From NCBI RefSeq assembly GCF_003967355.1, contig NZ_BIFH01000023.1, positions 62,001 to 126,000 on the forward strand: 64,000 bases of DNA. The letters are read 5' to 3'. Both the position numbers and the translations under genes were made by a program. This stretch comes from Embleya hyalina. GTDB taxonomy: Bacteria > Actinomycetota > Actinomycetes > Streptomycetales > Streptomycetaceae. The notes beneath the pieces are model-generated. The model was not told where the DNA came from and did not search any database. It saw only the letters and a list, made by a program, of their open reading frames with translations. Positions 1 to 64,000 of the stretch are shown here, piece after piece; positions within the stretch are counted from its first letter, which is position 1; each line of letters starts with the position of its first letter.

Positions 1-237
1 ACCGCGCAGACCCCGGCCGCCGACTCGGCCGCGCTGGTGCCGATGCCGCGGGCCAAGGCGTCCGGGGGCGGCGGCATCTCGGGGCGGGCGTGGCAGAACC
101 TCGGATACACCGCGCAGTGGTTCGTGTTCGCCGGTGCCGCGGTGTTCGTGTGGTGGCGCGTGGTGCGCCGGGAGGCGGACGAGCGCGCGGAGGAGCAGGA
201 GGCGAAGCTGCTCGCGGAGCTGGGCGTCGAGACCTGA
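1..237 (+). CDS. SURF1-family cytochrome oxidase assembly protein, C-terminal end only
   Basis: The gene enters from the left edge; only about the last 78 codons are present, ending at TGA 235-237. The readable tail has a Gly-rich loop (GGGGISG), then NLGYTAQWFVFAG running into a membrane helix rich in Ala, Val and Trp, then a charged cytoplasmic tail (RREADERAEEQEAK). The N-L-x-Y-x-x-Q-W pattern just before the second of two membrane segments is typical of actinobacterial SURF1 proteins, which help assemble heme-copper cytochrome c oxidase in the membrane. The family call rests on this segment alone, so another membrane protein with a similar tail is possible. Confidence 0.6.
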   Translation, partial: TAQTPAADSAALVPMPRAKASGGGGISGRAWQNLGYTAQWFVFAGAAVFVWWRVVRREADERAEEQEAKLLAELGVET

Positions 238-516
238 GGTCCGGGCGCGGCGCGAGCCGAGGCCGGGCGATCGGGGTGGGGCGGGACGAGCGAGCCCGAG
301 CGACCGGGGGTGGGCGAGCGGAGTCGCCGGAGCAGCCGCGGAGCCCCGGCGAGCGGGTGTCCCGGTGCACGCCGAGCAGCCGGGCCCTCGGGGTCCGGTG
401 CTTCACCGGGCGCCGGGCCCGCGCCGGGTGACAGACCAGGTGGGCGGGTGCGCCGCACGGAGCCGAGCGACCCGGCACGTCGGTCGCCGGCCCCGCCCGG
501 CCCGACCGGAAGACCG

Positions 517-549
517 CGCGAGCGGGCCGACCGGTTCGGCCCGCTCGCG
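517..549. terminator. bidirectional hairpin terminator
   Basis: A perfect 14-bp inverted repeat (517-530 with 536-549, five-base loop) lies six bases beyond the stop of the reverse-strand peptidase gene and downstream of the SURF1-like gene on the forward strand. It separates two convergent genes and can serve both. There is no T-run, which is usual in high-GC actinobacteria. The 240-516 stretch before it shows no gene. Confidence 0.7.
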
Positions 550-554
550 GCGAC

Positions 555-2414
555 CTACGCGGGGTTGCGCACCGGCAGGCCGATGACCCCGTCGACGAAG
601 GCGAACTCCTGGCGCATCTGCCGGATTCGCTCCTCGACGACCAGCGAGCCGTGGCCCGCGTCGTAGCGGTATACCTCGTGCGGCTTGCCCAACTGGGCCA
701 GCCGCTCGACGTAGTTCTCGATCTGCTTGATCGGGCAGCGCGGGTCGTTCTCGCCGGCGCTGATGTACACCGGCACCCGGACCTGCTCGACGTAGGTCAG
801 CGGCGAGGAGGCGGCCCAGCGCTCCGGGACCTCCTCGGGCGAGCCGCCGAGCAGCGTGCGGTCCATCGCCTTCAGCACGTCCATCTCGTCGTGGTAGGCG
901 GTGACATAGTCCGCGACCGGCACCGCGGCCAGGCCCAGGGCCCACGCCTCGGGCTGCACACCCAGGCCGAGCAGGGTCAGGTAGCCGCCCCACGAACCGC
1001 CGGAGAGCACGATCCGCTCCGGGTCGGCCAGGCCCGACTCGACGGCCCACGCGCGGACCGCGCCGATGTCCTCCAGCTCGATCAGGCCGATCCGCACCCG
1101 CAGCGCGTCGGTCCAGTCCTTGCCGTAGCCGGTCGAGCCCCGGTAGTTGACCCGGACCACCGCGAAGCCGTGGTCGACCCAGGCCGCGACGTCGGCGGCG
1201 AAGTGGTCGCCGTCGTGCGCGGTGGGCCCGCCGTGGATGTTGAACACGGTCGGGAACGGACCCTCGCCCACCGGCTTGGACACCAGCGCGTGCACACGGC
1301 CGCCGGGGCCCTCGACCCACGCGTCGGTGACCGGGACCGACCCGGGCGGGCGTTCGCCGGGCGGGGTGAGCAGCGCGCCGCCCGCGGTCGAGCGCAGTTC
1401 GGCGGGGGTCGAGCCGCTGGACCAGTGGTACTCGACGCTGCCGTCGGGCCGCGCGCCGGAGCCGCCGATGGTGCCGGGCGGGGTGTCGATCCGGGCGAGT
1501 TCGCCGCTTTCGAGGTCGTAGCGGTACAACTCGGAACGCCCGTGTTGCTCGTGGTCGACCAGCAGCGCGCGGCCGTCGGGATACCAGTCGGCGGACAGGT
1601 CGCCGGGCAGCCCGAGGTCGAGTTCGGTCTCGGTACCGGTCAGCGGCTCCCACAGCAGCACCTCGTCCCGGCCGCGCCGCTGGTGCACGACCAGCAGGCG
1701 CTGGTCGCCGGCGACGGGGGAGAAGCCCATCGAGGACAGGTCGAAGTCCGGCCGGCCCCCCTCGGGGCCGTCGTGCAGGTCGGCCACCGGCGTGCCGTCC
1801 AGACGCAACACGCGCAGCGACGAGCGCATCGCGTCGCCGTGCTCGTTGTGGGCGACGACCAGGTGCGTGCCGTCCTCGGACAGCCCCGACAACCAGGCCG
1901 ACTCGGCGTGCCGGTATACGGTCACCGGCTCGGCGCCGGGGCGTACGACGTGGATCGAGGAGCCCTCGTCGTCGCTCATCCGGCCGACCACCACGGTGCC
2001 GTCCATGGCGAGCCCGAGCCCGCCCGGGTAGGACGGCGCCAGGCCGGGCACGGCCGGCTCGTCCGCACCGCCGTCGAACGGCTGGCGCATCCAGATCCCG
2101 AACTCGTCGCCGTCGGTGTCCGCGAACCACCAGATCCAGCGCCCGTCGGGGCTGATCCGGGCCGACGCGGTGCCGTTGGGCCGGTCGGTCACCCGGCGCT
2201 GTTCGCCGGTGACGCGGTCCCACGCGTACACCTCGAAGGTGCCGGAGGCGTTGGAGACGAAGACGGACTTCGCGGGCGCGTGGTCGGCCCAGCGCGGCAG
2301 GCTGATCCGAGCCGCCCGGTAGCGACGTTCCCAGGCGGGGACGGTCGGCGCGGGCTCGGCGATGGACGGTGTGGTCTCGACGGTGTCGGCGGCGGTGTTC
2401 TCGGGAGCGGGCAT
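555..2414 (-). CDS. S9 family (prolyl oligopeptidase-like) serine peptidase
   Basis: A 619-residue protein with an N-terminal beta-propeller-like half (repeated strands with D-G-x-x-L/V turns, about residues 40-370) and a C-terminal alpha/beta-hydrolase domain. The nucleophile is Ser474 in GGSWGGY, the acid probably Asp557 in GENDPR and the base His588 in DAGHG, spacing normal for family S9. It has no signal peptide, so it is probably a cytoplasmic acyl-peptide or oligopeptide hydrolase. I chose ATG 2414 because it lies 12 bases after the stop of the upstream NlpC/P60-like gene; an in-frame TTG four codons earlier would also be possible. It is the last gene of a three-gene reverse operon. Confidence 0.85.
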   Translation of the reverse strand: MPAPENTAADTVETTPSIAEPAPTVPAWERRYRAARISLPRWADHAPAKSVFVSNASGTFEVYAWDRVTGEQRRVTDRPNGTASARISPDGRWIWWFADTDGDEFGIWMRQPFDGGADEPAVPGLAPSYPGGLGLAMDGTVVVGRMSDDEGSSIHVVRPGAEPVTVYRHAESAWLSGLSEDGTHLVVAHNEHGDAMRSSLRVLRLDGTPVADLHDGPEGGRPDFDLSSMGFSPVAGDQRLLVVHQRRGRDEVLLWEPLTGTETELDLGLPGDLSADWYPDGRALLVDHEQHGRSELYRYDLESGELARIDTPPGTIGGSGARPDGSVEYHWSSGSTPAELRSTAGGALLTPPGERPPGSVPVTDAWVEGPGGRVHALVSKPVGEGPFPTVFNIHGGPTAHDGDHFAADVAAWVDHGFAVVRVNYRGSTGYGKDWTDALRVRIGLIELEDIGAVRAWAVESGLADPERIVLSGGSWGGYLTLLGLGVQPEAWALGLAAVPVADYVTAYHDEMDVLKAMDRTLLGGSPEEVPERWAASSPLTYVEQVRVPVYISAGENDPRCPIKQIENYVERLAQLGKPHEVYRYDAGHGSLVVEERIRQMRQEFAFVDGVIGLPVRNPA

Positions 2415-2426
2415 GTGGCAATTCAA

Positions 2427-2912
2427 CTACGAGCGGGCCCGGTTGTGTTCCGTCACCGACAGGCACCGTTTGACTCCGAACAGACGTGCGTATTCGGGGC
2501 GTGCGGCAAACTCGGTGTACGACCAGATGGCCGGCCTTCCGACCTCCCGACACAGGTGCAGCACCCGATCCGGGCCCAGATACACCCCAACGTGCGCGGC
2601 GTAGCCGGGATCCCGACCCGGGCGCGGGCCGGCGTCGAACAGGAGCAGGTCCAGCGGCGCGGGTTCGGTGACCCGCACGGTCGCGGTGTCGTCGGCCCAC
2701 AACTCGGACGAGCGCAGCGGCGGGACGCGCAGGCCGTGGTGGGCGAGGAAGGCGTACGCGTACAGCTGGCAATTGGCGCCGGCGCTCAGGTCACCGTCGG
2801 CGACGGTCTGCGGGTGTCGGGCGTAGACGTACGGCACGTCCCGAAAGCGGGGCGGGAGGGCGGACAGTGACAGGGGGACGGCTGGTGACGAACGGTCAGG
2901 GGTGTCGGGCAT
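2427..2912 (-). CDS. NlpC/P60-like cysteine hydrolase
   Basis: A 161-residue protein with the order expected of papain-like NlpC/P60 domains: Cys48 in GANCQLYAY at the start of a helix, His106 in YAAHVGVYLG, and a further polar segment HLCREVGRPAIW. Such enzymes cut peptide bonds in cell-wall peptides or related gamma-glutamyl substrates. There is no signal peptide, which argues against a secreted wall hydrolase and leaves a cytoplasmic peptidase or amidase role. Its ATG lies inside the end of the upstream MFS gene (17-base overlap) and its stop is 12 bases before the S9 peptidase, so the three are very likely translated from one mRNA. Confidence 0.7.
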   Translation of the reverse strand: MPDTPDRSSPAVPLSLSALPPRFRDVPYVYARHPQTVADGDLSAGANCQLYAYAFLAHHGLRVPPLRSSELWADDTATVRVTEPAPLDLLLFDAGPRPGRDPGYAAHVGVYLGPDRVLHLCREVGRPAIWSYTEFAARPEYARLFGVKRCLSVTEHNRARS

Positions 2913-4191
2913 GCTTGGGATCCAACCCGAGCGAGACCGCGAGTTCCACCAGCGTCATCGCGAACAGCACCGCGAACACCGCGGTGTAGTCGCCGGTCAG
3001 ATCGTGAATGGTGCCGAACACGATCTGAAGCGCGGCGGCGATCGGGTAGCCGATCAGGAACGTCATCGCGGACAGCCGGCCGGCCGCCGCCGGGTTGGGC
3101 GCGAAGCGGACGAGCATCACCAGCATCAACGGGAACGCGCCGCCGAGCGTCAGGCCGAGCAGCGCGATGGTGGGCCACGGTGCCAGATTCGGCGCGAATG
3201 CGAGCAGGCCCATGCCGGCCACGGCTCCCGCGACGGTGACCGCGAACAGCGGCCGGGGGTCGGTGAAGCGGTCCGCGAGCACCGGGATCACCAGGCCGGA
3301 GACGATTCCGGTGAGGCCGAACACGGACAGCAGCAGCCCCGCGCGCTCGGCACTCCAGCCCTGCTCCTCGTAGGCGGCGGGTACCCAACCGACCACGCCG
3401 TAGTAGGCGGTGGTCTGCATGACCAGGAAGACGGCGAGGATCCAGGCCACGGGGCGTCGCCAAGGGGAGCGGTCGGGCGCTGCGGTGCCGAGGGCGGCTG
3501 CGGGCCTGGTGGGCCGGGCCGCGGTCTCGTCGGTGCCGGTGCGGCTCGGGTCGATCCGTACCGGCTTCGTGCGTCGGATCACCGGAAGCCAGGCGAACAG
3601 CCCCAGCACAGCGGGGACGGCGACTACGCCGAGTGAGAGCTGCCAGGACCCGAAGCCGTCGGACAGCGGTACCGCGAGCGCGCTCGCACCCGCCGCGCCG
3701 ACTCCGACCGCCGCGCTGTACAACCCGGTAACCGCCCCCGCGTGCTCGGCGAAGTGCGTCTTGACCACACCCGGCAGCGCCGCACCCAGAACCGCGATCC
3801 CGCCGCCGGCGACCAGCGTGCCCAGAAAGAGCAGTACGACGGAGGCCCCGCCCAGTCGGATCAGCACCCCCAGCAGCAGCACAACCACCGACGCCGCCAC
3901 GGTCCGCTCGTACCCGTACCGAGCCGCCCCCCGATGCGCGAGCGGCGCGAACACCCCCATCGACACGACCGGAATAGCCGTCAACACCCCGGCCGCGGCC
4001 CCCGACAGCCCGAGATCCTCCCGAATCGAGGTAAGCAGCGGCGGCACATTCGTGATCGCCCCACGCAGATTGATCGCCACCAGGAACAGCGCGACCAACG
4101 TCAGCACGGCCCCGGGCGCCCGCTCGGCCCGCTCACTCGGCACCGACTCGGTGACGAGATCAGGACGCTCCTTCGCACGGGCTGACGGCAT
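2896..4191 (-). CDS. CynX/NimT family MFS transporter
   Basis: A 431-residue protein with about 12 predicted membrane helices and a hydrophilic central loop rich in Arg and Pro (about residues 210-245). The first helix carries AINLRGAITNVPPLL, the hallmark NLR(G/P) segment of the CynX/NimT branch of the major facilitator superfamily, whose members export cyanate, 2-nitroimidazole or unknown small organics. ATG 4191 is preceded at good distance by GAGGTAG. It is the promoter-proximal gene of the operon with the NlpC/P60-like protein and S9 peptidase. That pairing suggests transport and hydrolysis of one substrate, but the substrate cannot be read from the sequence. Confidence 0.85.
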   Translation of the reverse strand: MPSARAKERPDLVTESVPSERAERAPGAVLTLVALFLVAINLRGAITNVPPLLTSIREDLGLSGAAAGVLTAIPVVSMGVFAPLAHRGAARYGYERTVAASVVVLLLGVLIRLGGASVVLLFLGTLVAGGGIAVLGAALPGVVKTHFAEHAGAVTGLYSAAVGVGAAGASALAVPLSDGFGSWQLSLGVVAVPAVLGLFAWLPVIRRTKPVRIDPSRTGTDETAARPTRPAAALGTAAPDRSPWRRPVAWILAVFLVMQTTAYYGVVGWVPAAYEEQGWSAERAGLLLSVFGLTGIVSGLVIPVLADRFTDPRPLFAVTVAGAVAGMGLLAFAPNLAPWPTIALLGLTLGGAFPLMLVMLVRFAPNPAAAGRLSAMTFLIGYPIAAALQIVFGTIHDLTGDYTAVFAVLFAMTLVELAVSLGLDPKHARHP

Positions 4192-4636
4192 CGCTGTACT
4201 ACCTCGTTCTCAAGATGACAGTGGCTGCGCGCACCGACCCCGGCGGAGCGGACCAATCGACCAAACCATCGACACGGGCCGTTTGATTCCCGCCCACCGG
4301 ATCCGTGCACGGCTCGGACGTCGACCGCGGCTCTACCGGGCGGAGGCCCGCGGCGTCGGTCGTCGACGCGGACGAGATCACCGACCTGTACGACGAGGCC
4401 GGGAACGGCAGGCTCGACATCACCTTGCGTGAGCGCGGCGCCGACGAGACCCGAGACGGTATGTCACCCGACGCGGGGACACCGACAGCCGAACCACAAG
4501 CCGAGATCGCACCGAAGGGCGTCGAAACCGACCATGATCAGCACATCCCTCACCCTCGGCAGGCGCCGGTGAACACCACCCTTTTGGACTGGCAGCCGCG
4601 TCCGATTCCGACCGCAACTGCAATACGCACGAGGCA

Positions 4637-5005
4637 GTGCGCCACGAGTTGAAGGCGGCTCTGCTGTGGGCGGGACTGAAGCCATCCGATTCGCCCACGG
4701 TCGATGTCAGTCGGGTCGGTGGCGACGGACACTTCGTGTACGAGGTCCTCGGCGCCGGGCTTTGCGCGTACGCCGACCTTCGAGCCGGCGCCACGCGGCT
4801 CCTGGAGATCGACTACTCGCTGCCGCGCAGGGCCGACCGCCTCTACCTGGTCCTCTCCGAACCCCCCGCCCAGGACTGGGCCGCCGACACCATCAAGGGC
4901 GCCTTCGGTGTCCACCTCCTGTGGCGAACACCATCCGGATGGGAGGGCCATGACACGGCCACGGCGCTGGGCCCGGGAAACGCCGCACCACCCGAGGACT
5001 CCTGA
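4637..5005 (+). CDS. hypothetical protein, possibly a 5'-truncated remnant
   Basis: An open frame of 122 codons from GTG 4637 with good actinobacterial third-position GC. It encodes a mixed alpha/beta sequence without recognised motifs (for example GDGHFVYEVLGAGLCAYADLR and EIDYSLPRRADRLYLVLSE). The frame stays open back to a stop at 4535 with no convincing start or Shine-Dalgarno sequence, so it may be the 3' part of a decayed gene. It stands alone in a 1.2-kb stretch between the MFS gene and tRNA-Pro where nothing else looks like an intact gene. I do not recognise the family. Confidence 0.4.
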   Translation: MRHELKAALLWAGLKPSDSPTVDVSRVGGDGHFVYEVLGAGLCAYADLRAGATRLLEIDYSLPRRADRLYLVLSEPPAQDWAADTIKGAFGVHLLWRTPSGWEGHDTATALGPGNAAPPEDS

Positions 5006-5356
5006 GGAGGTCGGGTTGTTCGCCGCATGGTGGTCTATACGTACGTCCCTCCTCGGGCCACACGCATGCCGGGCCCGCCGAGTCGTGGATTGGGGGCGGT
5101 CGGCCACTGAGACCCGTCCGCTTCGCCATACGTTCGATGTCACCGGTCGGCGCTGGGATCCGACCTTGTCGCGGACCTGCGCAGCCGCTTGGCAGGTGCC
5201 CAGTGGGGCCACAGATGGTCCACGAGCCACTTGAGCGCAGCCTGGGTCGGCGGCCGGTGCCGGTCCTCGACCGACTTTTGCAGGAGAGTGCCGCCGAAGT
5301 GTGACCGACCGTTCAAGATCACACCCAGGCGACACCCAACGCCCCCTGAAACGCCG
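5006..5356. other. gene-free stretch beside tRNA-Pro
   Basis: No open frame here combines a plausible start, ribosome binding site and coding-like composition. The reverse frame entering from tRNA-Pro is a read-through of the tRNA itself. The stretch lies on the 3' side of the tRNA, the side on which tRNA-targeted integrative elements sit, and may be a worn-down remnant. I found no second copy of the tRNA 3' end that would mark an attachment site. Confidence 0.4.
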
Positions 5357-5392
5357 TCAGGGCCGGTCTCCTTGAAGGAAAACCGGCCCTGA
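5357..5392 (-). terminator. hairpin terminator after tRNA-Pro
   Basis: A perfect 11-bp stem (5357-5367 with 5382-5392) with a 14-base loop, 16 bases beyond the 3' end of tRNA-Pro. The position fits transcription termination of the tRNA. Confidence 0.7.
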
Positions 5393-5407
5393 CCTGCTAC
5401 TACGAAG

Positions 5408-5481
<74 letters not shown>

Positions 5482-5530
5482 ATGTTGCGCGTTCAGCTTA
5501 GCGGGTCGGGGGGCTGAGGCGAAATCCGGT

Positions 5531-6463
5531 TTAGCGCGGGGGCGCGGAGGGGGTGCCGGCGGTGGACTGACGGGGGGTCAGGGTGAGGAGGGTGGCCTCC
5601 GGGGGGCAGGCGAAGCGGAAGCGGGCGTAGCGGGAGGTGCCGCAGCCGGCCGAGACGTGGAGGTACGCCTCGCGGTCGGCGGAGAGGTGCTTCGAGAGGC
5701 CCTTGGCGCGTTTGCGGTCGAGGTCGCAGTTGGTGGTCAGGGCGCCGTAGAAGGGGACGCAGACCTGGCCGCCGTGGGTGTGGCCGGCGATCACCAGCGG
5801 GTAGCCCTCGGCGGTGAAGGCGTCGAGGGCGCGCAGGTACGGCGCGTGCACCACGGCCAGCGAGATGTCGGCGCTCCCGTCGGGGCCGCCGGCCACCTGC
5901 TCGTAGCGGTCCCGGTCGATGTGCGGGTCGTCCAGGCCGACCAATTCGATGTCCAGGCCGTCCACCTTGAGCCGGCCGCGCGCGTTGTTGAGGTTCGCCC
6001 AGCCCGCCGCGTCGAAGCCGTCGCGCAGGTCGGTCCACGGGTTCTCGCGGCCGAGCCGCCGGGTGCCGTCGTCGCGACGCAGGTAGCCCGTGGGGTCCTT
6101 GGGGCGCGGGCCGTAGTAGTCGTTGGACCCGAACACGTACGCCCCGGGCCGACCGAGCAGCGGGCCCAGCGCGTCCAGCGTCTCCGGCACCGCCTCCGGG
6201 TCGGACAGGTTGTCGCCGGTGTTCAGCACCATGTCGGGGTGCAGCGCGTCGAGCCGGCGCAGCCACTCCTGCTTGCGGCGCTGCCCGGACACCATGTGGA
6301 TGTCGGACACCTGCAGGATCCGTACCGGCCGGGCGCCGCGCGGCAACACGGGCACCTCGACCCGGCGCAGACGGAACGAACGGGCCTCGTAGGCCGCCGC
6401 GTAGGTGAGGCAGGCGGCCCCGGTGGCGGCTACGGCTAGGGGGAAGGCTGAACGCGGTCGCAT
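5531..6463 (-). CDS. membrane-anchored metallophosphoesterase
   Basis: A 310-residue calcineurin-like phosphoesterase. After an N-terminal hydrophobic anchor (FPLAVAATGAACLTYAAAY) come the metal-binding motifs in order: DIH (QVSDIHMV), GDN (LNTGDNLSD), GSND (FGSNDYYG), then AVVHAP and the GHTHGG motif. These bind a dinuclear metal centre that hydrolyses phosphoesters. The anchored YkuE/YaeI-like branch faces the outer side of the membrane and is often tied to lipid or wall-precursor phosphates. ATG 6463 gives the anchor at the very N-terminus; GGAGGG touches it directly, which is closer than usual, so the start is not certain. Confidence 0.88.
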   Translation of the reverse strand: MRPRSAFPLAVAATGAACLTYAAAYEARSFRLRRVEVPVLPRGARPVRILQVSDIHMVSGQRRKQEWLRRLDALHPDMVLNTGDNLSDPEAVPETLDALGPLLGRPGAYVFGSNDYYGPRPKDPTGYLRRDDGTRRLGRENPWTDLRDGFDAAGWANLNNARGRLKVDGLDIELVGLDDPHIDRDRYEQVAGGPDGSADISLAVVHAPYLRALDAFTAEGYPLVIAGHTHGGQVCVPFYGALTTNCDLDRKRAKGLSKHLSADREAYLHVSAGCGTSRYARFRFACPPEATLLTLTPRQSTAGTPSAPPR

Positions 6464-6621
6464 CCCTCCATGCTGGCAGAGCCGGCCCTTGCTCGGCAGT
6501 CTCGGCGGCGCACCCGACGTCGTGGGACGGCGGGCCGGGCCCGGGTGAGAGTGGTCGGGACGCACTCCGGGCGCGGTAATTCGGTACGGCCACACCGGCC
6601 ACGGCTGCGACACTTGACCCC

Positions 6622-7077
6622 ATGAGCACCCTCAAGAGCCGTTTGCAGAGCGACCTGACCGCGGCCATCCGGTCCCGTGACGAACTGGTCTCCTCGACGC
6701 TGCGCCTCACCCTGACCGCGATCACCAACGAGGAGGTCGCGGGCAAGACCGCCCGCGAGCTGTCCGACGACGAGGTGCTGAAGGTCATCGTGCGCGAGGC
6801 CAAGAAGCGCCGCGAGGCCGCCGAGGCCTTCGCGAACGGCGGCCGTACCGAGTCCGCCGCCCGCGAGCGTGCCGAGGGCGAGGTCCTGGCGGCCTACCTG
6901 CCGGCGCAGCTGTCGGACGACGACCTCCGCGCGATCGTCGCCGACGCCATCGCGCAGAGCGGCGCCGCCGGCCCGCAGGCGATGGGTCAGGTCATGAAGG
7001 TGGTCCGCCCCAAGGTCGGCGACCGGGCGGAGGGCGGCCGGATCGCCGCCGAGATCAAGAGCCAGCTGGCCGGCTGA
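6622..7077 (+). CDS. GatB/YqeY domain protein
   Basis: A 151-residue, largely helical protein typical in size for the stand-alone YqeY family. Its start (STLKSRLQSDLTAAIRSRD), the central E-V-L-K-V-I-V-R-E-A-K-K-R-R-E-A helix and the closing G-Q-V-M-K-V-V-R-P-K-V-G-D-R-A-E-G-G segment are characteristic. The domain resembles the tRNA-binding tail of the GatB amidotransferase subunit, but the function of the free form is unsettled. It is divergent from the metallophosphoesterase gene, with 158 bases between the starts. Confidence 0.9.
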   Translation: MSTLKSRLQSDLTAAIRSRDELVSSTLRLTLTAITNEEVAGKTARELSDDEVLKVIVREAKKRREAAEAFANGGRTESAARERAEGEVLAAYLPAQLSDDDLRAIVADAIAQSGAAGPQAMGQVMKVVRPKVGDRAEGGRIAAEIKSQLAG

Positions 7078-7170
7078 CCCCACAGGGCCGACCCCACAGG
7101 GCCGACCCCACAGGGCCGACCCCACGGAGCCGACCCCACGGAGCCGACCCGACAGGGCCGACCCCACCAG
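7078..7170 (+). repeat. 14-bp tandem repeat
   Basis: Starting at the stop codon of the YqeY-type gene, about six and a half head-to-tail units of a 14-bp sequence (GCCGACCCCACAGG and variants with CGGA for CAGG) run to about 7170. It is a minisatellite in a convergent intergenic space, upstream of a hairpin terminator. No coding role is evident. Confidence 0.85.
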
Positions 7171-7225
7171 GCCGGTCGCCGCGCGGCCGCCCCCGGCACA
7201 CCCGCCCGACCCCGCTCCACACGCC

Positions 7226-7264
7226 GATGGTGGTGCCCCCGAACACATCGGGAGCACCACCATC
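7226..7264. terminator. bidirectional hairpin terminator
   Basis: An 11-bp perfect stem (7226-7236 with 7254-7264) whose loop can extend the pairing with CCGA/TCGG. It lies between the convergent YqeY-type gene and the penicillin-binding protein gene and can end both transcripts. Confidence 0.75.
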
Positions 7265-7310
7265 GACATTTCCACGAGCGATCACGGACGACTGCCGCGA
7301 TCACCCCCGC

Positions 7311-9665
7311 TCAGAACCCCCCGAAGTCCCCACCCCCGACATCGCCCGTGCTCGGCGGCCGAGTGTGCCCCGGCGGCCGCTGCGTCTCCGGAGGCTTGGT
7401 GGCACCGCCCCCGCCGGTGGTCGGCGAGGTCGGCAGCGTCACCGGCGGAGTCCACGGCGTCCACGGCGGCCGGGTGTTCCCGCCGCCCGGCGGCCGGTTC
7501 TGGTCGCGCGGGTTGGGCTTGCCGTCGTCCGGCTTCTTGTTGGGATCGGGCTTCGGCGGGATCGCGCCCGGGGGCGGGGCGGCGAAGTCCGGCGCGTCCA
7601 CACCCTTGAGCGCGCCCGACATCGCGCTCTTCCAGATCGGTCCGGGGACCTGTCCGCCGTAGACCTTCTCGTACGTGGTCCCGGCGATCTTGATGTCGAC
7701 CATCTCGACATCGTTCTTGGCGCCACCGATCCACACCGCGGTGGACAGGTTCGGCGTGTAGCCGACGAACCAGGCCGCCTTGCGCTCGTTGGTGGTGCCG
7801 GTCTTGCCCGCGTTGTCGCGGTCCTTGAGGCCGGCCTGGGTGCCGGTGCCGTCCTCGACCACACCCTTGAGCAGGGTGTTGATGGTGTCCGCAGTGGACT
7901 GCTTCATCACCTGCTTGCAGCCCGCCTGGGGGACGGACAACTTGGTGCCGTCGAGCTTGGCCACCTCGGTGACCGCGATCGGCGTGCAGTAGACCCCGCG
8001 GCTGGCGAACGCCGCGTACGCCGCCGCCATGTTCATCGGCGCGATGGTGTTGGCGCCGAGCGTCATGCTGGGCACCTGCTTCAGTGCCTCGCCGTTGCCC
8101 TGGTGCACACCCATCTGATCGGCCAGCGTCGCGATCGGACACAGCCCCACGTCCTTGGACAACAGGACGAAGTAGGTGTTGATCGACTTCTCCAGCGCGG
8201 TCTGCATGTTCCAGGTGCCGGTCTCGCTGCGGCTCTCGTTCTGCGGTTGGTACTTGGCGTCGCGGGCCGGCTCGCCGCAGGTGCGGAACTTCTCCTTCCG
8301 CATGTCGATGTCGTAGCCGGTGGAGTATTCCTGGTCGACCTTCATCCCGTTCTCCAGCGCCGCCGCGGCGGTGATCGGCTTGAACGTCGACCCGGTCTGG
8401 AAGCCGTACGTCGAGCCGCCCATGGAGTGGTCGACCGAGTAGTTGAGCGTGGTCTCGTAGTCGCCGAACCCGTACGGCCGACTCTGCGCCATCGCCTTGA
8501 TCTTCCCGGTGCCCGGTTCGACCATGACGACCGCGTCGGCGACCGGGTCCTTTTGGAGTACGCCCTTGGTTGCGGCGGTGTAGGCCGCCTTCTGGGCCTT
8601 TCGGTCCAACGTGGTGGTGATCCGCAGGCCGCCCTCGCGCCACATCTTGTCGCGTTCGCCCTTGTTCGCACCGAACGCCGGGTCGTTCTTGACCACCCGT
8701 TCGACGTAGTCGCAGAAGAACGCGGCACCGTCGATCTGGTCGGCGGTGATGCAGCCGTTGGGCAGCGGCTGGGTCTTCAGGTTGAGTTCGGTCGCCTTGG
8801 CGGTGTCGGCCTCGGCCTGGGTGATGACCTTCACCTCGGCCATGCGCTGCAACACGATGTTGCGCCGGTCCCGCGCGGCGTTCGGATAGCCGATCGGGTC
8901 GTACGCCGACGGCGCCTGCACCACGCCGGCCAGGGTGGCCGCCTCGGTCAGGGTCAGGTCGGCGGCGTGCTTGCTGAAGTAGCGCTGCGACGCGGCCTCG
9001 ACGCCGTACGCCTGGCGGCCGAAGAAGGTGATGTTGAGATACCGGTTGAGGATCTCGTCCTTCGACAGCCGTTGCTCCAGGCCGATCGCGTACTTCAGCT
9101 CCTTGATCTTGCGGGAGACCTCCTGGGCCTGGGCCTTGGCCACCTTGGCCGGGTCGTTGCCGGCCTCCTCCACGAAGATGTTCTTCACGTACTGCTGGGT
9201 GAGACTGGATCCGCCCTGCTTGGATCCCGTGCCACCCGACTGCTGGTTGCGCATCAGGGCACGCAGGGTGCCCTTGAGGTCGATCGGACCGTGCTCGTAG
9301 TAACGCGAGTCCTCGATCGCCACGATCGCCTGACGCATGATCGGCGAGATCTGGTCGAAGTTCACCAGGATGCGATACCGGTCGTAGACCATCGCGAGCT
9401 GGTTGCCCTCGGAGTCGAGGATGTACGACGGCTGCGAGAGGAACGGCTGATCCAGATCGCCGGGCAGGTCGTCGAAGTTTTCCGACGCCGCCTTCGCGGA
9501 CAGGCCGAGGCCGCCCACGAACGGCAGCGCGACTCCCGCGACCAGGGCGCCGGCGAGGATGCTCGCGCCCACGAACGCGGCGAACCGTCCCACGAAGCCC
9601 AGCGGGGATCGTGGACGGTACGAACCGCGTTTCGGGCGGGCCGAGCCGGAGGAAGTTCGGGCCAT
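7311..9665 (-). CDS. class A (bifunctional) penicillin-binding protein
   Basis: A 784-residue peptidoglycan synthase. A cytoplasmic basic start and one membrane helix (about residues 25-55) lead into a GT51 glycosyltransferase domain (IEDSRYYEHGPIDLKG, then GGSSLTQQYVKN). The transpeptidase domain has SxxK nucleophile Ser426 in GSTFK, SIN in EKSINTYF, and KTGT at 621-624. A Pro/Gly/Thr-rich tail of about 90 residues ends the protein. It polymerises and cross-links wall outside the membrane. It is divergent from wblA, an arrangement also known in Streptomyces coelicolor next to SCO3579. Confidence 0.95.
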   Translation of the reverse strand: MARTSSGSARPKRGSYRPRSPLGFVGRFAAFVGASILAGALVAGVALPFVGGLGLSAKAASENFDDLPGDLDQPFLSQPSYILDSEGNQLAMVYDRYRILVNFDQISPIMRQAIVAIEDSRYYEHGPIDLKGTLRALMRNQQSGGTGSKQGGSSLTQQYVKNIFVEEAGNDPAKVAKAQAQEVSRKIKELKYAIGLEQRLSKDEILNRYLNITFFGRQAYGVEAASQRYFSKHAADLTLTEAATLAGVVQAPSAYDPIGYPNAARDRRNIVLQRMAEVKVITQAEADTAKATELNLKTQPLPNGCITADQIDGAAFFCDYVERVVKNDPAFGANKGERDKMWREGGLRITTTLDRKAQKAAYTAATKGVLQKDPVADAVVMVEPGTGKIKAMAQSRPYGFGDYETTLNYSVDHSMGGSTYGFQTGSTFKPITAAAALENGMKVDQEYSTGYDIDMRKEKFRTCGEPARDAKYQPQNESRSETGTWNMQTALEKSINTYFVLLSKDVGLCPIATLADQMGVHQGNGEALKQVPSMTLGANTIAPMNMAAAYAAFASRGVYCTPIAVTEVAKLDGTKLSVPQAGCKQVMKQSTADTINTLLKGVVEDGTGTQAGLKDRDNAGKTGTTNERKAAWFVGYTPNLSTAVWIGGAKNDVEMVDIKIAGTTYEKVYGGQVPGPIWKSAMSGALKGVDAPDFAAPPPGAIPPKPDPNKKPDDGKPNPRDQNRPPGGGNTRPPWTPWTPPVTLPTSPTTGGGGATKPPETQRPPGHTRPPSTGDVGGGDFGGF

Positions 9666-9755
9666 GGGCGACAGCCTACGTGCCGAAACACCCTACGCGG
9701 CGAAGGTACTTCGCCTAAGCTGGCGGAGCAGCCGGGGGATTCGTGTCATCACGCA

Positions 9756-9775
9756 TTTCACTCTTTGGAGTGAAA
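9756..9775. promoter_or_regulatory. inverted repeat between PBP gene and wblA
   Basis: A perfect 8-bp inverted repeat with a four-base centre, TTTCACTC-TTTG-GAGTGAAA, lies 91 bases upstream of the penicillin-binding protein start and 260 bases upstream of wblA. Its AT-rich arms stand out in this GC-rich region. It could be an operator or a short 5'-leader hairpin; the binding factor is unknown. The 9666-10034 spacer otherwise shows no gene. Confidence 0.4.
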
Positions 9776-10034
9776 GAGGCCGGATGTCGGGTCCTGCTGC
9801 CGTCTCTCGTGCCTCCGACGTGCCCTCTTCTGAGTGAAGCCCGGACCCAAAGCGCAAGAGCATTCACCCGGACGGGTGGGTCCATATTTGCGCATAGTCC
9901 TTCCGGGCCATCGATGACTGCCCGCGCAGGGGCTGTTGCGCGTGCCCAGGGTTTCGTACCGTCCTGCTTGGCATCGGGAATTCCCGGCGCCGCCGTTGGG
10001 GGAGCCTCGAAAATCGGGAGAGGACGGCACCAGC

Positions 10035-10349
10035 ATGAGCTGGGTTACCGACTGGAGCACGCAGGCCGCCTGCCGGAGTACCGATCCGGATGAGCTGTTC
10101 GTGCAGGGGGCGGCGCAGAACCGCGCCAAGGCAGTGTGCACCGGATGCCCGGTCCGCACCGAGTGCCTGGCCGACGCGCTGGACAACCGGGTGGAGTTCG
10201 GCGTCTGGGGCGGCATGACCGAGCGGGAGCGGCGCGCGCTGCTGCGCCGCCGGCCGATGATCACCTCGTGGCGTCGGCTCCTCGAGACCGCGCGCGAGGA
10301 GTACGAGCGCGACATCCACGGAGACGAGGAGTTCCGGGTCGCCGGCTGA
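10035..10349 (+). CDS. wblA: WhiB-like iron-sulfur regulator WblA
   Basis: A 104-residue Wbl protein. The four cluster ligands are Cys13, Cys35, Cys38 and Cys44 (C-x21-C-x2-C-x5-C), followed by DALDNRVEFGVWGGMTE with the conserved GVWGG turn (56-60) and a basic tail (RRALLRRRP) that contacts DNA or sigma factor. The DNRVEFGVWGGMTER stretch matches the WblA/WhiB4 branch. WblA in Streptomyces acts as a global repressor of antibiotic production and is needed for sporulation; WhiB4 in mycobacteria senses oxidants. ATG 10035 is preceded by GAGAGGA. The neighbours, a penicillin-binding protein and paired ArsA ATPases, are the same as at the S. coelicolor wblA locus, which supports orthology. Confidence 0.92.
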   Translation: MSWVTDWSTQAACRSTDPDELFVQGAAQNRAKAVCTGCPVRTECLADALDNRVEFGVWGGMTERERRALLRRRPMITSWRRLLETAREEYERDIHGDEEFRVAG

Positions 10350-10350
10350 A

Positions 10351-10382
10351 CACGTGTCGGCACACGTGGCGCAACACGTGTG
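10351..10382. repeat. three CACGTG sites at 12-bp spacing; possible wblA terminator
   Basis: Immediately after the wblA stop, CACGTG occurs at 10351, 10363 and 10375, exactly 12 bp apart. The second and third can pair as an 8-bp stem (10361-10368 with 10375-10382, six-base loop), which would make a plausible terminator. The perfect 12-bp register of three identical palindromes is more regular than a simple terminator needs. Confidence 0.6.
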
Positions 10383-10563
10383 GACGACCCGAGGCCGGCA
10401 CCTTCGAACACCGCCGCATCCGCAACGCCATCGCGCGCGAACGTCACCGCCCGCCGGGGCCGGGAGTCAGGCCCGGGTCCCGGCGCGGTGGTGACGAGAC
10501 GTCGGGCGGTGGGTCACCGCGGTCCGGATCGCCCGGGCCGGCGGGCCCGGCCCGGCCGCGAGG

Positions 10564-11745
10564 TCAGCCGGAGCCCAGGCTCTCGCCGATGACGCGCAGG
10601 CCCGCCAGGTCGTGCACGTCCCCGGGCAGCGCCGGGACCTCGGTCACCCGTACCTCGGGGTGGATCGACGTGAAGCGGGTCCGCGTGCGCTCCTCGCGAT
10701 CGATCATCCGCAGCCGCTCGGCGTGCAGCGTGAGCAGTCCCGCGACCAGCCGCAGATCGGCGGGCCGCGGCGCGTCGTCGGCCGATTCCCCGTCGCCGGG
10801 GTCGTCGAGATCGTCGGCCCGCTCGGTCAGCGACTCGGCCGCCGCCAGGCTCCGCTCCGCGGACAGCCGCCCCGCGCTCGTCGCGTGCACCCGGTTGAGC
10901 ACCAGGCCGGCCAGCGGCATGCGCTCGGTGCCGAGCCGGTCGACGAAGTACGCGGCCTCGCGCAGCGCGTCCTTCTCCGGCGCGGCGACCACCAGGAACG
11001 AGGTGCCCCGGGCCTGGAGCAGCTTGTACGTCGCGTCGGCCCGCTTGCGGAAGCCGCCGAAGGTGGTGTCGAGGGCGGCCACGAAGGTCTGGATGTCGGT
11101 CAGCAGGTGGGTGCCGACCACCTTGCTCAGCGCGCCGGTCATCATCCCCATGCCCGCCGACAGGAACTTGAGCGCGCCGCGTCCGCCGACCTTGGCGGGG
11201 GCGGACAGTATCCGGATCAGCCGGCCGTCCAGGAACGAGCCCAGCCGCTGGGGGGCGTCCAGGAAGTCGAGGGCGGAACGACTCGGCGGGGTGTCCACCA
11301 CGATCAGGTCCCACTCGCCGGTCGCGTGCAACTGGCCCAGCTTCTCCATCGCCATGTATTCCTGCGTGCCGGCGAAGCCGGCGGACAACGACTGGTAGAA
11401 GGGGTTGTCGAGGATCTGCTGCGCGCGCTCGGGATCGGCGTGTTGTTCGACGATCTCGTCGAACGTGCGCTTCATGTCGAGCATCATCGCGTGCAGGCTG
11501 CCGCCCTTGGTCTCGTCGACGTCGACGACCCGGCGGGGCGTGTTGTCCAACTCGGTCAGCCCCATCGACTGGGCGAGTCGGCGCGCCGGGTCGATGGTCA
11601 ACACCACCACGTCGCGACCACGTTCGGCCGCGCGCAGCCCGAGCGCCGCGGCCGTGGTGGTCTTGCCCACGCCGCCGGAGCCGCAGCACACCAGGATGCG
11701 GGTGCCCGGGTCGTCGAGCAGCGCGTCGATCTCCAGCCTGTTCAT
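10564..11745 (-). CDS. ArsA/Get3-type ATPase, second of a pair
   Basis: A 393-residue P-loop ATPase of the ArsA/Get3 class. The Walker A motif is CCGSGGVGKTTTAAAL (about residues 18-33), followed by LTIDPARRLAQSMGL and the Walker B/switch II segment DLIVVDTPPSRSALDFLDAP. The signature lysine found before GGxGKT in most deviant Walker A ATPases is Ser here. Helical insert sequences and a C-terminal beta strand region follow. Family members bind hydrophobic or metal cargo as dimers, but no actinobacterial substrate is certain. The start ATG overlaps the stop of the upstream paralogue by four bases (ATGA), so the two are probably made together and may form a heterodimer. The gene ends convergently with wblA. 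Confidence 0.88.
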   Translation of the reverse strand: MNRLEIDALLDDPGTRILVCCGSGGVGKTTTAAALGLRAAERGRDVVVLTIDPARRLAQSMGLTELDNTPRRVVDVDETKGGSLHAMMLDMKRTFDEIVEQHADPERAQQILDNPFYQSLSAGFAGTQEYMAMEKLGQLHATGEWDLIVVDTPPSRSALDFLDAPQRLGSFLDGRLIRILSAPAKVGGRGALKFLSAGMGMMTGALSKVVGTHLLTDIQTFVAALDTTFGGFRKRADATYKLLQARGTSFLVVAAPEKDALREAAYFVDRLGTERMPLAGLVLNRVHATSAGRLSAERSLAAAESLTERADDLDDPGDGESADDAPRPADLRLVAGLLTLHAERLRMIDREERTRTRFTSIHPEVRVTEVPALPGDVHDLAGLRVIGESLGSG

Positions 11746-12836
11746 GCCATCCCCTGCTCGCGCAGCGCTTCGGCGAGGCGGTACAGACCGCCCAGATCCA
11801 TCCCGTCGGCCAGCAGCGGCAGTTCGTAGACCGGCAGATCCAGCCCGCGGACCAGGGCCCGGCCGGTGCTCTCCAACTCGATCCGGCTCGCGTGCTCGTC
11901 GGCCTCGCCGAGCAGCGCGGCGACCAGCGGCCGGGTGGGCTTGATCCCGCCGGCGAGCAGCCCGGCCTCCAGCAGCTCGGGCGTCAGCCGCCGGCCGGTG
12001 TCGCTCTCGTCCTCGGCCTGGAGCGGCGGACGGGCCATATTGATCACCACACCGCCGGTGGGCAGGCCCGACGCGCGCAGTTCGGCGACACCGTCCACGG
12101 TCTCCTGGACCGGCATCTCCTCGAGCAGGGTGACCAGGTGCACCGCGGTCTGCGCCGAGCGGATCACCCCCATCACCGCCTCGGCCTGGGTGTGGATCGG
12201 ACCGAACCGGGCCAGCCCGGCCACCTCGGTGTTGACGTTGAGGAATCGCGCTATCCGCCCGGTCGGCGGCGCGTCCATCACCACCGCGTCGTAGGCGAAC
12301 GCCCCCTGCACCCGCCGCCGGGCCGACTCGCACGCCTTGCCGGTCAGCAACACGTCGCGCAGACCCGGCGCGATGGTGGTGGCGAAGTCGATCGCGCCCA
12401 GCTTCTTCAGGCCCTTACCGGCCCGGCCCAGGTGGTAGAACATGTCGAGGTATTCGAGCAACGCCTCCTCCGGGTCGATCGCGAGCGCGTACACCTCGCC
12501 ACCACCCGGGGCGACCGCGATCCTGCGGTCCTCGTAGGGCAGATGCGGACAGTCGAAGAGCTGCGCGATGCCCTGCCGTCCCTCGACCTCGACCAGCAGC
12601 GTGCGCCGCCCACCGGTGGCCAGCGCCAGGGCGAGGGCGGCGGCCACGGTGGTCTTGCCCGTGCCGCCCTTGCCGCTGACCACGTGCAGGCGCACACCCT
12701 CCCAATCGGCGTCGCCGTCGGTCGTGCGTGCGCCCGCCGGCCACGTCGTCACGGCAGCCGCCCGGCGGGACGGGGCGGCGCGCTCGGCTCGGGGCGGCGG
12801 CATGCCCGGATCCCTGCCCTCGAAGGCTTGCGCCAT
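11742..12836 (-). CDS. ArsA/Get3-type ATPase, first of a pair
   Basis: A 364-residue ATPase with a disordered Arg/Ala/Pro-rich N-terminus of about 45 residues, then VRLHVVSGKGGTGKTTVAAAL, a full deviant Walker A motif with signature lysine. Further landmarks are LLVEVEGRQGIAQLFD and the Walker B segment YDAVVMDAPPTGRIARFL. It is the promoter-proximal partner of the ATPase that overlaps its 3' end. Start choice is uncertain: GTG 12848 lies four codons upstream in frame, and starts nearer the Walker A motif are possible. The 115-base spacer before kynU holds a TTAGGCT sequence that could be a -10 element. Confidence 0.86.
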   Translation of the reverse strand: MAQAFEGRDPGMPPPRAERAAPSRRAAAVTTWPAGARTTDGDADWEGVRLHVVSGKGGTGKTTVAAALALALATGGRRTLLVEVEGRQGIAQLFDCPHLPYEDRRIAVAPGGGEVYALAIDPEEALLEYLDMFYHLGRAGKGLKKLGAIDFATTIAPGLRDVLLTGKACESARRRVQGAFAYDAVVMDAPPTGRIARFLNVNTEVAGLARFGPIHTQAEAVMGVIRSAQTAVHLVTLLEEMPVQETVDGVAELRASGLPTGGVVINMARPPLQAEDESDTGRRLTPELLEAGLLAGGIKPTRPLVAALLGEADEHASRIELESTGRALVRGLDLPVYELPLLADGMDLGGLYRLAEALREQGMA

Positions 12837-12951
12837 TCGGCCGCACACGTACGACCACCGGACCCGTGTGACCTCGCACCCAAACTCACGAGTCGAGCCT
12901 AACCACCCGCTCCCCGCCGGGTCGGAGGTGATCCCCCCGGGGTGACCCGCG

Positions 12952-14247
12952 TCACGTCACCGTCGACCGAACGGCGTAGCGCGCTTCCTTGTACGCCCCC
13001 GTCTCCAGGATGTCCCCGAGCACCCGCGCGGCCTCGACCACGTCGGCGTGTCCGATGTAGAGCGGGTTGAAGCCGAAGCGCAGCACGTCCGGCGGTCGCA
13101 CGTCGCCGATCACCCCCCGGTCGATCAGCGCCGCCATCACCGCGTGCGCCTCGGGGTGGCGCACCGCGACCTGGCTGCCGCGCCGGGCGTGCTCGATCGG
13201 GGTCAGCGTCTCCAGGCCCAGGTCGCCCACGCACGCGATGAACAGGTCGGTCAGCGCCAGGCCCTTGGCCCGCACCTCGGCCATGGACACCCCGTCGTAG
13301 GCGTCGAGGGCGGCCTCCAGGGCGAGCATGGACAGCAGCGGGGGCGTGCCGATCCGGGCCCGCTCGATGCCGGGCGCCGGGGTGTAGCCGGCCTCCATGC
13401 CGAACGGGTTCGCGTGCCCGTGCCAGCCGGTCAGCGCGGGCTCGAACGCGGCGATGTGCCGCTCGGCGACGTAGACGAACGCCGGCGCGCCGGGCCCGCC
13501 GGACAGGTACTTGTAGCCGCAGCCCACCGCGAGGTCCACGTCGTGCGCGTCCAGGTCGATCGGGAAGGCGCCCGCGGAGTGGCACAGGTCCCACAGGGCC
13601 AACGCGCCGGCGGCGTGCGCGGCGGCGGTCAGGCCGGGCAGATCGCGCAGTTCGCCGCTGCGGTAGTCGACGTGGTTGTACGCGATCACCGCGATCGAGT
13701 CGCCGTCCGCGCGCAGCACCTCGGCCGCCTCGCCGACCGGCACCCGGCGCACCTCGGCACCGAGCAGCCCGGCGATCGAGTCGGCCAGGTAGAGGTCGGT
13801 CGGGAAGCTGTCCGGGTCGGCCAGCACCACGCCGCGTCCCGGGCGCAGCCGCAACGCGCCCGCGATCGCGTTGAAGATCTGTATCGACGTCGAGTCGCCG
13901 CACACCACCCGGCCGGGCGCGGCGCCGATCAGCGCGCCGATCCGGTCGCCGATCCGCGCGGGCGCGCCCCACCAGTCGTTGGCGTTCCAGGAACGGATCA
14001 GGTCCGTGCCCCACTGCCGGTGCACCGCGTCCCGCAGCGCCTCGGGTACGCCGGCGGGCAGTGCGCCGAGCGAGTTGCCGTCGAGGTAGATCACGCCGTC
14101 CGGCAGCAGGAACCGCTCGCGCACGTGCGCCAGCGGATCGGCGGCGTCGAGCGCGGCCGCGGTGGTGCTCCGCCCGGCCGCGAGGCCGGCGGTCGAGCGT
14201 GGGTCCGACGAATCGTCGGCGACCGTGTTCAACGAGGAATCCGACAT
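12952..14247 (-). CDS. kynU: kynureninase
   Basis: A 431-residue PLP enzyme that cleaves kynurenine to anthranilate and alanine. Landmarks are the entry YLDGNSLGALP, substrate-side RSWNANDWW, DSTSIQIFNAI, the aspartate-containing WDLCHSAGAFPIDLDAHDVDLAVGC segment (written here in parts: WDLCHSAG then DAHDVDLAVG) and the cofactor lysine Lys246 in GYKYLSGGPGAPAF. The length is normal. It lies 21 bases after kynA on the same strand, forming a two-gene operon. A kynurenine formamidase gene is not in the window. Anthranilate from this route could feed tryptophan recycling or secondary metabolites. Confidence 0.95.
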   Translation of the reverse strand: MSDSSLNTVADDSSDPRSTAGLAAGRSTTAAALDAADPLAHVRERFLLPDGVIYLDGNSLGALPAGVPEALRDAVHRQWGTDLIRSWNANDWWGAPARIGDRIGALIGAAPGRVVCGDSTSIQIFNAIAGALRLRPGRGVVLADPDSFPTDLYLADSIAGLLGAEVRRVPVGEAAEVLRADGDSIAVIAYNHVDYRSGELRDLPGLTAAAHAAGALALWDLCHSAGAFPIDLDAHDVDLAVGCGYKYLSGGPGAPAFVYVAERHIAAFEPALTGWHGHANPFGMEAGYTPAPGIERARIGTPPLLSMLALEAALDAYDGVSMAEVRAKGLALTDLFIACVGDLGLETLTPIEHARRGSQVAVRHPEAHAVMAALIDRGVIGDVRPPDVLRFGFNPLYIGHADVVEAARVLGDILETGAYKEARYAVRSTVT

Positions 14248-14268
14248 GCTCCACCAGCTTTCGATGAA

Positions 14269-15132
14269 TCAGGACTTCGATGGTTCGACCAAGGTGCGCA
14301 TGGTCCACAACTCGGGAAAAACGCGCACACGTACGGTCTGTTCCAACCAAGAAGCACCGGCGGAACCGCCCGTTCCCGGTCGGTTCCCCAGCGCTCGCAG
14401 TGTGGCGGCCAGGTGTCGCTCGCGCCAGCGGGTCCAGCGCTCGGAGATGTCGGTCAACACCTCGCCGAGGGCGACCAGGTCGTGCGTCCCGTCGGTGTAG
14501 GTGCCCGCCCACGCGCGCTCGACGTCCTCCGTCGGCTCGTAGGGCCGGCTCGGGTCGGGCCGCCCGCTCTCCGTCTCGCGCAGGCCTCGTCGGGCGAGCA
14601 GGTCGAGCGCGCGGTCGTACAGGCTCGGTGCCCGCAACGCCCGCTCCAACTCCGCGTGCACGTCCGGGGCGCCCACGTAGCCCCGCAGCACTCCCGCGCG
14701 CTTGATCCCGAGCAGGAACTCCAGGTGCCGGTACAGGTGCGACTGGAAGCCGGAGGCCTCGCCCAACTCCTCGCGGAACGCGCCGAACTCGCCGGGGGTG
14801 AGCGTGGCGAGCAGGTCCCACGCGGACACCAGCACGTCCAACTCGCGCACGCTGCGCCGCAGCGTGTCGGTCGCGCCCACCACGTCGTCGGCGTCGAGCC
14901 GCTCGCCCGCGATCGTCCACTCGTGCCGGAGCAGCGCGAACAACAACTCCATCACCTGGGACGCGATCAGGAACGACATCTCGGCGGGCACGTCGGTGCG
15001 GGTGCGCTGGAGGGACAGCAGGGTGTCGAGCCGCACGTAGTCCGCGTAGGGCACCGCGCCGGCCGGCCGCGGGTCCGGCGGGCGCACGCCGTGCGTCGGT
15101 TCGCTCCGGGGCGTCGGTGTGCCGACCGTCAT
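14269..15132 (-). CDS. kynA: tryptophan 2,3-dioxygenase
   Basis: A 287-residue heme dioxygenase that opens the indole ring of tryptophan to give N-formylkynurenine. Recognisable segments are YADYVRLDTLLSLQ near the N-terminus, EMSFLIASQVMELLFALLRHEW, and the GFQSHLYRHLEFLLGIK helix holding conserved residues at the heme pocket. ATG 15132 is preceded by GAGAGGCGGA and starts just before the conserved region; an in-frame upstream start at 15186 would add 18 poorly conserved residues. It is the first gene of the kynAU operon and is divergent from the Lrp/AsnC regulator gene. Confidence 0.94.
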   Translation of the reverse strand: MTVGTPTPRSEPTHGVRPPDPRPAGAVPYADYVRLDTLLSLQRTRTDVPAEMSFLIASQVMELLFALLRHEWTIAGERLDADDVVGATDTLRRSVRELDVLVSAWDLLATLTPGEFGAFREELGEASGFQSHLYRHLEFLLGIKRAGVLRGYVGAPDVHAELERALRAPSLYDRALDLLARRGLRETESGRPDPSRPYEPTEDVERAWAGTYTDGTHDLVALGEVLTDISERWTRWRERHLAATLRALGNRPGTGGSAGASWLEQTVRVRVFPELWTMRTLVEPSKS

Positions 15133-15226
15133 CGCGTCCGCCTCTCGCGCCGGGCCCGCCGGGGGCCGGTCGGGGAGTGCCCACATGCAATCGTGCGACG
15201 GATCGGTTGGGAATGGGCGTCGAACC

Positions 15227-15245
15227 TCGGAACGGCCGGTTCGGT
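15227..15245. promoter_or_regulatory. imperfect inverted repeat, candidate Lrp operator
   Basis: In the middle of the 169-base kynA/lrp divergent spacer, TCGGAAC and GGTTCGGT flank a GGCC centre as an imperfect dyad. The location suits a local regulator acting on both promoters. The match to any known Lrp-family consensus is not strong. Confidence 0.3.
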
Positions 15246-15301
15246 TTACGCTCGCAACGTGTCGGACGACATACCCTCACGATCGTGAACGGAGGGCGAA
15301 C

Positions 15302-15754
15302 ATGGACGCGATCGACCGCAGACTGCTCGCCGAACTGCAACGCGACGCCCGGACCTCGCTCAACGAACTGTCCCGGCGGATCAACCTCTCCGCGCCGGCG
15401 GTGGCCACCCGGGTGCGTCGGCTCGAACACAGCGGCGTGATCACCGGCTACCACGCGCACGTGGACCCGGCCGCGGCCGGCCGCGGCGTGGTCGCCCTGG
15501 TCCGGATGAACTGCTACGGCCCGGGCTGTCTGCTGCGCCGCGACGCGGACACGGTGCGCGAATGGCCCGAGGTGCTCCAGGTGCACCGGGTCACCGGCGA
15601 CGCGTGTTGCCTGCTGATGGTCGCGGTCGCCACCATGGCCGACTTCCAGGTGCTCATCGACCGGCTCGCCGAGCACGGCAAACCCTCCAGCACGATGGTG
15701 TTGTCCTCGCCGGTGGCGTGGCGCCCCGTCGAACCGCCGGACGCGTCGGTCTAA
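15302..15754 (+). CDS. Lrp/AsnC family transcriptional regulator
   Basis: A 150-residue feast/famine regulator. An N-terminal winged helix-turn-helix (IDRRLLAELQRDARTSLNELSRRINLS and the recognition helix APAVATRVRRLE, given in parts) is followed by the RAM ligand-binding domain (VVALVRMNCYG, VLQVHRVTGDACCLLMVAV). GGAGGGC sits seven bases before ATG 15302. Divergence from kynA makes it the obvious local regulator of tryptophan breakdown, with tryptophan or kynurenine as a plausible ligand; that assignment is inference from position. Confidence 0.93.
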   Translation: MDAIDRRLLAELQRDARTSLNELSRRINLSAPAVATRVRRLEHSGVITGYHAHVDPAAAGRGVVALVRMNCYGPGCLLRRDADTVREWPEVLQVHRVTGDACCLLMVAVATMADFQVLIDRLAEHGKPSSTMVLSSPVAWRPVEPPDASV

Positions 15755-15765
15755 AGTCTGGACCC

Positions 15766-15930
15766 ATGACGAAGTGGGAATACGTGACCGTCCCCCTGCT
15801 GGTGCACGCGACCAAGCAGATTCTGGACAACTGGGGCGACGACGGCTGGGAACTCGTCCAGGTGGTGCCGGGTCCGAACCCGGAGAGCCTGGTGGCCTAC
15901 ATGAAGCGGGCGAAGCAGGTGGCGGCGTGA
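15766..15930 (+). CDS. small DUF4177-like protein
   Basis: A 54-residue protein: KWEYVTVPLLVHATKQILD followed by NWGDDGWELVQVV and a basic end. The WEY...LN/D-x-x-G-x-x-GWELV pattern is that of DUF4177, a small beta-alpha-beta protein of unknown function common in Streptomyces. ATG 15766 starts 11 bases after the lrp stop. Its TGA overlaps the GTG of the RidA gene, so the two are translationally coupled. Confidence 0.85.
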   Translation: MTKWEYVTVPLLVHATKQILDNWGDDGWELVQVVPGPNPESLVAYMKRAKQVAA

Positions 15931-16394
15931 GCGAGGTACACCCCGAACAGCGCATCGCCGAGCTGGGTCTGACCCTGCCCGGCGTGGTGCCCCCGGTCGC
16001 GGCCTACGTGCCCGCGATCCGCACCGGCAACCACATCCACACCTCCGGCCAGCTGCCGATGATCGAGGGCAAGCTGCCCGCGACCGGCAAGGTCGGTGCC
16101 GAGGTCACCGCCGAGGAGGCGAAGGAGCTCGCGCGCCGGTGCGCGCTCAACGCGCTCGCGGCGGTCAAGGCCGAACTCGGCGACCTCGCGCTGGTGCGCC
16201 GGGTGGTCAAGGTGGTCGGCTTCGTGGCCAGCGCGCCCGACTTCACCGGCCAGCCCGGCGTGATCAACGGCGCCAGCGAACTGCTCGGCGAGGTCTTCGG
16301 CGAGGCCGGTCGGCACGCGCGCAGCGCGGTCGGCGTGGCGGTGCTGCCGCTCGACGCCCCGGTCGAGGTGGAGATCCTCGTCGAGGTGGTCTGA
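15927..16394 (+). CDS. RidA (YjgF/YER057c/UK114) family protein
   Basis: A 155-residue protein of the longer RidA branch. It contains IHTSGQLP, the long helix ELARRCALNALAAVKAELG, RVVKVVGFVASAPDF and a final GRHARSAVGVAVLPLDAPVEVE, in which the Arg-Ser-Ala segment corresponds to the conserved arginine that binds the substrate carboxylate. RidA proteins hydrolyse reactive enamine/imine intermediates from PLP enzymes. GTG 15927 overlaps the preceding stop (GTGA). The neighbouring PLP enzyme kynureninase is a conceivable, unproven partner. A strong hairpin follows the stop. Confidence 0.9.
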   Translation: MSEVHPEQRIAELGLTLPGVVPPVAAYVPAIRTGNHIHTSGQLPMIEGKLPATGKVGAEVTAEEAKELARRCALNALAAVKAELGDLALVRRVVKVVGFVASAPDFTGQPGVINGASELLGEVFGEAGRHARSAVGVAVLPLDAPVEVEILVEVV

Positions 16395-16427
16395 CCCCGA
16401 CGGCGCTCGTCCACGTCGAGGTACGCG

Positions 16428-16466
16428 CCGAGCGGACCCGCACCCGAAAGGGGCGGGTCCGCTCGG
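16428..16466 (+). terminator. hairpin terminator after ridA-type gene
   Basis: A perfect 14-bp stem (16428-16441 with 16453-16466) followed by TTTC, 33 bases after the RidA stop. It ends the lrp-DUF4177-ridA unit. Confidence 0.8.
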
Positions 16467-16518
16467 TTTCGGGGGGTCAGGGATGGAACTTGACTCGGTC
16501 AGGCGTACGATCCGGCGC

Positions 16519-17394
16519 ATGGCCGAAACGGGGAGTACGCAAGCCGGAAACGCCCGGGCGGGCATGCCCGCGTCCTGGGCCGAGCGGGCCCGCGCGATCA
16601 TCGCCGGCGAGGCCGAACCGGTGCCCCCGCGCCGCGCGGCGACCGTGGTGCTGCTGCGCGAGCGCCCCCGAGGGGCCGAGGCGTACCTGCTGCGGCGGCA
16701 CACCACGATGAAGTTCGCGGCCGGGATGTACGCCTTCCCCGGCGGCGGGGTCGACCCCCGCGACGCGGACCACTCCGTGGCCTGGGCCGGACCCGAACCC
16801 GCCGAGTGGGCCGAACGGCTGGGCACCACGGTCGCCGAGGCCCGCGCGATCGTCTGCGCGGCGGTCCGGGAGACCTTCGAGGAATCCGGCGTGCTGCTCG
16901 CCGGGCCCGATCCGACCACCGTCGTCTCGGACACCACCGGCGCGGACTGGGAGGCCGACCGCGCCGCGCTGGTGGCCCGCGAGCGCACCTTCACCGAGTT
17001 CCTGGCCGGTCGCGACCTGGTGCTGCGCTCCGACCTGCTCGGCGCGTGGGCACGCTGGATCACCCCGGAATTCGAGGACCGACGCTACGACACGTGGTTC
17101 TTCGTCGCGGCGCTGCCCGCCGGCCAGCGCACCCGCGACGTCTCGGGCGAGGCGGACCGGGTCACCTGGGCCCGCCCCGCCGACGCGCTGGCCCAACATC
17201 GCGCGCAGGAGATGGCGATGTTGCCGCCGACCATCGACACGCTGCGCCACCTGGCCGAACTCGCCGACCCCGCCGCGGCGCTGGCCGCCGCCGCGGAACG
17301 CGAGATCAGCCCGATCATGGCCCAAGGCCGCTTCGACGGGGACCGCCTCGTGCTCGAATGGCCCGGCATCGCGGACCCGTTCGGTCTGCGCTGA
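16519..17394 (+). CDS. NUDIX hydrolase (NUDT19-like)
   Basis: A 291-residue protein with AATVVLLRERPRGAEAYLLRR at the start of the fold, the substrate loop MYAFPGGGVDPRD, and a Nudix box running into AVRETFEESGVLL (RExxEExG present as RETFEESG). The insertion between the GGG turn and the RETFEES helix is characteristic of the NUDT19/RP2-like group, known to split CoA or acyl-CoA diphosphates. ATG 16519 is chosen because TACGAT at 16506-16511 is a good -10 element seven bases ahead, suggesting a leaderless mRNA; ATG 16483 is also in frame. Confidence 0.85.
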   Translation: MAETGSTQAGNARAGMPASWAERARAIIAGEAEPVPPRRAATVVLLRERPRGAEAYLLRRHTTMKFAAGMYAFPGGGVDPRDADHSVAWAGPEPAEWAERLGTTVAEARAIVCAAVRETFEESGVLLAGPDPTTVVSDTTGADWEADRAALVARERTFTEFLAGRDLVLRSDLLGAWARWITPEFEDRRYDTWFFVAALPAGQRTRDVSGEADRVTWARPADALAQHRAQEMAMLPPTIDTLRHLAELADPAAALAAAAEREISPIMAQGRFDGDRLVLEWPGIADPFGLR

Positions 17395-17464
17395 CCCCGC
17401 GTCGGCGCCCCGGGGGCCGATACGCAACGATCCACCGTTCGGTCCCGGGCACCCGAGGTACAGG

Positions 17465-18298
17465 ATGGCGACCATGAACGCACAGCCCCTGCCCGGAAAC
17501 CCCCGCGCCGGCATCGGCGGACCCGCGAGCGCGCGCGTGACCTGTCTACTCGCGCCCAACCCGAGCGTGATGTCGCTCGACGGCACCAACACCTGGATCG
17601 TGGCCGAGCCCGGCGCGGACACCGCCGTGGTGATCGATCCGGGCCCCGACGACGAGGGCCATCTGCGCGCGATCGTCGCCGCGGTCGAGGCGGAGGGCCG
17701 CCGGGTGGGCCGGATCCTGCTCACCCACGGTCACCTCGACCACTCGGCGGGCGTGGCGGGCCTGAAGGCGCTCACCAACGCGGTGGTGCACTCGGTCGAC
17801 CCACAGTGGCGCCTCGGCGGCGAGGGCCTGACCGACGGGCAGGTGATCGACGACGGCGGGCTCGATCTGCAGGTGCTGGTCACCCCCGGCCATTCGGGTG
17901 ACTCGGTGTGCTTCGTGGTGGCCGAGGACCGCTTCGTGATCACCGGCGACACCGTGCTCGGCCGCGGCACCACGGTGGTCGCGCATCCCGACGGCCGCCT
18001 GGGCGACTACCTGGACTCGCTGCGCCGCCTGCGCGCGCTGGTCGAATCCGGCGAGATCACCGCCGTACTGCCCGCGCACGGGCCGATCCTGGACGACGCG
18101 GCCGGCGTGCTCGACTTCTACCTGGCGCACCGGGCGGCCCGGCTGGCCCAGGTCGAGGCCGCGGTCGCCGCGGGCGACACCACCGCCGAGGAGGTCGTCC
18201 GGCGGGTCTACGCCGACGTGGACCGGGACGTGTGGTGGGCCGCCGAGCTGTCGGTCCGCGCCCAACTGGAGTATCTGGCCGAGCGCGCCGACGCCTGA
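17465..18298 (+). CDS. metallo-beta-lactamase-fold hydrolase (LACTB2-like)
   Basis: A 277-residue protein with the metal-binding set of the fold: THGHLDHSAG, the later His in TPGHSGDSVCF, Asp in ITGDTVLG and the last His in LPAHGPILDD. The C-terminal helical part (YLAHRAARLAQVEAAV...) resembles LACTB2/RNase-like members, which cleave nucleic acids or thioesters. The start ATG 17465 is followed by another ATG three codons later. It follows the NUDIX gene on the same strand and is closed by a hairpin shared with crp. Confidence 0.9.
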   Translation: MATMNAQPLPGNPRAGIGGPASARVTCLLAPNPSVMSLDGTNTWIVAEPGADTAVVIDPGPDDEGHLRAIVAAVEAEGRRVGRILLTHGHLDHSAGVAGLKALTNAVVHSVDPQWRLGGEGLTDGQVIDDGGLDLQVLVTPGHSGDSVCFVVAEDRFVITGDTVLGRGTTVVAHPDGRLGDYLDSLRRLRALVESGEITAVLPAHGPILDDAAGVLDFYLAHRAARLAQVEAAVAAGDTTAEEVVRRVYADVDRDVWWAAELSVRAQLEYLAERADA

Positions 18299-18320
18299 GC
18301 GCACCGCCGTCCGAACACGC

Positions 18321-18349
18321 CCGTGGGCCCGCCGATGGCGGGCCCACGG
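18321..18349. terminator. bidirectional hairpin terminator
   Basis: A perfect 13-bp stem with a three-base loop (18321-18333 with 18337-18349) between the stop of the metallo-beta-lactamase-fold gene and the stop of the convergent crp gene. Confidence 0.85.
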
Positions 18350-18366
18350 TTCGATGCGTCGAAGCG

Positions 18367-19041
18367 CTACCGCGAGCGGCGCGACAACCGCTCGACGTCC
18401 ATCAGGACCACCGCACGCGCCTCCAGCCGCAGCCAACCCCGGCTCGCGAAGTCGGCCAGCGCCTTGTTGACCGTCTCCCGCGAGGCGCCGACCAGCTGGG
18501 CCAGCTCCTCCTGGGTGAGGTCGTGCGCCACGTGGATGCCCTCGTCGGCCGGCACGCCGAACCGGCGGGACAGGTCGAGCAGCGCCTTGGCCACCCGGCC
18601 GGGCACGTCGGAGAAGACCAGGTCGCCCAGGCTCTCGTTGGTCCGCCGGAGCCGACGGGCTATCGCGCGCAGCAGTGCCGCGGCGACCTTGGGCCGACCG
18701 GTCAGCCACGGCTGCAGGTCGGAGTGGCCCAGGCCGAGCAGCCGCACGTCGGTCAGCGCGGTCGCGGTCGCCGTCCGCGGTCCGGGGTCGAACAGCGACA
18801 ACTCGCCGAACATCTCGCCCGGGCCGAGCACCGCGAGCATGTTCTCCCGGCCGTCGTTGGAGCTGCGGTGCAGCTTGATCTTGCCCTCGATCACCACGTA
18901 AAGCCGGTCGCCCGGGTCACCTTCGTGGAAGAGCGAGTCCCCACGCTCGAGCCCGACCTCCGTCATGGAGGCCCGCAGCTCGGCGGCGTCCTCATCTTCG
19001 AGCGCCGCGAACAGCGGAGCCCGCTGCAAAACGTCGTCCAC
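18367..19041 (-). CDS. crp: cAMP receptor protein Crp (Crp/Fnr family)
   Basis: A 224-residue regulator. The cyclic-nucleotide domain (about 1-140) contains the phosphate-binding cassette GEMFGELSLFDPGPRTATA with the Arg-Thr/Ala pair. After the dimer helix, the C-terminal winged helix carries DLTQEELAQLVGASRETVNKAL, with SRETVNK as recognition helix. It lacks the cysteines of FNR-type iron-sulfur sensors. GTG 19041 has a near-perfect Shine-Dalgarno sequence (AGGAGGAA). Streptomyces Crp controls germination and antibiotic precursor supply. The gene is divergent from nth, and a consensus Crp site lies 55 bases upstream of its start. Confidence 0.93.
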   Translation of the reverse strand: MDDVLQRAPLFAALEDEDAAELRASMTEVGLERGDSLFHEGDPGDRLYVVIEGKIKLHRSSNDGRENMLAVLGPGEMFGELSLFDPGPRTATATALTDVRLLGLGHSDLQPWLTGRPKVAAALLRAIARRLRRTNESLGDLVFSDVPGRVAKALLDLSRRFGVPADEGIHVAHDLTQEELAQLVGASRETVNKALADFASRGWLRLEARAVVLMDVERLSRRSR

Positions 19042-19095
19042 GAGGTTCCTCCTAGGCCGGCCTGGTCGACACCAATGAAGCCGGACGGTCAAACA

Positions 19096-19109
19096 GTGCG
19101 ATCGGTCAC
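19096..19109. promoter_or_regulatory. consensus Crp binding site
   Basis: GTGCGATCGGTCAC fits the Streptomyces Crp consensus GTG-N6-GNCAC exactly. It lies in the crp/nth divergent spacer, 55 bases upstream of the crp start, a good place for autoregulation. Confidence 0.65.
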
Positions 19110-19145
19110 AGTCTGACGCACCGGTACCCGCAATCATCACGCGGG

Positions 19146-19159
19146 GTGGCCTGGATCAC
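19146..19159. promoter_or_regulatory. second, near-consensus Crp site
   Basis: GTGGCCTGGATCAC differs from GTG-N6-GNCAC by one base (A for G). It is exactly 50 bp from the first site, close to five helical turns, so both would lie on the same face of the DNA and could cooperate or loop. Confidence 0.4.
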
Positions 19160-19258
19160 GAACGGGCGGATCCACAGTAACCGGACATGTCGCTCCTGTG
19201 ATCGAGCGTGTGCGGACTGCTCGACCGTAGTGCCCGCGCATCTGCGTACTCTGGCCGG

Positions 19259-20140
19259 GTGTCGAGCAACGTGACGGAGCCCGCACCGCGCAGGTCGCGG
19301 GGTACCGCGAAGGTCGTGAAAGCCGCGAAAGCCGGGAAGGGCGAGTCCCGCCTGGCGCTGGTGCGCCGTGCGCGCCGGATCAACCGCGAACTGGGCGAGA
19401 TATACCCCGGCGCGCACTGCGAACTCGACTACGGCGACGCGTTCCAGTTGCTGGTCGCCGTGGTGCTGTCCGCGCAGACCACCGACCGCCGGGTCAACAC
19501 GGTCACCCCGGCGCTGTTCGCCCGCTTCCCCGACGCCGCCGCGATCGCCGCCGCGGAATCGGCCGAGCTGGAGTCGATCATTCAGCCGACCGGGTTCTTC
19601 CGGGCCAAGACCCGCTCGGTACAGGGCCTGGCCCAGGCGATCCTGGACCGCTACGCCGGCGAGGTGCCGGGCCGGCTCGCCGACCTCGTCACCCTGCCGG
19701 GGGTCGGCCGCAAGACCGCCAACGTGGTGCTCGGCGAGGTCTTCGACGTCCCCGGGATCACCGTCGACACCCACTTCGGTCGACTGGCCCGCCGCTTCGG
19801 GTGGACCACCGACGACGATCCGGTCCGGATCGAGAAGGAGGTCGGCGCGCTCTTCCCGCGCCGCGACCTGACCCTGCTCTCGCACCGGGTGATCTTCCAC
19901 GGCCGCCGGGTGTGCCACGCCCGCCGTCCCGCCTGCGGGGCGTGCGCGATCGCGCCGCTGTGCCCGGCCTACGGCGAGGGCGAGACGGACCCGATCAAGG
20001 CCCGGGCCCTGCTCAAGTACGAGATGGCCGGACAACCCGGCCAACGGCTCAAGCCGCCGGCCGAACCGGTGCTGGGCCGGCCGGCCGAGCCGACGCGGGA
20101 CGCACCGAAAGCACCGAAAGACGAGGGGGACGCCGGGTGA
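19259..20140 (+). CDS. nth: endonuclease III (DNA glycosylase/AP lyase)
   Basis: A 293-residue base-excision repair enzyme for oxidised pyrimidines. The helix-hairpin-helix [14 protein letters not shown] contains the catalytic Lys, and [11 protein letters not shown] the catalytic Asp. The iron-sulfur loop has four Cys in [18 protein letters not shown] (C-x6-C-x2-C-x5-C). Basic N-terminal and Pro-rich C-terminal extensions make it longer than E. coli Nth. GTG 19259 removes an implausible upstream extension. Its stop overlaps the start of the NUDIX gene (GTGA). Confidence 0.95.
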
Positions 20141-20871
20141 CGCAGACCGGAACCGGGATCCAGACGTGGGCCGAGGCCGACCTGCCGGAGTGGCTGCGCC
20201 CGGTGGCGCGCGCCGCCCGGTCGGTCCGCCCCGAACAACTCAGCCGCTTCCTGCCGCCCGCGGAGGGCGGCCGGCGCTCCGCCGTACTGGTGTTGTTCGG
20301 CGAGGGCCCCGAGGGCCCCGACCTGCTGCTGCTCCAGCGTGCCGCGACGCTGCGCTCGCACGCGGGCCAGGCCGCCTTTCCCGGCGGCTCGGTGGATCCC
20401 GGCGACGACGGGCCGGAGGGCACCGCGCTGCGCGAGGCGCAGGAGGAGGTCGGGCTCGACCCCGCCGGGGTGCGGGTCTTCGGCCGACTGCCCGACCTGT
20501 ACATCCCGGTCAGCGACTTCGTGGTCACGCCCGTGCTCGCCTGGTGGCACCGGGAGAGCGAGGTGGCCCCGGGCGCGCCGGAGGAGGTCGCGCGGGTGTT
20601 GCGGGTGTCCATCGCCGAACTCGCCGACCCGGCCAACCGGGTCCGGCTGCGGCATCCCGGCGGCCACCTGGGACCGGCGTTCGAGGTGCAGGACCTGGTG
20701 GTCTGGGGCTTCACCGCGGGGCTGATCGACCGGGTGCTGCACCACACCGGCTGGGAGCGGCCGTGGGATCCCCGGCGGGAGATCACCCTGTCCGACACCG
20801 AGGCCCGACTGGCCCGGCGCGGCTTCGACCCCTACGAGGAGACCGCCTCCGAACCCGAGGTCCGGGACTGA
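20137..20871 (+). CDS. NUDIX hydrolase (CoA pyrophosphatase-like)
   Basis: A 244-residue protein with the Nudix signature complete: [20 protein letters not shown] followed by [18 protein letters not shown] just before it, with R-S-H-A-G-Q, matches the UPF0035/NudL group, whose members cleave coenzyme A to phosphopantetheine and 3',5'-ADP. GTG 20137 overlaps the nth stop by four bases, so it is translated with nth. Confidence 0.9.
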
Positions 20872-21052
20872 TCCGGACTTCGTCCGACGGATCCCGGCGA
20901 GGCTGCGGCGGCACCGCGCCGACGCGTCGCCGGCCCGGGCGCGAGACCGCGCCGGCGATGCGTCGACAGGGCCGTGTACGGCTGTGTCACCGGTGTTCGA
21001 CGAACCGGCACGGCTGCGGACAGCGCGGGCTCGCACGTGAGAACGTGAGCGC

Positions 21053-22237
21053 GTGAATGTCCTGGACCTGTTGCTGCTCGCCGCCGCGGTGGCCTTCGCC
21101 ATCTCCGGATACCGGCAGGGCTTCATCGTCGGCGTGCTCTCGTTCCTGGGCTTCATCGGCGGCGGCGTGTTCGGCATGTGGCTGGTGCCCTCGCTGCTGA
21201 ACCGGTTCGAGCCCGGGCTCGGGCCCTCGATCGCGGCGATCTGCGTCGTGCTCGTGCTGGCCACCGCGCTCCAGGCGTTGACCACCGCGGCCGGCAACCG
21301 GCTGCGCCGCCACCTCACCTGGCGACCGGCGCGCCTGGTGGACGCGGCGGGCGGCGCGATCGTGAGCGTGTGCGCGCTGTTGATCGTGGTGTGGCTGATC
21401 GGCTCCTCCGTCGCGGGCGCGTCGATGCCCACCGTCTCGCGCGAGGTGCGCTCGTCCCAGGTGCTCGGCGGCGTGCAGAAGGTGCTGCCCCGGGGGGCGG
21501 ACACCTGGTTCTCCTCGTTCGGCAACCTGCTCGACCGCAACGGCTTCCCGCAGGTGTTCAGTCCGTTCGTGCGCGAGGACATCCCGCAGGTGCCGCCGCC
21601 GGACCCCAAGTTGTTGTCGATGCCCGCGGTCCGGGACAGCCAGGACAAGATCGTCAAGATCGTCGGCACCGCGAAGAGTTGCGGCAAGGTGATCGAGGGC
21701 TCCGGCTTCGTCTACGCGCCGCAGCGGGTGATGACCAACGCCCACGTGGTCGGCGGCGTGCGCAAGCCGACCGTGCAGATCGGCGGCGAGGGCCGGGAGT
21801 ACCAGGCGGAGGTCGTGCTCTACGACTGGAAGCGCGACATCGCGGTGCTCAAGGTGCCCGGGCTCAAGGCCACCCCACTGCTGTTCGAGCCCAAGGTGGA
21901 GAGCGGCGCGGACGCGATCGTGGCGGGCTTCCCGGAGAACGGCGCCTTCCACGTCGAGGCCGCGCGCGTGCGGGCCCGGATCCAGGCCGGCGGTCCGGAC
22001 ATCTACAAGCGCGGCACGGTCAGTCGCGACGTCTACTCGCTCTACGCGAAGGTCCGCCAGGGCAACTCCGGCGGACCGCTGATCTCGCCGAACGGCAAGG
22101 TCGCCGGGGTGATCTTCGCCAAGTCGCTCGACGACGAGTCCACCGGATACGCGCTCACCGTCGAGGAGGTCCGCGCGGACGCCGAGGCGGGCGCGGTCGC
22201 CGACCGCCCCGTGGACACCCAGAGTTGCGCGATGTGA
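21053..22237 (+). CDS. MarP-like membrane serine protease (CvpA domain plus trypsin domain)
   Basis: A 394-residue protein. The first about 130 residues are a CvpA-like unit of four membrane helices (LDLLLLAAAVAFAISGYRQG, then FIVGVLSFLGFIGGGVFG). A chymotrypsin-fold protease domain follows with His231 (TNAHVVGG), Asp262 (KRDIAVLKV) and Ser339 (GNSGGPL). Two cysteines, one in GTAKSCGK and one in the TQSC end, could form the disulfide seen in mycobacterial MarP. MarP guards periplasmic peptidoglycan processing under acid and oxidative stress. Start is GTG 21053. Confidence 0.9.
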   Translation: MNVLDLLLLAAAVAFAISGYRQGFIVGVLSFLGFIGGGVFGMWLVPSLLNRFEPGLGPSIAAICVVLVLATALQALTTAAGNRLRRHLTWRPARLVDAAGGAIVSVCALLIVVWLIGSSVAGASMPTVSREVRSSQVLGGVQKVLPRGADTWFSSFGNLLDRNGFPQVFSPFVREDIPQVPPPDPKLLSMPAVRDSQDKIVKIVGTAKSCGKVIEGSGFVYAPQRVMTNAHVVGGVRKPTVQIGGEGREYQAEVVLYDWKRDIAVLKVPGLKATPLLFEPKVESGADAIVAGFPENGAFHVEAARVRARIQAGGPDIYKRGTVSRDVYSLYAKVRQGNSGGPLISPNGKVAGVIFAKSLDDESTGYALTVEEVRADAEAGAVADRPVDTQSCAM

Positions 22238-22247
22238 CGTCGAACCG

Positions 22248-22274
22248 ACGGGCCGCCGGTGCGCGACGGCCCGT
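22248..22274 (+). terminator. weak hairpin after the MarP-like gene
   Basis: A 7-bp GC stem (22248-22254 with 22268-22274) starting 11 bases after the stop. It is short, so the assignment is tentative. Confidence 0.35.
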
Positions 22275-22664
22275 GACGGGTCAGCGCGGGAAGCGCAGGC
22301 GCAACGTCAACCAGCGCGCTCGCCGGCGCAATATCCCCATCAGCCCCGGGAAATGATCCCCCCGGTCGGCAACCGCGCCGGCCGGCGCCCCTCGCTCGTG
22401 CTCGAACCCTTGGGTACCGGTGGTGTGGATCTCAACCATGAGGGTCTCTGCCGTCTCCGACCGGGTGTCCCCGGCCCCCGCCGCCATGCTCGGAGCGTTG
22501 TACGTCCGGCTCATACGGGGGCGCCTACCCGGGCCACCGACGGCGTAATCGCGCCGCCCGCCGGGCCGGAAACGATTCCCGAGCCCACTCGGGGCGATCT
22601 GTACGGAAGTGTCGGATATACCCATCGAGATCACACAACGAAAGCCCGGAAGCGCTGTCGAACT
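22275..22664. other. intergenic stretch without a convincing gene
   Basis: The space between the convergent protease and epoxide-hydrolase-like genes is less GC-rich than its surroundings. Short frames exist on both strands (for example 22438-22548 forward), but none has a ribosome binding site or coding-like composition that I would trust. Confidence 0.5.
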
Positions 22665-23585
22665 TCAACGCTCGGGTTCCGGATCCTTCAGCCAGCCCAG
22701 CAGTTCCTCGGTGAACATCGCGGGTTGTTCCTCGTGCGGGAAGTGCCCGACGCCGTCCAGCAGTCGCCAGCGGTACGGCGCCTCCACGTAGCGCCCGGAA
22801 CCGGCCGCGGTGCGCGGCAGGATCACCGGGTCGAGGGCGCCGTGCAGATGCAGCGTGGGCACCTCGACGGGTGCCTTCATCCGGGCCGAGTACTGGATGC
22901 CGTCCGGGCGCGGGATGGAGCGGATCAGCCACCGGTAGTGCTCGGCCGCGCAGTGCGCGGTGCCCGGCACCAGCATCGCCTGGCGGTAGCGGGTGAACGA
23001 CTCGTCGACCGGCCGGCCCGGCGCCGACCACGCGCGCAGCATGTCGCCCACCATCGCCGCGTCGTCGCGGATCAGCTGCCGCTCGGGCACCCACGGCCGC
23101 TGGAAGCCGAAGATGTGCGAACTCGCCGCCATCTGATGACGGTCCGTCAGCAGCGCGCCGCGCAGTTGCCGGGGGTGCGGCATCGACACCGCGACCAGTC
23201 GGCGGACCACCTTGGGCCGCAACACCGCGGCGGTCCACCCCAGATAGGCGCCCAGGTCGTGGCCGACCACGATCGCGTCCGGCTCGCCGAGCGAGCGGAT
23301 CACCCCGGTCACGTCCAGGGCCAGGGTGATCGGGTCGTAGCCGCGCGGGGTGCGGTCACTGCCGCCGTAGCCGCGCAGGTCCATCGCCACCGCGCGGTAA
23401 CCCGCCCGGGCCAACGCCTGCATCTGGTACCGCCAGGTCCACCAGAACTGCGGGAATCCGTGCAGCAGCAGCACGACCGGTCCCTCGCCCGTCTCGGCGA
23501 TGTGGAACCGCGCGCCGTTGGCGGCGATGTCGCGGTGCGTCCAGGGCCCGGCCACGTTGACCACGGTGCTCTCGGGAACCGTCAT
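22665..23585 (-). CDS. alpha/beta hydrolase, epoxide hydrolase-like
   Basis: A 306-residue protein. The oxyanion motif HGFPQFWWTW, the nucleophile elbow VVGHDLGAYLGW with Asp as nucleophile, and the His in GVGHFPHEEQP are the marks of soluble epoxide hydrolases and haloalkane dehalogenases; HGFPQ/W favours epoxide hydrolase. The acid is probably Asp in HGALDPVILP. There is no signal peptide. Homologues commonly sit beside the MarP-like and holin-fold genes in Streptomyces, but a functional link is unknown. Confidence 0.88.
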   Translation of the reverse strand: MTVPESTVVNVAGPWTHRDIAANGARFHIAETGEGPVVLLLHGFPQFWWTWRYQMQALARAGYRAVAMDLRGYGGSDRTPRGYDPITLALDVTGVIRSLGEPDAIVVGHDLGAYLGWTAAVLRPKVVRRLVAVSMPHPRQLRGALLTDRHQMAASSHIFGFQRPWVPERQLIRDDAAMVGDMLRAWSAPGRPVDESFTRYRQAMLVPGTAHCAAEHYRWLIRSIPRPDGIQYSARMKAPVEVPTLHLHGALDPVILPRTAAGSGRYVEAPYRWRLLDGVGHFPHEEQPAMFTEELLGWLKDPEPER

Positions 23586-23661
23586 GCCGAGCAGGGTTGC
23601 ACACTCGCGATCGCACTCCTGTTTCCGCGCCCGGTTTCCCCGGCCCGGGCGCGCCGCGGGG

Positions 23662-24081
23662 TCAGCCGACGTTCTTGAGCGTGGTGATCGTGTCCTGGGT
23701 GGTGGTGATCGTGCGCTCCGGCGGCCGCACCTTCTTGAACGACGCGATCCCGTAGTAGCCGAGCGCGCCCGCGAGCAGCAGGTAGAAGCCGCCGACGATC
23801 AGGAAGCTCCACGCCACACCGAGACCGAGGGCGTGGATTCCGTACACGACCGCGAAGCTCAGGAAGACGAACGCGAACACGCCGACGAAGGCCGCCGCGC
23901 CGAACGCGCCGCCGCCCTTCGCGACGTTGACCACGCTGACCTTGACCTCGCTCTTGGCGAGCGCGATCTCGCTGCGGACCAGGGTGGACATGTCCTTGCT
24001 GGCGGACGAGAACAGCTCGCCCAGGGATCGTTGTGCGTCGACGGGCACGTCCTGGGCCGGGGACCTGTCGGTGCCTGCCAT
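23662..24081 (-). CDS. holin superfamily-like membrane protein (DUF1469/PF07332)
   Basis: A 139-residue protein: an amphipathic N-terminal helix with LGELFSSASKDMSTLVRSEIALAKSEVK, then two long membrane helices (about 55-80 and 88-115), then a short tail rich in Thr. This is the phage-holin-family fold of DUF1469/YqjE, which despite its name is an ordinary chromosomal membrane protein and not evidence of a prophage. ATG 24081 has AGGAG five bases upstream. Function is unknown; it stands between the epoxide hydrolase-like gene and nhaA. Confidence 0.85.
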   Translation of the reverse strand: MAGTDRSPAQDVPVDAQRSLGELFSSASKDMSTLVRSEIALAKSEVKVSVVNVAKGGGAFGAAAFVGVFAFVFLSFAVVYGIHALGLGVAWSFLIVGGFYLLLAGALGYYGIASFKKVRPPERTITTTQDTITTLKNVG

Positions 24082-24198
24082 GGTCACTCCTCGTACCGGT
24101 GTGGATAATCCGAACCCCGATCATGCCCTGCTGCGGCGATACGTATCCACCGGGGCACGTCGTACGAGTGTTTCGGATGGGAAACGAAGCAATCCGGA

Positions 24199-25515
24199 CT
24201 ACGCGAGCTTGTCCCGGCGCAGCCGATCGGCGTCCGTGCGATACACGTCGGGGATACCGTCGCCGTCGTCGTCGCGGTTCTCCTCGGCGCACAGCCGGGC
24301 GTAGGTGTTGTTCCGTATCCGCAACACGACCGTGGCCGCCGCGGCGGAGAGCACCGAGCCGACCAGGACCGCGGCCTTCGCCTGTTCGGTCAGCACCGGG
24401 TCGTCGGTGAAGGCGAGTTCGCTGATCAGCAGCGACACCGTGAAGCCGATGCCGGCCAGCATGGACATGCCGAACACGTCCGGCCAGGCCAGGTCGTCGC
24501 TGAGTTGGGCCCGGGTGAACCGGGCGACCAGCCAGGTGCCGACGAAGATGCCGACCACCTTGCCCGCGATCAGGCCGAGCAGGACGCCGAGCGTGGGCCG
24601 GTGGGTGAACACGTCGCCGAGCACCGGCCCGGAGATCGCGACACCCGCGGACAGCAGCGCGAAGATCGGCACCGCCAGACCGGCGGAGACCGGCCGGACC
24701 AGGTGCTCGACGTGCTCGGCCGGCGAGGTGCGCTCGCCCCGGTCCGGGACCACCCGCATCAGCAGGCCCATCGCCACGCCGGCGACCGTCGCGTGCACCC
24801 CGCTCTCGTGCATCAGCGCCCAGATCACCAGCGCGAGCGGTACGTAGAACCACCAGCCGCGCACCCGCCGGCGCTGGAGCAGCCAAAAGACCGCGAGCAG
24901 CGCGAACGCTCCGGCCAGGGCGAGGAAGTTCACCGAATCGGTGAAGAAGATCGCGATGATCAGGATCGCGCCCAGGTCGTCCACCACGGCCAGGGTGAGC
25001 AGGAACGAGCGCAGCGCGGACGGCAGGCTGGTGCCGATCACCGCCAGCACGGCCAGCGCGAACGCGATGTCGGTCGCGGTGGGGATGGCCCAGCCGTCCG
25101 GCGAGCCGCCGCCGGTGTTCACCGCGAAATAGAACAGCGCGGGGGTGAGCATTCCGCACCCGGCCGCGACCACCGGCAGGATCGCCTGGGCCGGATTGCG
25201 CAGGTCGCCGACCACCAGCTCGCGCTTGAGTTCGATGCCGGCGACGAAGAAGAAGATCGCGAGCAGCCCGTCGGCGGCCCAGGTGCTCAGCGACAGGTCG
25301 AGGTGCAGCGCCGCCGGGCCGAACCGGACGTCGCGCAGGTCCTGGTAGGCGTCGCTCCATCCGGTGTTCGCCCAGACCACCGCGACCACCGCCGCGATCA
25401 GCAGCAGCGCGCCGCCGACCGTTTCGGTGCGCAGCGCGTCGGCGATGAAATTCCGCTCGGCCAGGGTGGACGGACGCCGAAAGAACTTGTTGCGTGGCGC
25501 GGACTCGGCACCCAC
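24199..25515 (-). CDS. nhaA: Na+/H+ antiporter NhaA
   Basis: A 438-residue antiporter with 12 predicted helices. LLAIFFFVAGIELKREL is the family signature, IPTATDIAFALAVLAV the unwound TM4 region, and LAVVDDLGAILIIAIFF holds the adjacent Asp pair (E. coli Asp163/164) that carries ions. A soluble tail of about 35 residues contains DDDGDGIPDVYRTD, which resembles an EF-hand-like calcium loop and is unusual for NhaA. GTG 25515 has GGAGG upstream. TATACG at 25546-25551 (reverse strand) may be the -10 element. Confidence 0.93.
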   Translation of the reverse strand: MGAESAPRNKFFRRPSTLAERNFIADALRTETVGGALLLIAAVVAVVWANTGWSDAYQDLRDVRFGPAALHLDLSLSTWAADGLLAIFFFVAGIELKRELVVGDLRNPAQAILPVVAAGCGMLTPALFYFAVNTGGGSPDGWAIPTATDIAFALAVLAVIGTSLPSALRSFLLTLAVVDDLGAILIIAIFFTDSVNFLALAGAFALLAVFWLLQRRRVRGWWFYVPLALVIWALMHESGVHATVAGVAMGLLMRVVPDRGERTSPAEHVEHLVRPVSAGLAVPIFALLSAGVAISGPVLGDVFTHRPTLGVLLGLIAGKVVGIFVGTWLVARFTRAQLSDDLAWPDVFGMSMLAGIGFTVSLLISELAFTDDPVLTEQAKAAVLVGSVLSAAAATVVLRIRNNTYARLCAEENRDDDGDGIPDVYRTDADRLRRDKLA

Positions 25516-25739
25516 GGGACCTCCAGGTCGGCGGCGGTTCGCGGGCGTATACCGCCCTGCGAAAACGACAAAACAGCGCCGACCAGACTTCCCGGCATGT
25601 CTCCCGACGGGGGAGACCCACGACGCGGGAGCGGTCCGACCCGGACCCGGTCCCCGTCAGTGTATCGACAAGATTTTCGATTCCGCCGACCCGATCCGGG
25701 ACACGGCGCGCATCATGGCCCGCCGCGAACGGCAACACG

Positions 25740-25777
25740 AGGGCCCCGCACCGAGGTTGCGCTCGGTACGGGGCCCT
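25740..25777 (-). terminator. hairpin terminator after polysaccharide deacetylase gene
   Basis: A 16-bp stem with one mismatch (25740-25755 against 25762-25777) and a six-base loop, 26 bases beyond the stop of the reverse-strand deacetylase gene. Confidence 0.85.
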
Positions 25778-25802
25778 GGTGGAGCGGTGGGTCGCCGGTC
25801 GG

Positions 25803-27134
25803 TCAGTCCTGTCGGCGCGTCGGCAGCGCGTTCTCCTCGACGGACAGTGCCCGGTTCGCGGCGGGCTTGTTCGGGCCTCCGGCGGAAACGATCGAGTTCC
25901 AGTCCGACGGGGCCTGGCCGACGCCCAGTCCCTGGAGCTTGGTGATCACCGCGGGGTCCTGCCCCTCGAGCCAGTCGGTCATCTGACGGAAGGTCACGCA
26001 GCGCACGTCGGCCTTGGTGCAGACCGAGGTCACCGTGTCCCGGACGGCGTTCATGTAGATGCCGCCGCTCCAGTCCTCGAAGTGATTCCCGATGAACAGT
26101 GGAGCGCGGTTGGTGGTGTAGGCGCGCTGGAATCCGTTCATGTAGAACTCGTGGGCCTCTTTCTCCCACGCGTCCTTCTTGGACGGGTCGTATTTACCGT
26201 GCCGCTGCTCCTGCTCGAACATGATGTTGTAGTCCATGGAGAGCTGCGACTTGTTCGGGTCACCCGGCCACGGCAGCGACTGCAGCGGGAAGTCCCAGAT
26301 TCCGGTCTCCTTGCCGCGCTTGGGCCACACCTGAAGACCGCCGGGCGAACTCGCGTCGTAGCGGAATCCCATCTCCTTGGCCGCCCGCATCAGGTTCGCC
26401 TGACCCTCCAGGCACGGCGCGCGACCACCGATGAGCTCCTTGCCCATCGAGTAGTCGAAGGGCAGCGGCGGGAGGTCGGCGTAGCCGGTGTTGGTCTTCC
26501 AGTTCTGGACGAATTTCACCGCCTGCTCGGTTTCGTTCTTCCAGTCGGCCGGACTCCAACTCTTGCCGCTCGTGGCGGTGTTGCAGAAGTGGCCGTTGAA
26601 GTGCGTGCCGACCTCGTTGCCCTTGAGCCAGACCTCGCGCATCTGGATGATCGTGTTGCGCACGGTTTCGTCGGACATGTAGGGGATGTCGGACGCGCCC
26701 GCCGTGTGCTTCGGCCCGGTGTACATGGCCTTCTTCGTCTTCGGGAGCATGTAGATACCGCTCAGGAAGTACGTCATCTGGGCCTTGTTCGCCTCGGACA
26801 GCTTCAGGAATTGCGAAACCAGCTTGTTGCCGTCCTCGGCCGCGCCATCCCACGAGAACACGACGAACTGCGGCGGTTTCTCCCCCGGCTTGAGCTTCTC
26901 CACCTTGGGCTGGTTCGGCTGGGGACCGGTGTCGGCGGTCGAGCCGTCACCGATCGGTTTGACCGGACCCCTCGGTTTGTCCGATTCCTTACCCGGATCG
27001 CTCGGATTTCCGCTGCCAGGGTTCTTTGCAGAGGAGTTGCCGGAATCTTTCCCGTCCTTTGCGAAAACCACGAAACCGATAGCGGCCAGGACTGCGACAA
27101 CGACGAGCACCGCAGCGCCGCGGACAGTTCGCAC
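25803..27134 (-). CDS. secreted or anchored polysaccharide deacetylase-like protein
   Basis: A 443-residue protein with an N-terminal hydrophobic helix (GAAVLVVVAVLAAIGFVVFA) without a lipobox, then a Ser/Gly/Pro/Lys linker of about 55 residues. The catalytic-like domain starts with QFVVFSWDGA, where the Asp corresponds to the NodB-domain D-[DG] motif, and has metal-site-like NEVGTHFNGHF (H-x3-H). The divergence of these motifs places it in a distant carbohydrate esterase 4 branch, so the substrate may not be N-acetylglucosamine. GTG 27134 follows GAGGTGAACT. It is monocistronic with its own terminator. Confidence 0.8.
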   Translation of the reverse strand: MRTVRGAAVLVVVAVLAAIGFVVFAKDGKDSGNSSAKNPGSGNPSDPGKESDKPRGPVKPIGDGSTADTGPQPNQPKVEKLKPGEKPPQFVVFSWDGAAEDGNKLVSQFLKLSEANKAQMTYFLSGIYMLPKTKKAMYTGPKHTAGASDIPYMSDETVRNTIIQMREVWLKGNEVGTHFNGHFCNTATSGKSWSPADWKNETEQAVKFVQNWKTNTGYADLPPLPFDYSMGKELIGGRAPCLEGQANLMRAAKEMGFRYDASSPGGLQVWPKRGKETGIWDFPLQSLPWPGDPNKSQLSMDYNIMFEQEQRHGKYDPSKKDAWEKEAHEFYMNGFQRAYTTNRAPLFIGNHFEDWSGGIYMNAVRDTVTSVCTKADVRCVTFRQMTDWLEGQDPAVITKLQGLGVGQAPSDWNSIVSAGGPNKPAANRALSVEENALPTRRQD

Positions 27135-27340
27135 AGTTCACCTCTTCCCATGGACATGCCGGACCGGGCTGTATTCCCTATCGATACATACGCACGCCGG
27201 GGTCACCCGGTTGCGTGCGTCGCCGGTCCGCTTCCCCGCGTACCCGGGCCGGGATCCATCGGATCGTCCGGAGCGCGTGAGCGCGGACACATCACCGTAC
27301 GGGGCGTCGGCCTCGGAAGCGATCCGGCGTCACCCTCCCG

Positions 27341-28366
27341 TCACGGGTCGGCGCGGAACTCGATCCGCCCGCCGTACATGCCCATCGCACAGGTCCAGTC
27401 GACCGTCCCGGGGCGCGGTACGCCCAGGTCGATCGTGGTCTCGCCGGACACCGGCAGCACCTGTTGCCGGTCGCGCGCGGGCAGCACGAAGCCGCGGGTG
27501 CAGCCGGTGGTGTGGTCGGTGCGCAACACCAGGACGGTGGGTACGCCGGCCCGGGCCAGCGCGCGGGCCGGGTGGTAACCCTTGTCGGCCACCCGGACGG
27601 TGACCCGCTGCACGCCGTCGGGCCCCGTGCTCGCCGCCGCGTGGTCGACCGCGCCGCGGGCCGTCGGGGTCCACCAGCCGGCCAGACGCAGCCCCGAGCC
27701 GACCGTCCACACGGCCACCGCCAGCACCAACACGCCCAGGGCGGCGGTCAGTCGGCCGCGCAGGACCCGACCCGAGGCGCCGACCAGCAGACCCAGGACC
27801 GTGAACAGCGGGATGGTGCCGAGTACGAAACCGGTCAGCACCGCCGCCCCGCCGAGCGCGTTCCGCGAGGTGACGGCGACCAGTTCGGCGCCCAGCGTCA
27901 CCCCGCACGGGACGAACACGGTGGCCGCGCCCAGGAGCAGCGGTCCGCGCCCGGCGCCGCGGACCGAGCCGCGCGGCAACAGCCGACCCACGCCGGGCAC
28001 ACCGAGCATGGCCAGCCCGAACAGCACCATCAGCGCGGCGGCGAGGAGCATCAGGACCGCTCGCGTGCTCGGCGCCGGTTGCAGCGCGCCGCCGACCAGG
28101 CCGAGCAGCGCGCCCAGGACGGCGTGGGCGACGAGCTTCGCGCCCAGGAAGGCGGCCAGCGCGCGGGGGAGCGGGCGGCGCACGGGGGACCCGGCGCAGT
28201 CGGCGGCCTCGGCGGTGTCGGCGCGATCGGTGGGCCCGGCGGCCGAGGCCGGCCCGCACGGGCGGACCGCGCCGACCAGAAGGCCGCCCTGGACCGCCGC
28301 GCAGGACGCGCCACCCGCGGCGAACCCCGCGCCGAGCCCGGTCGCGAACAGCGTGAGCACCTGCAC
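27341..28366 (-). CDS. TauE/SafE- or DsbD-type membrane protein fused to a cupredoxin domain
   Basis: A 341-residue fusion. Residues 1-240 form about six membrane helices in two repeats, with small-residue-rich entry GLGAGFAAGGASCAAVQGGLL and VFVPCGVTLGAELVAV, each holding a Cys as in CcdA/DsbD and sulfite-exporter relatives. Residues 250-341 form a cupredoxin-like domain (ADKGYHPARALARAGVPTV) closing with TCAMGMYGGRI, whose Cys and Met residues can bind copper. Such fusions are associated with heavy-metal, mainly copper, handling. The gene is divergent from the SulP/carbonic anhydrase gene, and a cluster of palindromes lies over its probable promoter. Confidence 0.78.
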   Translation of the reverse strand: MQVLTLFATGLGAGFAAGGASCAAVQGGLLVGAVRPCGPASAAGPTDRADTAEAADCAGSPVRRPLPRALAAFLGAKLVAHAVLGALLGLVGGALQPAPSTRAVLMLLAAALMVLFGLAMLGVPGVGRLLPRGSVRGAGRGPLLLGAATVFVPCGVTLGAELVAVTSRNALGGAAVLTGFVLGTIPLFTVLGLLVGASGRVLRGRLTAALGVLVLAVAVWTVGSGLRLAGWWTPTARGAVDHAAASTGPDGVQRVTVRVADKGYHPARALARAGVPTVLVLRTDHTTGCTRGFVLPARDRQQVLPVSGETTIDLGVPRPGTVDWTCAMGMYGGRIEFRADP

Positions 28367-28403
28367 GGCACCACCCCCACTCCGGGGAGATTACGGGCCA
28401 TCA

Positions 28404-28456
28404 CACACAGTGTGGAAGGTGTCTGGTGTGAAACATGTGTTTCACCCATATGGGTG
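28404..28456. promoter_or_regulatory. three adjacent palindromes in a divergent promoter region
   Basis: CACACAGTGTG (28404-28414), GTGAAACATGTGTTTCAC (28428-28445; perfect 8-bp arms) and CACCCATATGGGTG (28443-28456; a perfect palindrome) lie in one AT-rich 53-base stretch. The stretch starts 38 bases upstream of the TauE/cupredoxin start and ends just before a candidate promoter for the SulP gene. The second and third share three bases, so two proteins or two dimers would compete or stack. Confidence 0.55.
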
Positions 28457-28461
28457 CACAT

Positions 28462-28491
28462 TTTACGTTCTGAAAAGGATAGCCTTACTGT
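28462..28491 (+). promoter_or_regulatory. candidate promoter for the SulP/carbonic anhydrase gene
   Basis: TTTACG (28462-28467), an 18-base spacer and TACTGT (28486-28491) resemble a housekeeping sigma promoter. A start near 28498 would give a leader of about 125 bases ahead of ATG 28625. Confidence 0.4.
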
Positions 28492-28624
28492 GATGAGATA
28501 AATACGTAGAGTTAAGTTGGCCTATCCGGCCCGAACACTCTGGTTACGACCGCGCGCCGCCACCCCTGCGGCAGCCATGCCCGCCATGACATGACTGACA
28601 TGACTGACCCCGGAGGACACGGAC

Positions 28625-30973
28625 ATGCCCGTTGCCCCTGTCACCACGCCCGCGCCGGTTTCCAGGGCCGCGTCCGCGCGGGCCGATTTCGGCGCCTCAC
28701 TGGTGGTTTTCCTGGTCGCCGTGCCGCTCTCCCTCGGCATCGCGCTCGCGGCCGGCGCCCCGCTCGGCGCCGGCATCATCTCGGCCGTGGTCGGCGGCAT
28801 CGTGGTCGGCCTGCTCGGCGGCGCGCCACTCCAGGTGAGCGGCCCCACCGCGGGTCTGACGGTGATCGTGGCCGGTCTCGTACAGAACTACGGCTGGCGG
28901 GTGACCTGCCTGGTCACCGTCGGCGCCGGCCTGCTGCAGATCCTGCTCGGCGTGGCCAAGGTGGCCCGGGCCACCCTCGCCCTGTCGCCGGCCGTCGTAC
29001 ACGGCGTCGTGGCCGGTATCGGCGTGGTGATCGCGCTGGCCCAGTTGCACGTGGTCCTGGGCGGCGCGCCGCAACGTTCGGCCTGGGAGAACCTGCGCGA
29101 ACTGCCCCGTCAGATCGCCGGTCTGCACACCTCCGCGGTCGCCGTCGGGGTGATCACCCTGGCCCTGCTGCTCGGTTGGCCGCTGCTCGGCCGACTGCCC
29201 GGTCGCGGCGCGGCGTTGCACCGGGTGCCGGCACCGCTGGTCGCGGTCTCCCTGGCCACCGCGTGCGCGGGCGTGCTGCACCTGGACGTGGCGCGGGTGG
29301 ACCTGTCCTCGGTCGTGTTCACCACCCCGGTGCTGCCCCCGTCGAACGTGTGGGGCGCGATCCTGGTCGGTGTGGTCAGCGTGGCGCTGGTCTCCGGGAT
29401 GGAGTCGCTGCTGTCGGCCGCCGCGGTCGATCGGCTGCACGACGGGCCGCGCGCCGCACTCGATCGCGAACTGATCGGCCAGGGCGTGGGCAACGTGGTC
29501 TCCGGCGCGATCGGCGGCTACCCCGTCACCGGCGTGGCGATCCGCTCGGTGACCAACGTGCGGGCCGGCGCGGCCACCCGGGCCGCGACGATCCTGCACG
29601 GGGTCTGGGTGATGGTGTTCGTGGCCCTGTGCGGCGCGCTCGTCGAGCGCATCCCGCTCGCGGTGCTGGCCGCCCTGGTGATGGCGGTCGGCCTCCAGAT
29701 GGTCAGTCTCGCGCACATCCGGCACGTACACCGCCACCGCGAATTCCCGGCCTACGCCGCGACGATCGCGGGGGTGATCCTGGCCGGGGTGCTCCAGGGC
29801 GTGCTGCTCGGCGTGGTGGTCGCGGTGTGCACCGCGCTGTACCGGCTCAGCCGCAGCACCGTGCGGGTCTACCCCGGCGACGGGGTGCTGCACGTGGAGG
29901 TGCACGGCTCGCTCACCTTCCTGTCGGTGCCGCGACTGTCGCGCGTGCTCGCCAAGTTGCCGCCCGGGGAGCACGTGGTGGTGGACATGACGGTGGACTA
30001 CCTCGACCAGGCCGCGTTCGAGACCGTGCACTCGTGGCGCGCCGGCTACCTCGCGAGCGGCGGCCGGGTGGACATCGAGGAGATCCACGACGGTTGTTAC
30101 GAGCGGGCCGCAGGCGGCACCCCGGGGCCCCGGCGGTCCCGACTGACCCCGTCGCCGCGCTGGTTCGCGCCGTGGTGGCACTGGCAGCGCGCGTGCCCGC
30201 GCGAGGACGGCACCGCGTCCCAGGCCCTGGTGGCCGGTGCCCGCGAGTTCCGGCAGCGCACCGCGCCCCTGGTCCAGCCGTTCCTGGAACGACTCGCGCT
30301 GGAGGGGCAGAAGCCGGCGCAACTGTTCATCACCTGCGCCGACTCGCGCATCGTGCCGAACCTGATCACCGCGAGCGGTCCCGGCGACCTGTTCACCGTG
30401 CGCAACGTCGGCAACCTGGTGCCACCCGGCGACACCGCCCGGGTCGACCCGGGCACGGGCGACGCGTCGGTGGGCGCGGCGATCGAGTACGCGGTGTCGG
30501 TGCTCGGGGTGCGCAGCATCACCGTGTGCGGGCACTCCGGGTGCGGGGCGATGAAGGCGCTGCTCGACAAGGTCGGCACGGAGCCCGACGCCGGATCGGG
30601 GCCCGGCGCCACGCCGCACCTGGATCGTTGGCTGCGCCACGGCGACGCGTCGCTGGCCCGCTTCACGGCCGACCCCGCGCCGACCGTGACCGGTCACGCC
30701 GTGCCGCCGGTGGAGCAGTTGTGCCTGACCAACGTGGTCCAGCAATTGCACAACCTGCTCGACCACACGGTGGTCGCGCAGGCGGTGGCGGCGGGTCGAC
30801 TGCGGTTGTTCGGGCTCTACTTCGACCTCGCGTCCGCGCAGATGTACCTCTACGACGCGGTGCGCGGCGACTTCGGTCCGGTGGACGCGGAGCGGGCCGA
30901 GTCCGGGGCCCTCCCGCAGGTCGTCCCGCCGAGCGCCGAAGATCACACTTTTCCGGCGCTCAATCCCGGATAG
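28625..30973 (+). CDS. SulP anion transporter fused to beta-carbonic anhydrase
   Basis: A 782-residue fusion in three parts. Residues 15-405 are a SulP transporter with about 12 to 14 helices and the QVSGPTAGLTVIVAGLVQ signature. Residues about 415-495 are a STAS domain (VLHVEVHGSLTFLSVPRL, VVVDMTVDYLDQAAF). Residues about 530-760 are a beta-carbonic anhydrase with zinc ligands Cys571 and Asp573 (CADSR), His637 and Cys640 (HSGCG). The pairing implies bicarbonate uptake coupled to CO2/bicarbonate interconversion at the membrane. GGAGGA lies upstream of ATG 28625. Similar fusions are annotated in other Streptomyces genomes. Confidence 0.93.
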   Translation: MPVAPVTTPAPVSRAASARADFGASLVVFLVAVPLSLGIALAAGAPLGAGIISAVVGGIVVGLLGGAPLQVSGPTAGLTVIVAGLVQNYGWRVTCLVTVGAGLLQILLGVAKVARATLALSPAVVHGVVAGIGVVIALAQLHVVLGGAPQRSAWENLRELPRQIAGLHTSAVAVGVITLALLLGWPLLGRLPGRGAALHRVPAPLVAVSLATACAGVLHLDVARVDLSSVVFTTPVLPPSNVWGAILVGVVSVALVSGMESLLSAAAVDRLHDGPRAALDRELIGQGVGNVVSGAIGGYPVTGVAIRSVTNVRAGAATRAATILHGVWVMVFVALCGALVERIPLAVLAALVMAVGLQMVSLAHIRHVHRHREFPAYAATIAGVILAGVLQGVLLGVVVAVCTALYRLSRSTVRVYPGDGVLHVEVHGSLTFLSVPRLSRVLAKLPPGEHVVVDMTVDYLDQAAFETVHSWRAGYLASGGRVDIEEIHDGCYERAAGGTPGPRRSRLTPSPRWFAPWWHWQRACPREDGTASQALVAGAREFRQRTAPLVQPFLERLALEGQKPAQLFITCADSRIVPNLITASGPGDLFTVRNVGNLVPPGDTARVDPGTGDASVGAAIEYAVSVLGVRSITVCGHSGCGAMKALLDKVGTEPDAGSGPGATPHLDRWLRHGDASLARFTADPAPTVTGHAVPPVEQLCLTNVVQQLHNLLDHTVVAQAVAAGRLRLFGLYFDLASAQMYLYDAVRGDFGPVDAERAESGALPQVVPPSAEDHTFPALNPG

Positions 30974-31021
30974 CCGGCCCGCACCCTCGCGCGGTCGGCC
31001 ACGATGCGCACTGTGCCTCGA

Positions 31022-31037
31022 AGTGGTCTAAACCAAT
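31022..31037. promoter_or_regulatory. DasR-responsive element (dre)-like site upstream of acsA
   Basis: AGTGGTCTAAACCAAT matches the Streptomyces DasR operator AGTGGTCTAGACCACT at 14 of 16 positions and keeps most of the dyad. It is centred 90 bases upstream of the acsA start codon. DasR is the GntR-type regulator of N-acetylglucosamine use, which releases acetate. Confidence 0.6.
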
Positions 31038-31119
31038 CTCCACGCTCCTCTTGCCGGCTCGGGCCGGTCCCTGATGAGCTACGGCAGAGAAGAGACCGCA
31101 GCCGCACGGAGGAGTACGC

Positions 31120-33105
31120 GTGAGCAACGCAGACCGGAACACGGGAGACAAGGCCGGCGAGGCACTGTCGAACCTGCTGCGCGAGGAGCGCCGCTTCGCA
31201 CCTCCGCCCGCGCTCGCGGCCGACGCCAACGTCAAGGCCGACGCGTACGAGCGGGCGGAGGCCGATCGGCTCGGCTTCTGGGCCGAGCAGGCCCGGCGGC
31301 TCGACTGGGCGGTCGAGCCGCAGGAGACGCTGGACTGGTCGACGCCGCCGTTCGCGAAGTGGTTCGCCGACGGCAAGCTGAACGTGGCCTACAACTGTGT
31401 CGACCGGCACGTCGAGGCGGGCCACGGCGATCGGGTCGCGATCCACTTCGAGGGCGAGCCGGGCGACACCCGCACGCTCACCTACGCCGACCTCAAGCGC
31501 GAGGTCTCCAAGGCGGCCAACGCGCTGACCTCGCTGGGCGTCGAGGCGGGCGACCGGGTGGCCATCTACCTGCCGATGATCCCGGAGGCGGTGATCTCGA
31601 TGCTCGCGTGCGCGCGCATCGGCGCCCCGCACTCGGTGGTCTTCGGCGGCTTCTCCGCGGACGCGGTCTCGTCACGTGTCACCGACAACGACGCGCGGAT
31701 CGTGATCACCGCCGACGGCGGCTACCGGCGCGGCAAGCCGTCGGCGCTCAAGCCCGCCATCGACGAGGCGCTGACGTCCTGTCCGGACGTGCGCAACGTG
31801 CTGGTCGTGCGGCGCACCGGCGGCGACGTCGCGTGGACCGAGGGTCGCGACGTCTGGTGGCACGACCTGGTCGACGCGCAGTCGGAGGAGCACGAGCCGC
31901 AGCCGTTCGACGCCGAGCACCCGCTGTTCATCCTGTACACGTCGGGCACCACCGGTAAGCCGAAGGGCATCCTGCACACCTCCGGCGGCTACCTGACCCA
32001 GGCGAGCTACACCCACCACGCGGTCTTCGACCTCAAGCCCGAGACCGACGTGTACTGGTGCACCGCCGACATCGGCTGGGTCACCGGGCACTCCTACATC
32101 ACCTACGGCCCGCTCTCCAACGGCGCCACCCAGGTCATGTACGAGGGCACGCCCGACACCCCGCACCAGGGCCGCTGGTGGGAGATCGTGGCGAAGTACG
32201 GGGTCACCATCCTGTACACCGCGCCCACCGCGATCCGCACCTGCATGAAGTGGGGCGACGACATCCCCGCCAAGTTCGACCTGTCCTCGCTGCGCATCCT
32301 GGGCAGCGTCGGCGAGCCGATCAACCCCGAGGCGTGGATCTGGTACCGCGAGCACATCGGCGCCGGGAAGACCCCGATCGTGGACACCTGGTGGCAGACC
32401 GAGACCGGCGCGATCATGATCAGCCCGCTGCCGGGCGTCACCTCGACCAAGCCGGGCTCCGCGCAGCGCGCGCTGCCGGGCATCTCGGCCAAGGTCGTCG
32501 ACGACACCGCGACCGAGGTCGGCAACGGCGGCGGTGGCTACCTGGTCCTGGACCGGCCGTGGCCGTCGATGCTGCGCACCATCTGGGGCGACGACCAGCG
32601 GTTCGAGGACACCTACTGGTCGCGCTTCGAGGGCCTGTACTTCGCCGGCGACGGTGCGAAGAAGGACGACGACGGCGACATCTGGCTGCTCGGCCGGGTC
32701 GACGACGTGATGCTCGTGTCGGGCCACAACATCTCCACCACCGAGGTCGAGTCGGCCCTGGTGTCGCACCCCAAGGTCGCCGAGTCGGCGGTGGTCGGCG
32801 CGAGCGACGCGACCACCGGCCAGGCGATCGTGGCGTTCGTGATCCTGCGCGGCAGCGCCTCCGAGTCGGCCGAACTGGTCGCCGAACTGCGCGAGCACGT
32901 CGGCAAGGTGCTCGGCCCGATCGCCAAGCCCAAGCGGATCCTGCCGGTGGCCGAGCTGCCCAAGACCCGCTCCGGCAAGATCATGCGCCGGCTGTTGCGC
33001 GACGTGGCGGAGAACCGCACGCTCGGCGACGTCACCACGCTGACCGACTCGTCGGTGATGGACCTGATCTCGTCGCAGCTGCCGTCGGCCCCGACGGAGG
33101 ACTGA
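31120..33105 (+). CDS. acsA: acetyl-CoA synthetase
   Basis: A 661-residue AMP-forming ligase that makes acetyl-CoA from acetate, ATP and CoA. Motifs in order: LPMIPEAVISMLACARIGA, the phosphate loop YTSGTTGKPKGI, VYWCTADIGWVTGHSY, DTWWQTETG and YFAGDGAKKDDDGDIW, LGRVDDVMLVSGHN, and the catalytic Lys620 in TRSGKIMRRLLR, the residue acetylated by Pat/GNAT enzymes to switch the enzyme off. GTG 31120 is preceded by GGAGGAG at good distance. A dre-like DasR operator lies upstream, and a strong hairpin follows the stop. Confidence 0.97.
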   Translation: MSNADRNTGDKAGEALSNLLREERRFAPPPALAADANVKADAYERAEADRLGFWAEQARRLDWAVEPQETLDWSTPPFAKWFADGKLNVAYNCVDRHVEAGHGDRVAIHFEGEPGDTRTLTYADLKREVSKAANALTSLGVEAGDRVAIYLPMIPEAVISMLACARIGAPHSVVFGGFSADAVSSRVTDNDARIVITADGGYRRGKPSALKPAIDEALTSCPDVRNVLVVRRTGGDVAWTEGRDVWWHDLVDAQSEEHEPQPFDAEHPLFILYTSGTTGKPKGILHTSGGYLTQASYTHHAVFDLKPETDVYWCTADIGWVTGHSYITYGPLSNGATQVMYEGTPDTPHQGRWWEIVAKYGVTILYTAPTAIRTCMKWGDDIPAKFDLSSLRILGSVGEPINPEAWIWYREHIGAGKTPIVDTWWQTETGAIMISPLPGVTSTKPGSAQRALPGISAKVVDDTATEVGNGGGGYLVLDRPWPSMLRTIWGDDQRFEDTYWSRFEGLYFAGDGAKKDDDGDIWLLGRVDDVMLVSGHNISTTEVESALVSHPKVAESAVVGASDATTGQAIVAFVILRGSASESAELVAELREHVGKVLGPIAKPKRILPVAELPKTRSGKIMRRLLRDVAENRTLGDVTTLTDSSVMDLISSQLPSAPTED

Positions 33106-33119
33106 GCGGGACGGAGTGG

Positions 33120-33160
33120 ACGCGGGGCGGTCCGGCTCTGGTGAGCGGGCCGCCCCGCGT
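33120..33160 (+). terminator. hairpin terminator after acsA
   Basis: A perfect 11-bp stem (33120-33130 with 33150-33160), 15 bases after the acsA stop, with partial extra pairing in the loop. Between it and the next gene (33180-33295) imperfect copies of TTCGGACGGGCG and ACCGGCGCTT make a short degenerate repeat. Confidence 0.75.
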
Positions 33161-33295
33161 CGTCGTGATCGGGGCTCTCGTCCCGGGCTTCGGGTCGCGC
33201 TTCGGACGGGGCGTTTCGAACCGGCGCTTGTTCGGACGGGCGTCGCGGGTGGACGATTTCGACCGGCGCTTCGGGCGGGTGTCCCGGGTCGGCGT

Positions 33296-34276
33296 CTAGA
33301 CCGGCGCGGAGATTGCCTGCGGGCCGAGCACGAACGTCGAGTCGACCTGCTCGGCCAGGTCGACGCCGGTCTTCGCGTTGGCCCAGCCGCGTGCGTTCCG
33401 CAGGTGGAACTCGACCATCTGCGCGGTGTACCGCCCCCAGTCGCGGCGCTCGAAACCGGCGTCGGCGGCGAGCGTCAACTCCTCCAGCGCGGCCCGGTTG
33501 ACCGGCTCCAGGCTGTCGAAGTCGGGGGAGTGGCCCTTCTCCAGGGCCCGTACGTAGTCGGACTGCACGGTCCAGGTGAGCAGGTCGTCGCCGACGTGCT
33601 CGCGCAGGAACTCGACGTCGTCGGGGCCCTGGACCTTGTTGCCGACCACCGCGAGCGAGACGCCCCAGTCGCGGGCGTAGTCGCGGTATTGCCGGTAGAC
33701 GCCGACGCCCTTGCGGGTCGGCTCGGCGACCAGGAAGGTCAGGTCGAACCGGGTGAACAGCCCGGAGGCGAACGAGTCCGAGCCGGCGGTCATGTCGACC
33801 ACCAGATATTCGCCCGCGCCGTCGACGAGGTGGTTGAGGTACAACTCCACCGCGCCGACCTTCGAGTGGTAGCACGCGACGCCGAGATCGGACTCGGCGA
33901 ACGGCCCCGTCGCCATCAGCCGCAGCCCGGGCAGGCCGGGAACCTCGCGCGCGCACGCCGCGTGGATCGGGTTGTCCTCGGTGAGTCGGATCAGCCGCGA
34001 CCCCCGGCCCGGCGGGGTGGTCTTGACCATCTGCTCGGTCGAGCCGATCCGCGGGTTGTCGCCGCGCAACCAGTCCTTGATCGTGGGCAGTCGGGCGCCC
34101 ATCGCGGGCATCGCCGCCGCGGCCTGCTCGTCGAGGCCGAGCGCGGCGCCGAGGTGTTGGTTGATGTCCGCGTCCACGGCGACCACCGGCCGGCCGGTGG
34201 CCACCAGATGCCGGATGAACAACGACGAGAGCGTGGTCTTGCCGCTGCCGCCCTTGCCGACGAAGGCGATTTTCAC
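33296..34276 (-). CDS. MinD/CooC-like P-loop ATPase
   Basis: A 326-residue deviant-Walker ATPase. VKIAFVGKGGSGKTTLSSLF at the very N-terminus is the Walker A motif with signature lysine; VVAVDADINQHLGAALGL is switch I; YLVVDMTAGSDSFASGLF is Walker B and switch II. This arrangement resembles CooC and related ATPases that insert metals, and more loosely MinD. GTG 34276 directly follows GGGAGGGG, which fixes the start. The promoter contains a Zur-like box. The target is unknown; a role in metal delivery is suggested by family and by that box, not shown. Confidence 0.82.
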   Translation of the reverse strand: MKIAFVGKGGSGKTTLSSLFIRHLVATGRPVVAVDADINQHLGAALGLDEQAAAAMPAMGARLPTIKDWLRGDNPRIGSTEQMVKTTPPGRGSRLIRLTEDNPIHAACAREVPGLPGLRLMATGPFAESDLGVACYHSKVGAVELYLNHLVDGAGEYLVVDMTAGSDSFASGLFTRFDLTFLVAEPTRKGVGVYRQYRDYARDWGVSLAVVGNKVQGPDDVEFLREHVGDDLLTWTVQSDYVRALEKGHSPDFDSLEPVNRAALEELTLAADAGFERRDWGRYTAQMVEFHLRNARGWANAKTGVDLAEQVDSTFVLGPQAISAPV

Positions 34277-34300
34277 GGCCCCTCCCTTGATATATGAGTT

Positions 34301-34315
34301 TGACAATCGTTTTCG
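34301..34315 (-). promoter_or_regulatory. Zur/Fur-type box overlapping the promoter of the MinD/CooC-like ATPase
   Basis: TGACAATCGTTTTCG matches the actinobacterial Zur-box pattern TGAAAATCATTTTCA at 12 of 15 positions. On the reverse strand it falls between a possible -35 (CTATCG) and -10 (CATATA) of the ATPase gene, the normal place for a repressor. It is an isolated AT-rich patch. Confidence 0.45.
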
Positions 34316-34464
34316 ATAGGATCATCCGTTGCGGACCGTGATCACGTCAAGTCGGAAAGTAGTCGAACCGTCGGTCGGGGGGACGTCGACCGCGCGCGGG
34401 CACGGTCGGGCTCGGCGCGGGCCCGTGTCGCGGGTGATTCGCGGCCCGGCGTAGGGTCGCTCGG

Positions 34465-35271
34465 GTGAGCACCGCAACCGATCCCCTCGCCGCCCTCGCG
34501 CTCCTGCCCGGCGTGCCGGAGTCCGTCGAGGACACCCGCACGGCGGTGGACCGGCTGCTCGGCCACCGCACGATGCGCCGCCGCAGCATGGACATCAGTG
34601 CCGAATCCGCGCTCCGCGGCGCGCGGGCCAGTGCCGCGCTGGAGGGCGTCGACTGGTCGCTGGAGGAGATTCGCCGGCGGACCGACTACTCGTCCTCGCT
34701 CGACGACGGCGGTGCGGTGGTCGCGGGCGCGTTGCGGCTGTCCGCCGAGATCGGCACGCTCCTCGGCACCTGGGGGCACAGTCCGCTCCAGGTGCTGGCC
34801 AGATTGCACGTGGTCGCCGCGGCCGACGCGGTGCCCGCCGAGGCGCTGGGCCGGCCGCGCCGGGACGACGAGTCGTCGGCCGGGCAGCTCCCGGCGGACG
34901 AGGTGGCGGCTCGCCTCGACGGGTTGTCCCGGCTGTTGCTCGCGCCGTCCGCCGCGCCCGCGATCGTGGTCGCCGCGGTCACCCACGGGGAGATCCTGAG
35001 CCTGGCCCCGTTCGGCTGGGGCAACGGGCTGATCGCCCGCGCCGCGCAGCGGATCGTGCTGATCACCCGGGGCCTGGACCCGAAGGGCGCGGCGGTGCCG
35101 GAGGTCGGCCACCTGGAACTGGGCGTGGACGCCTACGCCGAGGCGCTGCGGGCGTACGAGAGCGGCACCGCCGAGGGTGTGGCGACCTGGATCCGGCACT
35201 GCGCGGAGGCGATGACTCTGGGTGCGCGCGAGAGCGTCGCGGTGTGCGAAGCGGTGATGCGCGGGATCTGA
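34465..35271 (+). CDS. Fic/DOC-fold protein with degenerate catalytic motif
   Basis: A 268-residue helical protein. Residues 56-61 (SAALEG) fit the Fic inhibitory motif (S/T)-x3-E-(G/N). Residues 181-192 read APFGWGNGLIAR, clearly related to the Fic catalytic motif HPFx(D/E)GNGRxxR but with the essential His replaced by Ala, the Asp/Glu by Trp and the first Arg by Leu. Canonical Fic enzymes transfer AMP or other nucleotides onto proteins; this one should not catalyse that reaction in the usual way. It lies between the MinD/CooC-like ATPase and the HAD-IB/tad region, and relatives have been annotated in Streptomyces simply as oxidoreductase or Fic-family. Confidence 0.75.
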   Translation: MSTATDPLAALALLPGVPESVEDTRTAVDRLLGHRTMRRRSMDISAESALRGARASAALEGVDWSLEEIRRRTDYSSSLDDGGAVVAGALRLSAEIGTLLGTWGHSPLQVLARLHVVAAADAVPAEALGRPRRDDESSAGQLPADEVAARLDGLSRLLLAPSAAPAIVVAAVTHGEILSLAPFGWGNGLIARAAQRIVLITRGLDPKGAAVPEVGHLELGVDAYAEALRAYESGTAEGVATWIRHCAEAMTLGARESVAVCEAVMRGI

Positions 35272-35375
35272 CGCCCGGCGGGGTGGCGGGGCGCTTCGGC
35301 TGGAGGCGTCTCGGGTGGGCGCGGCCGGGCTCGGCGCGGTTCGCCGCAGGTTGCTTCGGGTCCGGACGTACGAGA

Positions 35376-35401
35376 CGGCGGCGCCCCTGAGGACGCCGCC
35401 G
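35376..35401 (+). terminator. hairpin terminator after the Fic-like gene
   Basis: An 8-bp perfect GC stem (35376-35383 with 35394-35401) followed by CTTTGTC. It lies about 105 bases after the stop. Confidence 0.65.
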
Positions 35402-35789
35402 CTTTGTCACTCCCGCCGAGGTATCAGGCGTGTACCCGTTATGACGATCGGCCCCGGCATGCGCATCCACGGGGGGAAGAACATGCAGGTTGTCCGACGC
35501 GTTCGGCCCCTACGAGGGTCGGTCGCACGTGGGTTCCCGGCGGTCGTGCTCGATCCGTCCCGGCCACCCGGGTGAGCGGGGGCCGTACGGGCCGTTGGTC
35601 CCTTTTCTAGTGGGTTGCCGAGAGGAGGGGAACCCCTGGCCCAAGATCTTTACTTTCGGCCTTTGTCGGATTTGCTCCGCCGTCGATGATCGTCGGGCGT
35701 CGCCGCGGTCGACCGCGATGCCCCGACACGGGCTCTCCGGCCGGGGTGGCGGGTCGCGGTGTTTCCCGGTGCCTCCCGGTGCTTCCCGC
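35402..35789. other. intergenic stretch with an AT-richer core, possibly a small RNA
   Basis: No gene is credible here. The part at about 35600-35690 is less GC-rich, contains GGGTT and AACCC arms that can pair around GAGGAGG, and ends near the 3' end of the reverse-strand HAD gene. It might be a structured leader or small RNA, but I do not recognise a known family. Confidence 0.3.
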
Positions 35790-36596
35790 TCAGCGGCGCT
35801 TCCTGGCGAGGTACCAGACGAAGCCGGCCGCGGTGGCGCCCGCGCCGATCGCGGTCGCGGCGAGCACGGGGCGCGAGGGTACCGAGAGGGTGGGCACCCG
35901 CTGGCGCAGCGCCACGGGGCGGCTGAAGACCAGTACGGGCCACCCGCGGGCGGTCGCCTCGCGACGCAGGCCGCGATCCGGGTTGACCGCGTACGGGTGG
36001 CCGACCTCCAGGAGCATCGGCAGGTCGGTGATCGAATCGCTGTACGCGTAGCAGGAGGTGAGGTCGTAGCCCTCGGTGCGGGCCAACTCCTTGACCGCCG
36101 CGGCCTTGTTGGGCCCGTACGCGTAGAAGTCGATCTCGCCGGAGTAGCGGCCGTCCTCGACCACCATCCGGGTGGCCACCACGCGGTCCGCGCCGAGCAT
36201 GTCACCGATGGGCTCGACCACTTCGGCCCCGGAGGAGCTGACGATGACCACGTCTCGGCCGGCCGCGTGGTGTTCCTCGATCAGGGACGCGGCCTCGTCG
36301 TAGATGATCGGGTCGATCATGTCGTGCAGGGTCTCCGCGACGATCTCGCGCACCTGCTGCACGTCCCAGCCGCGGCACAGCGCGGACAGGTATTCGCGCA
36401 TGCGCTCCATCTGGTCGTGATCCGCGCCGCCGACGAGGAAGACGAACTGGGCGTAGGCGCTCTTGAGGACGGAGCGGCGATTGATGAGTCCGCCGTGGTA
36501 GAAGGATCTGCTGAACGCCAGCGCACTGGACCTGGCGATGATGGTCTTGTCGAGGTCGAAGAAGGCTGCTGTCCGCTTCGGCGCCTGGGTTTCCAC
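35790..36596 (-). CDS. HAD-IB family phosphatase-like protein with C-terminal membrane anchor
   Basis: A 268-residue protein. Motif I is FFDLDKTII, in the D-x-D-x-T form of SerB-like HAD-IB hydrolases. Motif II lies in VVIVSSSGAE, the motif III lysine in GPNKAAAVKEL, and motif IV in AYSDSITDLPML. A final hydrophobic helix (VLAATAIGAGATAAGFVWYLA) and basic RKRR end tether it to the inner membrane face. Orthologues next to ssd in Streptomyces are annotated as morphological differentiation-associated. Phosphoserine or a phospholipid head group are possible substrates; neither is shown. Confidence 0.85.
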   Translation of the reverse strand: METQAPKRTAAFFDLDKTIIARSSALAFSRSFYHGGLINRRSVLKSAYAQFVFLVGGADHDQMERMREYLSALCRGWDVQQVREIVAETLHDMIDPIIYDEAASLIEEHHAAGRDVVIVSSSGAEVVEPIGDMLGADRVVATRMVVEDGRYSGEIDFYAYGPNKAAAVKELARTEGYDLTSCYAYSDSITDLPMLLEVGHPYAVNPDRGLRREATARGWPVLVFSRPVALRQRVPTLSVPSRPVLAATAIGAGATAAGFVWYLARKRR

Positions 36597-36640
36597 AGTT
36601 CACGAGGATAAGGGCAGCCATTCGGCGTAAACTCCGCGTC

Positions 36641-36706
36641 GTGGGTTTGCTAGAGAACCCCCTCGGGTACATCCTGGAAGTCACGGATCGTTCGCGACCG
36701 TGCTAA
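36641..36706 (+). CDS. possible 21-residue peptide of a short transcription unit
   Basis: GTG 36641 to TAA 36706 encodes 21 residues (GLLENPLGYILEVTDRSRP plus ends). It is divergent from the HAD-IB gene and is followed after 38 bases by one of the strongest terminators in the window. No Shine-Dalgarno sequence is obvious. It may be a leader peptide, a membrane micropeptide or simply part of a small RNA. The terminator makes a short, separate transcript likely whatever the coding status. Confidence 0.35.
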   Translation: MGLLENPLGYILEVTDRSRPC

Positions 36707-36744
36707 CCCGGTCCGACTCCTCCCCCCCCCGAGTCGGCCGCGGA

Positions 36745-36796
36745 GACGACCCCCGCTCTCCCCCCCGGCGGGGGTCGTCGCTTGTCCGGGGGGCTT
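36745..36796 (+). terminator. strong hairpin terminator with T-run
   Basis: A perfect 12-bp stem (36745-36756 with 36768-36779) followed by a G-run and TTTTTT ending at 36796. The T-run sets forward orientation. It lies upstream of, not after, the ssd/tad operon and so must end a transcript starting near 36600. Confidence 0.85.
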
Positions 36797-36890
36797 TTTT
36801 GCGTCCCGATGCGGGTGGGCGCGGGGTTTTGTTCGGGTGATCGCCGGGGTGGTAATCCCCGATGCGGGTCGGTTCCCTCGTGATTGTCGG

Positions 36891-36950
36891 CGGTTGTCGG
36901 CGGTTGTCGGCGGTTGTCGGCGGTTGTCGGCGGTTGTCGGCGGTTGTCGG
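36891..36950 (+). repeat. decamer tandem repeat (six perfect units)
   Basis: CGGTTGTCGG occurs six times head to tail without a mismatch, preceded by a partial copy (TGATTGTCGG). It lies about 300 bases upstream of the ssd start. A 10-bp period equals about one helical turn. The surrounding 36800-37255 stretch holds no credible gene. Confidence 0.95.
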
Positions 36951-37255
36951 CGTTGCGCTTGTCGTGGGGAATCGGGTGGGGATTTCGGAGTTGCGGGTGA
37001 GCGGGGTCGCGGAGGTGGGTGGGGAGCGAGGGCCCGCGGGGGTGTGGGCCTTGCGTTCGGGGGTGGAGGTCGGGGCAGTGGCGGCGTCGGAACGGCCCGG
37101 TTTGTACCTCGCGCGAGTGAATCCGTAATCCACAGTCGCGGGCTTGTCCACAGGTGGGAACCACCCGCTCGGCGGAACGCGCGATTGCCGCGACGGTTGG
37201 GGTCAGTTCCCGGGAGGGCCGGTTCGGCCGGACCTCCCCGACCCCTGGAGGTTCC

Positions 37256-38347
37256 GTGGCAGCGCTTTCCCCACCTCGGCCGGCTCGTCCGCTCCTGGTG
37301 ACCGGCGATCCGGCCCTGCTCGACGAACTCCTGCGGCTGTGCGCGGTGGCCGGGATCGAGCCCGAGGTGCAACCGGACGCGGGCGCGGCGCGGGCCGCCT
37401 GGCCGGGGGCGCCGCTGGTGATCGTCGGCGACGACGTGACCCCGGGGTTGGCCCGGTGCGGGCTGCCGCGTCGCGAGGACGTGGTGCTGATCGGCGACGA
37501 CCTGGACGACGGCGACGTGTGGCGGCGGGCGGTGGACGTCGGCGCGGATCACGTGGTGTTCCTGCCCGACGCGGAGCACTGGATCGTCGATCGGTTGGGC
37601 GATGTCGCCGAGGGCACCGGGCCCGACGCGCACACCATCGCGGTGCTCGGTGGGTGCGGCGGCAGCGGGGCCAGCACGCTGGCCTGTGCGCTCGGGGTGG
37701 CGGCGGTGCGGACCGGACTGGCCACCGCGCTGGTGGACGTGGACCCGCTGGGCGGCGGCCTCGACGTGCTGCTCGGCGGCGAGGACGAGAGCGGGCTGCG
37801 CTGGTCCGATCTGGCGAGCGCGCGCGGGCGGATCGACGGAGGCGCACTCTCCGATGCGCTGCCGCACCTGCACGGGTTGACCGTGTTGTCCTGGGACCGG
37901 GACCGGCCGCCCGCGATCCCGCCGGAGACGGTCCGCTCGGTGGTGCGGGCGGTGCGCAGGCGCCACGACGTGGCGGTGCTCGACGTGCCCCGGCATACCG
38001 ACCCGGTCGCGGCGGAGGCGCTGCGGCTGTGCGATACGGGGCTGTTGGTGGTGCCGGCCGAGGTGCGGGCGCTGGCCGCGGCGGCGCAGGTGGCGGGCCG
38101 GGTGGGGTCGATGGTGCGCGATCTGCGGGCGGTGGTGCGGCAGCCGAGTTCGTCGGGGCTGACCTCCGAGGCGGTCGCGCGGGGCCTGGGGCTGGCGCTC
38201 GCGGGGGAGTTGCGGCCGGAGGCGGGGTTGGCGGCGGCCACCGAACGGGGTGATCCGCCGGGGCTGCGCACGCGGGGGCCGTTGGCCCGGTTCTGTCGGG
38301 ACTACCTCGCGGGCAATCCGGCCGGCGTGGCGCGGGAGGCGGCGTGA
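37256..38347 (+). CDS. ssd: septum site-determining/TadZ-CpaE-like ATPase Ssd
   Basis: A 363-residue protein with an N-terminal receiver-like half (LLVTGDPALLDELLRLCAVAG) and a MinD-like half starting at AVLGGCGGSGASTLACALG, a degenerate Walker A motif without the usual GKT lysine. LVDVDPLGGGLDVLLGG and VAVLDVPRHTDPVAAEAL follow. This lack of a canonical Walker A is typical of actinobacterial Ssd. TadZ/CpaE proteins place the pilus assembly complex at the pole; Ssd affects septation in mycobacteria. GTG 37256 follows GGAGG. Its stop overlaps the tadA start (GTGA). Confidence 0.88.
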   Translation: MAALSPPRPARPLLVTGDPALLDELLRLCAVAGIEPEVQPDAGAARAAWPGAPLVIVGDDVTPGLARCGLPRREDVVLIGDDLDDGDVWRRAVDVGADHVVFLPDAEHWIVDRLGDVAEGTGPDAHTIAVLGGCGGSGASTLACALGVAAVRTGLATALVDVDPLGGGLDVLLGGEDESGLRWSDLASARGRIDGGALSDALPHLHGLTVLSWDRDRPPAIPPETVRSVVRAVRRRHDVAVLDVPRHTDPVAAEALRLCDTGLLVVPAEVRALAAAAQVAGRVGSMVRDLRAVVRQPSSSGLTSEAVARGLGLALAGELRPEAGLAAATERGDPPGLRTRGPLARFCRDYLAGNPAGVAREAA

Positions 38348-39726
38348 GCGCGCGCGAGGTGCCACCGATGCCGCCGTTCCCGCCGCCTGGTGCGCCGCCG
38401 CTGCCGTCGAGGGGCGTGCGGTCGGACCGGGTGCCGCAGCCGCCGCCGTGGCCGGTGCCGGCGCCGCCGGTCGGGGGCACCGGGGTCTTCTCCGCGCCGC
38501 AGCCGCGACCCGTCGCGGTGCCGGTCGCGGTGCCGGTCGTGTCGGCCGGTCCGGTGATCGCTCCGCCGCCGGATCCGGCGTTGGTCGAGGCGGTGCGGGC
38601 GCGGTTGGCCGCCGGGGGGCACGAGCCGACGCCCGCGGCGGTGGCCGCGGCGTTGCGGGCCGAGGGGCGGGTGCTCGGCGAGGCGGCGTTGCCGGACCTG
38701 GTCCGGGCGCTGCGGTCGGAGATTGCCGGGGCCGGGCCGTTGGACGTGCTGCTGCGCGACCCGGAGGTGACCGACGTGCTGGTCAACGCGCCCGACGAGG
38801 TGTGGATCGATCGGGGCGCGGGTCCGCAGCGCACGGCGGTGACCTTCGCCGACGACGCGGCGGTGCGGCGGTTGGCCCAGCGGTTGGCGAGCGGGGTCGG
38901 GCGGCGGTTGGACGACGCCTCGCCGTATGTGGACGCCACGCTCGCCGACGGTGTGCGGCTGCACGCGGTGTTGCGGCCGGTCGCGGTGCGGGGTACGTGC
39001 CTGTCGTTGCGGGTGCCTCGGCGTACCTCGCTCGGGGTGGCCGACCTGGTGCGGGCCGGCTCGTTGTCGCCGGCCGCGGCCGAACTGCTGTGTGCGGTGG
39101 TCTCGGCGCGGGCCGCGTTCCTGGTCTCGGGCGGCACGGGTTCGGGCAAGACCACGCTGTTGGGGGCGCTGCTGGGTTGTGCGCATCCGGCCGAACGGTT
39201 GCTGCTCGCCGAGGATTCGGCCGAATTGACGCCGCGTCACCCGCATGTGGTGCGGCTGGAGTCGCGGCCGGCCAATGTCGAGGGCGCGGGCGAGGTCACC
39301 CTGCGCGACCTGGTCCGCCAGGCCCTGCGGATGCGGCCGGACCGGCTCGTGGTCGGCGAGGTGCGGGGCGCCGAGGTGGTGGAGTTGCTCGCGGCCCTGA
39401 ACACCGGGCACGAGGGCGGTTGCGGCACGGTGCACGCGAACTCGGCGGCCGATGTGCCTGCGCGGTTGGAGGCGTTGGGGGCGCTGGCCGGGCTCGGCCG
39501 GGGCGCGGTGCACAGCCAGGTGGCGGCCGCGCTCGATCTGGTCGTGCATGTGGTGCGCGAGCGCGACGGGTTGCGGCGGGCGGCCGAGGTCCATGTCCTG
39601 GAACGGGACACGGCGGGCTGGGTGCGACCGGTCCCGGCGGTGAGCTTCGAACGTGCCGGTGGCTGTCGGCCGGGCCCGGGCCACGGCAGGTTGGCCGCGC
39701 TGCTGGCCGGGTGGTGGCGCGGATGA
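38344..39726 (+). CDS. tadA: TadA/CpaF-type secretion ATPase
   Basis: A 460-residue hexameric ATPase of the type II/IV secretion family. After a Pro-rich start (about 1-80) and an N-terminal domain come [20 protein letters not shown], Walker [17 protein letters not shown], the Asp box LLAEDSAEL, the arginine-rich [20 protein letters not shown] Walker B region and the His box [13 protein letters not shown]. It powers assembly of Flp-like pili with TadB and TadC. GTG 38344 overlaps ssd by four bases. A 77-bp tandem repeat separates it from tadB. Confidence 0.94.
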
Positions 39727-39950
39727 CGACGGCGTCGGGGGCCGGCGGGTCGGCTCGGCTCGGGTGTCCTCGAGCGACGGATGGGCCGGGTCGGGTTGTG
39801 CCGGCCGGTTCGGGTGGCGGTTCGCGGGAGCTTGCGGTGGTTGACATCACGCGCCGGACGGGCCGGGTGGGGTTGTGCTCGCGGGTTCGGGTGGCGGTTC
39901 TCGGGTGCCTGCGGTGGTTGTCCTCACGCGCCGGACGGGCCGGATTCGGG
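39727..39950 (+). repeat. 77-bp tandem repeat inside the tad operon
   Basis: About 2.4 head-to-tail copies with a 77-bp period; for example, CACGCGCCGGACGGGCCGG recurs at 39848 and 39925, and GGGTTGTG at 39793 and 39870. The array fills the space between the tadA stop and the tadB start, where homologous operons usually have overlapping genes. 77 is not a multiple of three, so copy-number change would alter frame if translated. Confidence 0.85.
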
Positions 39951-40030
39951 TGGGGGCTTCCGGGTTTCCGCGGTGCGCGTTCTCGGAGGCTCGGGTGGGC
40001 GGCGGGTTCCCGGGTGGTTGTGGCGGTTGG

Positions 40031-40885
40031 GTGGGGGTGGTGTGGGTGATTTCGGTGATGGTGGGGGCGTTTGGGGTTGGTGGGCTGGTTTGGTGGTCGA
40101 TGGCTCGGGTGGGGCCTGGGCGGTTGCCCGGGGTGTTGGGGGTTTCGGGCGGCGGGTGGGGTGGGCGGTCGGCCTGGGTGGGGGTGGTTCGGCGGCGCCG
40201 GGTGGTCGCGGCGGTGTTGGCCGCCGGGGGCTTGGCGGCCTTGGTGTCGGGGTCGGTGGTGCCTGTGCTCGTGGCTTTGCCGGGAGCCTGGGTGGTGCGG
40301 CGGCGGCGGGATCGGGTCCGGGCGGAGCGGGATGCCGGAGCGGTGCGTCGCGGCGTGGTGCGGCTGTGTGCGGCGCTGGCGGGGGAGTCGCGGGCCGGGC
40401 GCACGCCGGCACAGGCGTTGGCCGCCGCGGCGCACGCGGTGGACGGACCGATCGCCGCGGTGGTGGGCGAGGCGATCGGGACCGCCCGGGTGGGTGGCGA
40501 CGTGCCGGACGCGCTGGATCGCGCGGCGGCCGTGCCCGGGGCGGCCGGGCTGCGTCGGATCGCCGCCTGCTGGCGGATCGCGACCGGGCGCGGCGCCGGG
40601 TTCGCGCCGGCCCTGGAGCGGATCGCGGCGGGTCTGCGGGCCGAGGAGGACGCGCACGAGGAGGTGATCGCCGAACTCGCCGGGGCCCGCTCGACCGCGC
40701 AGGTCCTGGCCGGGCTGCCGGTGTTCGGTCTGTTCCTGGGCGGCGCGCTGGGGGCTCGGCCGGTGGAGGTGCTGTTGCGTACGCCGGCCGGGATCGGGTG
40801 TCTGTGCGCGGGGCTGACCCTGGTGGCGGTCGGTCTGGAGTGGACCGATCGCCTGGTTGCCCGAGCCGGGCCGGTGCCGGGATGA
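40031..40885 (+). CDS. tadB: TadB-like type II secretion F-family protein
   Basis: A protein of about 284 residues with one N-terminal helix (VISVMVGAFGVGGLVWWSM), a second hydrophobic region (VVAAVLAAGGLAALVSGSVVP), then the cytoplasmic four-helix T2SSF unit (CAALAGESRAGRTPAQAL, AIGTARVGGDVPDAL, ACWRIATGRGAGFAPALERIA) and two C-terminal helices. It is an inner-membrane platform for the TadA ATPase. The start is uncertain: GTG codons at 40031, 40037 and 40040 and ATG 40058 are all in frame. Its TGA overlaps the tadC ATG. Confidence 0.82.
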   Translation: MGVVWVISVMVGAFGVGGLVWWSMARVGPGRLPGVLGVSGGGWGGRSAWVGVVRRRRVVAAVLAAGGLAALVSGSVVPVLVALPGAWVVRRRRDRVRAERDAGAVRRGVVRLCAALAGESRAGRTPAQALAAAAHAVDGPIAAVVGEAIGTARVGGDVPDALDRAAAVPGAAGLRRIAACWRIATGRGAGFAPALERIAAGLRAEEDAHEEVIAELAGARSTAQVLAGLPVFGLFLGGALGARPVEVLLRTPAGIGCLCAGLTLVAVGLEWTDRLVARAGPVPG

Positions 40886-41595
40886 GCGCGGCGGCGGTGC
40901 TGGTGACGGTCGTCGCGGCGGCGGGCGCCGCGGCCGGTGCGGTGCGGGGGCGGGGCCCGGAGCTCCGCCCACGGTCGGCGAGGGGGCGGGATCCGGCGCT
41001 CGGTCGGCGGGCTGCGGCGGGGCTCGGCGGGGTGGCGGTGTTCGCGCTGTTCGGCGGCTGGCTCGGGGGTGCGGCCGGGCTCGTGGTGGCGGTCGTTTTG
41101 GATCGACGGCTGACCGGCCTGGAGTCGCGGTCGGGGCGGGCTCTGCGGGATCGGCTGCGGGCCGATCTGCCGCCCGCGGCCGACCTGTTCGCGGCGTGCC
41201 TGGTGGCGGGCAGCACGCCGGCGGACGCGGCCGAGGCGGTGGCGCACGCGGTCGGCGGGCCGCTGGCGGGCCGACTGCGGCCGATCGTGGCCTCGTTGCG
41301 GCTCGGCGGCGACCCCGGGCGGTGCTGGCTCGGGCTGACCGACGATCCCGTGCTTGCGCCCCTGGGGCGGGTGTTGGCCCGGGCGGCGACCGGTGGCGTG
41401 CCGGCGGCGGTCCTGGTCGCCGGGATGGCCGACGAGCAACGGGCCGAGCAGCGCCGGGCCGCGACCTCGGCCGCCCGCCGGGTGGGGGTGCGCGCCACGG
41501 TCCCGCTCGGGTTGTGCTTCCTGCCTGCTTTCCTGCTGGTCGGGGTGGTCCCGATCGTGATCGGGCTGGGCACGGCGCTGCTGAGGTCGAGGTGA
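40882..41595 (+). CDS. tadC: TadC-like type II secretion F-family protein
   Basis: A 237-residue second platform protein. Two N-terminal hydrophobic segments, a helical T2SSF domain (LPPAADLFAACLVAGSTPADAAE, LGGDPGRCWLGL, RAATGGVPAAVLVAGMADEQRA, given in parts) and the C-terminal helices LGLCFLPAFLLVGVVPIVIGLG fit TadC. ATG 40882 overlaps the tadB stop by four bases, so both are probably made in equal amounts. Confidence 0.85.
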   Translation: MSAAAVLVTVVAAAGAAAGAVRGRGPELRPRSARGRDPALGRRAAAGLGGVAVFALFGGWLGGAAGLVVAVVLDRRLTGLESRSGRALRDRLRADLPPAADLFAACLVAGSTPADAAEAVAHAVGGPLAGRLRPIVASLRLGGDPGRCWLGLTDDPVLAPLGRVLARAATGGVPAAVLVAGMADEQRAEQRRAATSAARRVGVRATVPLGLCFLPAFLLVGVVPIVIGLGTALLRSR

Positions 41596-41670
41596 GTCGG
41601 CGGGGTCGGGTGCGGAATGCACATGTTCATGAATGTTTCATGCGGTTTTGTATCGATGAGGGGGAGACTC

Positions 41671-41868
41671 ATGCGCATCTCGATTCCGAGCGCACGTCGA
41701 GTGTGGTCGTGGTTGCGTGTCGACACCGGGATGACCACCGCGGAATACGCGGTCGGCACGGTCGCCGCGGTGGCGTTCGGCGCGGTGTTGTTCAAGATCG
41801 TGACGAGTCCGGGAGTCGCTGCGGCGCTCACCAAGGTGATCACCAAGGCGCTCGATGTCTCGTTCTGA
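41671..41868 (+). CDS. Flp-like type IVb pilin (DUF4244)
   Basis: A 65-residue pilin precursor. A basic leader ends at Gly20 in RVDTG, then the mature start MTTAEYAVGTVAAVAFGAVLF with Glu at position 5 and Tyr at 6, the exact layout of Flp pilins cut by a prepilin peptidase. One hydrophobic helix and a short tail rich in Lys and Thr follow. It would polymerise into the pilus shaft. ATG 41671 follows GGGGGAGA. Its end overlaps the tadE start by 14 bases. Confidence 0.88.
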   Translation: MRISIPSARRVWSWLRVDTGMTTAEYAVGTVAAVAFGAVLFKIVTSPGVAAALTKVITKALDVSF

Positions 41869-42274
41869 GGCCCGTGACGAGGCGGGTGCGGGTGCGGGCC
41901 GCGCGGCGGTGCGGGGGCTTCGTGGGGCGGACGGATTCGTGACCGCGGAGACCGCCGTGGTGTTGCCGGTACTGGTGGTGTTGACCGCCGTGCTGACGGC
42001 CGGGATCGGGGCCGCCGCAGCGCAGATCCGCTGTGTGGACGCGGCGCAGGCGGGGGCGCGGGCGCTGGCGCGGGGCGAGCCGACCGAGGTCGCGGTGGCG
42101 CGGGCCTCCGCCGCGGGGCCGGTCGGTGCGCGGACGGGGGTGTCCGGTGGGGACGGTCTGGTGCGCTTCCGGGTGTCCGCCGAGGTCGGCGTGCCGGGTG
42201 CGGCCTGGGCCGGGGTCACGTTCCACGTGGAACATACGGCGGTGGCGGCCGTCGAGGCGGAGGCGCCGCCGTGA
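41855..42274 (+). CDS. tadE: TadE-family pseudopilin
   Basis: A 139-residue protein with a hydrophilic leader ending in GADG, then FVTAETAVVLPVLVVLTAVLTAG, where Glu5 after the Gly cleavage point and the uninterrupted helix mark a TadE pseudopilin. The periplasmic part has one Cys (IRCVDAAQAGARALARGE) and a beta-rich end. Minor pilins of this class help start pilus assembly. Its stop overlaps the next gene (GTGA). Confidence 0.87.
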   Translation: MSRSEARDEAGAGAGRAAVRGLRGADGFVTAETAVVLPVLVVLTAVLTAGIGAAAAQIRCVDAAQAGARALARGEPTEVAVARASAAGPVGARTGVSGGDGLVRFRVSAEVGVPGAAWAGVTFHVEHTAVAAVEAEAPP

Positions 42275-42648
42275 GGGGAGGCCGCTCGGGTCAGGATGGC
42301 TCGGCCACCCTGTGGGTGCTCGCGTTCGCGTTGATCCCGATGTGCGCGGCGGCGTTCGTCTTCGCCTTCGCCGGAGCGGTCGCGGCCCGCCACCGCGCGG
42401 GCGCCGCCGCCGACCTGGCCGCGCTGGCCGCGGCGGCCCGATTCGCCGCCGGATCCGGCCCCGACGAGGCCTGTGCCCTGGCCCGCCGAGTGGCCCGAGC
42501 CCAGCACGTGGACCTGACGAGCTGCCACCTCACCGACGGCTTCGCCGAGGTCCGGGTATCGGCGCCCGCCCCGACGGGCACGGCCCGGGCCACCGCCCGA
42601 GCCGGCCCGGCGACCCCCGACCTGCCACCCGACCCCCGCCCCCCGTAG
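42271..42648 (+). CDS. Rv3654c-type TadE-like/TadG-N-terminal-like protein
   Basis: A 125-residue protein starting with a short basic leader then DGSATLWVLAFALIPMCAAAFVFA, a single membrane helix, followed by AARHRAGAAADLAALAAAARFA. This is the helicase/secretion-neighbourhood TadE-like family (Rv3654c in M. tuberculosis), named for its usual position between tad genes and the large helicase, as here. Two Cys residues (ACALARR, TSCHLTD) may form a disulfide outside the membrane. It is the last gene of the tad operon and ends at the edge of a repeat array. Confidence 0.85.
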   Translation: MRGGRSGQDGSATLWVLAFALIPMCAAAFVFAFAGAVAARHRAGAAADLAALAAAARFAAGSGPDEACALARRVARAQHVDLTSCHLTDGFAEVRVSAPAPTGTARATARAGPATPDLPPDPRPP

Positions 42649-42899
42649 ACCCCACCCCGGCCACCAACCCGGGCAACCCCGTCCGGCCCAACCACACCGG
42701 ACTCCGCCCACCCGAAAGCCTCCGCCGACCCGCCGCCGGCTCCAAGCCGGCGGCCACCACCCGATAGAGCCCGACCCCCACTCCACCTCTCGGCCCACAC
42801 CCCCGGCCCACAACCCCCGAACCCCAGTCCACCCGCCCCGACCGTCACGCCGTCCCCGGGCCGCGATTCACAACTGCGGCCCCCGACCTGGGTCCACCA

Positions 42900-43580
42900 C
42901 CCCCGGCTCTTGGCCGGCGTGCGGGTCTCGGATTGCGGTTCACGGTCCCGGCCTCCGGCCCGGTCCACCGGTCCCGGCTCTCGGCCGGCGGGCGGATCTC
43001 GGGTTGCGGTTCACAGGGCCCGCTCTGCCCCCGCCTCCGGCCCTGGCCACGCCACCCGGCCCCGGCTCTTGGCCGGCGGGCGGGTCTCGGGTTGCGGTTC
43101 ACAGACCCGGCTTCGGCTCCAGGCCCGGCCTCGGGCCCGGTCCGCCGGTCCCGGTTCTCGGCCGGCGGGCGGATCCCGGGTTGCGGTTCACAGGGCCCGC
43201 TCTGCCCCCGCCTCCGGCCCTGGCCACGCCACCCGGCCCCGGTTCTTGGCCGGCGGGTCTCGGGTCGCGGTTCACAGGCCCGGCTTCGGCCCCAGGTCCG
43301 GCCTCGGGCTCGGTCCGCCGGTCCCGGTTCTTGGCCGGCGGGCGGGTCTCGGGTTGCGGTTCACGGGCCCGCTCCGCCCCCGCCCCCGCCTCCGGCCCCG
43401 GCCACACCACCCGGCCCCGGTTCTTGGCCGGCGGGTCTCGGGTCGCGGTTCACAGGCCCGGCCTCGGCCCCAGGTCCGGCCTCGGGCTCGGTCCGCCGGT
43501 CCCGGCTCTTGGTTGGCTGGTCGGTCCCGGGGTGCGGTGGTCGGGGCAGGGGCACGGGCTGCGAGCCTGTCGCGGGTTGC
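42900..43580 (+). repeat. higher-order GC-rich satellite, about 175-bp period
   Basis: Two related sub-units of about 85-90 bp alternate to form a larger unit repeated about three times; TCACAGGGCC or its variant recurs at 43011, 43188 and 43361 (177 and 173 bases apart). A core reading roughly GGCCGGCGGGCGGGTCTCGG then GTTGCGGTTCAC occurs about eight times. The array fills the space between the convergent tad operon and helicase gene. Long open frames cross it on both strands because it lacks AT, but the predicted peptides are low-complexity and differ in frame between units, so I treat it as non-coding. Confidence 0.88.
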
Positions 43581-43805
43581 GGTTCGGAGGGCCGCCCACC
43601 GGTCACGGCCCCGCACCCAACCTTGGCCTCGCTCTGCGGCTCCCGGTCATGGGCTCCAGCTCACCGCCCCGACCTCGGGCCTCGGCTCACGCCCTGGCCC
43701 CGCCCGCCCCGGCCCCGCCCGGCCTCGGCCGTCCATCCCCGCTACTCGGCTCACGGCCTTGGCCGGCCTCGGCCCGGCCCCGGCTCAGGTTTCGGGCTCG
43801 GTGGT

Positions 43806-46163
43806 TCAGTCCTGCTGCTCGGCCGGCTTTCGTGCTTCCTGGAGGAGTGCGTCCAGCAGGGCGATTGCTGCCGGCTTGTTCAGGGGCTGGTTGCCGTTGC
43901 CGCATTTGGGGGACTGGATGCAGCTCGGGCAGCCGTGGTCGCATTCGCAGGAGGCGATGGCCTCCCTGGTCGCGGTCAGCCAGGTGTCGGCGGTGACGTA
44001 TGCGCGTTCCGCGAAGCCGGCGCCGCCCGGGTGGCCGTCGTAGACGAACACGGTCGGCAGGCGGGTGTCCGGGTGCAGCGAGGTGGACACCCCGCCGATG
44101 TCCCAGCGGTCGCAGGTGGCGAACAGCGGCAGCAGGCCGATCGAGGCGTGCTCGGCGGCGTGTGCGGCGCCGGGCAGGTCGGTCGGGTCGATGCCCGCCT
44201 CGGCGACCTGTTCGGGCGTCACCGTCCACCACACGGCCCGCGTGCGCAGGCTGCGCTCGGGCAGGTCCAGCTTGTGCTCGCCCAGCACCTCGCCGGTGGC
44301 GATCCGCTTGCGCTGGAAGGAGACCACCCGGCCGGTGACCTCGACCGAGCCGAAGTGCAGGCGGGCCGCGCCCCACTCCCGGCTGCGCACCGTCTCCAGG
44401 ATCCGGATCTCGGTGACCTCGCGCGCGCTGGTGGTCCAGTCCGGATTCGCCGGCCGCACCAGCGCCACACCCTCGCCGAGGTCGAGCTCGCGGACCAGGT
44501 AGGTGTCGCCCTGGTGCAGGTGTACCGCCCCGGGGTGCACCGCCGAGTGCGCGGCGGGCGCGTCGACCGTGCCCAGGATGCGGCCGGTGTCCTGCTCCAC
44601 CACCCGCACCGCCGGCCCGCCCGCGCCGCGGATGTCGGTCAGGTCGGTGGCCCGCTCCCGGCTGGTCCAGTACCAGCCGGTGGACCGCCTGCGCAGCAGC
44701 CCGCGCCGTTCCAGACCCGGCAACAACTCGGCGGCAACCGGTCCGAACAGCTCCAGGTCCTCGTCGGTCAGCGCGAACTCGGCCGCGGCCGCGCACAGGT
44801 GCGGGGCCAGCACGTACGGGTTGTCCGGATCGAGCACCGTCGCCTCGACCGGCCGATCGAACAGCGCCTCGGGATGATGCACCAGAAACGTGTCCAGCGG
44901 ATCGTCCCGCGCCACCAGCACGGCCAGCGCCTCCCGCCCGGCCCGTCCCGCGCGTCCGGCCTGCTGCCACAGCGAGGCCCGGGTGCCGGGATAGCCCGCG
45001 ATCAGCACCGCGTCCAGCCCGGAGATGTCCACGCCCAACTCGAGCGCGGTGGTCGCGGCCACCCCCAGCAGGCTGCCGTCGTGCAGCGCCCGCTCGATCG
45101 CCCGCCGCTCCTGGGGCAGATAGCCCGCGCGATAGGTGGCCACCCGGTCGGCCAACCCCTCGTCCACCCGGGCCAGGTGGTCCCGGGCGATCACCCGGAC
45201 CACCTCCGCGCCACGCCGCGAGCGCACGAACGCCACCGTACGCACCCCGTCGAGCACCAGGTCGGTGAGCAGATCGGCGGTCTCGGCCGTCGCGGTACGC
45301 CGTACGGGCGCACCGTGTTCACCCTCGTGGCCGGTCAGCGGCGGCTCCCAGAGGGCGAACACCAGTTCGCCGTGCGGCGAGGCGTCCTCGGTCACCGCGA
45401 CCACCGGCGCGCCGATCAGCCGCTCGGCCGCGACGGCCGGATCGGACACCGTGGCCGACGCCAGGATGAACACCGGGTCCGATCCGTACCGGCGACACAC
45501 CCGACGCAACCGACGGATCAACTGGGCCACATGGGAGCCGAAAACGCCGCGATAGGTGTGGCATTCGTCGATCACCACGTAGCGCAGCGTGCGCAGGAAC
45601 GCGCCCCACGAGCGGTGTCCGGGCAGCAGCGCGCGGTGCGCCATGTCGGGATTCGTCAGGACGTACGACGCGTGCGCGCGCACCCATTGGCGGATCTCGA
45701 CCGGGGTGTCACCGTCGTACGTGGCGGTGCGGACACACCCGAGCGCGGGGTGCGCGGCGCGCAACTCCTCGACGGCGCGCGCCTGATCCGAGGCCAGCGC
45801 CTTCGTCGGAGAGAGGTAGAGTGCGGTCGCACCGCGCCCGCTGGGCGCGCCCGCGCCCTCGACCAGGGTCGTGAGAACCGGCAACAGATAGGCGAGGGAC
45901 TTGCCCGAGGCGGTGCCGGTGGCGATCACGACCGAGCGGCCCGATGCCGCAACAGAGGCGGCGCGGGCCTGATGTTCCCAAGGCAGTTCGATACCCGCGC
46001 CGCGAAACGCGTCGCCCACCTCCGGCCGAACCCAGTCGGGCCAGGCCGAGGTGATGCCTTCGCGAGCGGGTATGCGCCGGACGTGCGTCACTCGTTCGGG
46101 TCGATCCCGACCCGCCATAAGGCGGCCGAGAAGACCTTCCGGGGGGCGTGTACTGGGCTGCAT
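43806..46163 (-). CDS. MrfA/Hrq1-type DEAD/DEAH-box helicase with DUF1998 zinc domain
   Basis: A 785-residue SF2 helicase. LPWEHQARA (Q-like), Walker [29 protein letters not shown] box [20 protein letters not shown], and the second RecA domain with [18 protein letters not shown] and [11 protein letters not shown]. The C-terminal MrfA-binding/DUF1998 part has four Cys in [18 protein letters not shown]. Bacterial MrfA unwinds DNA 3'-5' in mitomycin-type damage repair. The gene ends next to the satellite array and is divergent from bldG, as in other Streptomyces. Confidence 0.93.
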
Positions 46164-46289
46164 CGGGCACCAGTGTTACATCCAATGTCGCGGGATTCAT
46201 CGTCCCCTAGTGCCCATAAGTGGTTGAATGCCTTGGCGGCTGCCGATCCATGGGGGGCGACCGCTCAAGAGCAAGGTGCTGGAGGATCC

Positions 46290-46631
46290 GTGGACTTGTC
46301 CCTGTCGACCCGAACCGAGGGCGGTCGTACGATCGTCGAGGTGGGCGGCGAGATCGATGTATACACCGCACCCAAGCTGCGCGAGCAACTGGTGGAACTC
46401 GTCAACGAAGGCCAGTTCCACCTGATCGTCGACATGGAAGCAGTCGACTTCCTGGACTCGACCGGGCTCGGTGTGCTGGTGGGCGGCCTGAAGCGGGTGC
46501 GTGCCCACGAAGGGTCGTTGCAGTTGGTGTGCACTCAGGAGCGCATCCTGAAGATCTTCCGCATCACCGGCCTGACCAAGGTCTTCCCGATTCATCCGTC
46601 GGTGGCCACGGCCATCGAGGCGTCCGACTGA
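46290..46631 (+). CDS. bldG: anti-sigma factor antagonist BldG
   Basis: A 113-residue STAS protein beginning [10 protein letters not shown] and containing [19 protein letters not shown] and [19 protein letters not shown]. Ser57 in DSTGLG is the residue phosphorylated in S. coelicolor BldG. Unphosphorylated BldG frees sigma factors, mainly SigH, from anti-sigma factors, and is required for aerial mycelium and antibiotics. GTG 46290 has GGAGG upstream. The anti-sigma gene follows 79 bases later, matching the known bldG-SCO3548 order. Confidence 0.96.
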
Positions 46632-46710
46632 CCGACCGTACGTCCTGACCGGACGCACATCGCACCCGCGCGGATCCGGGCGGGTGCACGCACGGCTGGG
46701 GGAACGAACC

Positions 46711-47178
46711 ATGGCCATCGTCGAGCTGCGCTTCAGCGCGCTGCCCGAACACGTCCGCACGGCGCGGCTCGTCGCCGCCGCCGTGGCGCGGCGAGCGGGG
46801 GTTGCTGAGACGGTGCTCGACGAGGTGCGCCTCGCCGTCGGCGAGGCGTGTTCCCGAGCCGTCGGGATGCACCGGAGCCGGGCGGACGACGACCGCCCGG
46901 TCACGGTCACCCTGGACGACGGCAACGGCCGCTTCTGTATCGAGGTCAACGACGGCGTGCCGCAGCCGGCGTTGACCGAGGCGGGCGTCGCGGAGGGGGC
47001 CGGGCTGGTGCCCGACCTGTCCGCGAACGGCTCCGGCCTCGACCTGATCGAGAACGAGATGGGTCTGGCCGTGATTCTCGGCCTCGTCGACGATCTCGAC
47101 GTGCGGGCCGGCGCCGAGGGCGGCGTGATCCGCATGTCGTGGCCCTCCGGCGCCAAGTCCGCCGAGACCGTGGGCTGA
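46711..47178 (+). CDS. serine-kinase-like anti-sigma factor, BldG partner
   Basis: A 155-residue HATPase_c protein. The N-box helix is VLDEVRLAVGEACSRAV, followed by the beta strand FCIEVNDGVPQP, and the G2-like turn GSGLDLIENEMGLAV. The G1 box is short, and an Ala/Gly-rich loop (EAGVAEGAGLVPDLSANG) replaces part of the ATP lid, so kinase activity is not certain. It is the orthologue by position of S. coelicolor SCO3548, reported to be co-transcribed with bldG. ATG 46711 follows GGGGGAACG. Confidence 0.88.
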   Translation: MAIVELRFSALPEHVRTARLVAAAVARRAGVAETVLDEVRLAVGEACSRAVGMHRSRADDDRPVTVTLDDGNGRFCIEVNDGVPQPALTEAGVAEGAGLVPDLSANGSGLDLIENEMGLAVILGLVDDLDVRAGAEGGVIRMSWPSGAKSAETVG

Positions 47179-47461
47179 CCCGGGGTCCGTCCGGCCCCAC
47201 CCCGCTCCACCACGCCATCACGCTCCACCGCATCGCCTCCGGGACACCCGGGGGCGATTTTCGGCGTTCCCGTGTATCCCGATTTCCGGGTCGTAAAACC
47301 TGATTCCGGATCGATACGCCGATTTTGGGAATCGCGCCCGGATTTCATCGGTAATTTGATCCGATCATGGCGATTCCCATGGTCTGATCTTGATCATTTG
47401 CATACACTCCTTTCGCATTGAGAAGTCCCGATCTGAAAGTGCTCCTAGCCAAGGAGGACGA

Positions 47462-49816
47462 ATGTCCGGGATCCACCCCTCCGAACTCCAACTCGCCTCG
47501 GACGTGTCCGTGTCCGGCGGCAATATCACCTATGTCGTGATCGTCGCGGTGATCGCCCTCGGTGCCCTGGGCGTCGCCGCCGGACTCGTGCGTCAAGTGC
47601 TCGGCGCCGACGAGGGCACCGATTCGATGCGCCGGATCGCCGTCGCGATCCAGGAAGGCGCGGCGGCCTACCTCACCCGGCAGTTCCGCACCCTGGCCGT
47701 GTTCGCGGCGGGTGTCTTCTTCCTGCTCATGCTGTTGCCGGCCGACGACTGGAACCAGCGGATCGGCCGCTCGCTGTTCTTCCTGGTGGGCGCGGTCTTC
47801 TCGGCGGTCACCGGGTACGTCGGCATGTGGCTCGCGGTGCGCAGCAACGTGCGCGTGGCCGCGGCCGCCCGAGCCGGCGCCGGCAGCCGGGACACCGCGA
47901 TGCGGATCGCCTTCCGCACCGGCGGGGTCGCCGGCATGTTCACCGTCGGTCTGGGCCTGTTCGGCGCCGCGCTCGTGGTGATCCTGTACCGGGAGAACGC
48001 TCCCAAGGTGCTGGAGGGCTTCGGCTTCGGCGCCGCGCTGCTCGCGATGTTCATGCGTGTCGGCGGCGGCATCTTCACCAAGGCCGCCGACGTCGGCGCC
48101 GACCTGGTCGGCAAGGTCGAGCAGGGCATCCCCGAGGACGACCCGCGCAACGCCGCGACGATCGCCGACAACGTCGGGGACAACGTGGGCGACTGCGCGG
48201 GCATGGCCGCCGACCTGTTCGAGTCGTACGCGGTCACCCTGGTCGCCGCGCTGATCCTGGGCAAGGCGGCGTTCGGCGACGCGGGCCTGGTCTTCCCGCT
48301 GATCGTGCCCGCGATCGGGGTGCTGACCGCGGTGGTGGGCATCTACACGGTCGCCCCCCGCGCGGGCGACCGCAGCGGGATGAGCGCGATCAACCGGGGC
48401 TTCTTCGTCTCGGCGGTCATCTCGCTCGTCCTGGTCGCGGGCGCCGCGTTCCTGTACCTGCCGAGCAAGTTCTCGGACCTGGACGGGCTGACCGACCAGG
48501 AGATCCTGGCGCACGACGCCGACCCGCGCGTGTTCGCGCTGGTGGCGGTGCTGATCGGGATCGTGCTCGCCGCGGTCATCCAGCAGCTGACCGGCTACTT
48601 CACCGAGACCAGCAGGCGACCGGTGCGCGACGTCACCAAGACCTCGCTGACCGGTCCGGCGACGGTGATCCTCTCCGGCATCGCGCTCGGTCTGGAGTCG
48701 GCGGTGTACGCGGCGGTGCTGATCTCGGTCGCGGTGCTCGGCGCGTATCTGCTCGGCGCCGGCATCGTCATGCTCGCGCTGTTCGCCGTCGCGCTGGCGG
48801 GCACCGGTCTGTTGACCACGGTCGGGGTGATCGTGGCCATGGACACCTTCGGGCCGGTCTCCGACAACGCGCAGGGCATCGCGGAGATGTCCGGCGACGT
48901 CGAGGGCGAGGGCGCGCGGGTGCTCACCGAGCTCGACGCGGTCGGCAACACCACCAAGGCGATCACCAAGGGCATCGCCATCGCGACCGCCGTGCTCGCG
49001 GCGACCGCGCTGTACGGGTCCTACCGGGACGCGGTGCGCACCGCCGTGGACGAGGCGGGCGGACTGGACGCGGCGTCCAAGCTCACCTCGCTCTCGTTCG
49101 CCACCGACATCACCCAGCCGAACAACCTGGTCGGGCTGATCCTCGGCGCGGCCGTGGTGTTCCTGTTCAGCGGCCTGGCGATCAACGCGGTCTCGCGCGC
49201 GGCGGGCGCGGTGGTCTTCGAGGTGCGCAACCAGTTCCGCACCCGACCCGGGATCATGGACGGCAGCGAGTTGCCCGAGTACGGCCGGGTGGTGGACATC
49301 TGCACCCGCGACTCGCTGCGCGAGTTGGCCACGCCCGGACTGCTCGCGGTGATGGCTCCGATCGCGGTCGGCTTCACCCTGGGCATCGGCCCGCTGGCCG
49401 CGTTCCTCGCCGGGGCGATCGGCACCGGCACCCTGATGGCGGTCTTCCTGGCCAACTCCGGCGGGGCCTGGGACAACGCCAAGAAGATGGTCGAGGACGG
49501 CGACTACGGCGGCAAGGGCTCGGCCGCGCACGAGGCCACCATCATCGGCGACACGGTCGGCGACCCGTTCAAGGACACCGCCGGACCGGCGATCAACCCG
49601 CTGCTCAAGGTGATGAACCTGGTGTCCCTGCTGATCGCCCCGGCGGTGGTCAAACTGAGCATCGGCGCGGACGAGAACGGCGCCCTGCGGGCCCTCGCGG
49701 CGGCCTTCTCGGTCGTGGTGATCGTGGGCGCGGTCTGGTACAGCAAACGCAAGTCGGTGGTCGTCGGCGACGGCGATCAGGACCGCGAGGAGCAGCCGAC
49801 CAAGGCGGCGGCCTGA
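47462..49816 (+). CDS. hppA: membrane-bound proton-translocating pyrophosphatase
   Basis: A 784-residue pump with about 16 helices that uses pyrophosphate hydrolysis to move protons. The substrate-binding loop contains FTKAADVGADLVGKVEQGIP then EDDPRN, followed by NVGDNVGDCAGMAADLFESY; the second acidic set includes GDTVGDPFKDTAGPAINPL. The NTTKAITKG segment has Lys where K+-dependent enzymes have Ala, which predicts the K+-independent type. ATG 47462 follows AAGGAGGACGA. The AT-rich 47280-47460 leader should hold the promoter; CATACA at 47401-47406 is a possible -10. Confidence 0.96.
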   Translation: MSGIHPSELQLASDVSVSGGNITYVVIVAVIALGALGVAAGLVRQVLGADEGTDSMRRIAVAIQEGAAAYLTRQFRTLAVFAAGVFFLLMLLPADDWNQRIGRSLFFLVGAVFSAVTGYVGMWLAVRSNVRVAAAARAGAGSRDTAMRIAFRTGGVAGMFTVGLGLFGAALVVILYRENAPKVLEGFGFGAALLAMFMRVGGGIFTKAADVGADLVGKVEQGIPEDDPRNAATIADNVGDNVGDCAGMAADLFESYAVTLVAALILGKAAFGDAGLVFPLIVPAIGVLTAVVGIYTVAPRAGDRSGMSAINRGFFVSAVISLVLVAGAAFLYLPSKFSDLDGLTDQEILAHDADPRVFALVAVLIGIVLAAVIQQLTGYFTETSRRPVRDVTKTSLTGPATVILSGIALGLESAVYAAVLISVAVLGAYLLGAGIVMLALFAVALAGTGLLTTVGVIVAMDTFGPVSDNAQGIAEMSGDVEGEGARVLTELDAVGNTTKAITKGIAIATAVLAATALYGSYRDAVRTAVDEAGGLDAASKLTSLSFATDITQPNNLVGLILGAAVVFLFSGLAINAVSRAAGAVVFEVRNQFRTRPGIMDGSELPEYGRVVDICTRDSLRELATPGLLAVMAPIAVGFTLGIGPLAAFLAGAIGTGTLMAVFLANSGGAWDNAKKMVEDGDYGGKGSAAHEATIIGDTVGDPFKDTAGPAINPLLKVMNLVSLLIAPAVVKLSIGADENGALRALAAAFSVVVIVGAVWYSKRKSVVVGDGDQDREEQPTKAAA

Positions 49817-49838
49817 TCCCCGACGATCCGAGGTACGT

Positions 49839-49875
49839 ACGGGCGCGGAACCGGAGAAACCGGGACCGCGCCCGT
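49839..49875 (+). terminator. hairpin terminator after hppA
   Basis: A perfect 10-bp outer stem (49839-49848 with 49866-49875) plus an inner CCGG/CCGG pairing, 23 bases after the hppA stop. Confidence 0.75.
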
Positions 49876-49965
49876 GCCGCGTTCGGGCCCGCGGTTTGAC
49901 CGGACACCTTCACGCTGTGCGAGTCTGCGTCCGGCTCCGAGGGAAGTCCGAACGAAGGTGGAAGC

Positions 49966-50736
49966 GTGTCGAGGAAGTTCCTGGTGGTCTCCGCGCTGGT
50001 CCTGGCGTCGGCCCTGACCGCGTGCGGCGGCGGCGACGGCAAGAGCGACGAGGACAAGAAGAAGCAGGCCGACCTGAAGGCGTGGGCCGCCAAGGTCTGC
50101 GCGACGGAGGTCACGGCGCGGATCGACGAGGCCCGGGCGGCGCTTGCCGACGTGGACAAGGTGGTCCCCAACGAGTCGCCCACGACCCTGCGCACCCGGC
50201 TCGCGGTGGACGTGTCCCGGCTCGCGGACGCGGACAACGCGCTGGCCGACGCGATCGACAAGGCGTCCATACCGGCGGTGCCCGACGGCGCCACGCTGCG
50301 CATGTCCGTGGTCGACGAACTGCGCAACGCGGCCAAGGGCTGGGCCGGGATCCAGCACCGGATCGAGGGCCTGGCGGCCGAGCAGCAGAACGTGTTCGCC
50401 GACGGGCTGCGCTCGCTGGGACCGGAGATCGACGCGCTGCGGGCGTCCTCGAACACCGCGCTGAACAAGCTGCACCGCGGCGAGGCGGGCAAGGCGCTCG
50501 CGTCGGTGCCGGGTTGCGCGGCGGGCAAGGCCGACGTGATCCCGACCGCGCCGGCGACCTCGGCGCCCACGACCGGCGCGTCCCCGAGCAGCACGCCGAA
50601 GGGGTCCACGGCGCCGAGTTCGCCCGCCCCGTCCGGATCCACCGCGCCGAGCGGCCCGCCGCCGTCGAGTGCCGGCGCGGACTCCTCGTCGCCGCCGCCG
50701 AGCGGCACCACGAGCGCCCCGCCGGCGACGGGCTGA
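49966..50736 (+). CDS. secreted lipoprotein of unknown function
   Basis: A 256-residue protein. The signal peptide SRKFLVVSALVLASALTAC ends in lipobox LTAC, so the mature protein is lipid-anchored at Cys20. A helical domain (about 30-190) with two Cys (AKVCATEV and PGCAAG) is followed by a Ser/Pro/Thr/Ala-rich tail of about 70 residues that could cross the wall. No known domain is recognised. GTG 49966 follows GAAGGTGGAAGC. It is a free-standing gene between hppA and the methyltransferase. Confidence 0.82.
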   Translation: MSRKFLVVSALVLASALTACGGGDGKSDEDKKKQADLKAWAAKVCATEVTARIDEARAALADVDKVVPNESPTTLRTRLAVDVSRLADADNALADAIDKASIPAVPDGATLRMSVVDELRNAAKGWAGIQHRIEGLAAEQQNVFADGLRSLGPEIDALRASSNTALNKLHRGEAGKALASVPGCAAGKADVIPTAPATSAPTTGASPSSTPKGSTAPSSPAPSGSTAPSGPPPSSAGADSSSPPPSGTTSAPPATG

Positions 50737-50763
50737 CGTTCGGGCCGACCGGCAGCGGGCAGG

Positions 50764-52296
50764 ATGGTGCGCGTGACCATGAACGACACCTCACAGGTGG
50801 CCCGCCTCCGCGAGGCCCTGATCGCGGCCGGCTACACCGTCGACGGCTGCCTCGACGCGCTCGGCCCGCAGGCGTACGCGGCGCTGTCGCGCGGTGAGAC
50901 CGTGCCGGCGCTGCGCGCGCTGCGGGCCGACGCGGCGAGCCCGCTCGCGGTGCTGATCCGGCTGTTCCTGCTCCAGACCTCGGCGCCCGAGGCACACGTG
51001 CGGCGCGCCCTGCCGCTCGAGGAGGCACTCGCCGGCGGCCTTTTGGCGCGGGACGGTGACGCGGTGCGGCCGCTGGTGGACATCCGGCCCTACGGCGAGG
51101 CGGACACCGACTGGTGGGTCGTCTCGGACCTCGGCGCGGGCATCGGCGGGGTCAACGGTCCGGTACGCGCCGACCACGTGCTCGGCATCGGCGGCGCCTC
51201 CACCACGCTCGCCGGGATCACCGTGCGCGAGCCGGTGGGCCGCGCGCTCGACCTGGGCACCGGGTGCGGCGTCCAGGCCCTGCACGCGTCGCGCCACGCC
51301 GAGTCGGTGCTGGCCACCGACGTGAACAAGCGGGCGCTCGACCTGACCCGGCTGACCATGGCGCTGTCCGGGGTGGGCAATGTCGGCCTCGCCGAGGGCA
51401 GCCTGTTCGAGCCGGTCGAGGGCGAGCGGTTCGACCTGATCGTGTCCAACCCGCCGTTCGTGATCACTCCGGTGGGTGAGCGGTACACCTACCGCGACGC
51501 GGGCCTGCCCGGCGACGAGGTGTGCCGGCTGCTGGTCGCGCAGGCGCCCCGCCACCTCGCCGACGGCGGCTACTGCCAGCTGCTGGCCAACTGGCAGCAC
51601 CTGCGCGGACAGGACTGGCGGGACCGGCTGGCCGCCTGGCTGGCGCCGACCGGGTGCGACGCGTGGGTGGTCCAGCGCGACGTCCAGGACCCGGCGCAGT
51701 ACGCCGAGCTGTGGTTGCGCGACTCGGGCGACCACCGCGGCGAGGCGTACGCGCAGCGTTACGACGCGTGGCTGGCGGCGTTCGAGCGCGACGGCGTGGA
51801 GGGGATCGGCTTCGGCTGGATCACACTGCGCGCGTCGGGCGCCGACACGCCGACGGTGCACATCGAGGACTGGCCGCACGCGATCGAACAACCGCTCGGC
51901 GCGGAGGTGCACGCCTGGTTCGACCGGCAGGACCGGCTCGCCCGGACGGACGACGACGGGCTGCTCGACGTCGCCTTCCGGCTCGCGGACCACGTGGTCC
52001 AGGAGCAGACCGGCGCGCCCGGCGCGGAGGACCCGGAGAGCGTGGTGCTGCGTCAGCGGCGCGGGATGTGCCGGGCGGATCGGGTGGATACGGTCGGCGC
52101 GGCCCTCGCCGGGGCCAGCGACGGGCGGCTTCCGGCCGGCGTCATCGTGGACGCGATCGCCCAGTTGCTGGAGGAGGACCCGGTCGCCCTGCGCGACGCG
52201 GTGCCCGGTGAACTGCGCGGTCTGGTGGCCGACGGATTCCTGCTGTTTCCCGAGGCCGGCGACGCTCCGTCGGCGCAGTCGCGCACCGCCGACTGA
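50764..52296 (+). CDS. class I SAM-dependent methyltransferase, HemK/PrmC-like
   Basis: A 510-residue protein. An N-terminal winged-helix-like domain (LREALIAAGYTVDGCLDALG...) precedes a Rossmann methyltransferase with SAM motif GRALDLGTGCGVQALHASRH and the catalytic NPPF at 229-232 (VSNPPFVITP). NPPF/Y marks enzymes that methylate amide or exocyclic amine nitrogens, as in PrmC, RlmF or RsmC. A C-terminal region of about 170 residues is specific to actinobacteria. The start may instead be ATG 50779, five codons later. Confidence 0.87.
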   Translation: MVRVTMNDTSQVARLREALIAAGYTVDGCLDALGPQAYAALSRGETVPALRALRADAASPLAVLIRLFLLQTSAPEAHVRRALPLEEALAGGLLARDGDAVRPLVDIRPYGEADTDWWVVSDLGAGIGGVNGPVRADHVLGIGGASTTLAGITVREPVGRALDLGTGCGVQALHASRHAESVLATDVNKRALDLTRLTMALSGVGNVGLAEGSLFEPVEGERFDLIVSNPPFVITPVGERYTYRDAGLPGDEVCRLLVAQAPRHLADGGYCQLLANWQHLRGQDWRDRLAAWLAPTGCDAWVVQRDVQDPAQYAELWLRDSGDHRGEAYAQRYDAWLAAFERDGVEGIGFGWITLRASGADTPTVHIEDWPHAIEQPLGAEVHAWFDRQDRLARTDDDGLLDVAFRLADHVVQEQTGAPGAEDPESVVLRQRRGMCRADRVDTVGAALAGASDGRLPAGVIVDAIAQLLEEDPVALRDAVPGELRGLVADGFLLFPEAGDAPSAQSRTAD

Positions 52297-52374
52297 GCGC
52301 GGCTTGGCCCGGTGCACCGTGATCCGGGCCGACACGCCTGTACAGTCGCAGGTGTTGTCCCCACCGGATGCTCC

Positions 52375-52402
52375 TTGCCGTTGCCAAGAAAATGTGTTGT
52401 AT
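52375..52402 (+). promoter_or_regulatory. candidate topA promoter
   Basis: TTGCCG (52375-52380), 16 bases, TTGTAT (52397-52402), within an AT-richer patch of the 435-base spacer between the methyltransferase gene and topA. It would give a leader of over 300 bases. The rest of the spacer shows a weak 7-bp hairpin (52306-52312 with 52324-52330) but no gene. Confidence 0.35.
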
Positions 52403-52731
52403 GGAGGCGGCGGCTCCCGACTCGGCCGCGAACCACGCTCGGCCGCGAACCAACGGGGTCGGGAGGCGGGAACCGCGATGCGCGCGTTACCGTTCGAGGG
52501 GCGTGGGACCCGGCCGTCGGAGTAATCGCCGGATCCGGGGGGACCGTCCGGACGGACAGCCGCGCCGGGACGACTCCGCGACGCAAGCCGAGCAGCGCCG
52601 GTTTGACACGCGGGGCCGACCACCGGTCACGCTCCGCCACAGGTCGACCGCAATGTGAATACGAATCCCGCAGTACGGCCCTGCCCGATCGGGCACGGTC
52701 GCAGCCGACGACGATGGAGAGAGAAGCGAAG

Positions 52732-55602
52732 GTGTCCCCGAGCAGCGAGACCGCGCGCGACGGCCTGAGACTCGTCATTGTCGAGTCCCCGGCCAAGGCG
52801 AAAACGATCAAGGGCTATCTCGGCCCCGGTTACGTGGTCGAGGCGAGCGTGGGACACATCCGCGACCTGCCCAACGGCGCCGCCGAGGTGCCGGCCGAGT
52901 ACGCCGGCAAGCCGTGGGCCCGCCTGGGTGTCGACGTCGACGCCGACTTCGAGCCGATCTACGTGGTCAACGCGGACAAGAAGGCCCAGGTCGCCAAGCT
53001 CAAGAAGCTCCTCAAGGACGCCGACGAACTCTTCCTCGCGACCGACGAGGACCGCGAGGGCGAGGCCATCGCCTGGCACCTGCTGGAGGTCCTGCGGCCC
53101 AAGGTGCCGGTGCACCGCATGGTGTTCCACGAGATCACCAAGGACGCGATCCGCACTGCGGTGAGCAACCCGCGCGAGCTGAACCAGCGCCTGGTCGACG
53201 CGCAGGAGACCCGGCGCATCCTGGACCGCCTCTACGGCTACGAGGTCTCGCCGGTCCTGTGGAAGAAGGTCGGACCGCGCCTGTCGGCCGGCCGCGTGCA
53301 GTCGGTGGCCACCCGCCTGGTGGTCGAGCGCGAGCGGGAGCGCCGCGCGTTCACCTCGGCGTCCTACTGGGACCTGCTCGGCGTGTTCGGCACCGGTCGC
53401 CCCGGCGATCCGACCGACCCGAGCACGATGAACGCGCGCCTGGTCTCGCTCGACGGCAAGCGGGTCGCCTCGGGCCGCGACTTCGGTCCGGACGGCAAGC
53501 TCAAGAACGCCGGCGTGCTCCAGTTGGAGGAGGCCGGCGCCCGGGCGCTGAGCGCCGCGCTGGAATCCGCCGCGTTCTCGGTGCGCGCCGTCGAGCGCAA
53601 GCCCTACCGCCGCTCCCCGTACGCGCCGTTCCGCACCACCACGCTCCAGCAGGAGGCCTCGCGCAAGCTCGGCTACGGCGCGAAGCGGACCATGCAGGTC
53701 GCGCAGAAGTTGTACGAGAACGGCCACATCACGTACATGCGTACCGACTCCACCACGCTCTCCGACACGGCCGTCACGGCCGCCCGGGCGCAGGTGCGGG
53801 ACCTGTACGGCGCCGAGTACCTGCCGGACGCGCCCCGGGTGTACGCCGGCAAGGTCAAGAACGCGCAGGAGGCGCACGAGGCGATCCGTCCCTCGGGCGA
53901 GAGCTTCCGCACCCCGGCCGAGACCGGTCTGTCCGGCGACGAGTTCCGGTTGTACGAGCTGATCTGGATGCGCACCGTCGCGTCGCAGATGAAGGACGCG
54001 ATCGGCCAGTCGGTCACCGTGCGCATCGGCGGTGTCGCGCAGGGCGCGGACCTGCCCGGGCGGGACGCGGAGTTCACCGCGAGCGGCAAGATCATCACCT
54101 TCCACGGCTTCCTCAAGGCCTACGTCGAGGGCTCCGACGACCCGGACGCGGAGCTGGACGACCGCGAGCGCCGGTTGCCGATGGTCACCGAGGGCGACGC
54201 GCTGAGCGCCGATCAGCTCACCCCGGAGGGCCATGCGACCAAGCCGCCGGCCCGCTACACCGAGGCGTCGCTGATCAAGGAGCTGGAGGACCGGGAGATC
54301 GGCCGCCCGTCGACCTTCGCCTCGATCGTCGGCACCATCCTCGACCGCGGCTACACGTTCAAGAAGGGCACCGCGCTGGTGCCGTCCTTCCTGGCGTTCG
54401 CGGTGGTCGGGCTGCTGGAGGGCCACTTCGCCACACTGGTCGACTACGACTTCACCGCGAAGATGGAGGACGACCTCGACCGGATCGCGCGCGGCGAGAC
54501 CGAGGCCGTGCCGTGGCTGCGCAGGTTCTACTTCGGCGACGAGAGCCGGCCCGACGAGGACCACCTCGGCGGCCTCAAGGCCCTGGTCACCGACCTCAGT
54601 TCGATCGACGCCCGCGAGGTCAACTCGTTCCCGGTCGGCGAGGGCATCGTGCTGCGGGTGGGCCGCTACGGCCCCTACGTCGAGCGCGGCGACCGGCGTG
54701 CCGACGTCCCCGACGACCTGCCGCCGGACGAGCTGACCGTGGCCAAGGCCGAGGAACTGCTCGACAAGCCCAGCGGCGACCACGAGCTGGGCATCGACCC
54801 GGTCAGCGGCCACATGATCGTGGCCAAGGACGGGCGCTACGGCCCGTACGTGACCGAGGTGCTGCCCGAGCCCGAGGCCCCCGCCGCGCCCGCCCCGGCC
54901 GCGGACGGCGCCAAGCCGGCGAAGAAGACCGCCAAGAAGACCGCCGCGAAGAACGGTCCCAAGCCGCGCACCGCGTCGCTGTTCAAGTCGATGTCGCTGG
55001 ACACGGTGACCCTCGACGACGCGCTGCGGCTGTTCACCCTGCCGCGGGTGGTCGGCAAGCACCCCGAGACCGGGACCGAGATCACCGCGCAGAACGGCCG
55101 CTACGGCCCGTACCTCAAGATGGACACCGACTCGCGCTCGCTGGAGACCGAGGACCAGTTGTTCACGGTGACCCTGGAGGAGGCGCTGGCGATCTACGCC
55201 CAGCCCAAGGCGCGCGGTCGGGCCGCGGCCAAGCCGCCGCTCAAGGAGTTGGGCACCGACCCGGTCAGCGGCAAGGCGGTCACGGTCAAGGACGGCCGGT
55301 TCGGCCCGTACGTGACCGACGGCGAGACCAACGCCACCCTGCGTGCGGGCGACGCGGTCGACACGATCACCCCCGAGCGCGGCTACGAGCTGCTCGCGGA
55401 GAAGCGGGCCAAGGGCCCGGCGAAGAAGACGGCGAAGAAGACGGCGGCCAAGAAGGCGCCCGCGAAGAAGGCGACGGCGACGAAGACCGCCGCGAAGAAG
55501 ACGGCCGCGAAGAAGTCCGCGGCCGACGGCAAGACCACCAAGGCCGCCGCCGCGAAGGCGACCGCGAACGCCGGCGCGCACAACGCCGCCGACGAGGCGT
55601 GA
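52732..55602 (+). CDS. topA: DNA topoisomerase I
   Basis: A 956-residue type IA topoisomerase that removes negative supercoils. TOPRIM motifs are LVIVESPAKAKTIKGYLG with catalytic Glu, and ATDEDREGEAIAWHLLE with the Mg-binding DxDxE. The nucleophile is Tyr335 in ITYMRTDS. The C-terminus has no zinc fingers; instead it carries repeated GRYGPYV/GRFGPYV units (four copies between about 640 and 870), and ends in a Lys/Ala-rich tail with KKTAKKTAAKK, as in other Actinobacteria, where such tails raise processivity. GTG 52732 is chosen by analogy to Streptomyces TopA; ATG 52714 is in frame. Confidence 0.97.
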   Translation: MSPSSETARDGLRLVIVESPAKAKTIKGYLGPGYVVEASVGHIRDLPNGAAEVPAEYAGKPWARLGVDVDADFEPIYVVNADKKAQVAKLKKLLKDADELFLATDEDREGEAIAWHLLEVLRPKVPVHRMVFHEITKDAIRTAVSNPRELNQRLVDAQETRRILDRLYGYEVSPVLWKKVGPRLSAGRVQSVATRLVVERERERRAFTSASYWDLLGVFGTGRPGDPTDPSTMNARLVSLDGKRVASGRDFGPDGKLKNAGVLQLEEAGARALSAALESAAFSVRAVERKPYRRSPYAPFRTTTLQQEASRKLGYGAKRTMQVAQKLYENGHITYMRTDSTTLSDTAVTAARAQVRDLYGAEYLPDAPRVYAGKVKNAQEAHEAIRPSGESFRTPAETGLSGDEFRLYELIWMRTVASQMKDAIGQSVTVRIGGVAQGADLPGRDAEFTASGKIITFHGFLKAYVEGSDDPDAELDDRERRLPMVTEGDALSADQLTPEGHATKPPARYTEASLIKELEDREIGRPSTFASIVGTILDRGYTFKKGTALVPSFLAFAVVGLLEGHFATLVDYDFTAKMEDDLDRIARGETEAVPWLRRFYFGDESRPDEDHLGGLKALVTDLSSIDAREVNSFPVGEGIVLRVGRYGPYVERGDRRADVPDDLPPDELTVAKAEELLDKPSGDHELGIDPVSGHMIVAKDGRYGPYVTEVLPEPEAPAAPAPAADGAKPAKKTAKKTAAKNGPKPRTASLFKSMSLDTVTLDDALRLFTLPRVVGKHPETGTEITAQNGRYGPYLKMDTDSRSLETEDQLFTVTLEEALAIYAQPKARGRAAAKPPLKELGTDPVSGKAVTVKDGRFGPYVTDGETNATLRAGDAVDTITPERGYELLAEKRAKGPAKKTAKKTAAKKAPAKKATATKTAAKKTAAKKSAADGKTTKAAAAKATANAGAHNAADEA

Positions 55603-55659
55603 CGCGGTAGGACCGAGGTAGGGATGTTCCCGGTGGGGACGTCCCGGTACGAATCGATC

Positions 55660-55689
55660 GGGCGGCGCCGGCGGGATCCGGCGTCGCCC
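55660..55689 (+). terminator. hairpin terminator after topA
   Basis: A 12-bp stem with one G-T pair (55660-55671 with 55678-55689) and a six-base loop, 57 bases after the topA stop. Confidence 0.7.
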
Positions 55690-55801
55690 CGGTCGGTTGC
55701 GGCGACGACCACGGGCCCTGTGCTACGGTCCCGCCGCCGGAACACGGGGATCCGGTCCAGGTTGCCGTTTCCCGTCAGATGACGACGTTAGGGTTCTCCG
55801 T

Positions 55802-58800
55802 ATGACGAACGCGGAGCAGCAAGCGCCGGATTCGGCGATACCGCCCCGTCAGGTCGAACCGACGGAGAGCGTCGGGGGCGTGCTGAGCATCCGCCCGTTC
55901 CGACGCTTTTGGTTCGCGGTCGCGGCCTCCGCGCTCGGTGACTGGCTCGCGCTCCTCGCGCTGACCTCGGCCGCGCTGTGGACGGTCGAGGGCGACTACC
56001 GCAAGCACGCCACGGCGGTGGCCGTGGTGTTCGCGCTGCGGATGGTGCCGGCCGCGCTGGTCGCCTCGGTGGCGGGCGCGATCGTGGACCATCTCGATCG
56101 GCGCTGGACGCTGGTCACGTGCGACGTGGTCCGGGCCCTGGTGCTCGTGTCCGTGCCGTTCGTGGACCGGATGTGGTGGATCTGGGGCGCGACCGCGGTG
56201 GTCGCCGTGATCGGCGCGCTCGCCGGGCCCGCGCGGGATGCCACCGTGCCGAACCTGGTGCCCCGGCAACGGCTGGGCACCGCCAATCAGTTCAACCTGG
56301 TGACCTCCTACGGCGCGGCCCCGGCGGCGGCGCTGTTGTTCATCCTCGGCGCGCTGGTCGGCACCGCGTTCTCGCACGACGTGTCGATGTTCGTCGAGCA
56401 CCCCTCGAACCTGGCGTTCTACCTCGCGGGCGCGGTGTTCCTGCTCGCCGCGGTCTTCGCGTTCCTGATCCGGATGCCCACGCGCGGGCGCTCGGTCAGC
56501 ACGCGGCGGCCCAATCCGTTCAAGGTGCTCGCCGACGGACGCCGGGTGTTCGGCCACGGCCGGACCGCGCGCGGTCTGATCGTCGGGATGGTCGCGCTGT
56601 TCCTGGCGGGCGGCGCGCTCGTGTCCACCGCGCCGCTGCTCGTGGTCGGGCTGCACGCGGGCAACGCGGCGTACGGCACGGTGTTCCTGATGCTCATCGC
56701 GGGTGTCAGCGCGGGCATGTTGTGGGGCCCGAGGGTGGTGCCGGCGTTCAGTCGGCGGCGGCTGTACGGCATGGCGGTGATGTGCGCCGGGGCGACCCTG
56801 CTGATCCTGGGCGCGGTCGCCAACGTGGTGGTGGCCGCGGTGCTCGCCGCCGTGCTCGGGGTGTTCGCGGGCGTCGCCTGGGTCACCGGATACACCATGT
56901 ACGGCCTCGACTTCGGCGAGGACATGCGGGCCCGGGCCTTCGCGTTCGCCCAACTGATCGTACGCGTCGTGCTGTTCGTGGCGCTGGTGGCCGCGCCGAT
57001 CGCCGCGGGTTATGTGGGCTTGCGCTCGTGGGTGATCGCGGACCGGTTCACCTTCGACTACAGCGGTGCCGGGCCGGTCCTGGGCGGCACCGGCGTGCTC
57101 GTGGTGATCCTGGGCTGGATCGCGCTGCTGAGCGTGGACGACCGGCGCGGCGTGCCGATCCTGCGCGACCTGGCCGCGGCGACCCGCAACGAGGACCACA
57201 TCACCGGCCGGCCGGCCGGTGCCACCGGCTTCTTCATCGCCCTGGAGGGCGGCGAGGGCGCGGGCAAGTCGACCCAGGCCAACGCGATCGCGGCCTGGAT
57301 ACGGGCCAAGGGCCACGAGGTGGTGGTCACCCGCGAGCCCGGCGCGACCGAGGTCGGCAAGCGGCTGCGGGCGATGCTGCTCGACCTGGACGGCGATCCG
57401 GTCGACCCGCGCACCGAGGCGCTGCTGTACGCGGCGGACCGGGCCGAGCATGTGCAGACCGTGATCCTGCCCGCCCTGCGGCGTGGTGCGATCGTGATCA
57501 GCGACCGCTACATCGACTCCTCGATCGCCTACCAGGGCGCCGGGCGTTCGCTGGGCGCGCGCGAGATCGGCCGGGTCTCGCGCTGGGCCACCGACGGGCT
57601 GCTGCCCGACCTGACCATCCTGCTCGACCTGGACCCGGCGGTCGGACACGCGCGCTTCACCGAGGCGCCCGACCGGATCGAGTCCGAGTCGAGCGAGTTC
57701 CACCTGCGGGTGCGGCACGCGTTCCTGGACCTGGCCGCGCACGACCCGGACCGCTACCTGGTGGTGGACGCCGACCAGGAGCCGGACGCCGTCACCACGC
57801 CGATCCGGCACCGGCTCGACCGCGAACTCCCGCTCTCCGAGCAGGAGAAGCGCCAGGCGCTGGAATTGGCCAAGCGGATGCGCGAGGAGGACGCCCGGCG
57901 CAAGGCCGAGCAGGCCGCCCGGGACGCGGAGAAGGCCGCGCTGATCGCCCGGCTGCGGGCGGAGAGCGAGGAGCGCCAGCGGCAGGCCGAGCAGGCCCGG
58001 CTGGACGAGGAGTCGGCCCGGCTCGCCGAGGAGGAGCAGCGGTACGCCGAGGAGCAGGCCCGCCGGATCGCGGCCGAGGCCGACGAGCGGGCCCGCGCCG
58101 CGGCCCAGGCGGCGGAGGAGGCCCGGCTGCACGCCGAGTCGGAGCGGCGCCGGCTGGCGCTCGAGGCCGAACGGCGGGCCGAGGAGCAGCAGCGGCTCGC
58201 CGAGGAGGCCAAGACCCGGGCCGAGGAGGCCAGGGTGCGCGCCGAGGAGGAGGCCGAGCGCCGGGACGAGCAGCGCCGCCGGCTGGAGGAGGCGTCGGCG
58301 CTGCAGGCCGAGCAGGCGCGGGCCAGTGCCGAGGAGGAGCGCGAGGCCGCCCTGGAGCGGCAGCGGTCGGCCGAGGAGGAGCGCGAACGGCTGGAGGCCG
58401 AGGCGGCCCGCGAGGTCGAGCGCATGCGCGCCGAGGAGGCCGTGCGGGTGGCCGACGAGCGGCGGCACGCCGAGGAGCGCCGTCGGGCGGAGGACGCCCT
58501 GCGCCGTGCCGAGGCGGATCGCCGGCGGGCCGAACGGGAGGCGTCCCGGGCCGCCGAGGCCGCCGCGTCGGCGCGGGCGCGGGCCGCGCGGGAGGCCGCC
58601 GCGCTCGCGGCGGAGGCGGGCCCGGTACCCGACACGGACATGGTCGAGACGCCGGTGCACGGCATCCGGCGCCCCGACCCCGCCCTCGCGGAAACCCCCG
58701 TGCACGGCGTCCCGAAGGTCTCGTCGGACGAGGCCGACACCACCGAGTTGCAGCAGATACGGCTGCGCGAGGCGGCCGAGGACACCCGGGAGATCCCGCA

Positions 58801-59005
58801 GGTGAGCCTGGACGAGACGCACGCGCTGCCGGTGCTGACGCCGCCGGCCGCCGGGGACCAGTCGCTGGCCGACGATCTGCTGGGGCCCTGGCGGGCCGAG
58901 GACGACGCGGACGCGGCCGAGGGCGGCGACGCGGAGGACTCGTCCACCGCGGACTCGGCGCAGGAGGCGGGGCGCAAGCGACGCTGGCGCCGGAACAAGT
59001 CCTGA
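55802..59005 (+). CDS. tmk: MFS transporter/thymidylate kinase/coiled-coil fusion
   Basis: A 1067-residue fusion. Residues about 25-460 are an MFS-like membrane domain (FRRFWFAVAASALGDWLALLAL, PNLVPRQRLGTANQFNLVTSYGA in parts). Residues about 475-680 are dTMP kinase: P-loop GGEGAGKST at 483-491, the DR(Y/F) segment VISDRYIDSSIAYQGAGRSL and EAPDRIESES lid region. Residues about 690-940 are an uninterrupted, highly charged Glu/Arg/Ala coiled coil, then an acidic tail with the repeated motif ETPVHG, and a basic end. The kinase makes dTDP for DNA synthesis and is essential. Similar fusions are annotated in Streptomyces. ATG 55802 starts the conserved region. Confidence 0.93.
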   Translation: MTNAEQQAPDSAIPPRQVEPTESVGGVLSIRPFRRFWFAVAASALGDWLALLALTSAALWTVEGDYRKHATAVAVVFALRMVPAALVASVAGAIVDHLDRRWTLVTCDVVRALVLVSVPFVDRMWWIWGATAVVAVIGALAGPARDATVPNLVPRQRLGTANQFNLVTSYGAAPAAALLFILGALVGTAFSHDVSMFVEHPSNLAFYLAGAVFLLAAVFAFLIRMPTRGRSVSTRRPNPFKVLADGRRVFGHGRTARGLIVGMVALFLAGGALVSTAPLLVVGLHAGNAAYGTVFLMLIAGVSAGMLWGPRVVPAFSRRRLYGMAVMCAGATLLILGAVANVVVAAVLAAVLGVFAGVAWVTGYTMYGLDFGEDMRARAFAFAQLIVRVVLFVALVAAPIAAGYVGLRSWVIADRFTFDYSGAGPVLGGTGVLVVILGWIALLSVDDRRGVPILRDLAAATRNEDHITGRPAGATGFFIALEGGEGAGKSTQANAIAAWIRAKGHEVVVTREPGATEVGKRLRAMLLDLDGDPVDPRTEALLYAADRAEHVQTVILPALRRGAIVISDRYIDSSIAYQGAGRSLGAREIGRVSRWATDGLLPDLTILLDLDPAVGHARFTEAPDRIESESSEFHLRVRHAFLDLAAHDPDRYLVVDADQEPDAVTTPIRHRLDRELPLSEQEKRQALELAKRMREEDARRKAEQAARDAEKAALIARLRAESEERQRQAEQARLDEESARLAEEEQRYAEEQARRIAAEADERARAAAQAAEEARLHAESERRRLALEAERRAEEQQRLAEEAKTRAEEARVRAEEEAERRDEQRRRLEEASALQAEQARASAEEEREAALERQRSAEEERERLEAEAAREVERMRAEEAVRVADERRHAEERRRAEDALRRAEADRRRAEREASRAAEAAASARARAAREAAALAAEAGPVPDTDMVETPVHGIRRPDPALAETPVHGVPKVSSDEADTTELQQIRLREAAEDTREIPQVSLDETHALPVLTPPAAGDQSLADDLLGPWRAEDDADAAEGGDAEDSSTADSAQEAGRKRRWRRNKS

Positions 59006-59148
59006 GTCGGGAGTCCTGATCCACAGGTCCCGCCCCCGGGTCCCGCCGGGGTGTCGCGGACGATCGGTACCGGGGTGACGTGGCGTCGATTGTCACGGCG
59101 CCCCGGTACGGTCGTATCGGGCACACCGGAACGAGGAGACAAGAGCGC

Positions 59149-60333
59149 GTGACCGTCTGGGACGACCTCGTCGGGCAGGATCGGGTCGCGGAGCAGCTGC
59201 GCACCGCGGCCGGTGCGGCCCGGGCGGTGCTCGCGGGCGAGGGCGTCGGCGGGATGACCCACGCCTGGTTGTTCACCGGCCCGCCCGGGGTGGGTACGGC
59301 CACCGCCGCGCGCGCGTTCGCGGCGGCGTTGCAGTGCGTCAGTCCCGATCTGGCGCTCGGCGCCGAACCGGGCTGCGGCCACTGCGACGGCTGCCACACC
59401 GCGCTCACCGGCACGCACGCCGACGTCGACGTGGTCGCCACCGAACTGCTCTCGATCGGCGTCAAGGAGACCCGCGACCTGGTGCGCCGCGCGGCCATGA
59501 CGCCGGCGGGCGGGCGCTGGCAGGTGATCGTCCTGGAGGACGCGGGTCGGCTCACCGAGGGCGCGGGCAACGTCCTGCTCAAGGCGATCGAGGAGCCCGC
59601 CGACCGCACCGTGTGGCTGTTGTGCGCGCCGTCCCTGGAGGACGCGCTGCCCACGATCCGCTCGCGGTGTCGCCATGTGGCGCTGCGCACTCCGCCCGCC
59701 GGGGCGGTGGCCGATCTGCTGATGCGCCGGGACGGGATCGACCCGGCCATGGCCGCGTTCGCCGCGGCGGCGTCCGGCGGCGACATCAAGAGCGCGCGCC
59801 GGCTGGCGCTCGACGAACAGGCCCGGGGGCGGCGCGCCGACGTGCTGCGGATCCCGATGGTGGTCGGCGACATCGGTCTGGCGATGGCCGCCGCACAACG
59901 TCTGGTGGACGCGGCGGCGGAGGACGCGAAGCAGGTCGCGGCGGATCTGGACGGGCGCGAGACCGAGGATCTGCGGGCGGCGCTCGGCGCGGTCGGCGGC
60001 GGTCGTATGCCCAGCGGTACGGCGGGCGTGATGAAGGAGTTGGAGAACAAGCAGAAGAAGCGCGCCACCCGCACCCAACGCGACTGCCTGGACCGCGCGT
60101 TGGTGGACCTGACCGCCTTCTATCGGGACGTGCTGGCGCTGCAGCTGCGGGCCGCGGTCCCGTTGGCCAACGACGTGTTGCGGGCGGACCTGGACACGGT
60201 GGCCCGTACGTCCACGCCGGAGGCGACGCTGCGGCGGATCGAGGCGATCCTGGCCTGCCGGCGGGCGATCGACGCCAACGTCGCGCCGCTGCTCGCGGTC
60301 GAGGCGATGGTGTTGACGCTGCGGACCGGCTGA
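59149..60333 (+). CDS. holB: DNA polymerase III subunit delta-prime
   Basis: A 394-residue clamp-loader subunit. It starts VWDDLVGQDRVAEQL; the P-loop position reads GPPGVGTATAA with Thr in place of the catalytic Lys, so it should not hydrolyse ATP, as expected of delta-prime. The zinc module is CGHCDGCHTAL with an earlier Cys, and the arginine-finger motif is the SRC in TIRSRCRHV. GTG 59149 follows GAGGAG. Adjacency of tmk and holB is common in bacteria. Confidence 0.93.
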   Translation: MTVWDDLVGQDRVAEQLRTAAGAARAVLAGEGVGGMTHAWLFTGPPGVGTATAARAFAAALQCVSPDLALGAEPGCGHCDGCHTALTGTHADVDVVATELLSIGVKETRDLVRRAAMTPAGGRWQVIVLEDAGRLTEGAGNVLLKAIEEPADRTVWLLCAPSLEDALPTIRSRCRHVALRTPPAGAVADLLMRRDGIDPAMAAFAAAASGGDIKSARRLALDEQARGRRADVLRIPMVVGDIGLAMAAAQRLVDAAAEDAKQVAADLDGRETEDLRAALGAVGGGRMPSGTAGVMKELENKQKKRATRTQRDCLDRALVDLTAFYRDVLALQLRAAVPLANDVLRADLDTVARTSTPEATLRRIEAILACRRAIDANVAPLLAVEAMVLTLRTG

Positions 60334-60456
60334 GGCCGCGCCGACCCGGGAGGGACGCCGCTTCACTCCTTGGGGCGGAGGTGTTCGCCGGACGGAACCC
60401 GAAACCCCCACCCGGACGTCATCGTGGGAGAGTTCGCGGGAACACGCGGGAACATT

Positions 60457-61959
60457 GTGACGGGTGAGGCTCGGAAGGACGGTGCGGGGTTGCGTTCCGT
60501 GACCAGGACGCTCAAAGGTCTGCTGATCGCGGTGACCCTCGGGGCGGTTGTCGTTCTCGTGCTGAGGGCGCGCAAGAGCCGTGACGCCGTTTCGATCGCC
60601 GGCCCGGAGGGCGAACCCGGGCCCCGGCCCGCCGAGTTGCCGCCGGCCGGGCCACACGTGTCGGTGCGGGAGCGGGCGATGGCGCCGGCGCGGGAGGTCG
60701 CGCCGGTTCGGGAGTCCGTTCGGGACGTCGGCTCGGCGTCGGCGGTCGCTTCGGGGCCCGAGGTCGCCGCGGCGTCGGCGGTCGCCTCGACGTCGGTCGG
60801 GCGGGATGCCGGCGCGGCCGGGACGACGCCGCAACGGGCCGAGGCGCCACCGCCGTTCGCGCCGGTCGGGCCCGCCTCCTCGGCACCCGCCGGGTCGCCC
60901 CGGCACGAGCCGGTACGACCGGCCCGGACCGAGGCGGCCCCGACCGTCCCGGCGCCGCGACGCCGGCGGCGCGGGGTGCGCTCGCCGCTGGGCGTGGGCC
61001 TGCTCGCCGTCACGGTGATCGCCGCCGGGGTCGGCGGTACCTTCGCCTACCGCAACATGTCCCACGACGACGCGCAGAACGTCGCCGCCACCGGAGCCGC
61101 CCCGTCGGTGGAACCGGTGGCGACCTCGGGCCAACCCAAGGCCGCGCCGCAGAAGTTCACCAAGGTCGGCACCAAGTCCGGTGGCACGCTCAACCGGATG
61201 ACCGTCACGGGCCGGCAGTCCGCGGTCACCGCCGACGTGTGGGTCTGGCTGCCGCCGGGCTACGACACCCCCGCCAACCAGGGCCGCAACTACCCCGTCC
61301 TGGTCGCCCAGTCGTCGCTGCCGGGCGTCGAGTCGAACAGCTTCGTGGACGACTCGTCGGCGTTCCTGAGCAAGCTCGCCGCGGGCATCGAGTCCGGCAC
61401 CGTCCCGCCGTACATCGTGGTCGCGCCCGAACTGATGCCCTACTCGAAGCAGGACGTGGAGGCCGGCCTGACCACGGCCAAGGACACCGAGTGCAGCGAC
61501 ATCCCGAAGGGGCCGAAGATGGCCACCTTCCACAACGAGGACGTGCGCGAGGCGGTGCTCACGACCTACCGCGCGAGCTCCGACCGCGCGTCCTGGGCGC
61601 TGATCGGGGACGGCTCGGGCGGGTTGTGCGCGGTCAAGTACGCCCTGCAATACCCGCAGTACTACGCGAGCGCGGTCAGCCTGTCCGGCCGGACCACGCT
61701 CAAGTCCGCGCTGTGGGGCGGCGAATCGGCGGTCAGGACGGCGAACGACCCGGTCCGCCTGCTCGACGCGCGACCCGACGTGGCGATCATGCTGTCCGGC
61801 CACCCGGGCACCACCGGCAGCGATTTCGCCGCGAAGGCGAAGGCCCCGACCACGGTCAAGGCGGTCGCGGGCGCGGGCGGCGCCTCCACCGACACGACGC
61901 GTCAGTTGCCCGACGCGCTCACCTTCCTCGGCCGCAACACCCGGAATCCGGCCGCGTGA
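60457..61959 (+). CDS. membrane-anchored alpha/beta esterase with long low-complexity linker
   Basis: A protein of about 500 residues. One hydrophobic segment (LLIAVTLGAVVVLVL) near the N-terminus is followed by about 140 residues rich in Ala, Pro, Arg and Ser, a basic patch (RRRRRGVRS) and a second membrane helix (GVGLLAVTVIAAGVGGTFAY). The rest is an esterase D/antigen 85-like domain: ADVWVWLPPGYD, YIVVAPELM and the nucleophile elbow IGDGSGGLCAVKYALQYP. The catalytic domain should face outwards. The start is uncertain among GTG 60424, GTG 60457 and GTG 60499. Confidence 0.8.
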   Translation: MTGEARKDGAGLRSVTRTLKGLLIAVTLGAVVVLVLRARKSRDAVSIAGPEGEPGPRPAELPPAGPHVSVRERAMAPAREVAPVRESVRDVGSASAVASGPEVAAASAVASTSVGRDAGAAGTTPQRAEAPPPFAPVGPASSAPAGSPRHEPVRPARTEAAPTVPAPRRRRRGVRSPLGVGLLAVTVIAAGVGGTFAYRNMSHDDAQNVAATGAAPSVEPVATSGQPKAAPQKFTKVGTKSGGTLNRMTVTGRQSAVTADVWVWLPPGYDTPANQGRNYPVLVAQSSLPGVESNSFVDDSSAFLSKLAAGIESGTVPPYIVVAPELMPYSKQDVEAGLTTAKDTECSDIPKGPKMATFHNEDVREAVLTTYRASSDRASWALIGDGSGGLCAVKYALQYPQYYASAVSLSGRTTLKSALWGGESAVRTANDPVRLLDARPDVAIMLSGHPGTTGSDFAAKAKAPTTVKAVAGAGGASTDTTRQLPDALTFLGRNTRNPAA

Positions 61960-62065
61960 CGGCGCGCGGCGGGGCTCGGTACACGGGGCGCGGCGAAAGT
62001 CTCGCGGCCTCGGTGTACCGGGTCCCGTTCGTGCGTCGGCGTGCGTCGGATGGTAGGCAGTACGG

Positions 62066-63700
62066 GTGAAACGAATACCCCGAGTGGGGCTCCTCGGCCG
62101 TGCGATCCCGGTCGTGCTCGCCGTCGCGACCGTCGCGAGTTGTTCCGTCGCGTCCGACCTCGGCGACGCCGCGGGCGGTGGTCGCACCAGTACGTCGAGC
62201 CCCGCGTCGGGCGCCGCCAAGGCGCCGGCCACGCCCGGTGACCCCAACCCGGAGCTGGCCCGCTTCTACACCCAGCGGCCCACCTGGAAGTCCTGCGAGA
62301 GCGAGGACGACGACGAGCGCGCCCAGGCCAAGGCGTTCCGCTGCGCGACCTTCACCGTGCCGCTGGACTACAGCCGACCGACCGGGCGGACGATCGACAT
62401 CGCGGTCACCCGCAAGAGCGCGGCCAAGCCCGGGCAGCGGCTCGGCTCGCTGCTGATCAACCCGGGCGGCCCGGGCGGCTCCGGGGTGACGGCGGCGTGG
62501 TGGATGTCCGAGAGCACCATCGGCAAGCCGGTCCAGGACGTCTACGACCTGATCGGCTTCGACCCGCGCGGGGTCGACCGCAGCGCACCGGTGAAGTGCA
62601 TGACCGACGCCGAGCGCGACGCGTACGTGGCCGAGGACCTGCCGGAGGACCCGGTCCGGGCCGAGGCCCGGGCCAAGGAGCGGGAACGGGCCTACGCGGC
62701 CGAGTGCCAGAGCCGATCCGGCGAACTGCTGCCCTTCGTGGGCACCGACAACGCGGCCCGCGACATGGACGTCCTGCGCGCGGCGCTGGGCGACGAGAAG
62801 CTCAACTACATCGGCTTCTCCTACGGCACCTACCTCGGCGCCACCTACGCCGAACGTTTCCCCACCCGCACCGGCCGGCTGGTCCTGGACGGCGCGGTCG
62901 ACCCGGCCGCGGACAACCTGAACCAGGCGATCGACCAGCAGGTCGGCTTCGATCGGTCGCTGCGCCGGTTCGCCGAGGACTGCGCGGGGCGCACGGGCTG
63001 CGCGCTCGGCACCGACCCGAAGACCGCGCCGCGCAAGGCCGCCGACTTCCTGGACGGCCTCCAGGAGCACCCGCTGGTCGCCGGCCGGGGCGGCCGGACG
63101 CTGACCTCCAGCCTGGGGTGGACCGGCGTGATCAGCCTGCTGTACGGCGACAAGGACACCGAGTGGAAGTACCTGCGCGACGCGCTCGCCGACGCGATCG
63201 TGCGCAGGTCGCCGGACGCCCTGCTGTTCTACGCCGACAACTACAACGGGCGGGACGAGCAGGGGCACTACGACAACAGCGCCGACGCGTTCGTCGCGAT
63301 CGGCTGCGCGGACGGCGCGGGGGAGGCGCCGACGCCGGCGCAGGTGCAGGCGGCGCTGGCCCGGCTCAAGGCCGAGGCACCGCTGCTGTCGCGCGATGTG
63401 ACGGCGGAGGATCTGACCGGGGAGAACTGCGAGAGCTGGCCGTTCAGGTCGCCGGCCAAGCCGCACGCCATCCGGGCGCAGGGGAGCGCGCCGATCCTGG
63501 TGGTGGGCACGACGGGCGACCCGGCGACGCCGTACGCCTCGGCCGAGAAGCTGGCGGGGCAGTTGGCGGACGCGACGCTGTTGACCTTCGAGGGTGAGGG
63601 GCACACGGCGTATGGGGGCAACAGCCCGTGCGTGGACGGGGCGGTCGAGGGGTTCCTGTTGCGCGGGACCATGCCGCCGAAGGGGAAGCGGTGTAGCTGA
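62066..63700 (+). CDS. TAP-type (SlpD/SlpE-like) alpha/beta hydrolase lipoprotein
   Basis: A 544-residue protein. The signal peptide ends in lipobox VASC (Cys26). The peptidase S33 / tripeptidyl aminopeptidase fold shows LINPGGPGGSG (oxyanion region), the nucleophile GFSYGTYLGATYAERFP, and the TAP C-terminal domain with ILVVGTTGDPATPY (Asp) and EGEGHTAYG (His). Streptomyces SlpD/SlpE are mycelium-bound relatives that trim tripeptides from the N-termini of exported proteins. GTG 62066 starts the signal peptide. A second lipoprotein gene follows in the same direction. Confidence 0.92.
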   Translation: MKRIPRVGLLGRAIPVVLAVATVASCSVASDLGDAAGGGRTSTSSPASGAAKAPATPGDPNPELARFYTQRPTWKSCESEDDDERAQAKAFRCATFTVPLDYSRPTGRTIDIAVTRKSAAKPGQRLGSLLINPGGPGGSGVTAAWWMSESTIGKPVQDVYDLIGFDPRGVDRSAPVKCMTDAERDAYVAEDLPEDPVRAEARAKERERAYAAECQSRSGELLPFVGTDNAARDMDVLRAALGDEKLNYIGFSYGTYLGATYAERFPTRTGRLVLDGAVDPAADNLNQAIDQQVGFDRSLRRFAEDCAGRTGCALGTDPKTAPRKAADFLDGLQEHPLVAGRGGRTLTSSLGWTGVISLLYGDKDTEWKYLRDALADAIVRRSPDALLFYADNYNGRDEQGHYDNSADAFVAIGCADGAGEAPTPAQVQAALARLKAEAPLLSRDVTAEDLTGENCESWPFRSPAKPHAIRAQGSAPILVVGTTGDPATPYASAEKLAGQLADATLLTFEGEGHTAYGGNSPCVDGAVEGFLLRGTMPPKGKRCS

Positions 63701-63878
63701 GGGTGTGCGGCGCGGGCCGCTCGGCGGTGTCTTCGGGGCGCCGGCGGTCGGGAGGCCAGCGGGTGGGTCGTCGGCGCCGGGTCGTCGGGTCGTCGGGTCG
63801 TTGGGGAGTATCGCCGGCCCGCGTGGTTACCCTCCCCAGAGGTGCACGGTGGGTCTGGGCTAGTGGAGGAGCGGTCGC

Positions 63879-64000
63879 ATGATGCGGGGTTCGTGCGCGA
63901 GGGTCGCCGCCGCGGCGGTCGGTCTGCTCCTGGTGGCGGGGTGCTCGACGGGTTCGTCGTCGAGGTCGCCGGACCGGGTCGCGGACACCGCCACGGCGCC
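63879..64000 (+). CDS. lipoprotein, N-terminal end only
   Basis: ATG 63879 (or the next codon) opens a frame to the right edge: a short basic start, the hydrophobic run ARVAAAAVGLLLVAGC with lipobox VAGC, then a Ser-rich linker (STGSSSRSP). GGAGGAG lies 12 bases upstream. Only about 40 codons are visible, so the family cannot be told; a second TAP-type hydrolase is a reasonable guess from Streptomyces gene order. Confidence 0.75.
   Translation, partial: MMRGSCARVAAAAVGLLLVAGCSTGSSSRSPDRVADTATA

Follow-up and report, generated by a model that had tools for sequence, protein, structure and literature searches.

In known dTMP kinases (TMKs) the kinase domains pair, and the catalytic motifs go by the names P-loop, REPG and DR[YF]. 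The solved TMKs among our structure matches are chains of about 190–250 aa, whereas the kinase described here, from Embleya hyalina, has a membrane bundle before it and a rod-like helix and a tail after it, while sharing the fold and catalytic motifs of solved enzymes such as 5x7j and 4edh (Z about 29–30). Fusions of an MFS domain to a dTMP kinase, with the two domains in the same order as here, are found in other Actinomycetota (Micromonospora, Frankia, Nonomuraea, Blastococcus and others); they are of old origin and occur widely across the phylum, and the join itself is therefore not new. The literature matches listed for such fusions, a coverage that leaves out most subscription papers, gave no account of their function. 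Two other kinds of described system resemble the parts that follow the kinase, namely the actinobacterial Ser/Thr-kinase substrates GarA and OdhI, which are bound by FHA domains, and single alpha-helix domains, which are rich in Glu and Arg, pair opposite charges at i/i+4 and lack a hydrophobic seam. What is new here is the loss of a membrane Glu, and mostly also of motif A, from the bundle of this family, the missing hydrophobic seam in the helix of most relatives, and a family repeat, [DE]xTxxLP, in the tail.

A single open frame between topA and holB

The frame lies in the window (the whole 64,000-nucleotide stretch of DNA that was analysed), where it adjoins topA on its 5′ side and holB on its 3′ side (Table 1). 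Two genomes of the same genus (L101 and L102) share the open frame (from stop to stop, 1127 and 1122 aa, vs. 1127 aa in the window), and it is therefore no artefact. The frame and the profile matches bore out the first-pass annotation, made from the letters of the window, which had placed an MFS domain, a dTMP kinase, a Glu/Arg helix, an acidic tail and repeated ETPVHG in one polypeptide. Among 80 fetched loci, neighbouring matches to topA and holB were found in 68 and 75, respectively; counted by eye among 80 named loci, topA preceded the gene in 70 and holB followed it in 74.

Table 1. The fusion gene, its parts and its neighbours (positions in the window; residues of the encoded protein)
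Feature	Position	Strand	Basis
MFS-bundle / dTMP kinase / charged helix / acidic tail protein, 1067 aa	55802..59005	+	Open frame, Pfam and TIGR00041 matches; frame also long in relatives
topA, DNA topoisomerase I, upstream neighbour (start codon uncertain)	52312..55602	+	TIGR01051, 783.9 bits vs. 456.4 cut-off
holB, DNA polymerase III delta′, downstream neighbour	59080..60333	+	NF005926, 509 bits vs. 300 cut-off
MFS-fold membrane bundle, about residues 28–446, 12 long helices	55883..57139	+	Pfam MFS_1; AlphaFold2 model; Foldseek MFS matches
Predicted dTMP kinase domain, residues 475–672	57224..57817	+	P-loop EGGEGAGKST 482–491, REPG 511–514, DRYIDSS 568–574
Glu/Arg/Ala-rich helix, rod-like, about residues 676–940	57827..58621	+	Composition, charge spacing, periodicity
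ETPVHG copy 1, residues 949–954	58646..58663	+	Sequence
ETPVHG copy 2, residues 964–969	58691..58708	+	Sequence
Acidic-Thr sites DTTELQQI, EDTREIPQV, DETHALPVL, between residues 979 and 1012	58736..58837	+	Last two fit T..[LIV]P
SLADDLLG, residues 1021–1028, conserved LAD[DE]LLG-like element	58862..58885	+	Kept in family tails

The kinase domain is a predicted dTMP kinase by its TIGR00041 equivalog score (170.3 bits, above the curated cut-off of 83.25) and its catalytic motifs. Pfam Thymidylate_kin matched residues 481–666 (E = 6.8e-48), the best 50 rows of a first Foldseek comparison were thymidylate kinases throughout, and 4edh matched the kinase part of the model with Z 30.5 and 1.4 Å across 205 residues. 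Kinase columns conserved in relatives (83) kept 94% identity in the window's genus, and the identity of the TMK part to a class set was 0.58–0.60 in the window's genus, elsewhere in the family and in neighbouring families of the order. This gene gave the one PF02223 match of its own genome, which speaks against a free second kinase there, and we infer that the kinase is essential. Additional, weaker PF02223 matches occur in some genomes of the family.

A membrane bundle that has lost conserved transporter residues

An AlphaFold2 model of residues 1–690 (mean pLDDT 84.3) contains 12 long helices, all within residues 31–445, and the bundle has the fold and sequence match of MFS transporters: Pfam MFS_1 (PF07690) matched residues 37–393 (E = 1.3e-18), MFS_3 (PF05977) was also above its cut-off, and the 50 rows listed in a second Foldseek comparison included the nucleoside transporters YegT and NupG and the drug exporters NorA and SotB. 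These MFS matches all lie at Z about 29–33 (top 32.7) with 9–14% identity and therefore identify the fold only. Against the TIGR00900 H+ antiporter profile the bundle scored 82.2 bits, below the cut-off of 319.6.

The kinase had been described at first pass as locked to a membrane transporter; that this is a working transporter is unsupported, because the family has lost conserved transporter residues. A membrane Glu that is conserved in fused relatives is absent from the window's bundle, where Ala135 stands at its position; this position was E in 25/25 fused proteins outside the family and in 59/60 named loci outside the Streptomyces group (two sets that overlap, at least by L155, which is L080), vs. 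Ala or Gly in 40/41 family members (the 41st, L109, was unaligned) and G in 20/20 named Streptomyces-group loci. MFS motif A is GxxxDRxxRR-like and lies between helices 2 and 3. It reads AGAIVDHLDRR in the window, with Asp96 kept and the next Arg replaced by His97; its Asp is gone in 31 of the 35 family members outside the window's genus and the related genus g238 (kept in 4/35), and in the named set it was present in 59/60 loci outside the Streptomyces group vs. 0/20 within it. In neighbouring families of the order the MFS part had an identity of 0.51 to the class set, vs. 0.36 in the window's genus and 0.29 elsewhere in the family, and Pfam recognised only part of the MFS domain in L121 and none in L104. 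The change in the bundle apparently dates from near the root of the family. Purifying selection continues to act on the MFS part (median omega of 0.25 for 13 Streptomycetaceae pairs, compared with 0.26 for 13 pairs whose MFS is intact), which argues for a function possibly changed, even altered transport, rather than none; neutral decay of the bundle is unsupported by dN/dS. The bundle is probably a membrane anchor.

Distribution of the fusion and natural variants

The long frame had a match in all 101 family genomes sampled, each best match lying (by eye) within an open frame of at least 742 aa, and the 40 of these loci that were inspected consist of 9–12 hydrophobic segments, the kinase, the charged helix and the tail. 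Besides the membrane Glu, the 60 named loci outside the Streptomyces group and the 20 within it differed in the rod of at least 100 aa (4 vs. 20 loci), in having at least two T..[LIV]P sites (2 vs. 20) and in the LADELLG-like element (2 vs. 18).

Three loci of the same order (L061–L063) comprise topA, a kinase with a charged helix, and holB, without a bundle; the kinase was the sole Pfam match in L061. Membrane helices before the kinase are absent from L073, L078 and L079 as well, and topA lies upstream in all of these bundle-less loci. When four such genomes were searched for a detached bundle with a related one, only distant MFS matches were returned. Whether the kinase alone suffices, a check proposed with the first-pass annotation, has a natural answer in L061–L063, where the kinase and charged helix occur without the bundle.

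A charged helix with a partial hydrophobic period

The helix had been called a coiled coil at first pass, for which our criterion was hydrophobic periodicity near 3.5–3.67 along its length. Successive 84-aa segments of the window's helix gave z values of 1.0, 3.2, 2.8, 3.7, 2.0, 0.3 and 1.9; the controls were the Scy-like protein of the same genome (mean z 3.70) and DivIVA (3.08). The mean was 1.96 in the window's genus (45% of 22 segments above 2) and 1.99 in g238 (39% of 23 segments), vs. 0.05 in the rest of the family (1% of 147 segments); in other loci of the order and class 0/15 segments exceeded 2. The helix composition thus stood, but most relatives lack the hydrophobic seam, and the window's is intermediate. 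Opposite charges at i/i+4 occur at about twice the shuffled level, an excess that does not discriminate by itself because the Scy-like control shows it too.

The sequence features of a single alpha-helix domain are seen in most of the family and, in part, in the window. The helix is Glu/Arg-rich with Ala, with opposite charges at i/i+4 and few large hydrophobics, as in the system described in the accessible part of PMC5347031, and differs from it in its partial hydrophobic period and in being known here from sequence alone. PDB sequences gave no match to the rod at E 1e-5. An alpha helix rises 0.15 nm per residue, and the 265 residues, if they form one continuous helix, would make a rod of about 40 nm.

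A threonine repeat in the acidic tail

An acidic tail of about 125 residues follows the charged helix. The family tail repeat, [DE]xTxxLP, is Thr-specific and strongly enriched: T..[LIV]P was observed 166 times in 41 family tails vs. 12.2 expected (shuffle maximum 21), or 149 vs. 4.2 with an acidic residue at −1 or −2, and the Ser control S..[LIV]P 8 times vs. 8.9 expected; 39/41 tails have at least two T..[LIV]P sites. The C-terminal element is LAD-type in 30/41 family tails, LTD[ERS]LLG in 10 and LLDDLLG in 1, and in other loci it reads SLADELLG (L064), SMADELFG (L065, L066), LADELFG (L080) or SLADDLM (L061). Thr repeats are also found in the rod-less loci L208 (T.P[IVL], 8 vs. 0.62) and L217 (T..[LIV]P, 6 vs. 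0.55), and are absent from L210, which has a long tail.

A DNA pattern for ETPVHG (G/C-ended codons) matched the window's own genome twice, both times in this gene, vs. 0 matches of a reversed-pattern control. Among 81 loci (a count outside which the 80 named loci stand), TPVHG was confined to the window, L101 and L102, each with two copies (the second being DTPVHG in L101 and L102), and TPLHG occurred in L103, which rules out ETPVHG as a family-wide key docking motif. The docking tail proposed at first pass on the strength of ETPVHG is plausible, but that motif is genus-level only, and the family elements are [DE]xTxxLP and the LAD[DE]LLG-like one. A [DE]ETxxLP DNA pattern (mostly G/C-ended codons) had 6 sites in the own genome, 1 of them in this gene, vs. 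3 for the reversed control, and 6 vs. 0 in G023, counts that amount to no census, as A/T-ended codons are missed (e.g. in three of the four DETAVLP of L121). The LAD[DE]LLG DNA pattern missed the window's own copy and gave five matches in three of four other genomes.

The family consensus, [DE][ER]TxxLPxV, resembles the PknA-dependent motif of M. tuberculosis, which in the accessible part of PMC7164672 has acidic residues at −1 and −3 to −6, Pro at +2, Leu/Val at +3 and basic residues at +4, whereas the family repeat has Pro at +4. The +3 residue of ETPVHG is His, not Leu. Substrates of the GarA/OdhI type share with the tail repeat the acidic residues before Thr and a hydrophobic residue at +3; the tail repeat differs in its Pro at +4 and in its many copies in the tail of one metabolic enzyme. 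By this resemblance of motifs, the tail is plausibly a docking tail for Ser/Thr protein kinases and FHA domains. According to the accessible part of PMC9600765, three phosphosites on the dTMP kinase of S. rimosus (SRIM_023100) are upregulated in phase SII; these sites need not fall in the tail. The terms 'thymidylate' and 'dTMP' are absent from the main text, as far as accessible, of an S. albus phosphoproteome of 27 phosphoproteins (PMC13432765).

A possible phospho-switch and its alternatives

We regard it as roughly an even call that the protein is a dTMP kinase anchored at the membrane, with a docking tail that acts as a phospho-switch. The bundle, which we infer to have ceased transport, would hold the kinase at the membrane, with the kinase domains probably paired as in known TMKs, and the rod would set the tail at a distance from the membrane. 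Ser/Thr protein kinases would phosphorylate the [DE]xTxxLP threonines, of which the ETPVHG pair may be a genus-specific variant, and FHA-domain proteins would bind the phosphorylated threonines, such that the enzyme is recruited or released as growth slows. If this is true, a family of many antibiotic producers keeps a core DNA-precursor step at the membrane, connected to Ser/Thr-kinase signalling, and has turned a transporter fold into an anchor; it would also account for the protein of about 1000 aa that, throughout the sampled family, contains a housekeeping enzyme of about 200 aa. Loci with an intact-looking MFS, an altered MFS and no MFS form a natural series that makes the question directly testable. 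A broader version, which we consider unlikely, is that streptomycetes made a signalling hub out of an old transporter-kinase fusion, with the transporter as anchor, an added helix that is long and rigid, and a Thr array by which Ser/Thr kinases would choose the site of dTDP production, near replication or tip complexes, and withdraw it when growth slows.

The fusion might instead be an inherited accident of adjoining genes with no special role, its rod and tail being drifting low-complexity additions. Separate adjoining genes do exist (topA-mfs-tmk-holB in L098, and an MFS match upstream of tmk in L093, L094, L099 and L100), the fused or unfused state needs 6 changes on the kinase tree, and tail omega is high (0.27–0.70 over 12 pairs); however, rod omega over those 12 pairs is 0.10–0.25, the Thr and C-terminal motifs recur amid an otherwise changing tail, and the long frame was found throughout the family genomes sampled, all of which makes an accident rather unlikely. 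The first-pass reading of the coiled coil as a polymerising scaffold that pins the enzyme is weakened because most relatives have no hydrophobic seam, their periodicity lying far from that of the Scy-like and DivIVA controls, and despite the partial periodicity in the window's genus and g238 we find it very unlikely.

We give hardly any credence to proteolysis or internal initiation that frees the kinase in the cell. Linker residues 466–468 have pLDDT <50, and 25/41 family members, the window excluded, have an in-frame ATG 42–46 codons before the kinase, with GGAG upstream in 2 (by eye); yet the 90 codons before the window's kinase hold neither an ATG nor a start with a Shine-Dalgarno-like match, in keeping with the first-pass reading of the fusion, against which a start inside the gene would have told, and start-plus-match positions were never common to more than 1/41 family members. 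That the bundle is a working transporter, coupling the kinase to the uptake or efflux of a thymidine compound or a nucleotide-like drug, strikes us as distinctly unlikely. The loss of the membrane Glu in the window and the family, the breakage of motif A in most of the family, and the loci without membrane helices before the kinase (L061–L063, L073, L078, L079) all speak against it, and the structure matches, YegT, NupG, NorA and SotB included, show the fold only; in its favour are the good confidence with which that fold is predicted, the Asp of motif A kept in the window, the purifying selection on the MFS part, and the Glu and Asp kept in nearly all named loci outside the Streptomyces group. 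Many Streptomyces-type proteins have an 'ER' pair about one turn past the lost Glu, a possible replacement for it.

Fusion of an MFS bundle and a dTMP kinase

We found that the gene is one open frame of 1067 aa matched by both MFS_1 and dTMP kinase (table below), so the first-pass annotation was right to place MFS, kinase and charged helix in a single frame. The gene is flanked by topA and holB, and a sigma-70-type scan of window 55500-59200 returned no promoter-like site. Because only one thymidylate-kinase match turned up in the genome (12.05 Mb in 78 contigs; completeness 97.93%), and given general knowledge of dTTP synthesis, the fused kinase would be essential.

Features of the fusion gene and its product
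Feature	Position	Detail
Fusion gene	55802-59005 (+)	open frame
topA-to-fusion gap	55603-55801	199 bp
MFS_1	residues 37-393	Pfam/NCBIfam search
dTMP kinase	residues 481-666	Pfam/NCBIfam search; TIGR00041 exceeds cut-off
Tail EDTREIPQV		of consensus type
Tail DETHALPVL		of consensus type
Tail DTTELQQI		near consensus
Tail ETPVHG		two copies

Matches were present in 101/101 genomes of the same family (Streptomycetaceae), and the open frame around each best match is 742 aa or longer (counted by eye), which in GC-rich DNA is by itself no proof of fusion. In 40 family loci, our own pick across genera, frames were at least 985 aa, and each held 9-12 hydrophobic segments, kinase, charged helix and tail. 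A match was also found in 147/148 genomes of a class sample and 367/396 of a phylum sample, with frames of ~680-950 aa alongside ~210-270 aa among the matches listed; MFS lay in the kinase's frame at 14/20 fetched order and class loci (a chosen, non-random draw) and at 11/20 phylum loci. Named carriers include Micromonospora, Frankia, Nonomuraea, Blastococcus, Actinoplanes and Streptomyces. Over 80 loci, topA was matched at 68 and holB at 75; one locus (L098) reads topA, a separate MFS gene, tmk, holB, and four others (L093, L094, L099, L100) have an MFS match upstream of tmk. On a quick kinase tree (67 rows; 22/63 inner branches unsure), a single branch (98% SH-aLRT) sets the class rows (41 fused, 6 unfused) apart from all others, and the fused/unfused state needs six changes, three of them forced by well-supported branches. 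Given this distribution and tree, the fusion is an old one whose MFS part has probably been lost repeatedly within the class.

Three loci of the same order (L061 and L062, genus g309; L063, genus g308) read topA, a 415-479 aa kinase frame with charged helix, holB; they group together on the kinase tree (98%), their kinase frames contain no hydrophobic segments, and the kinase is the sole Pfam domain match in L061. In four genomes of this bundle-less kind (G597, G601, G602, G604), a search with the bundle of locus L064 met ordinary MFS relatives, 28-39% identical and with best E-values between 3.5e-18 and 7.6e-8. Hydrophobic segments before the kinase are also absent at L073, L078 and L079. All three have topA upstream, in L073 at a distance of ~2.5 kb, and no holB was found at L079. 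Thus a kinase of this line exists elsewhere without the bundle and would be functional there.

The fusion itself is thus genuine. What is new is the reading of the parts, which we infer to be an anchor and not a transporter, a rod that is not a proven coiled coil, and a threonine array in place of ETPVHG; any mechanism beyond this anatomy is likewise conjectural.

The MFS bundle as a probable anchor

An AlphaFold2 model of residues 1-690, built with 21 relatives, shows 12 long bundle helices plus the kinase (mean pLDDT 84.3, pTM 0.69), and a second look by structure alignment matched MFS transporters (Z ~29-33) and TMKs (Z ~29-30). Mean identity to the class set (11 loci) was 0.51 (MFS) and 0.59 (TMK) for the order set (3), 0.36 and 0.59 for the window's genus (3), and 0.29 and 0.60 for the rest of the family (35). 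Among 14 order and class proteins, 148 MFS columns are conserved; the window's genus retains 69% of them, the related genus g238 73%, the remaining family members 42% and 11 phylum-level proteins 58%. Of 83 conserved kinase columns, the family keeps 94-96%.

The first-pass annotation had the kinase locked to a membrane transporter, and the residues speak against a working one. A membrane Glu (FLIExxSLFWxPAK; Ala135 in the window) is E in 25/25 fused proteins from outside the family, whereas 40/41 family members have Ala or Gly there (L109 is unaligned). Motif A (AGxxADRxDRR), between helices 2 and 3, has become AGAIVDHLDRR in the window. Most of the family has a broken motif (e.g. LTSPDGPLDRR), and the Asp is kept in 4/35 members outside the window's genus and g238 (L109, poorly aligned, L118, L119 and L135). 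The family member L119 retains ADRLDRR and has lost the membrane Glu. In a named set, which overlaps the fetched loci (at least L155 = L080 and L211 = L108), the Glu was lost in 20/20 Streptomyces, Wenjunlia or Actinacidiphila vs. 1/60 others, and the motif A Asp likewise in 20/20 vs. 1/60. The median omega of the MFS part opposes simple decay, being 0.25 in 13 Streptomycetaceae pairs vs. 0.26 in 13 pairs whose residues are intact, although MFS dN relative to kinase dN is somewhat higher (2.77 vs. 2.15). Low omega together with lost residues suggests a part that is maintained, probably for a role other than its old transport.

The charged helix

Ala accounts for 27% of the charged segment, Glu for 24%, Arg for 22% and Leu for 7%. 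As positive controls for hydrophobic periodicity (84-aa windows) we used the genome's own DivIVA and a putative Scy-like protein with a weak DivIVA match. The latter (L316, G000 C17:79297) is an open frame of 1580 aa whose start is of DivIVA type and whose hydrophobic periodicity, at 3.64 residues, is strong. Mean z was 3.70 (Scy-like) and 3.08 (DivIVA), vs. 0.05 in the rest of the family (147 windows), -0.12 in other order and class loci (15), 1.96 in the window's genus (22) and 1.99 in g238 (23). The periodicity expected of the proposed coiled coil is partial in the window's genus and g238 and near zero in other family members. Pairs of opposite charge at a spacing of four residues occur at ~2x the shuffled level, but the Scy-like control is in excess too. 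Single alpha-helices are described as having many Arg, Glu and Lys residues, with salt bridges stabilising the helix (PMC5347031); with near-zero periodicity, the charged segments of most relatives look like such helices, the window's own being intermediate.

A threonine array in the tail

ETPVHG, previously proposed as a docking motif, does occur in the window; the family-wide feature is an array of Thr sites with the consensus [DE][ER]TxxLPxV. T..[LIV]P sites number 166 across 41 family tails vs. 12.2 expected by shuffling (maximum 21), and 149 vs. 4.2 if an acidic residue is required at -1 or -2; 39/41 tails have at least two. With Ser in place of Thr, the count was 8 vs. 8.9. A C-terminal element of LAD[DE]L type is present in 30/41 tails, with LTD or LLD variants in the other 11.

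FHA domains prefer phosphothreonine. PknA-dependent sites of M. tuberculosis share with the array acidic residues before Thr and a hydrophobic residue (Leu/Val) at +3, but differ in that position +2 is Pro and position +4 basic (PMC7164672). With these differences, the array reads as a possible kinase and FHA platform.

C-terminal extensions of 185-308 aa also follow the MFS-kinase fusion in Paractinoplanes (L208), Actinoplanes (L210) and Symbioplanes (L217). In L208 and L217 these extensions contain repeats of the form Thr-x-Pro-hydrophobic or TxxLP and no charged rod, and L210 has no such repeats, which suggests gains separate from that of the family.

SCO3542 is presumably the S. coelicolor orthologue. 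The only paper found to name it lists it, in a transcriptome table, as a putative thymidine kinase (PMC3897704). Published support for phosphorylation comes from S. rimosus: the dTMP kinase SRIM_023100, presumably a fused protein judging by the family survey, has three upregulated phosphosites in phase SII, when growth slows according to the paper (PMC9600765). An S. albus phosphoproteome of 27 phosphoproteins lends no such support, as neither thymidylate nor dTMP was matched in the main text available (PMC13432765).

Single DETxxLP sites also occur in L148 (own genome, C36:46734) and L153 (G023 C1:5525208), two further frames that have hydrophobic stretches, a hint that Thr motifs of this kind may be more widespread near membranes.
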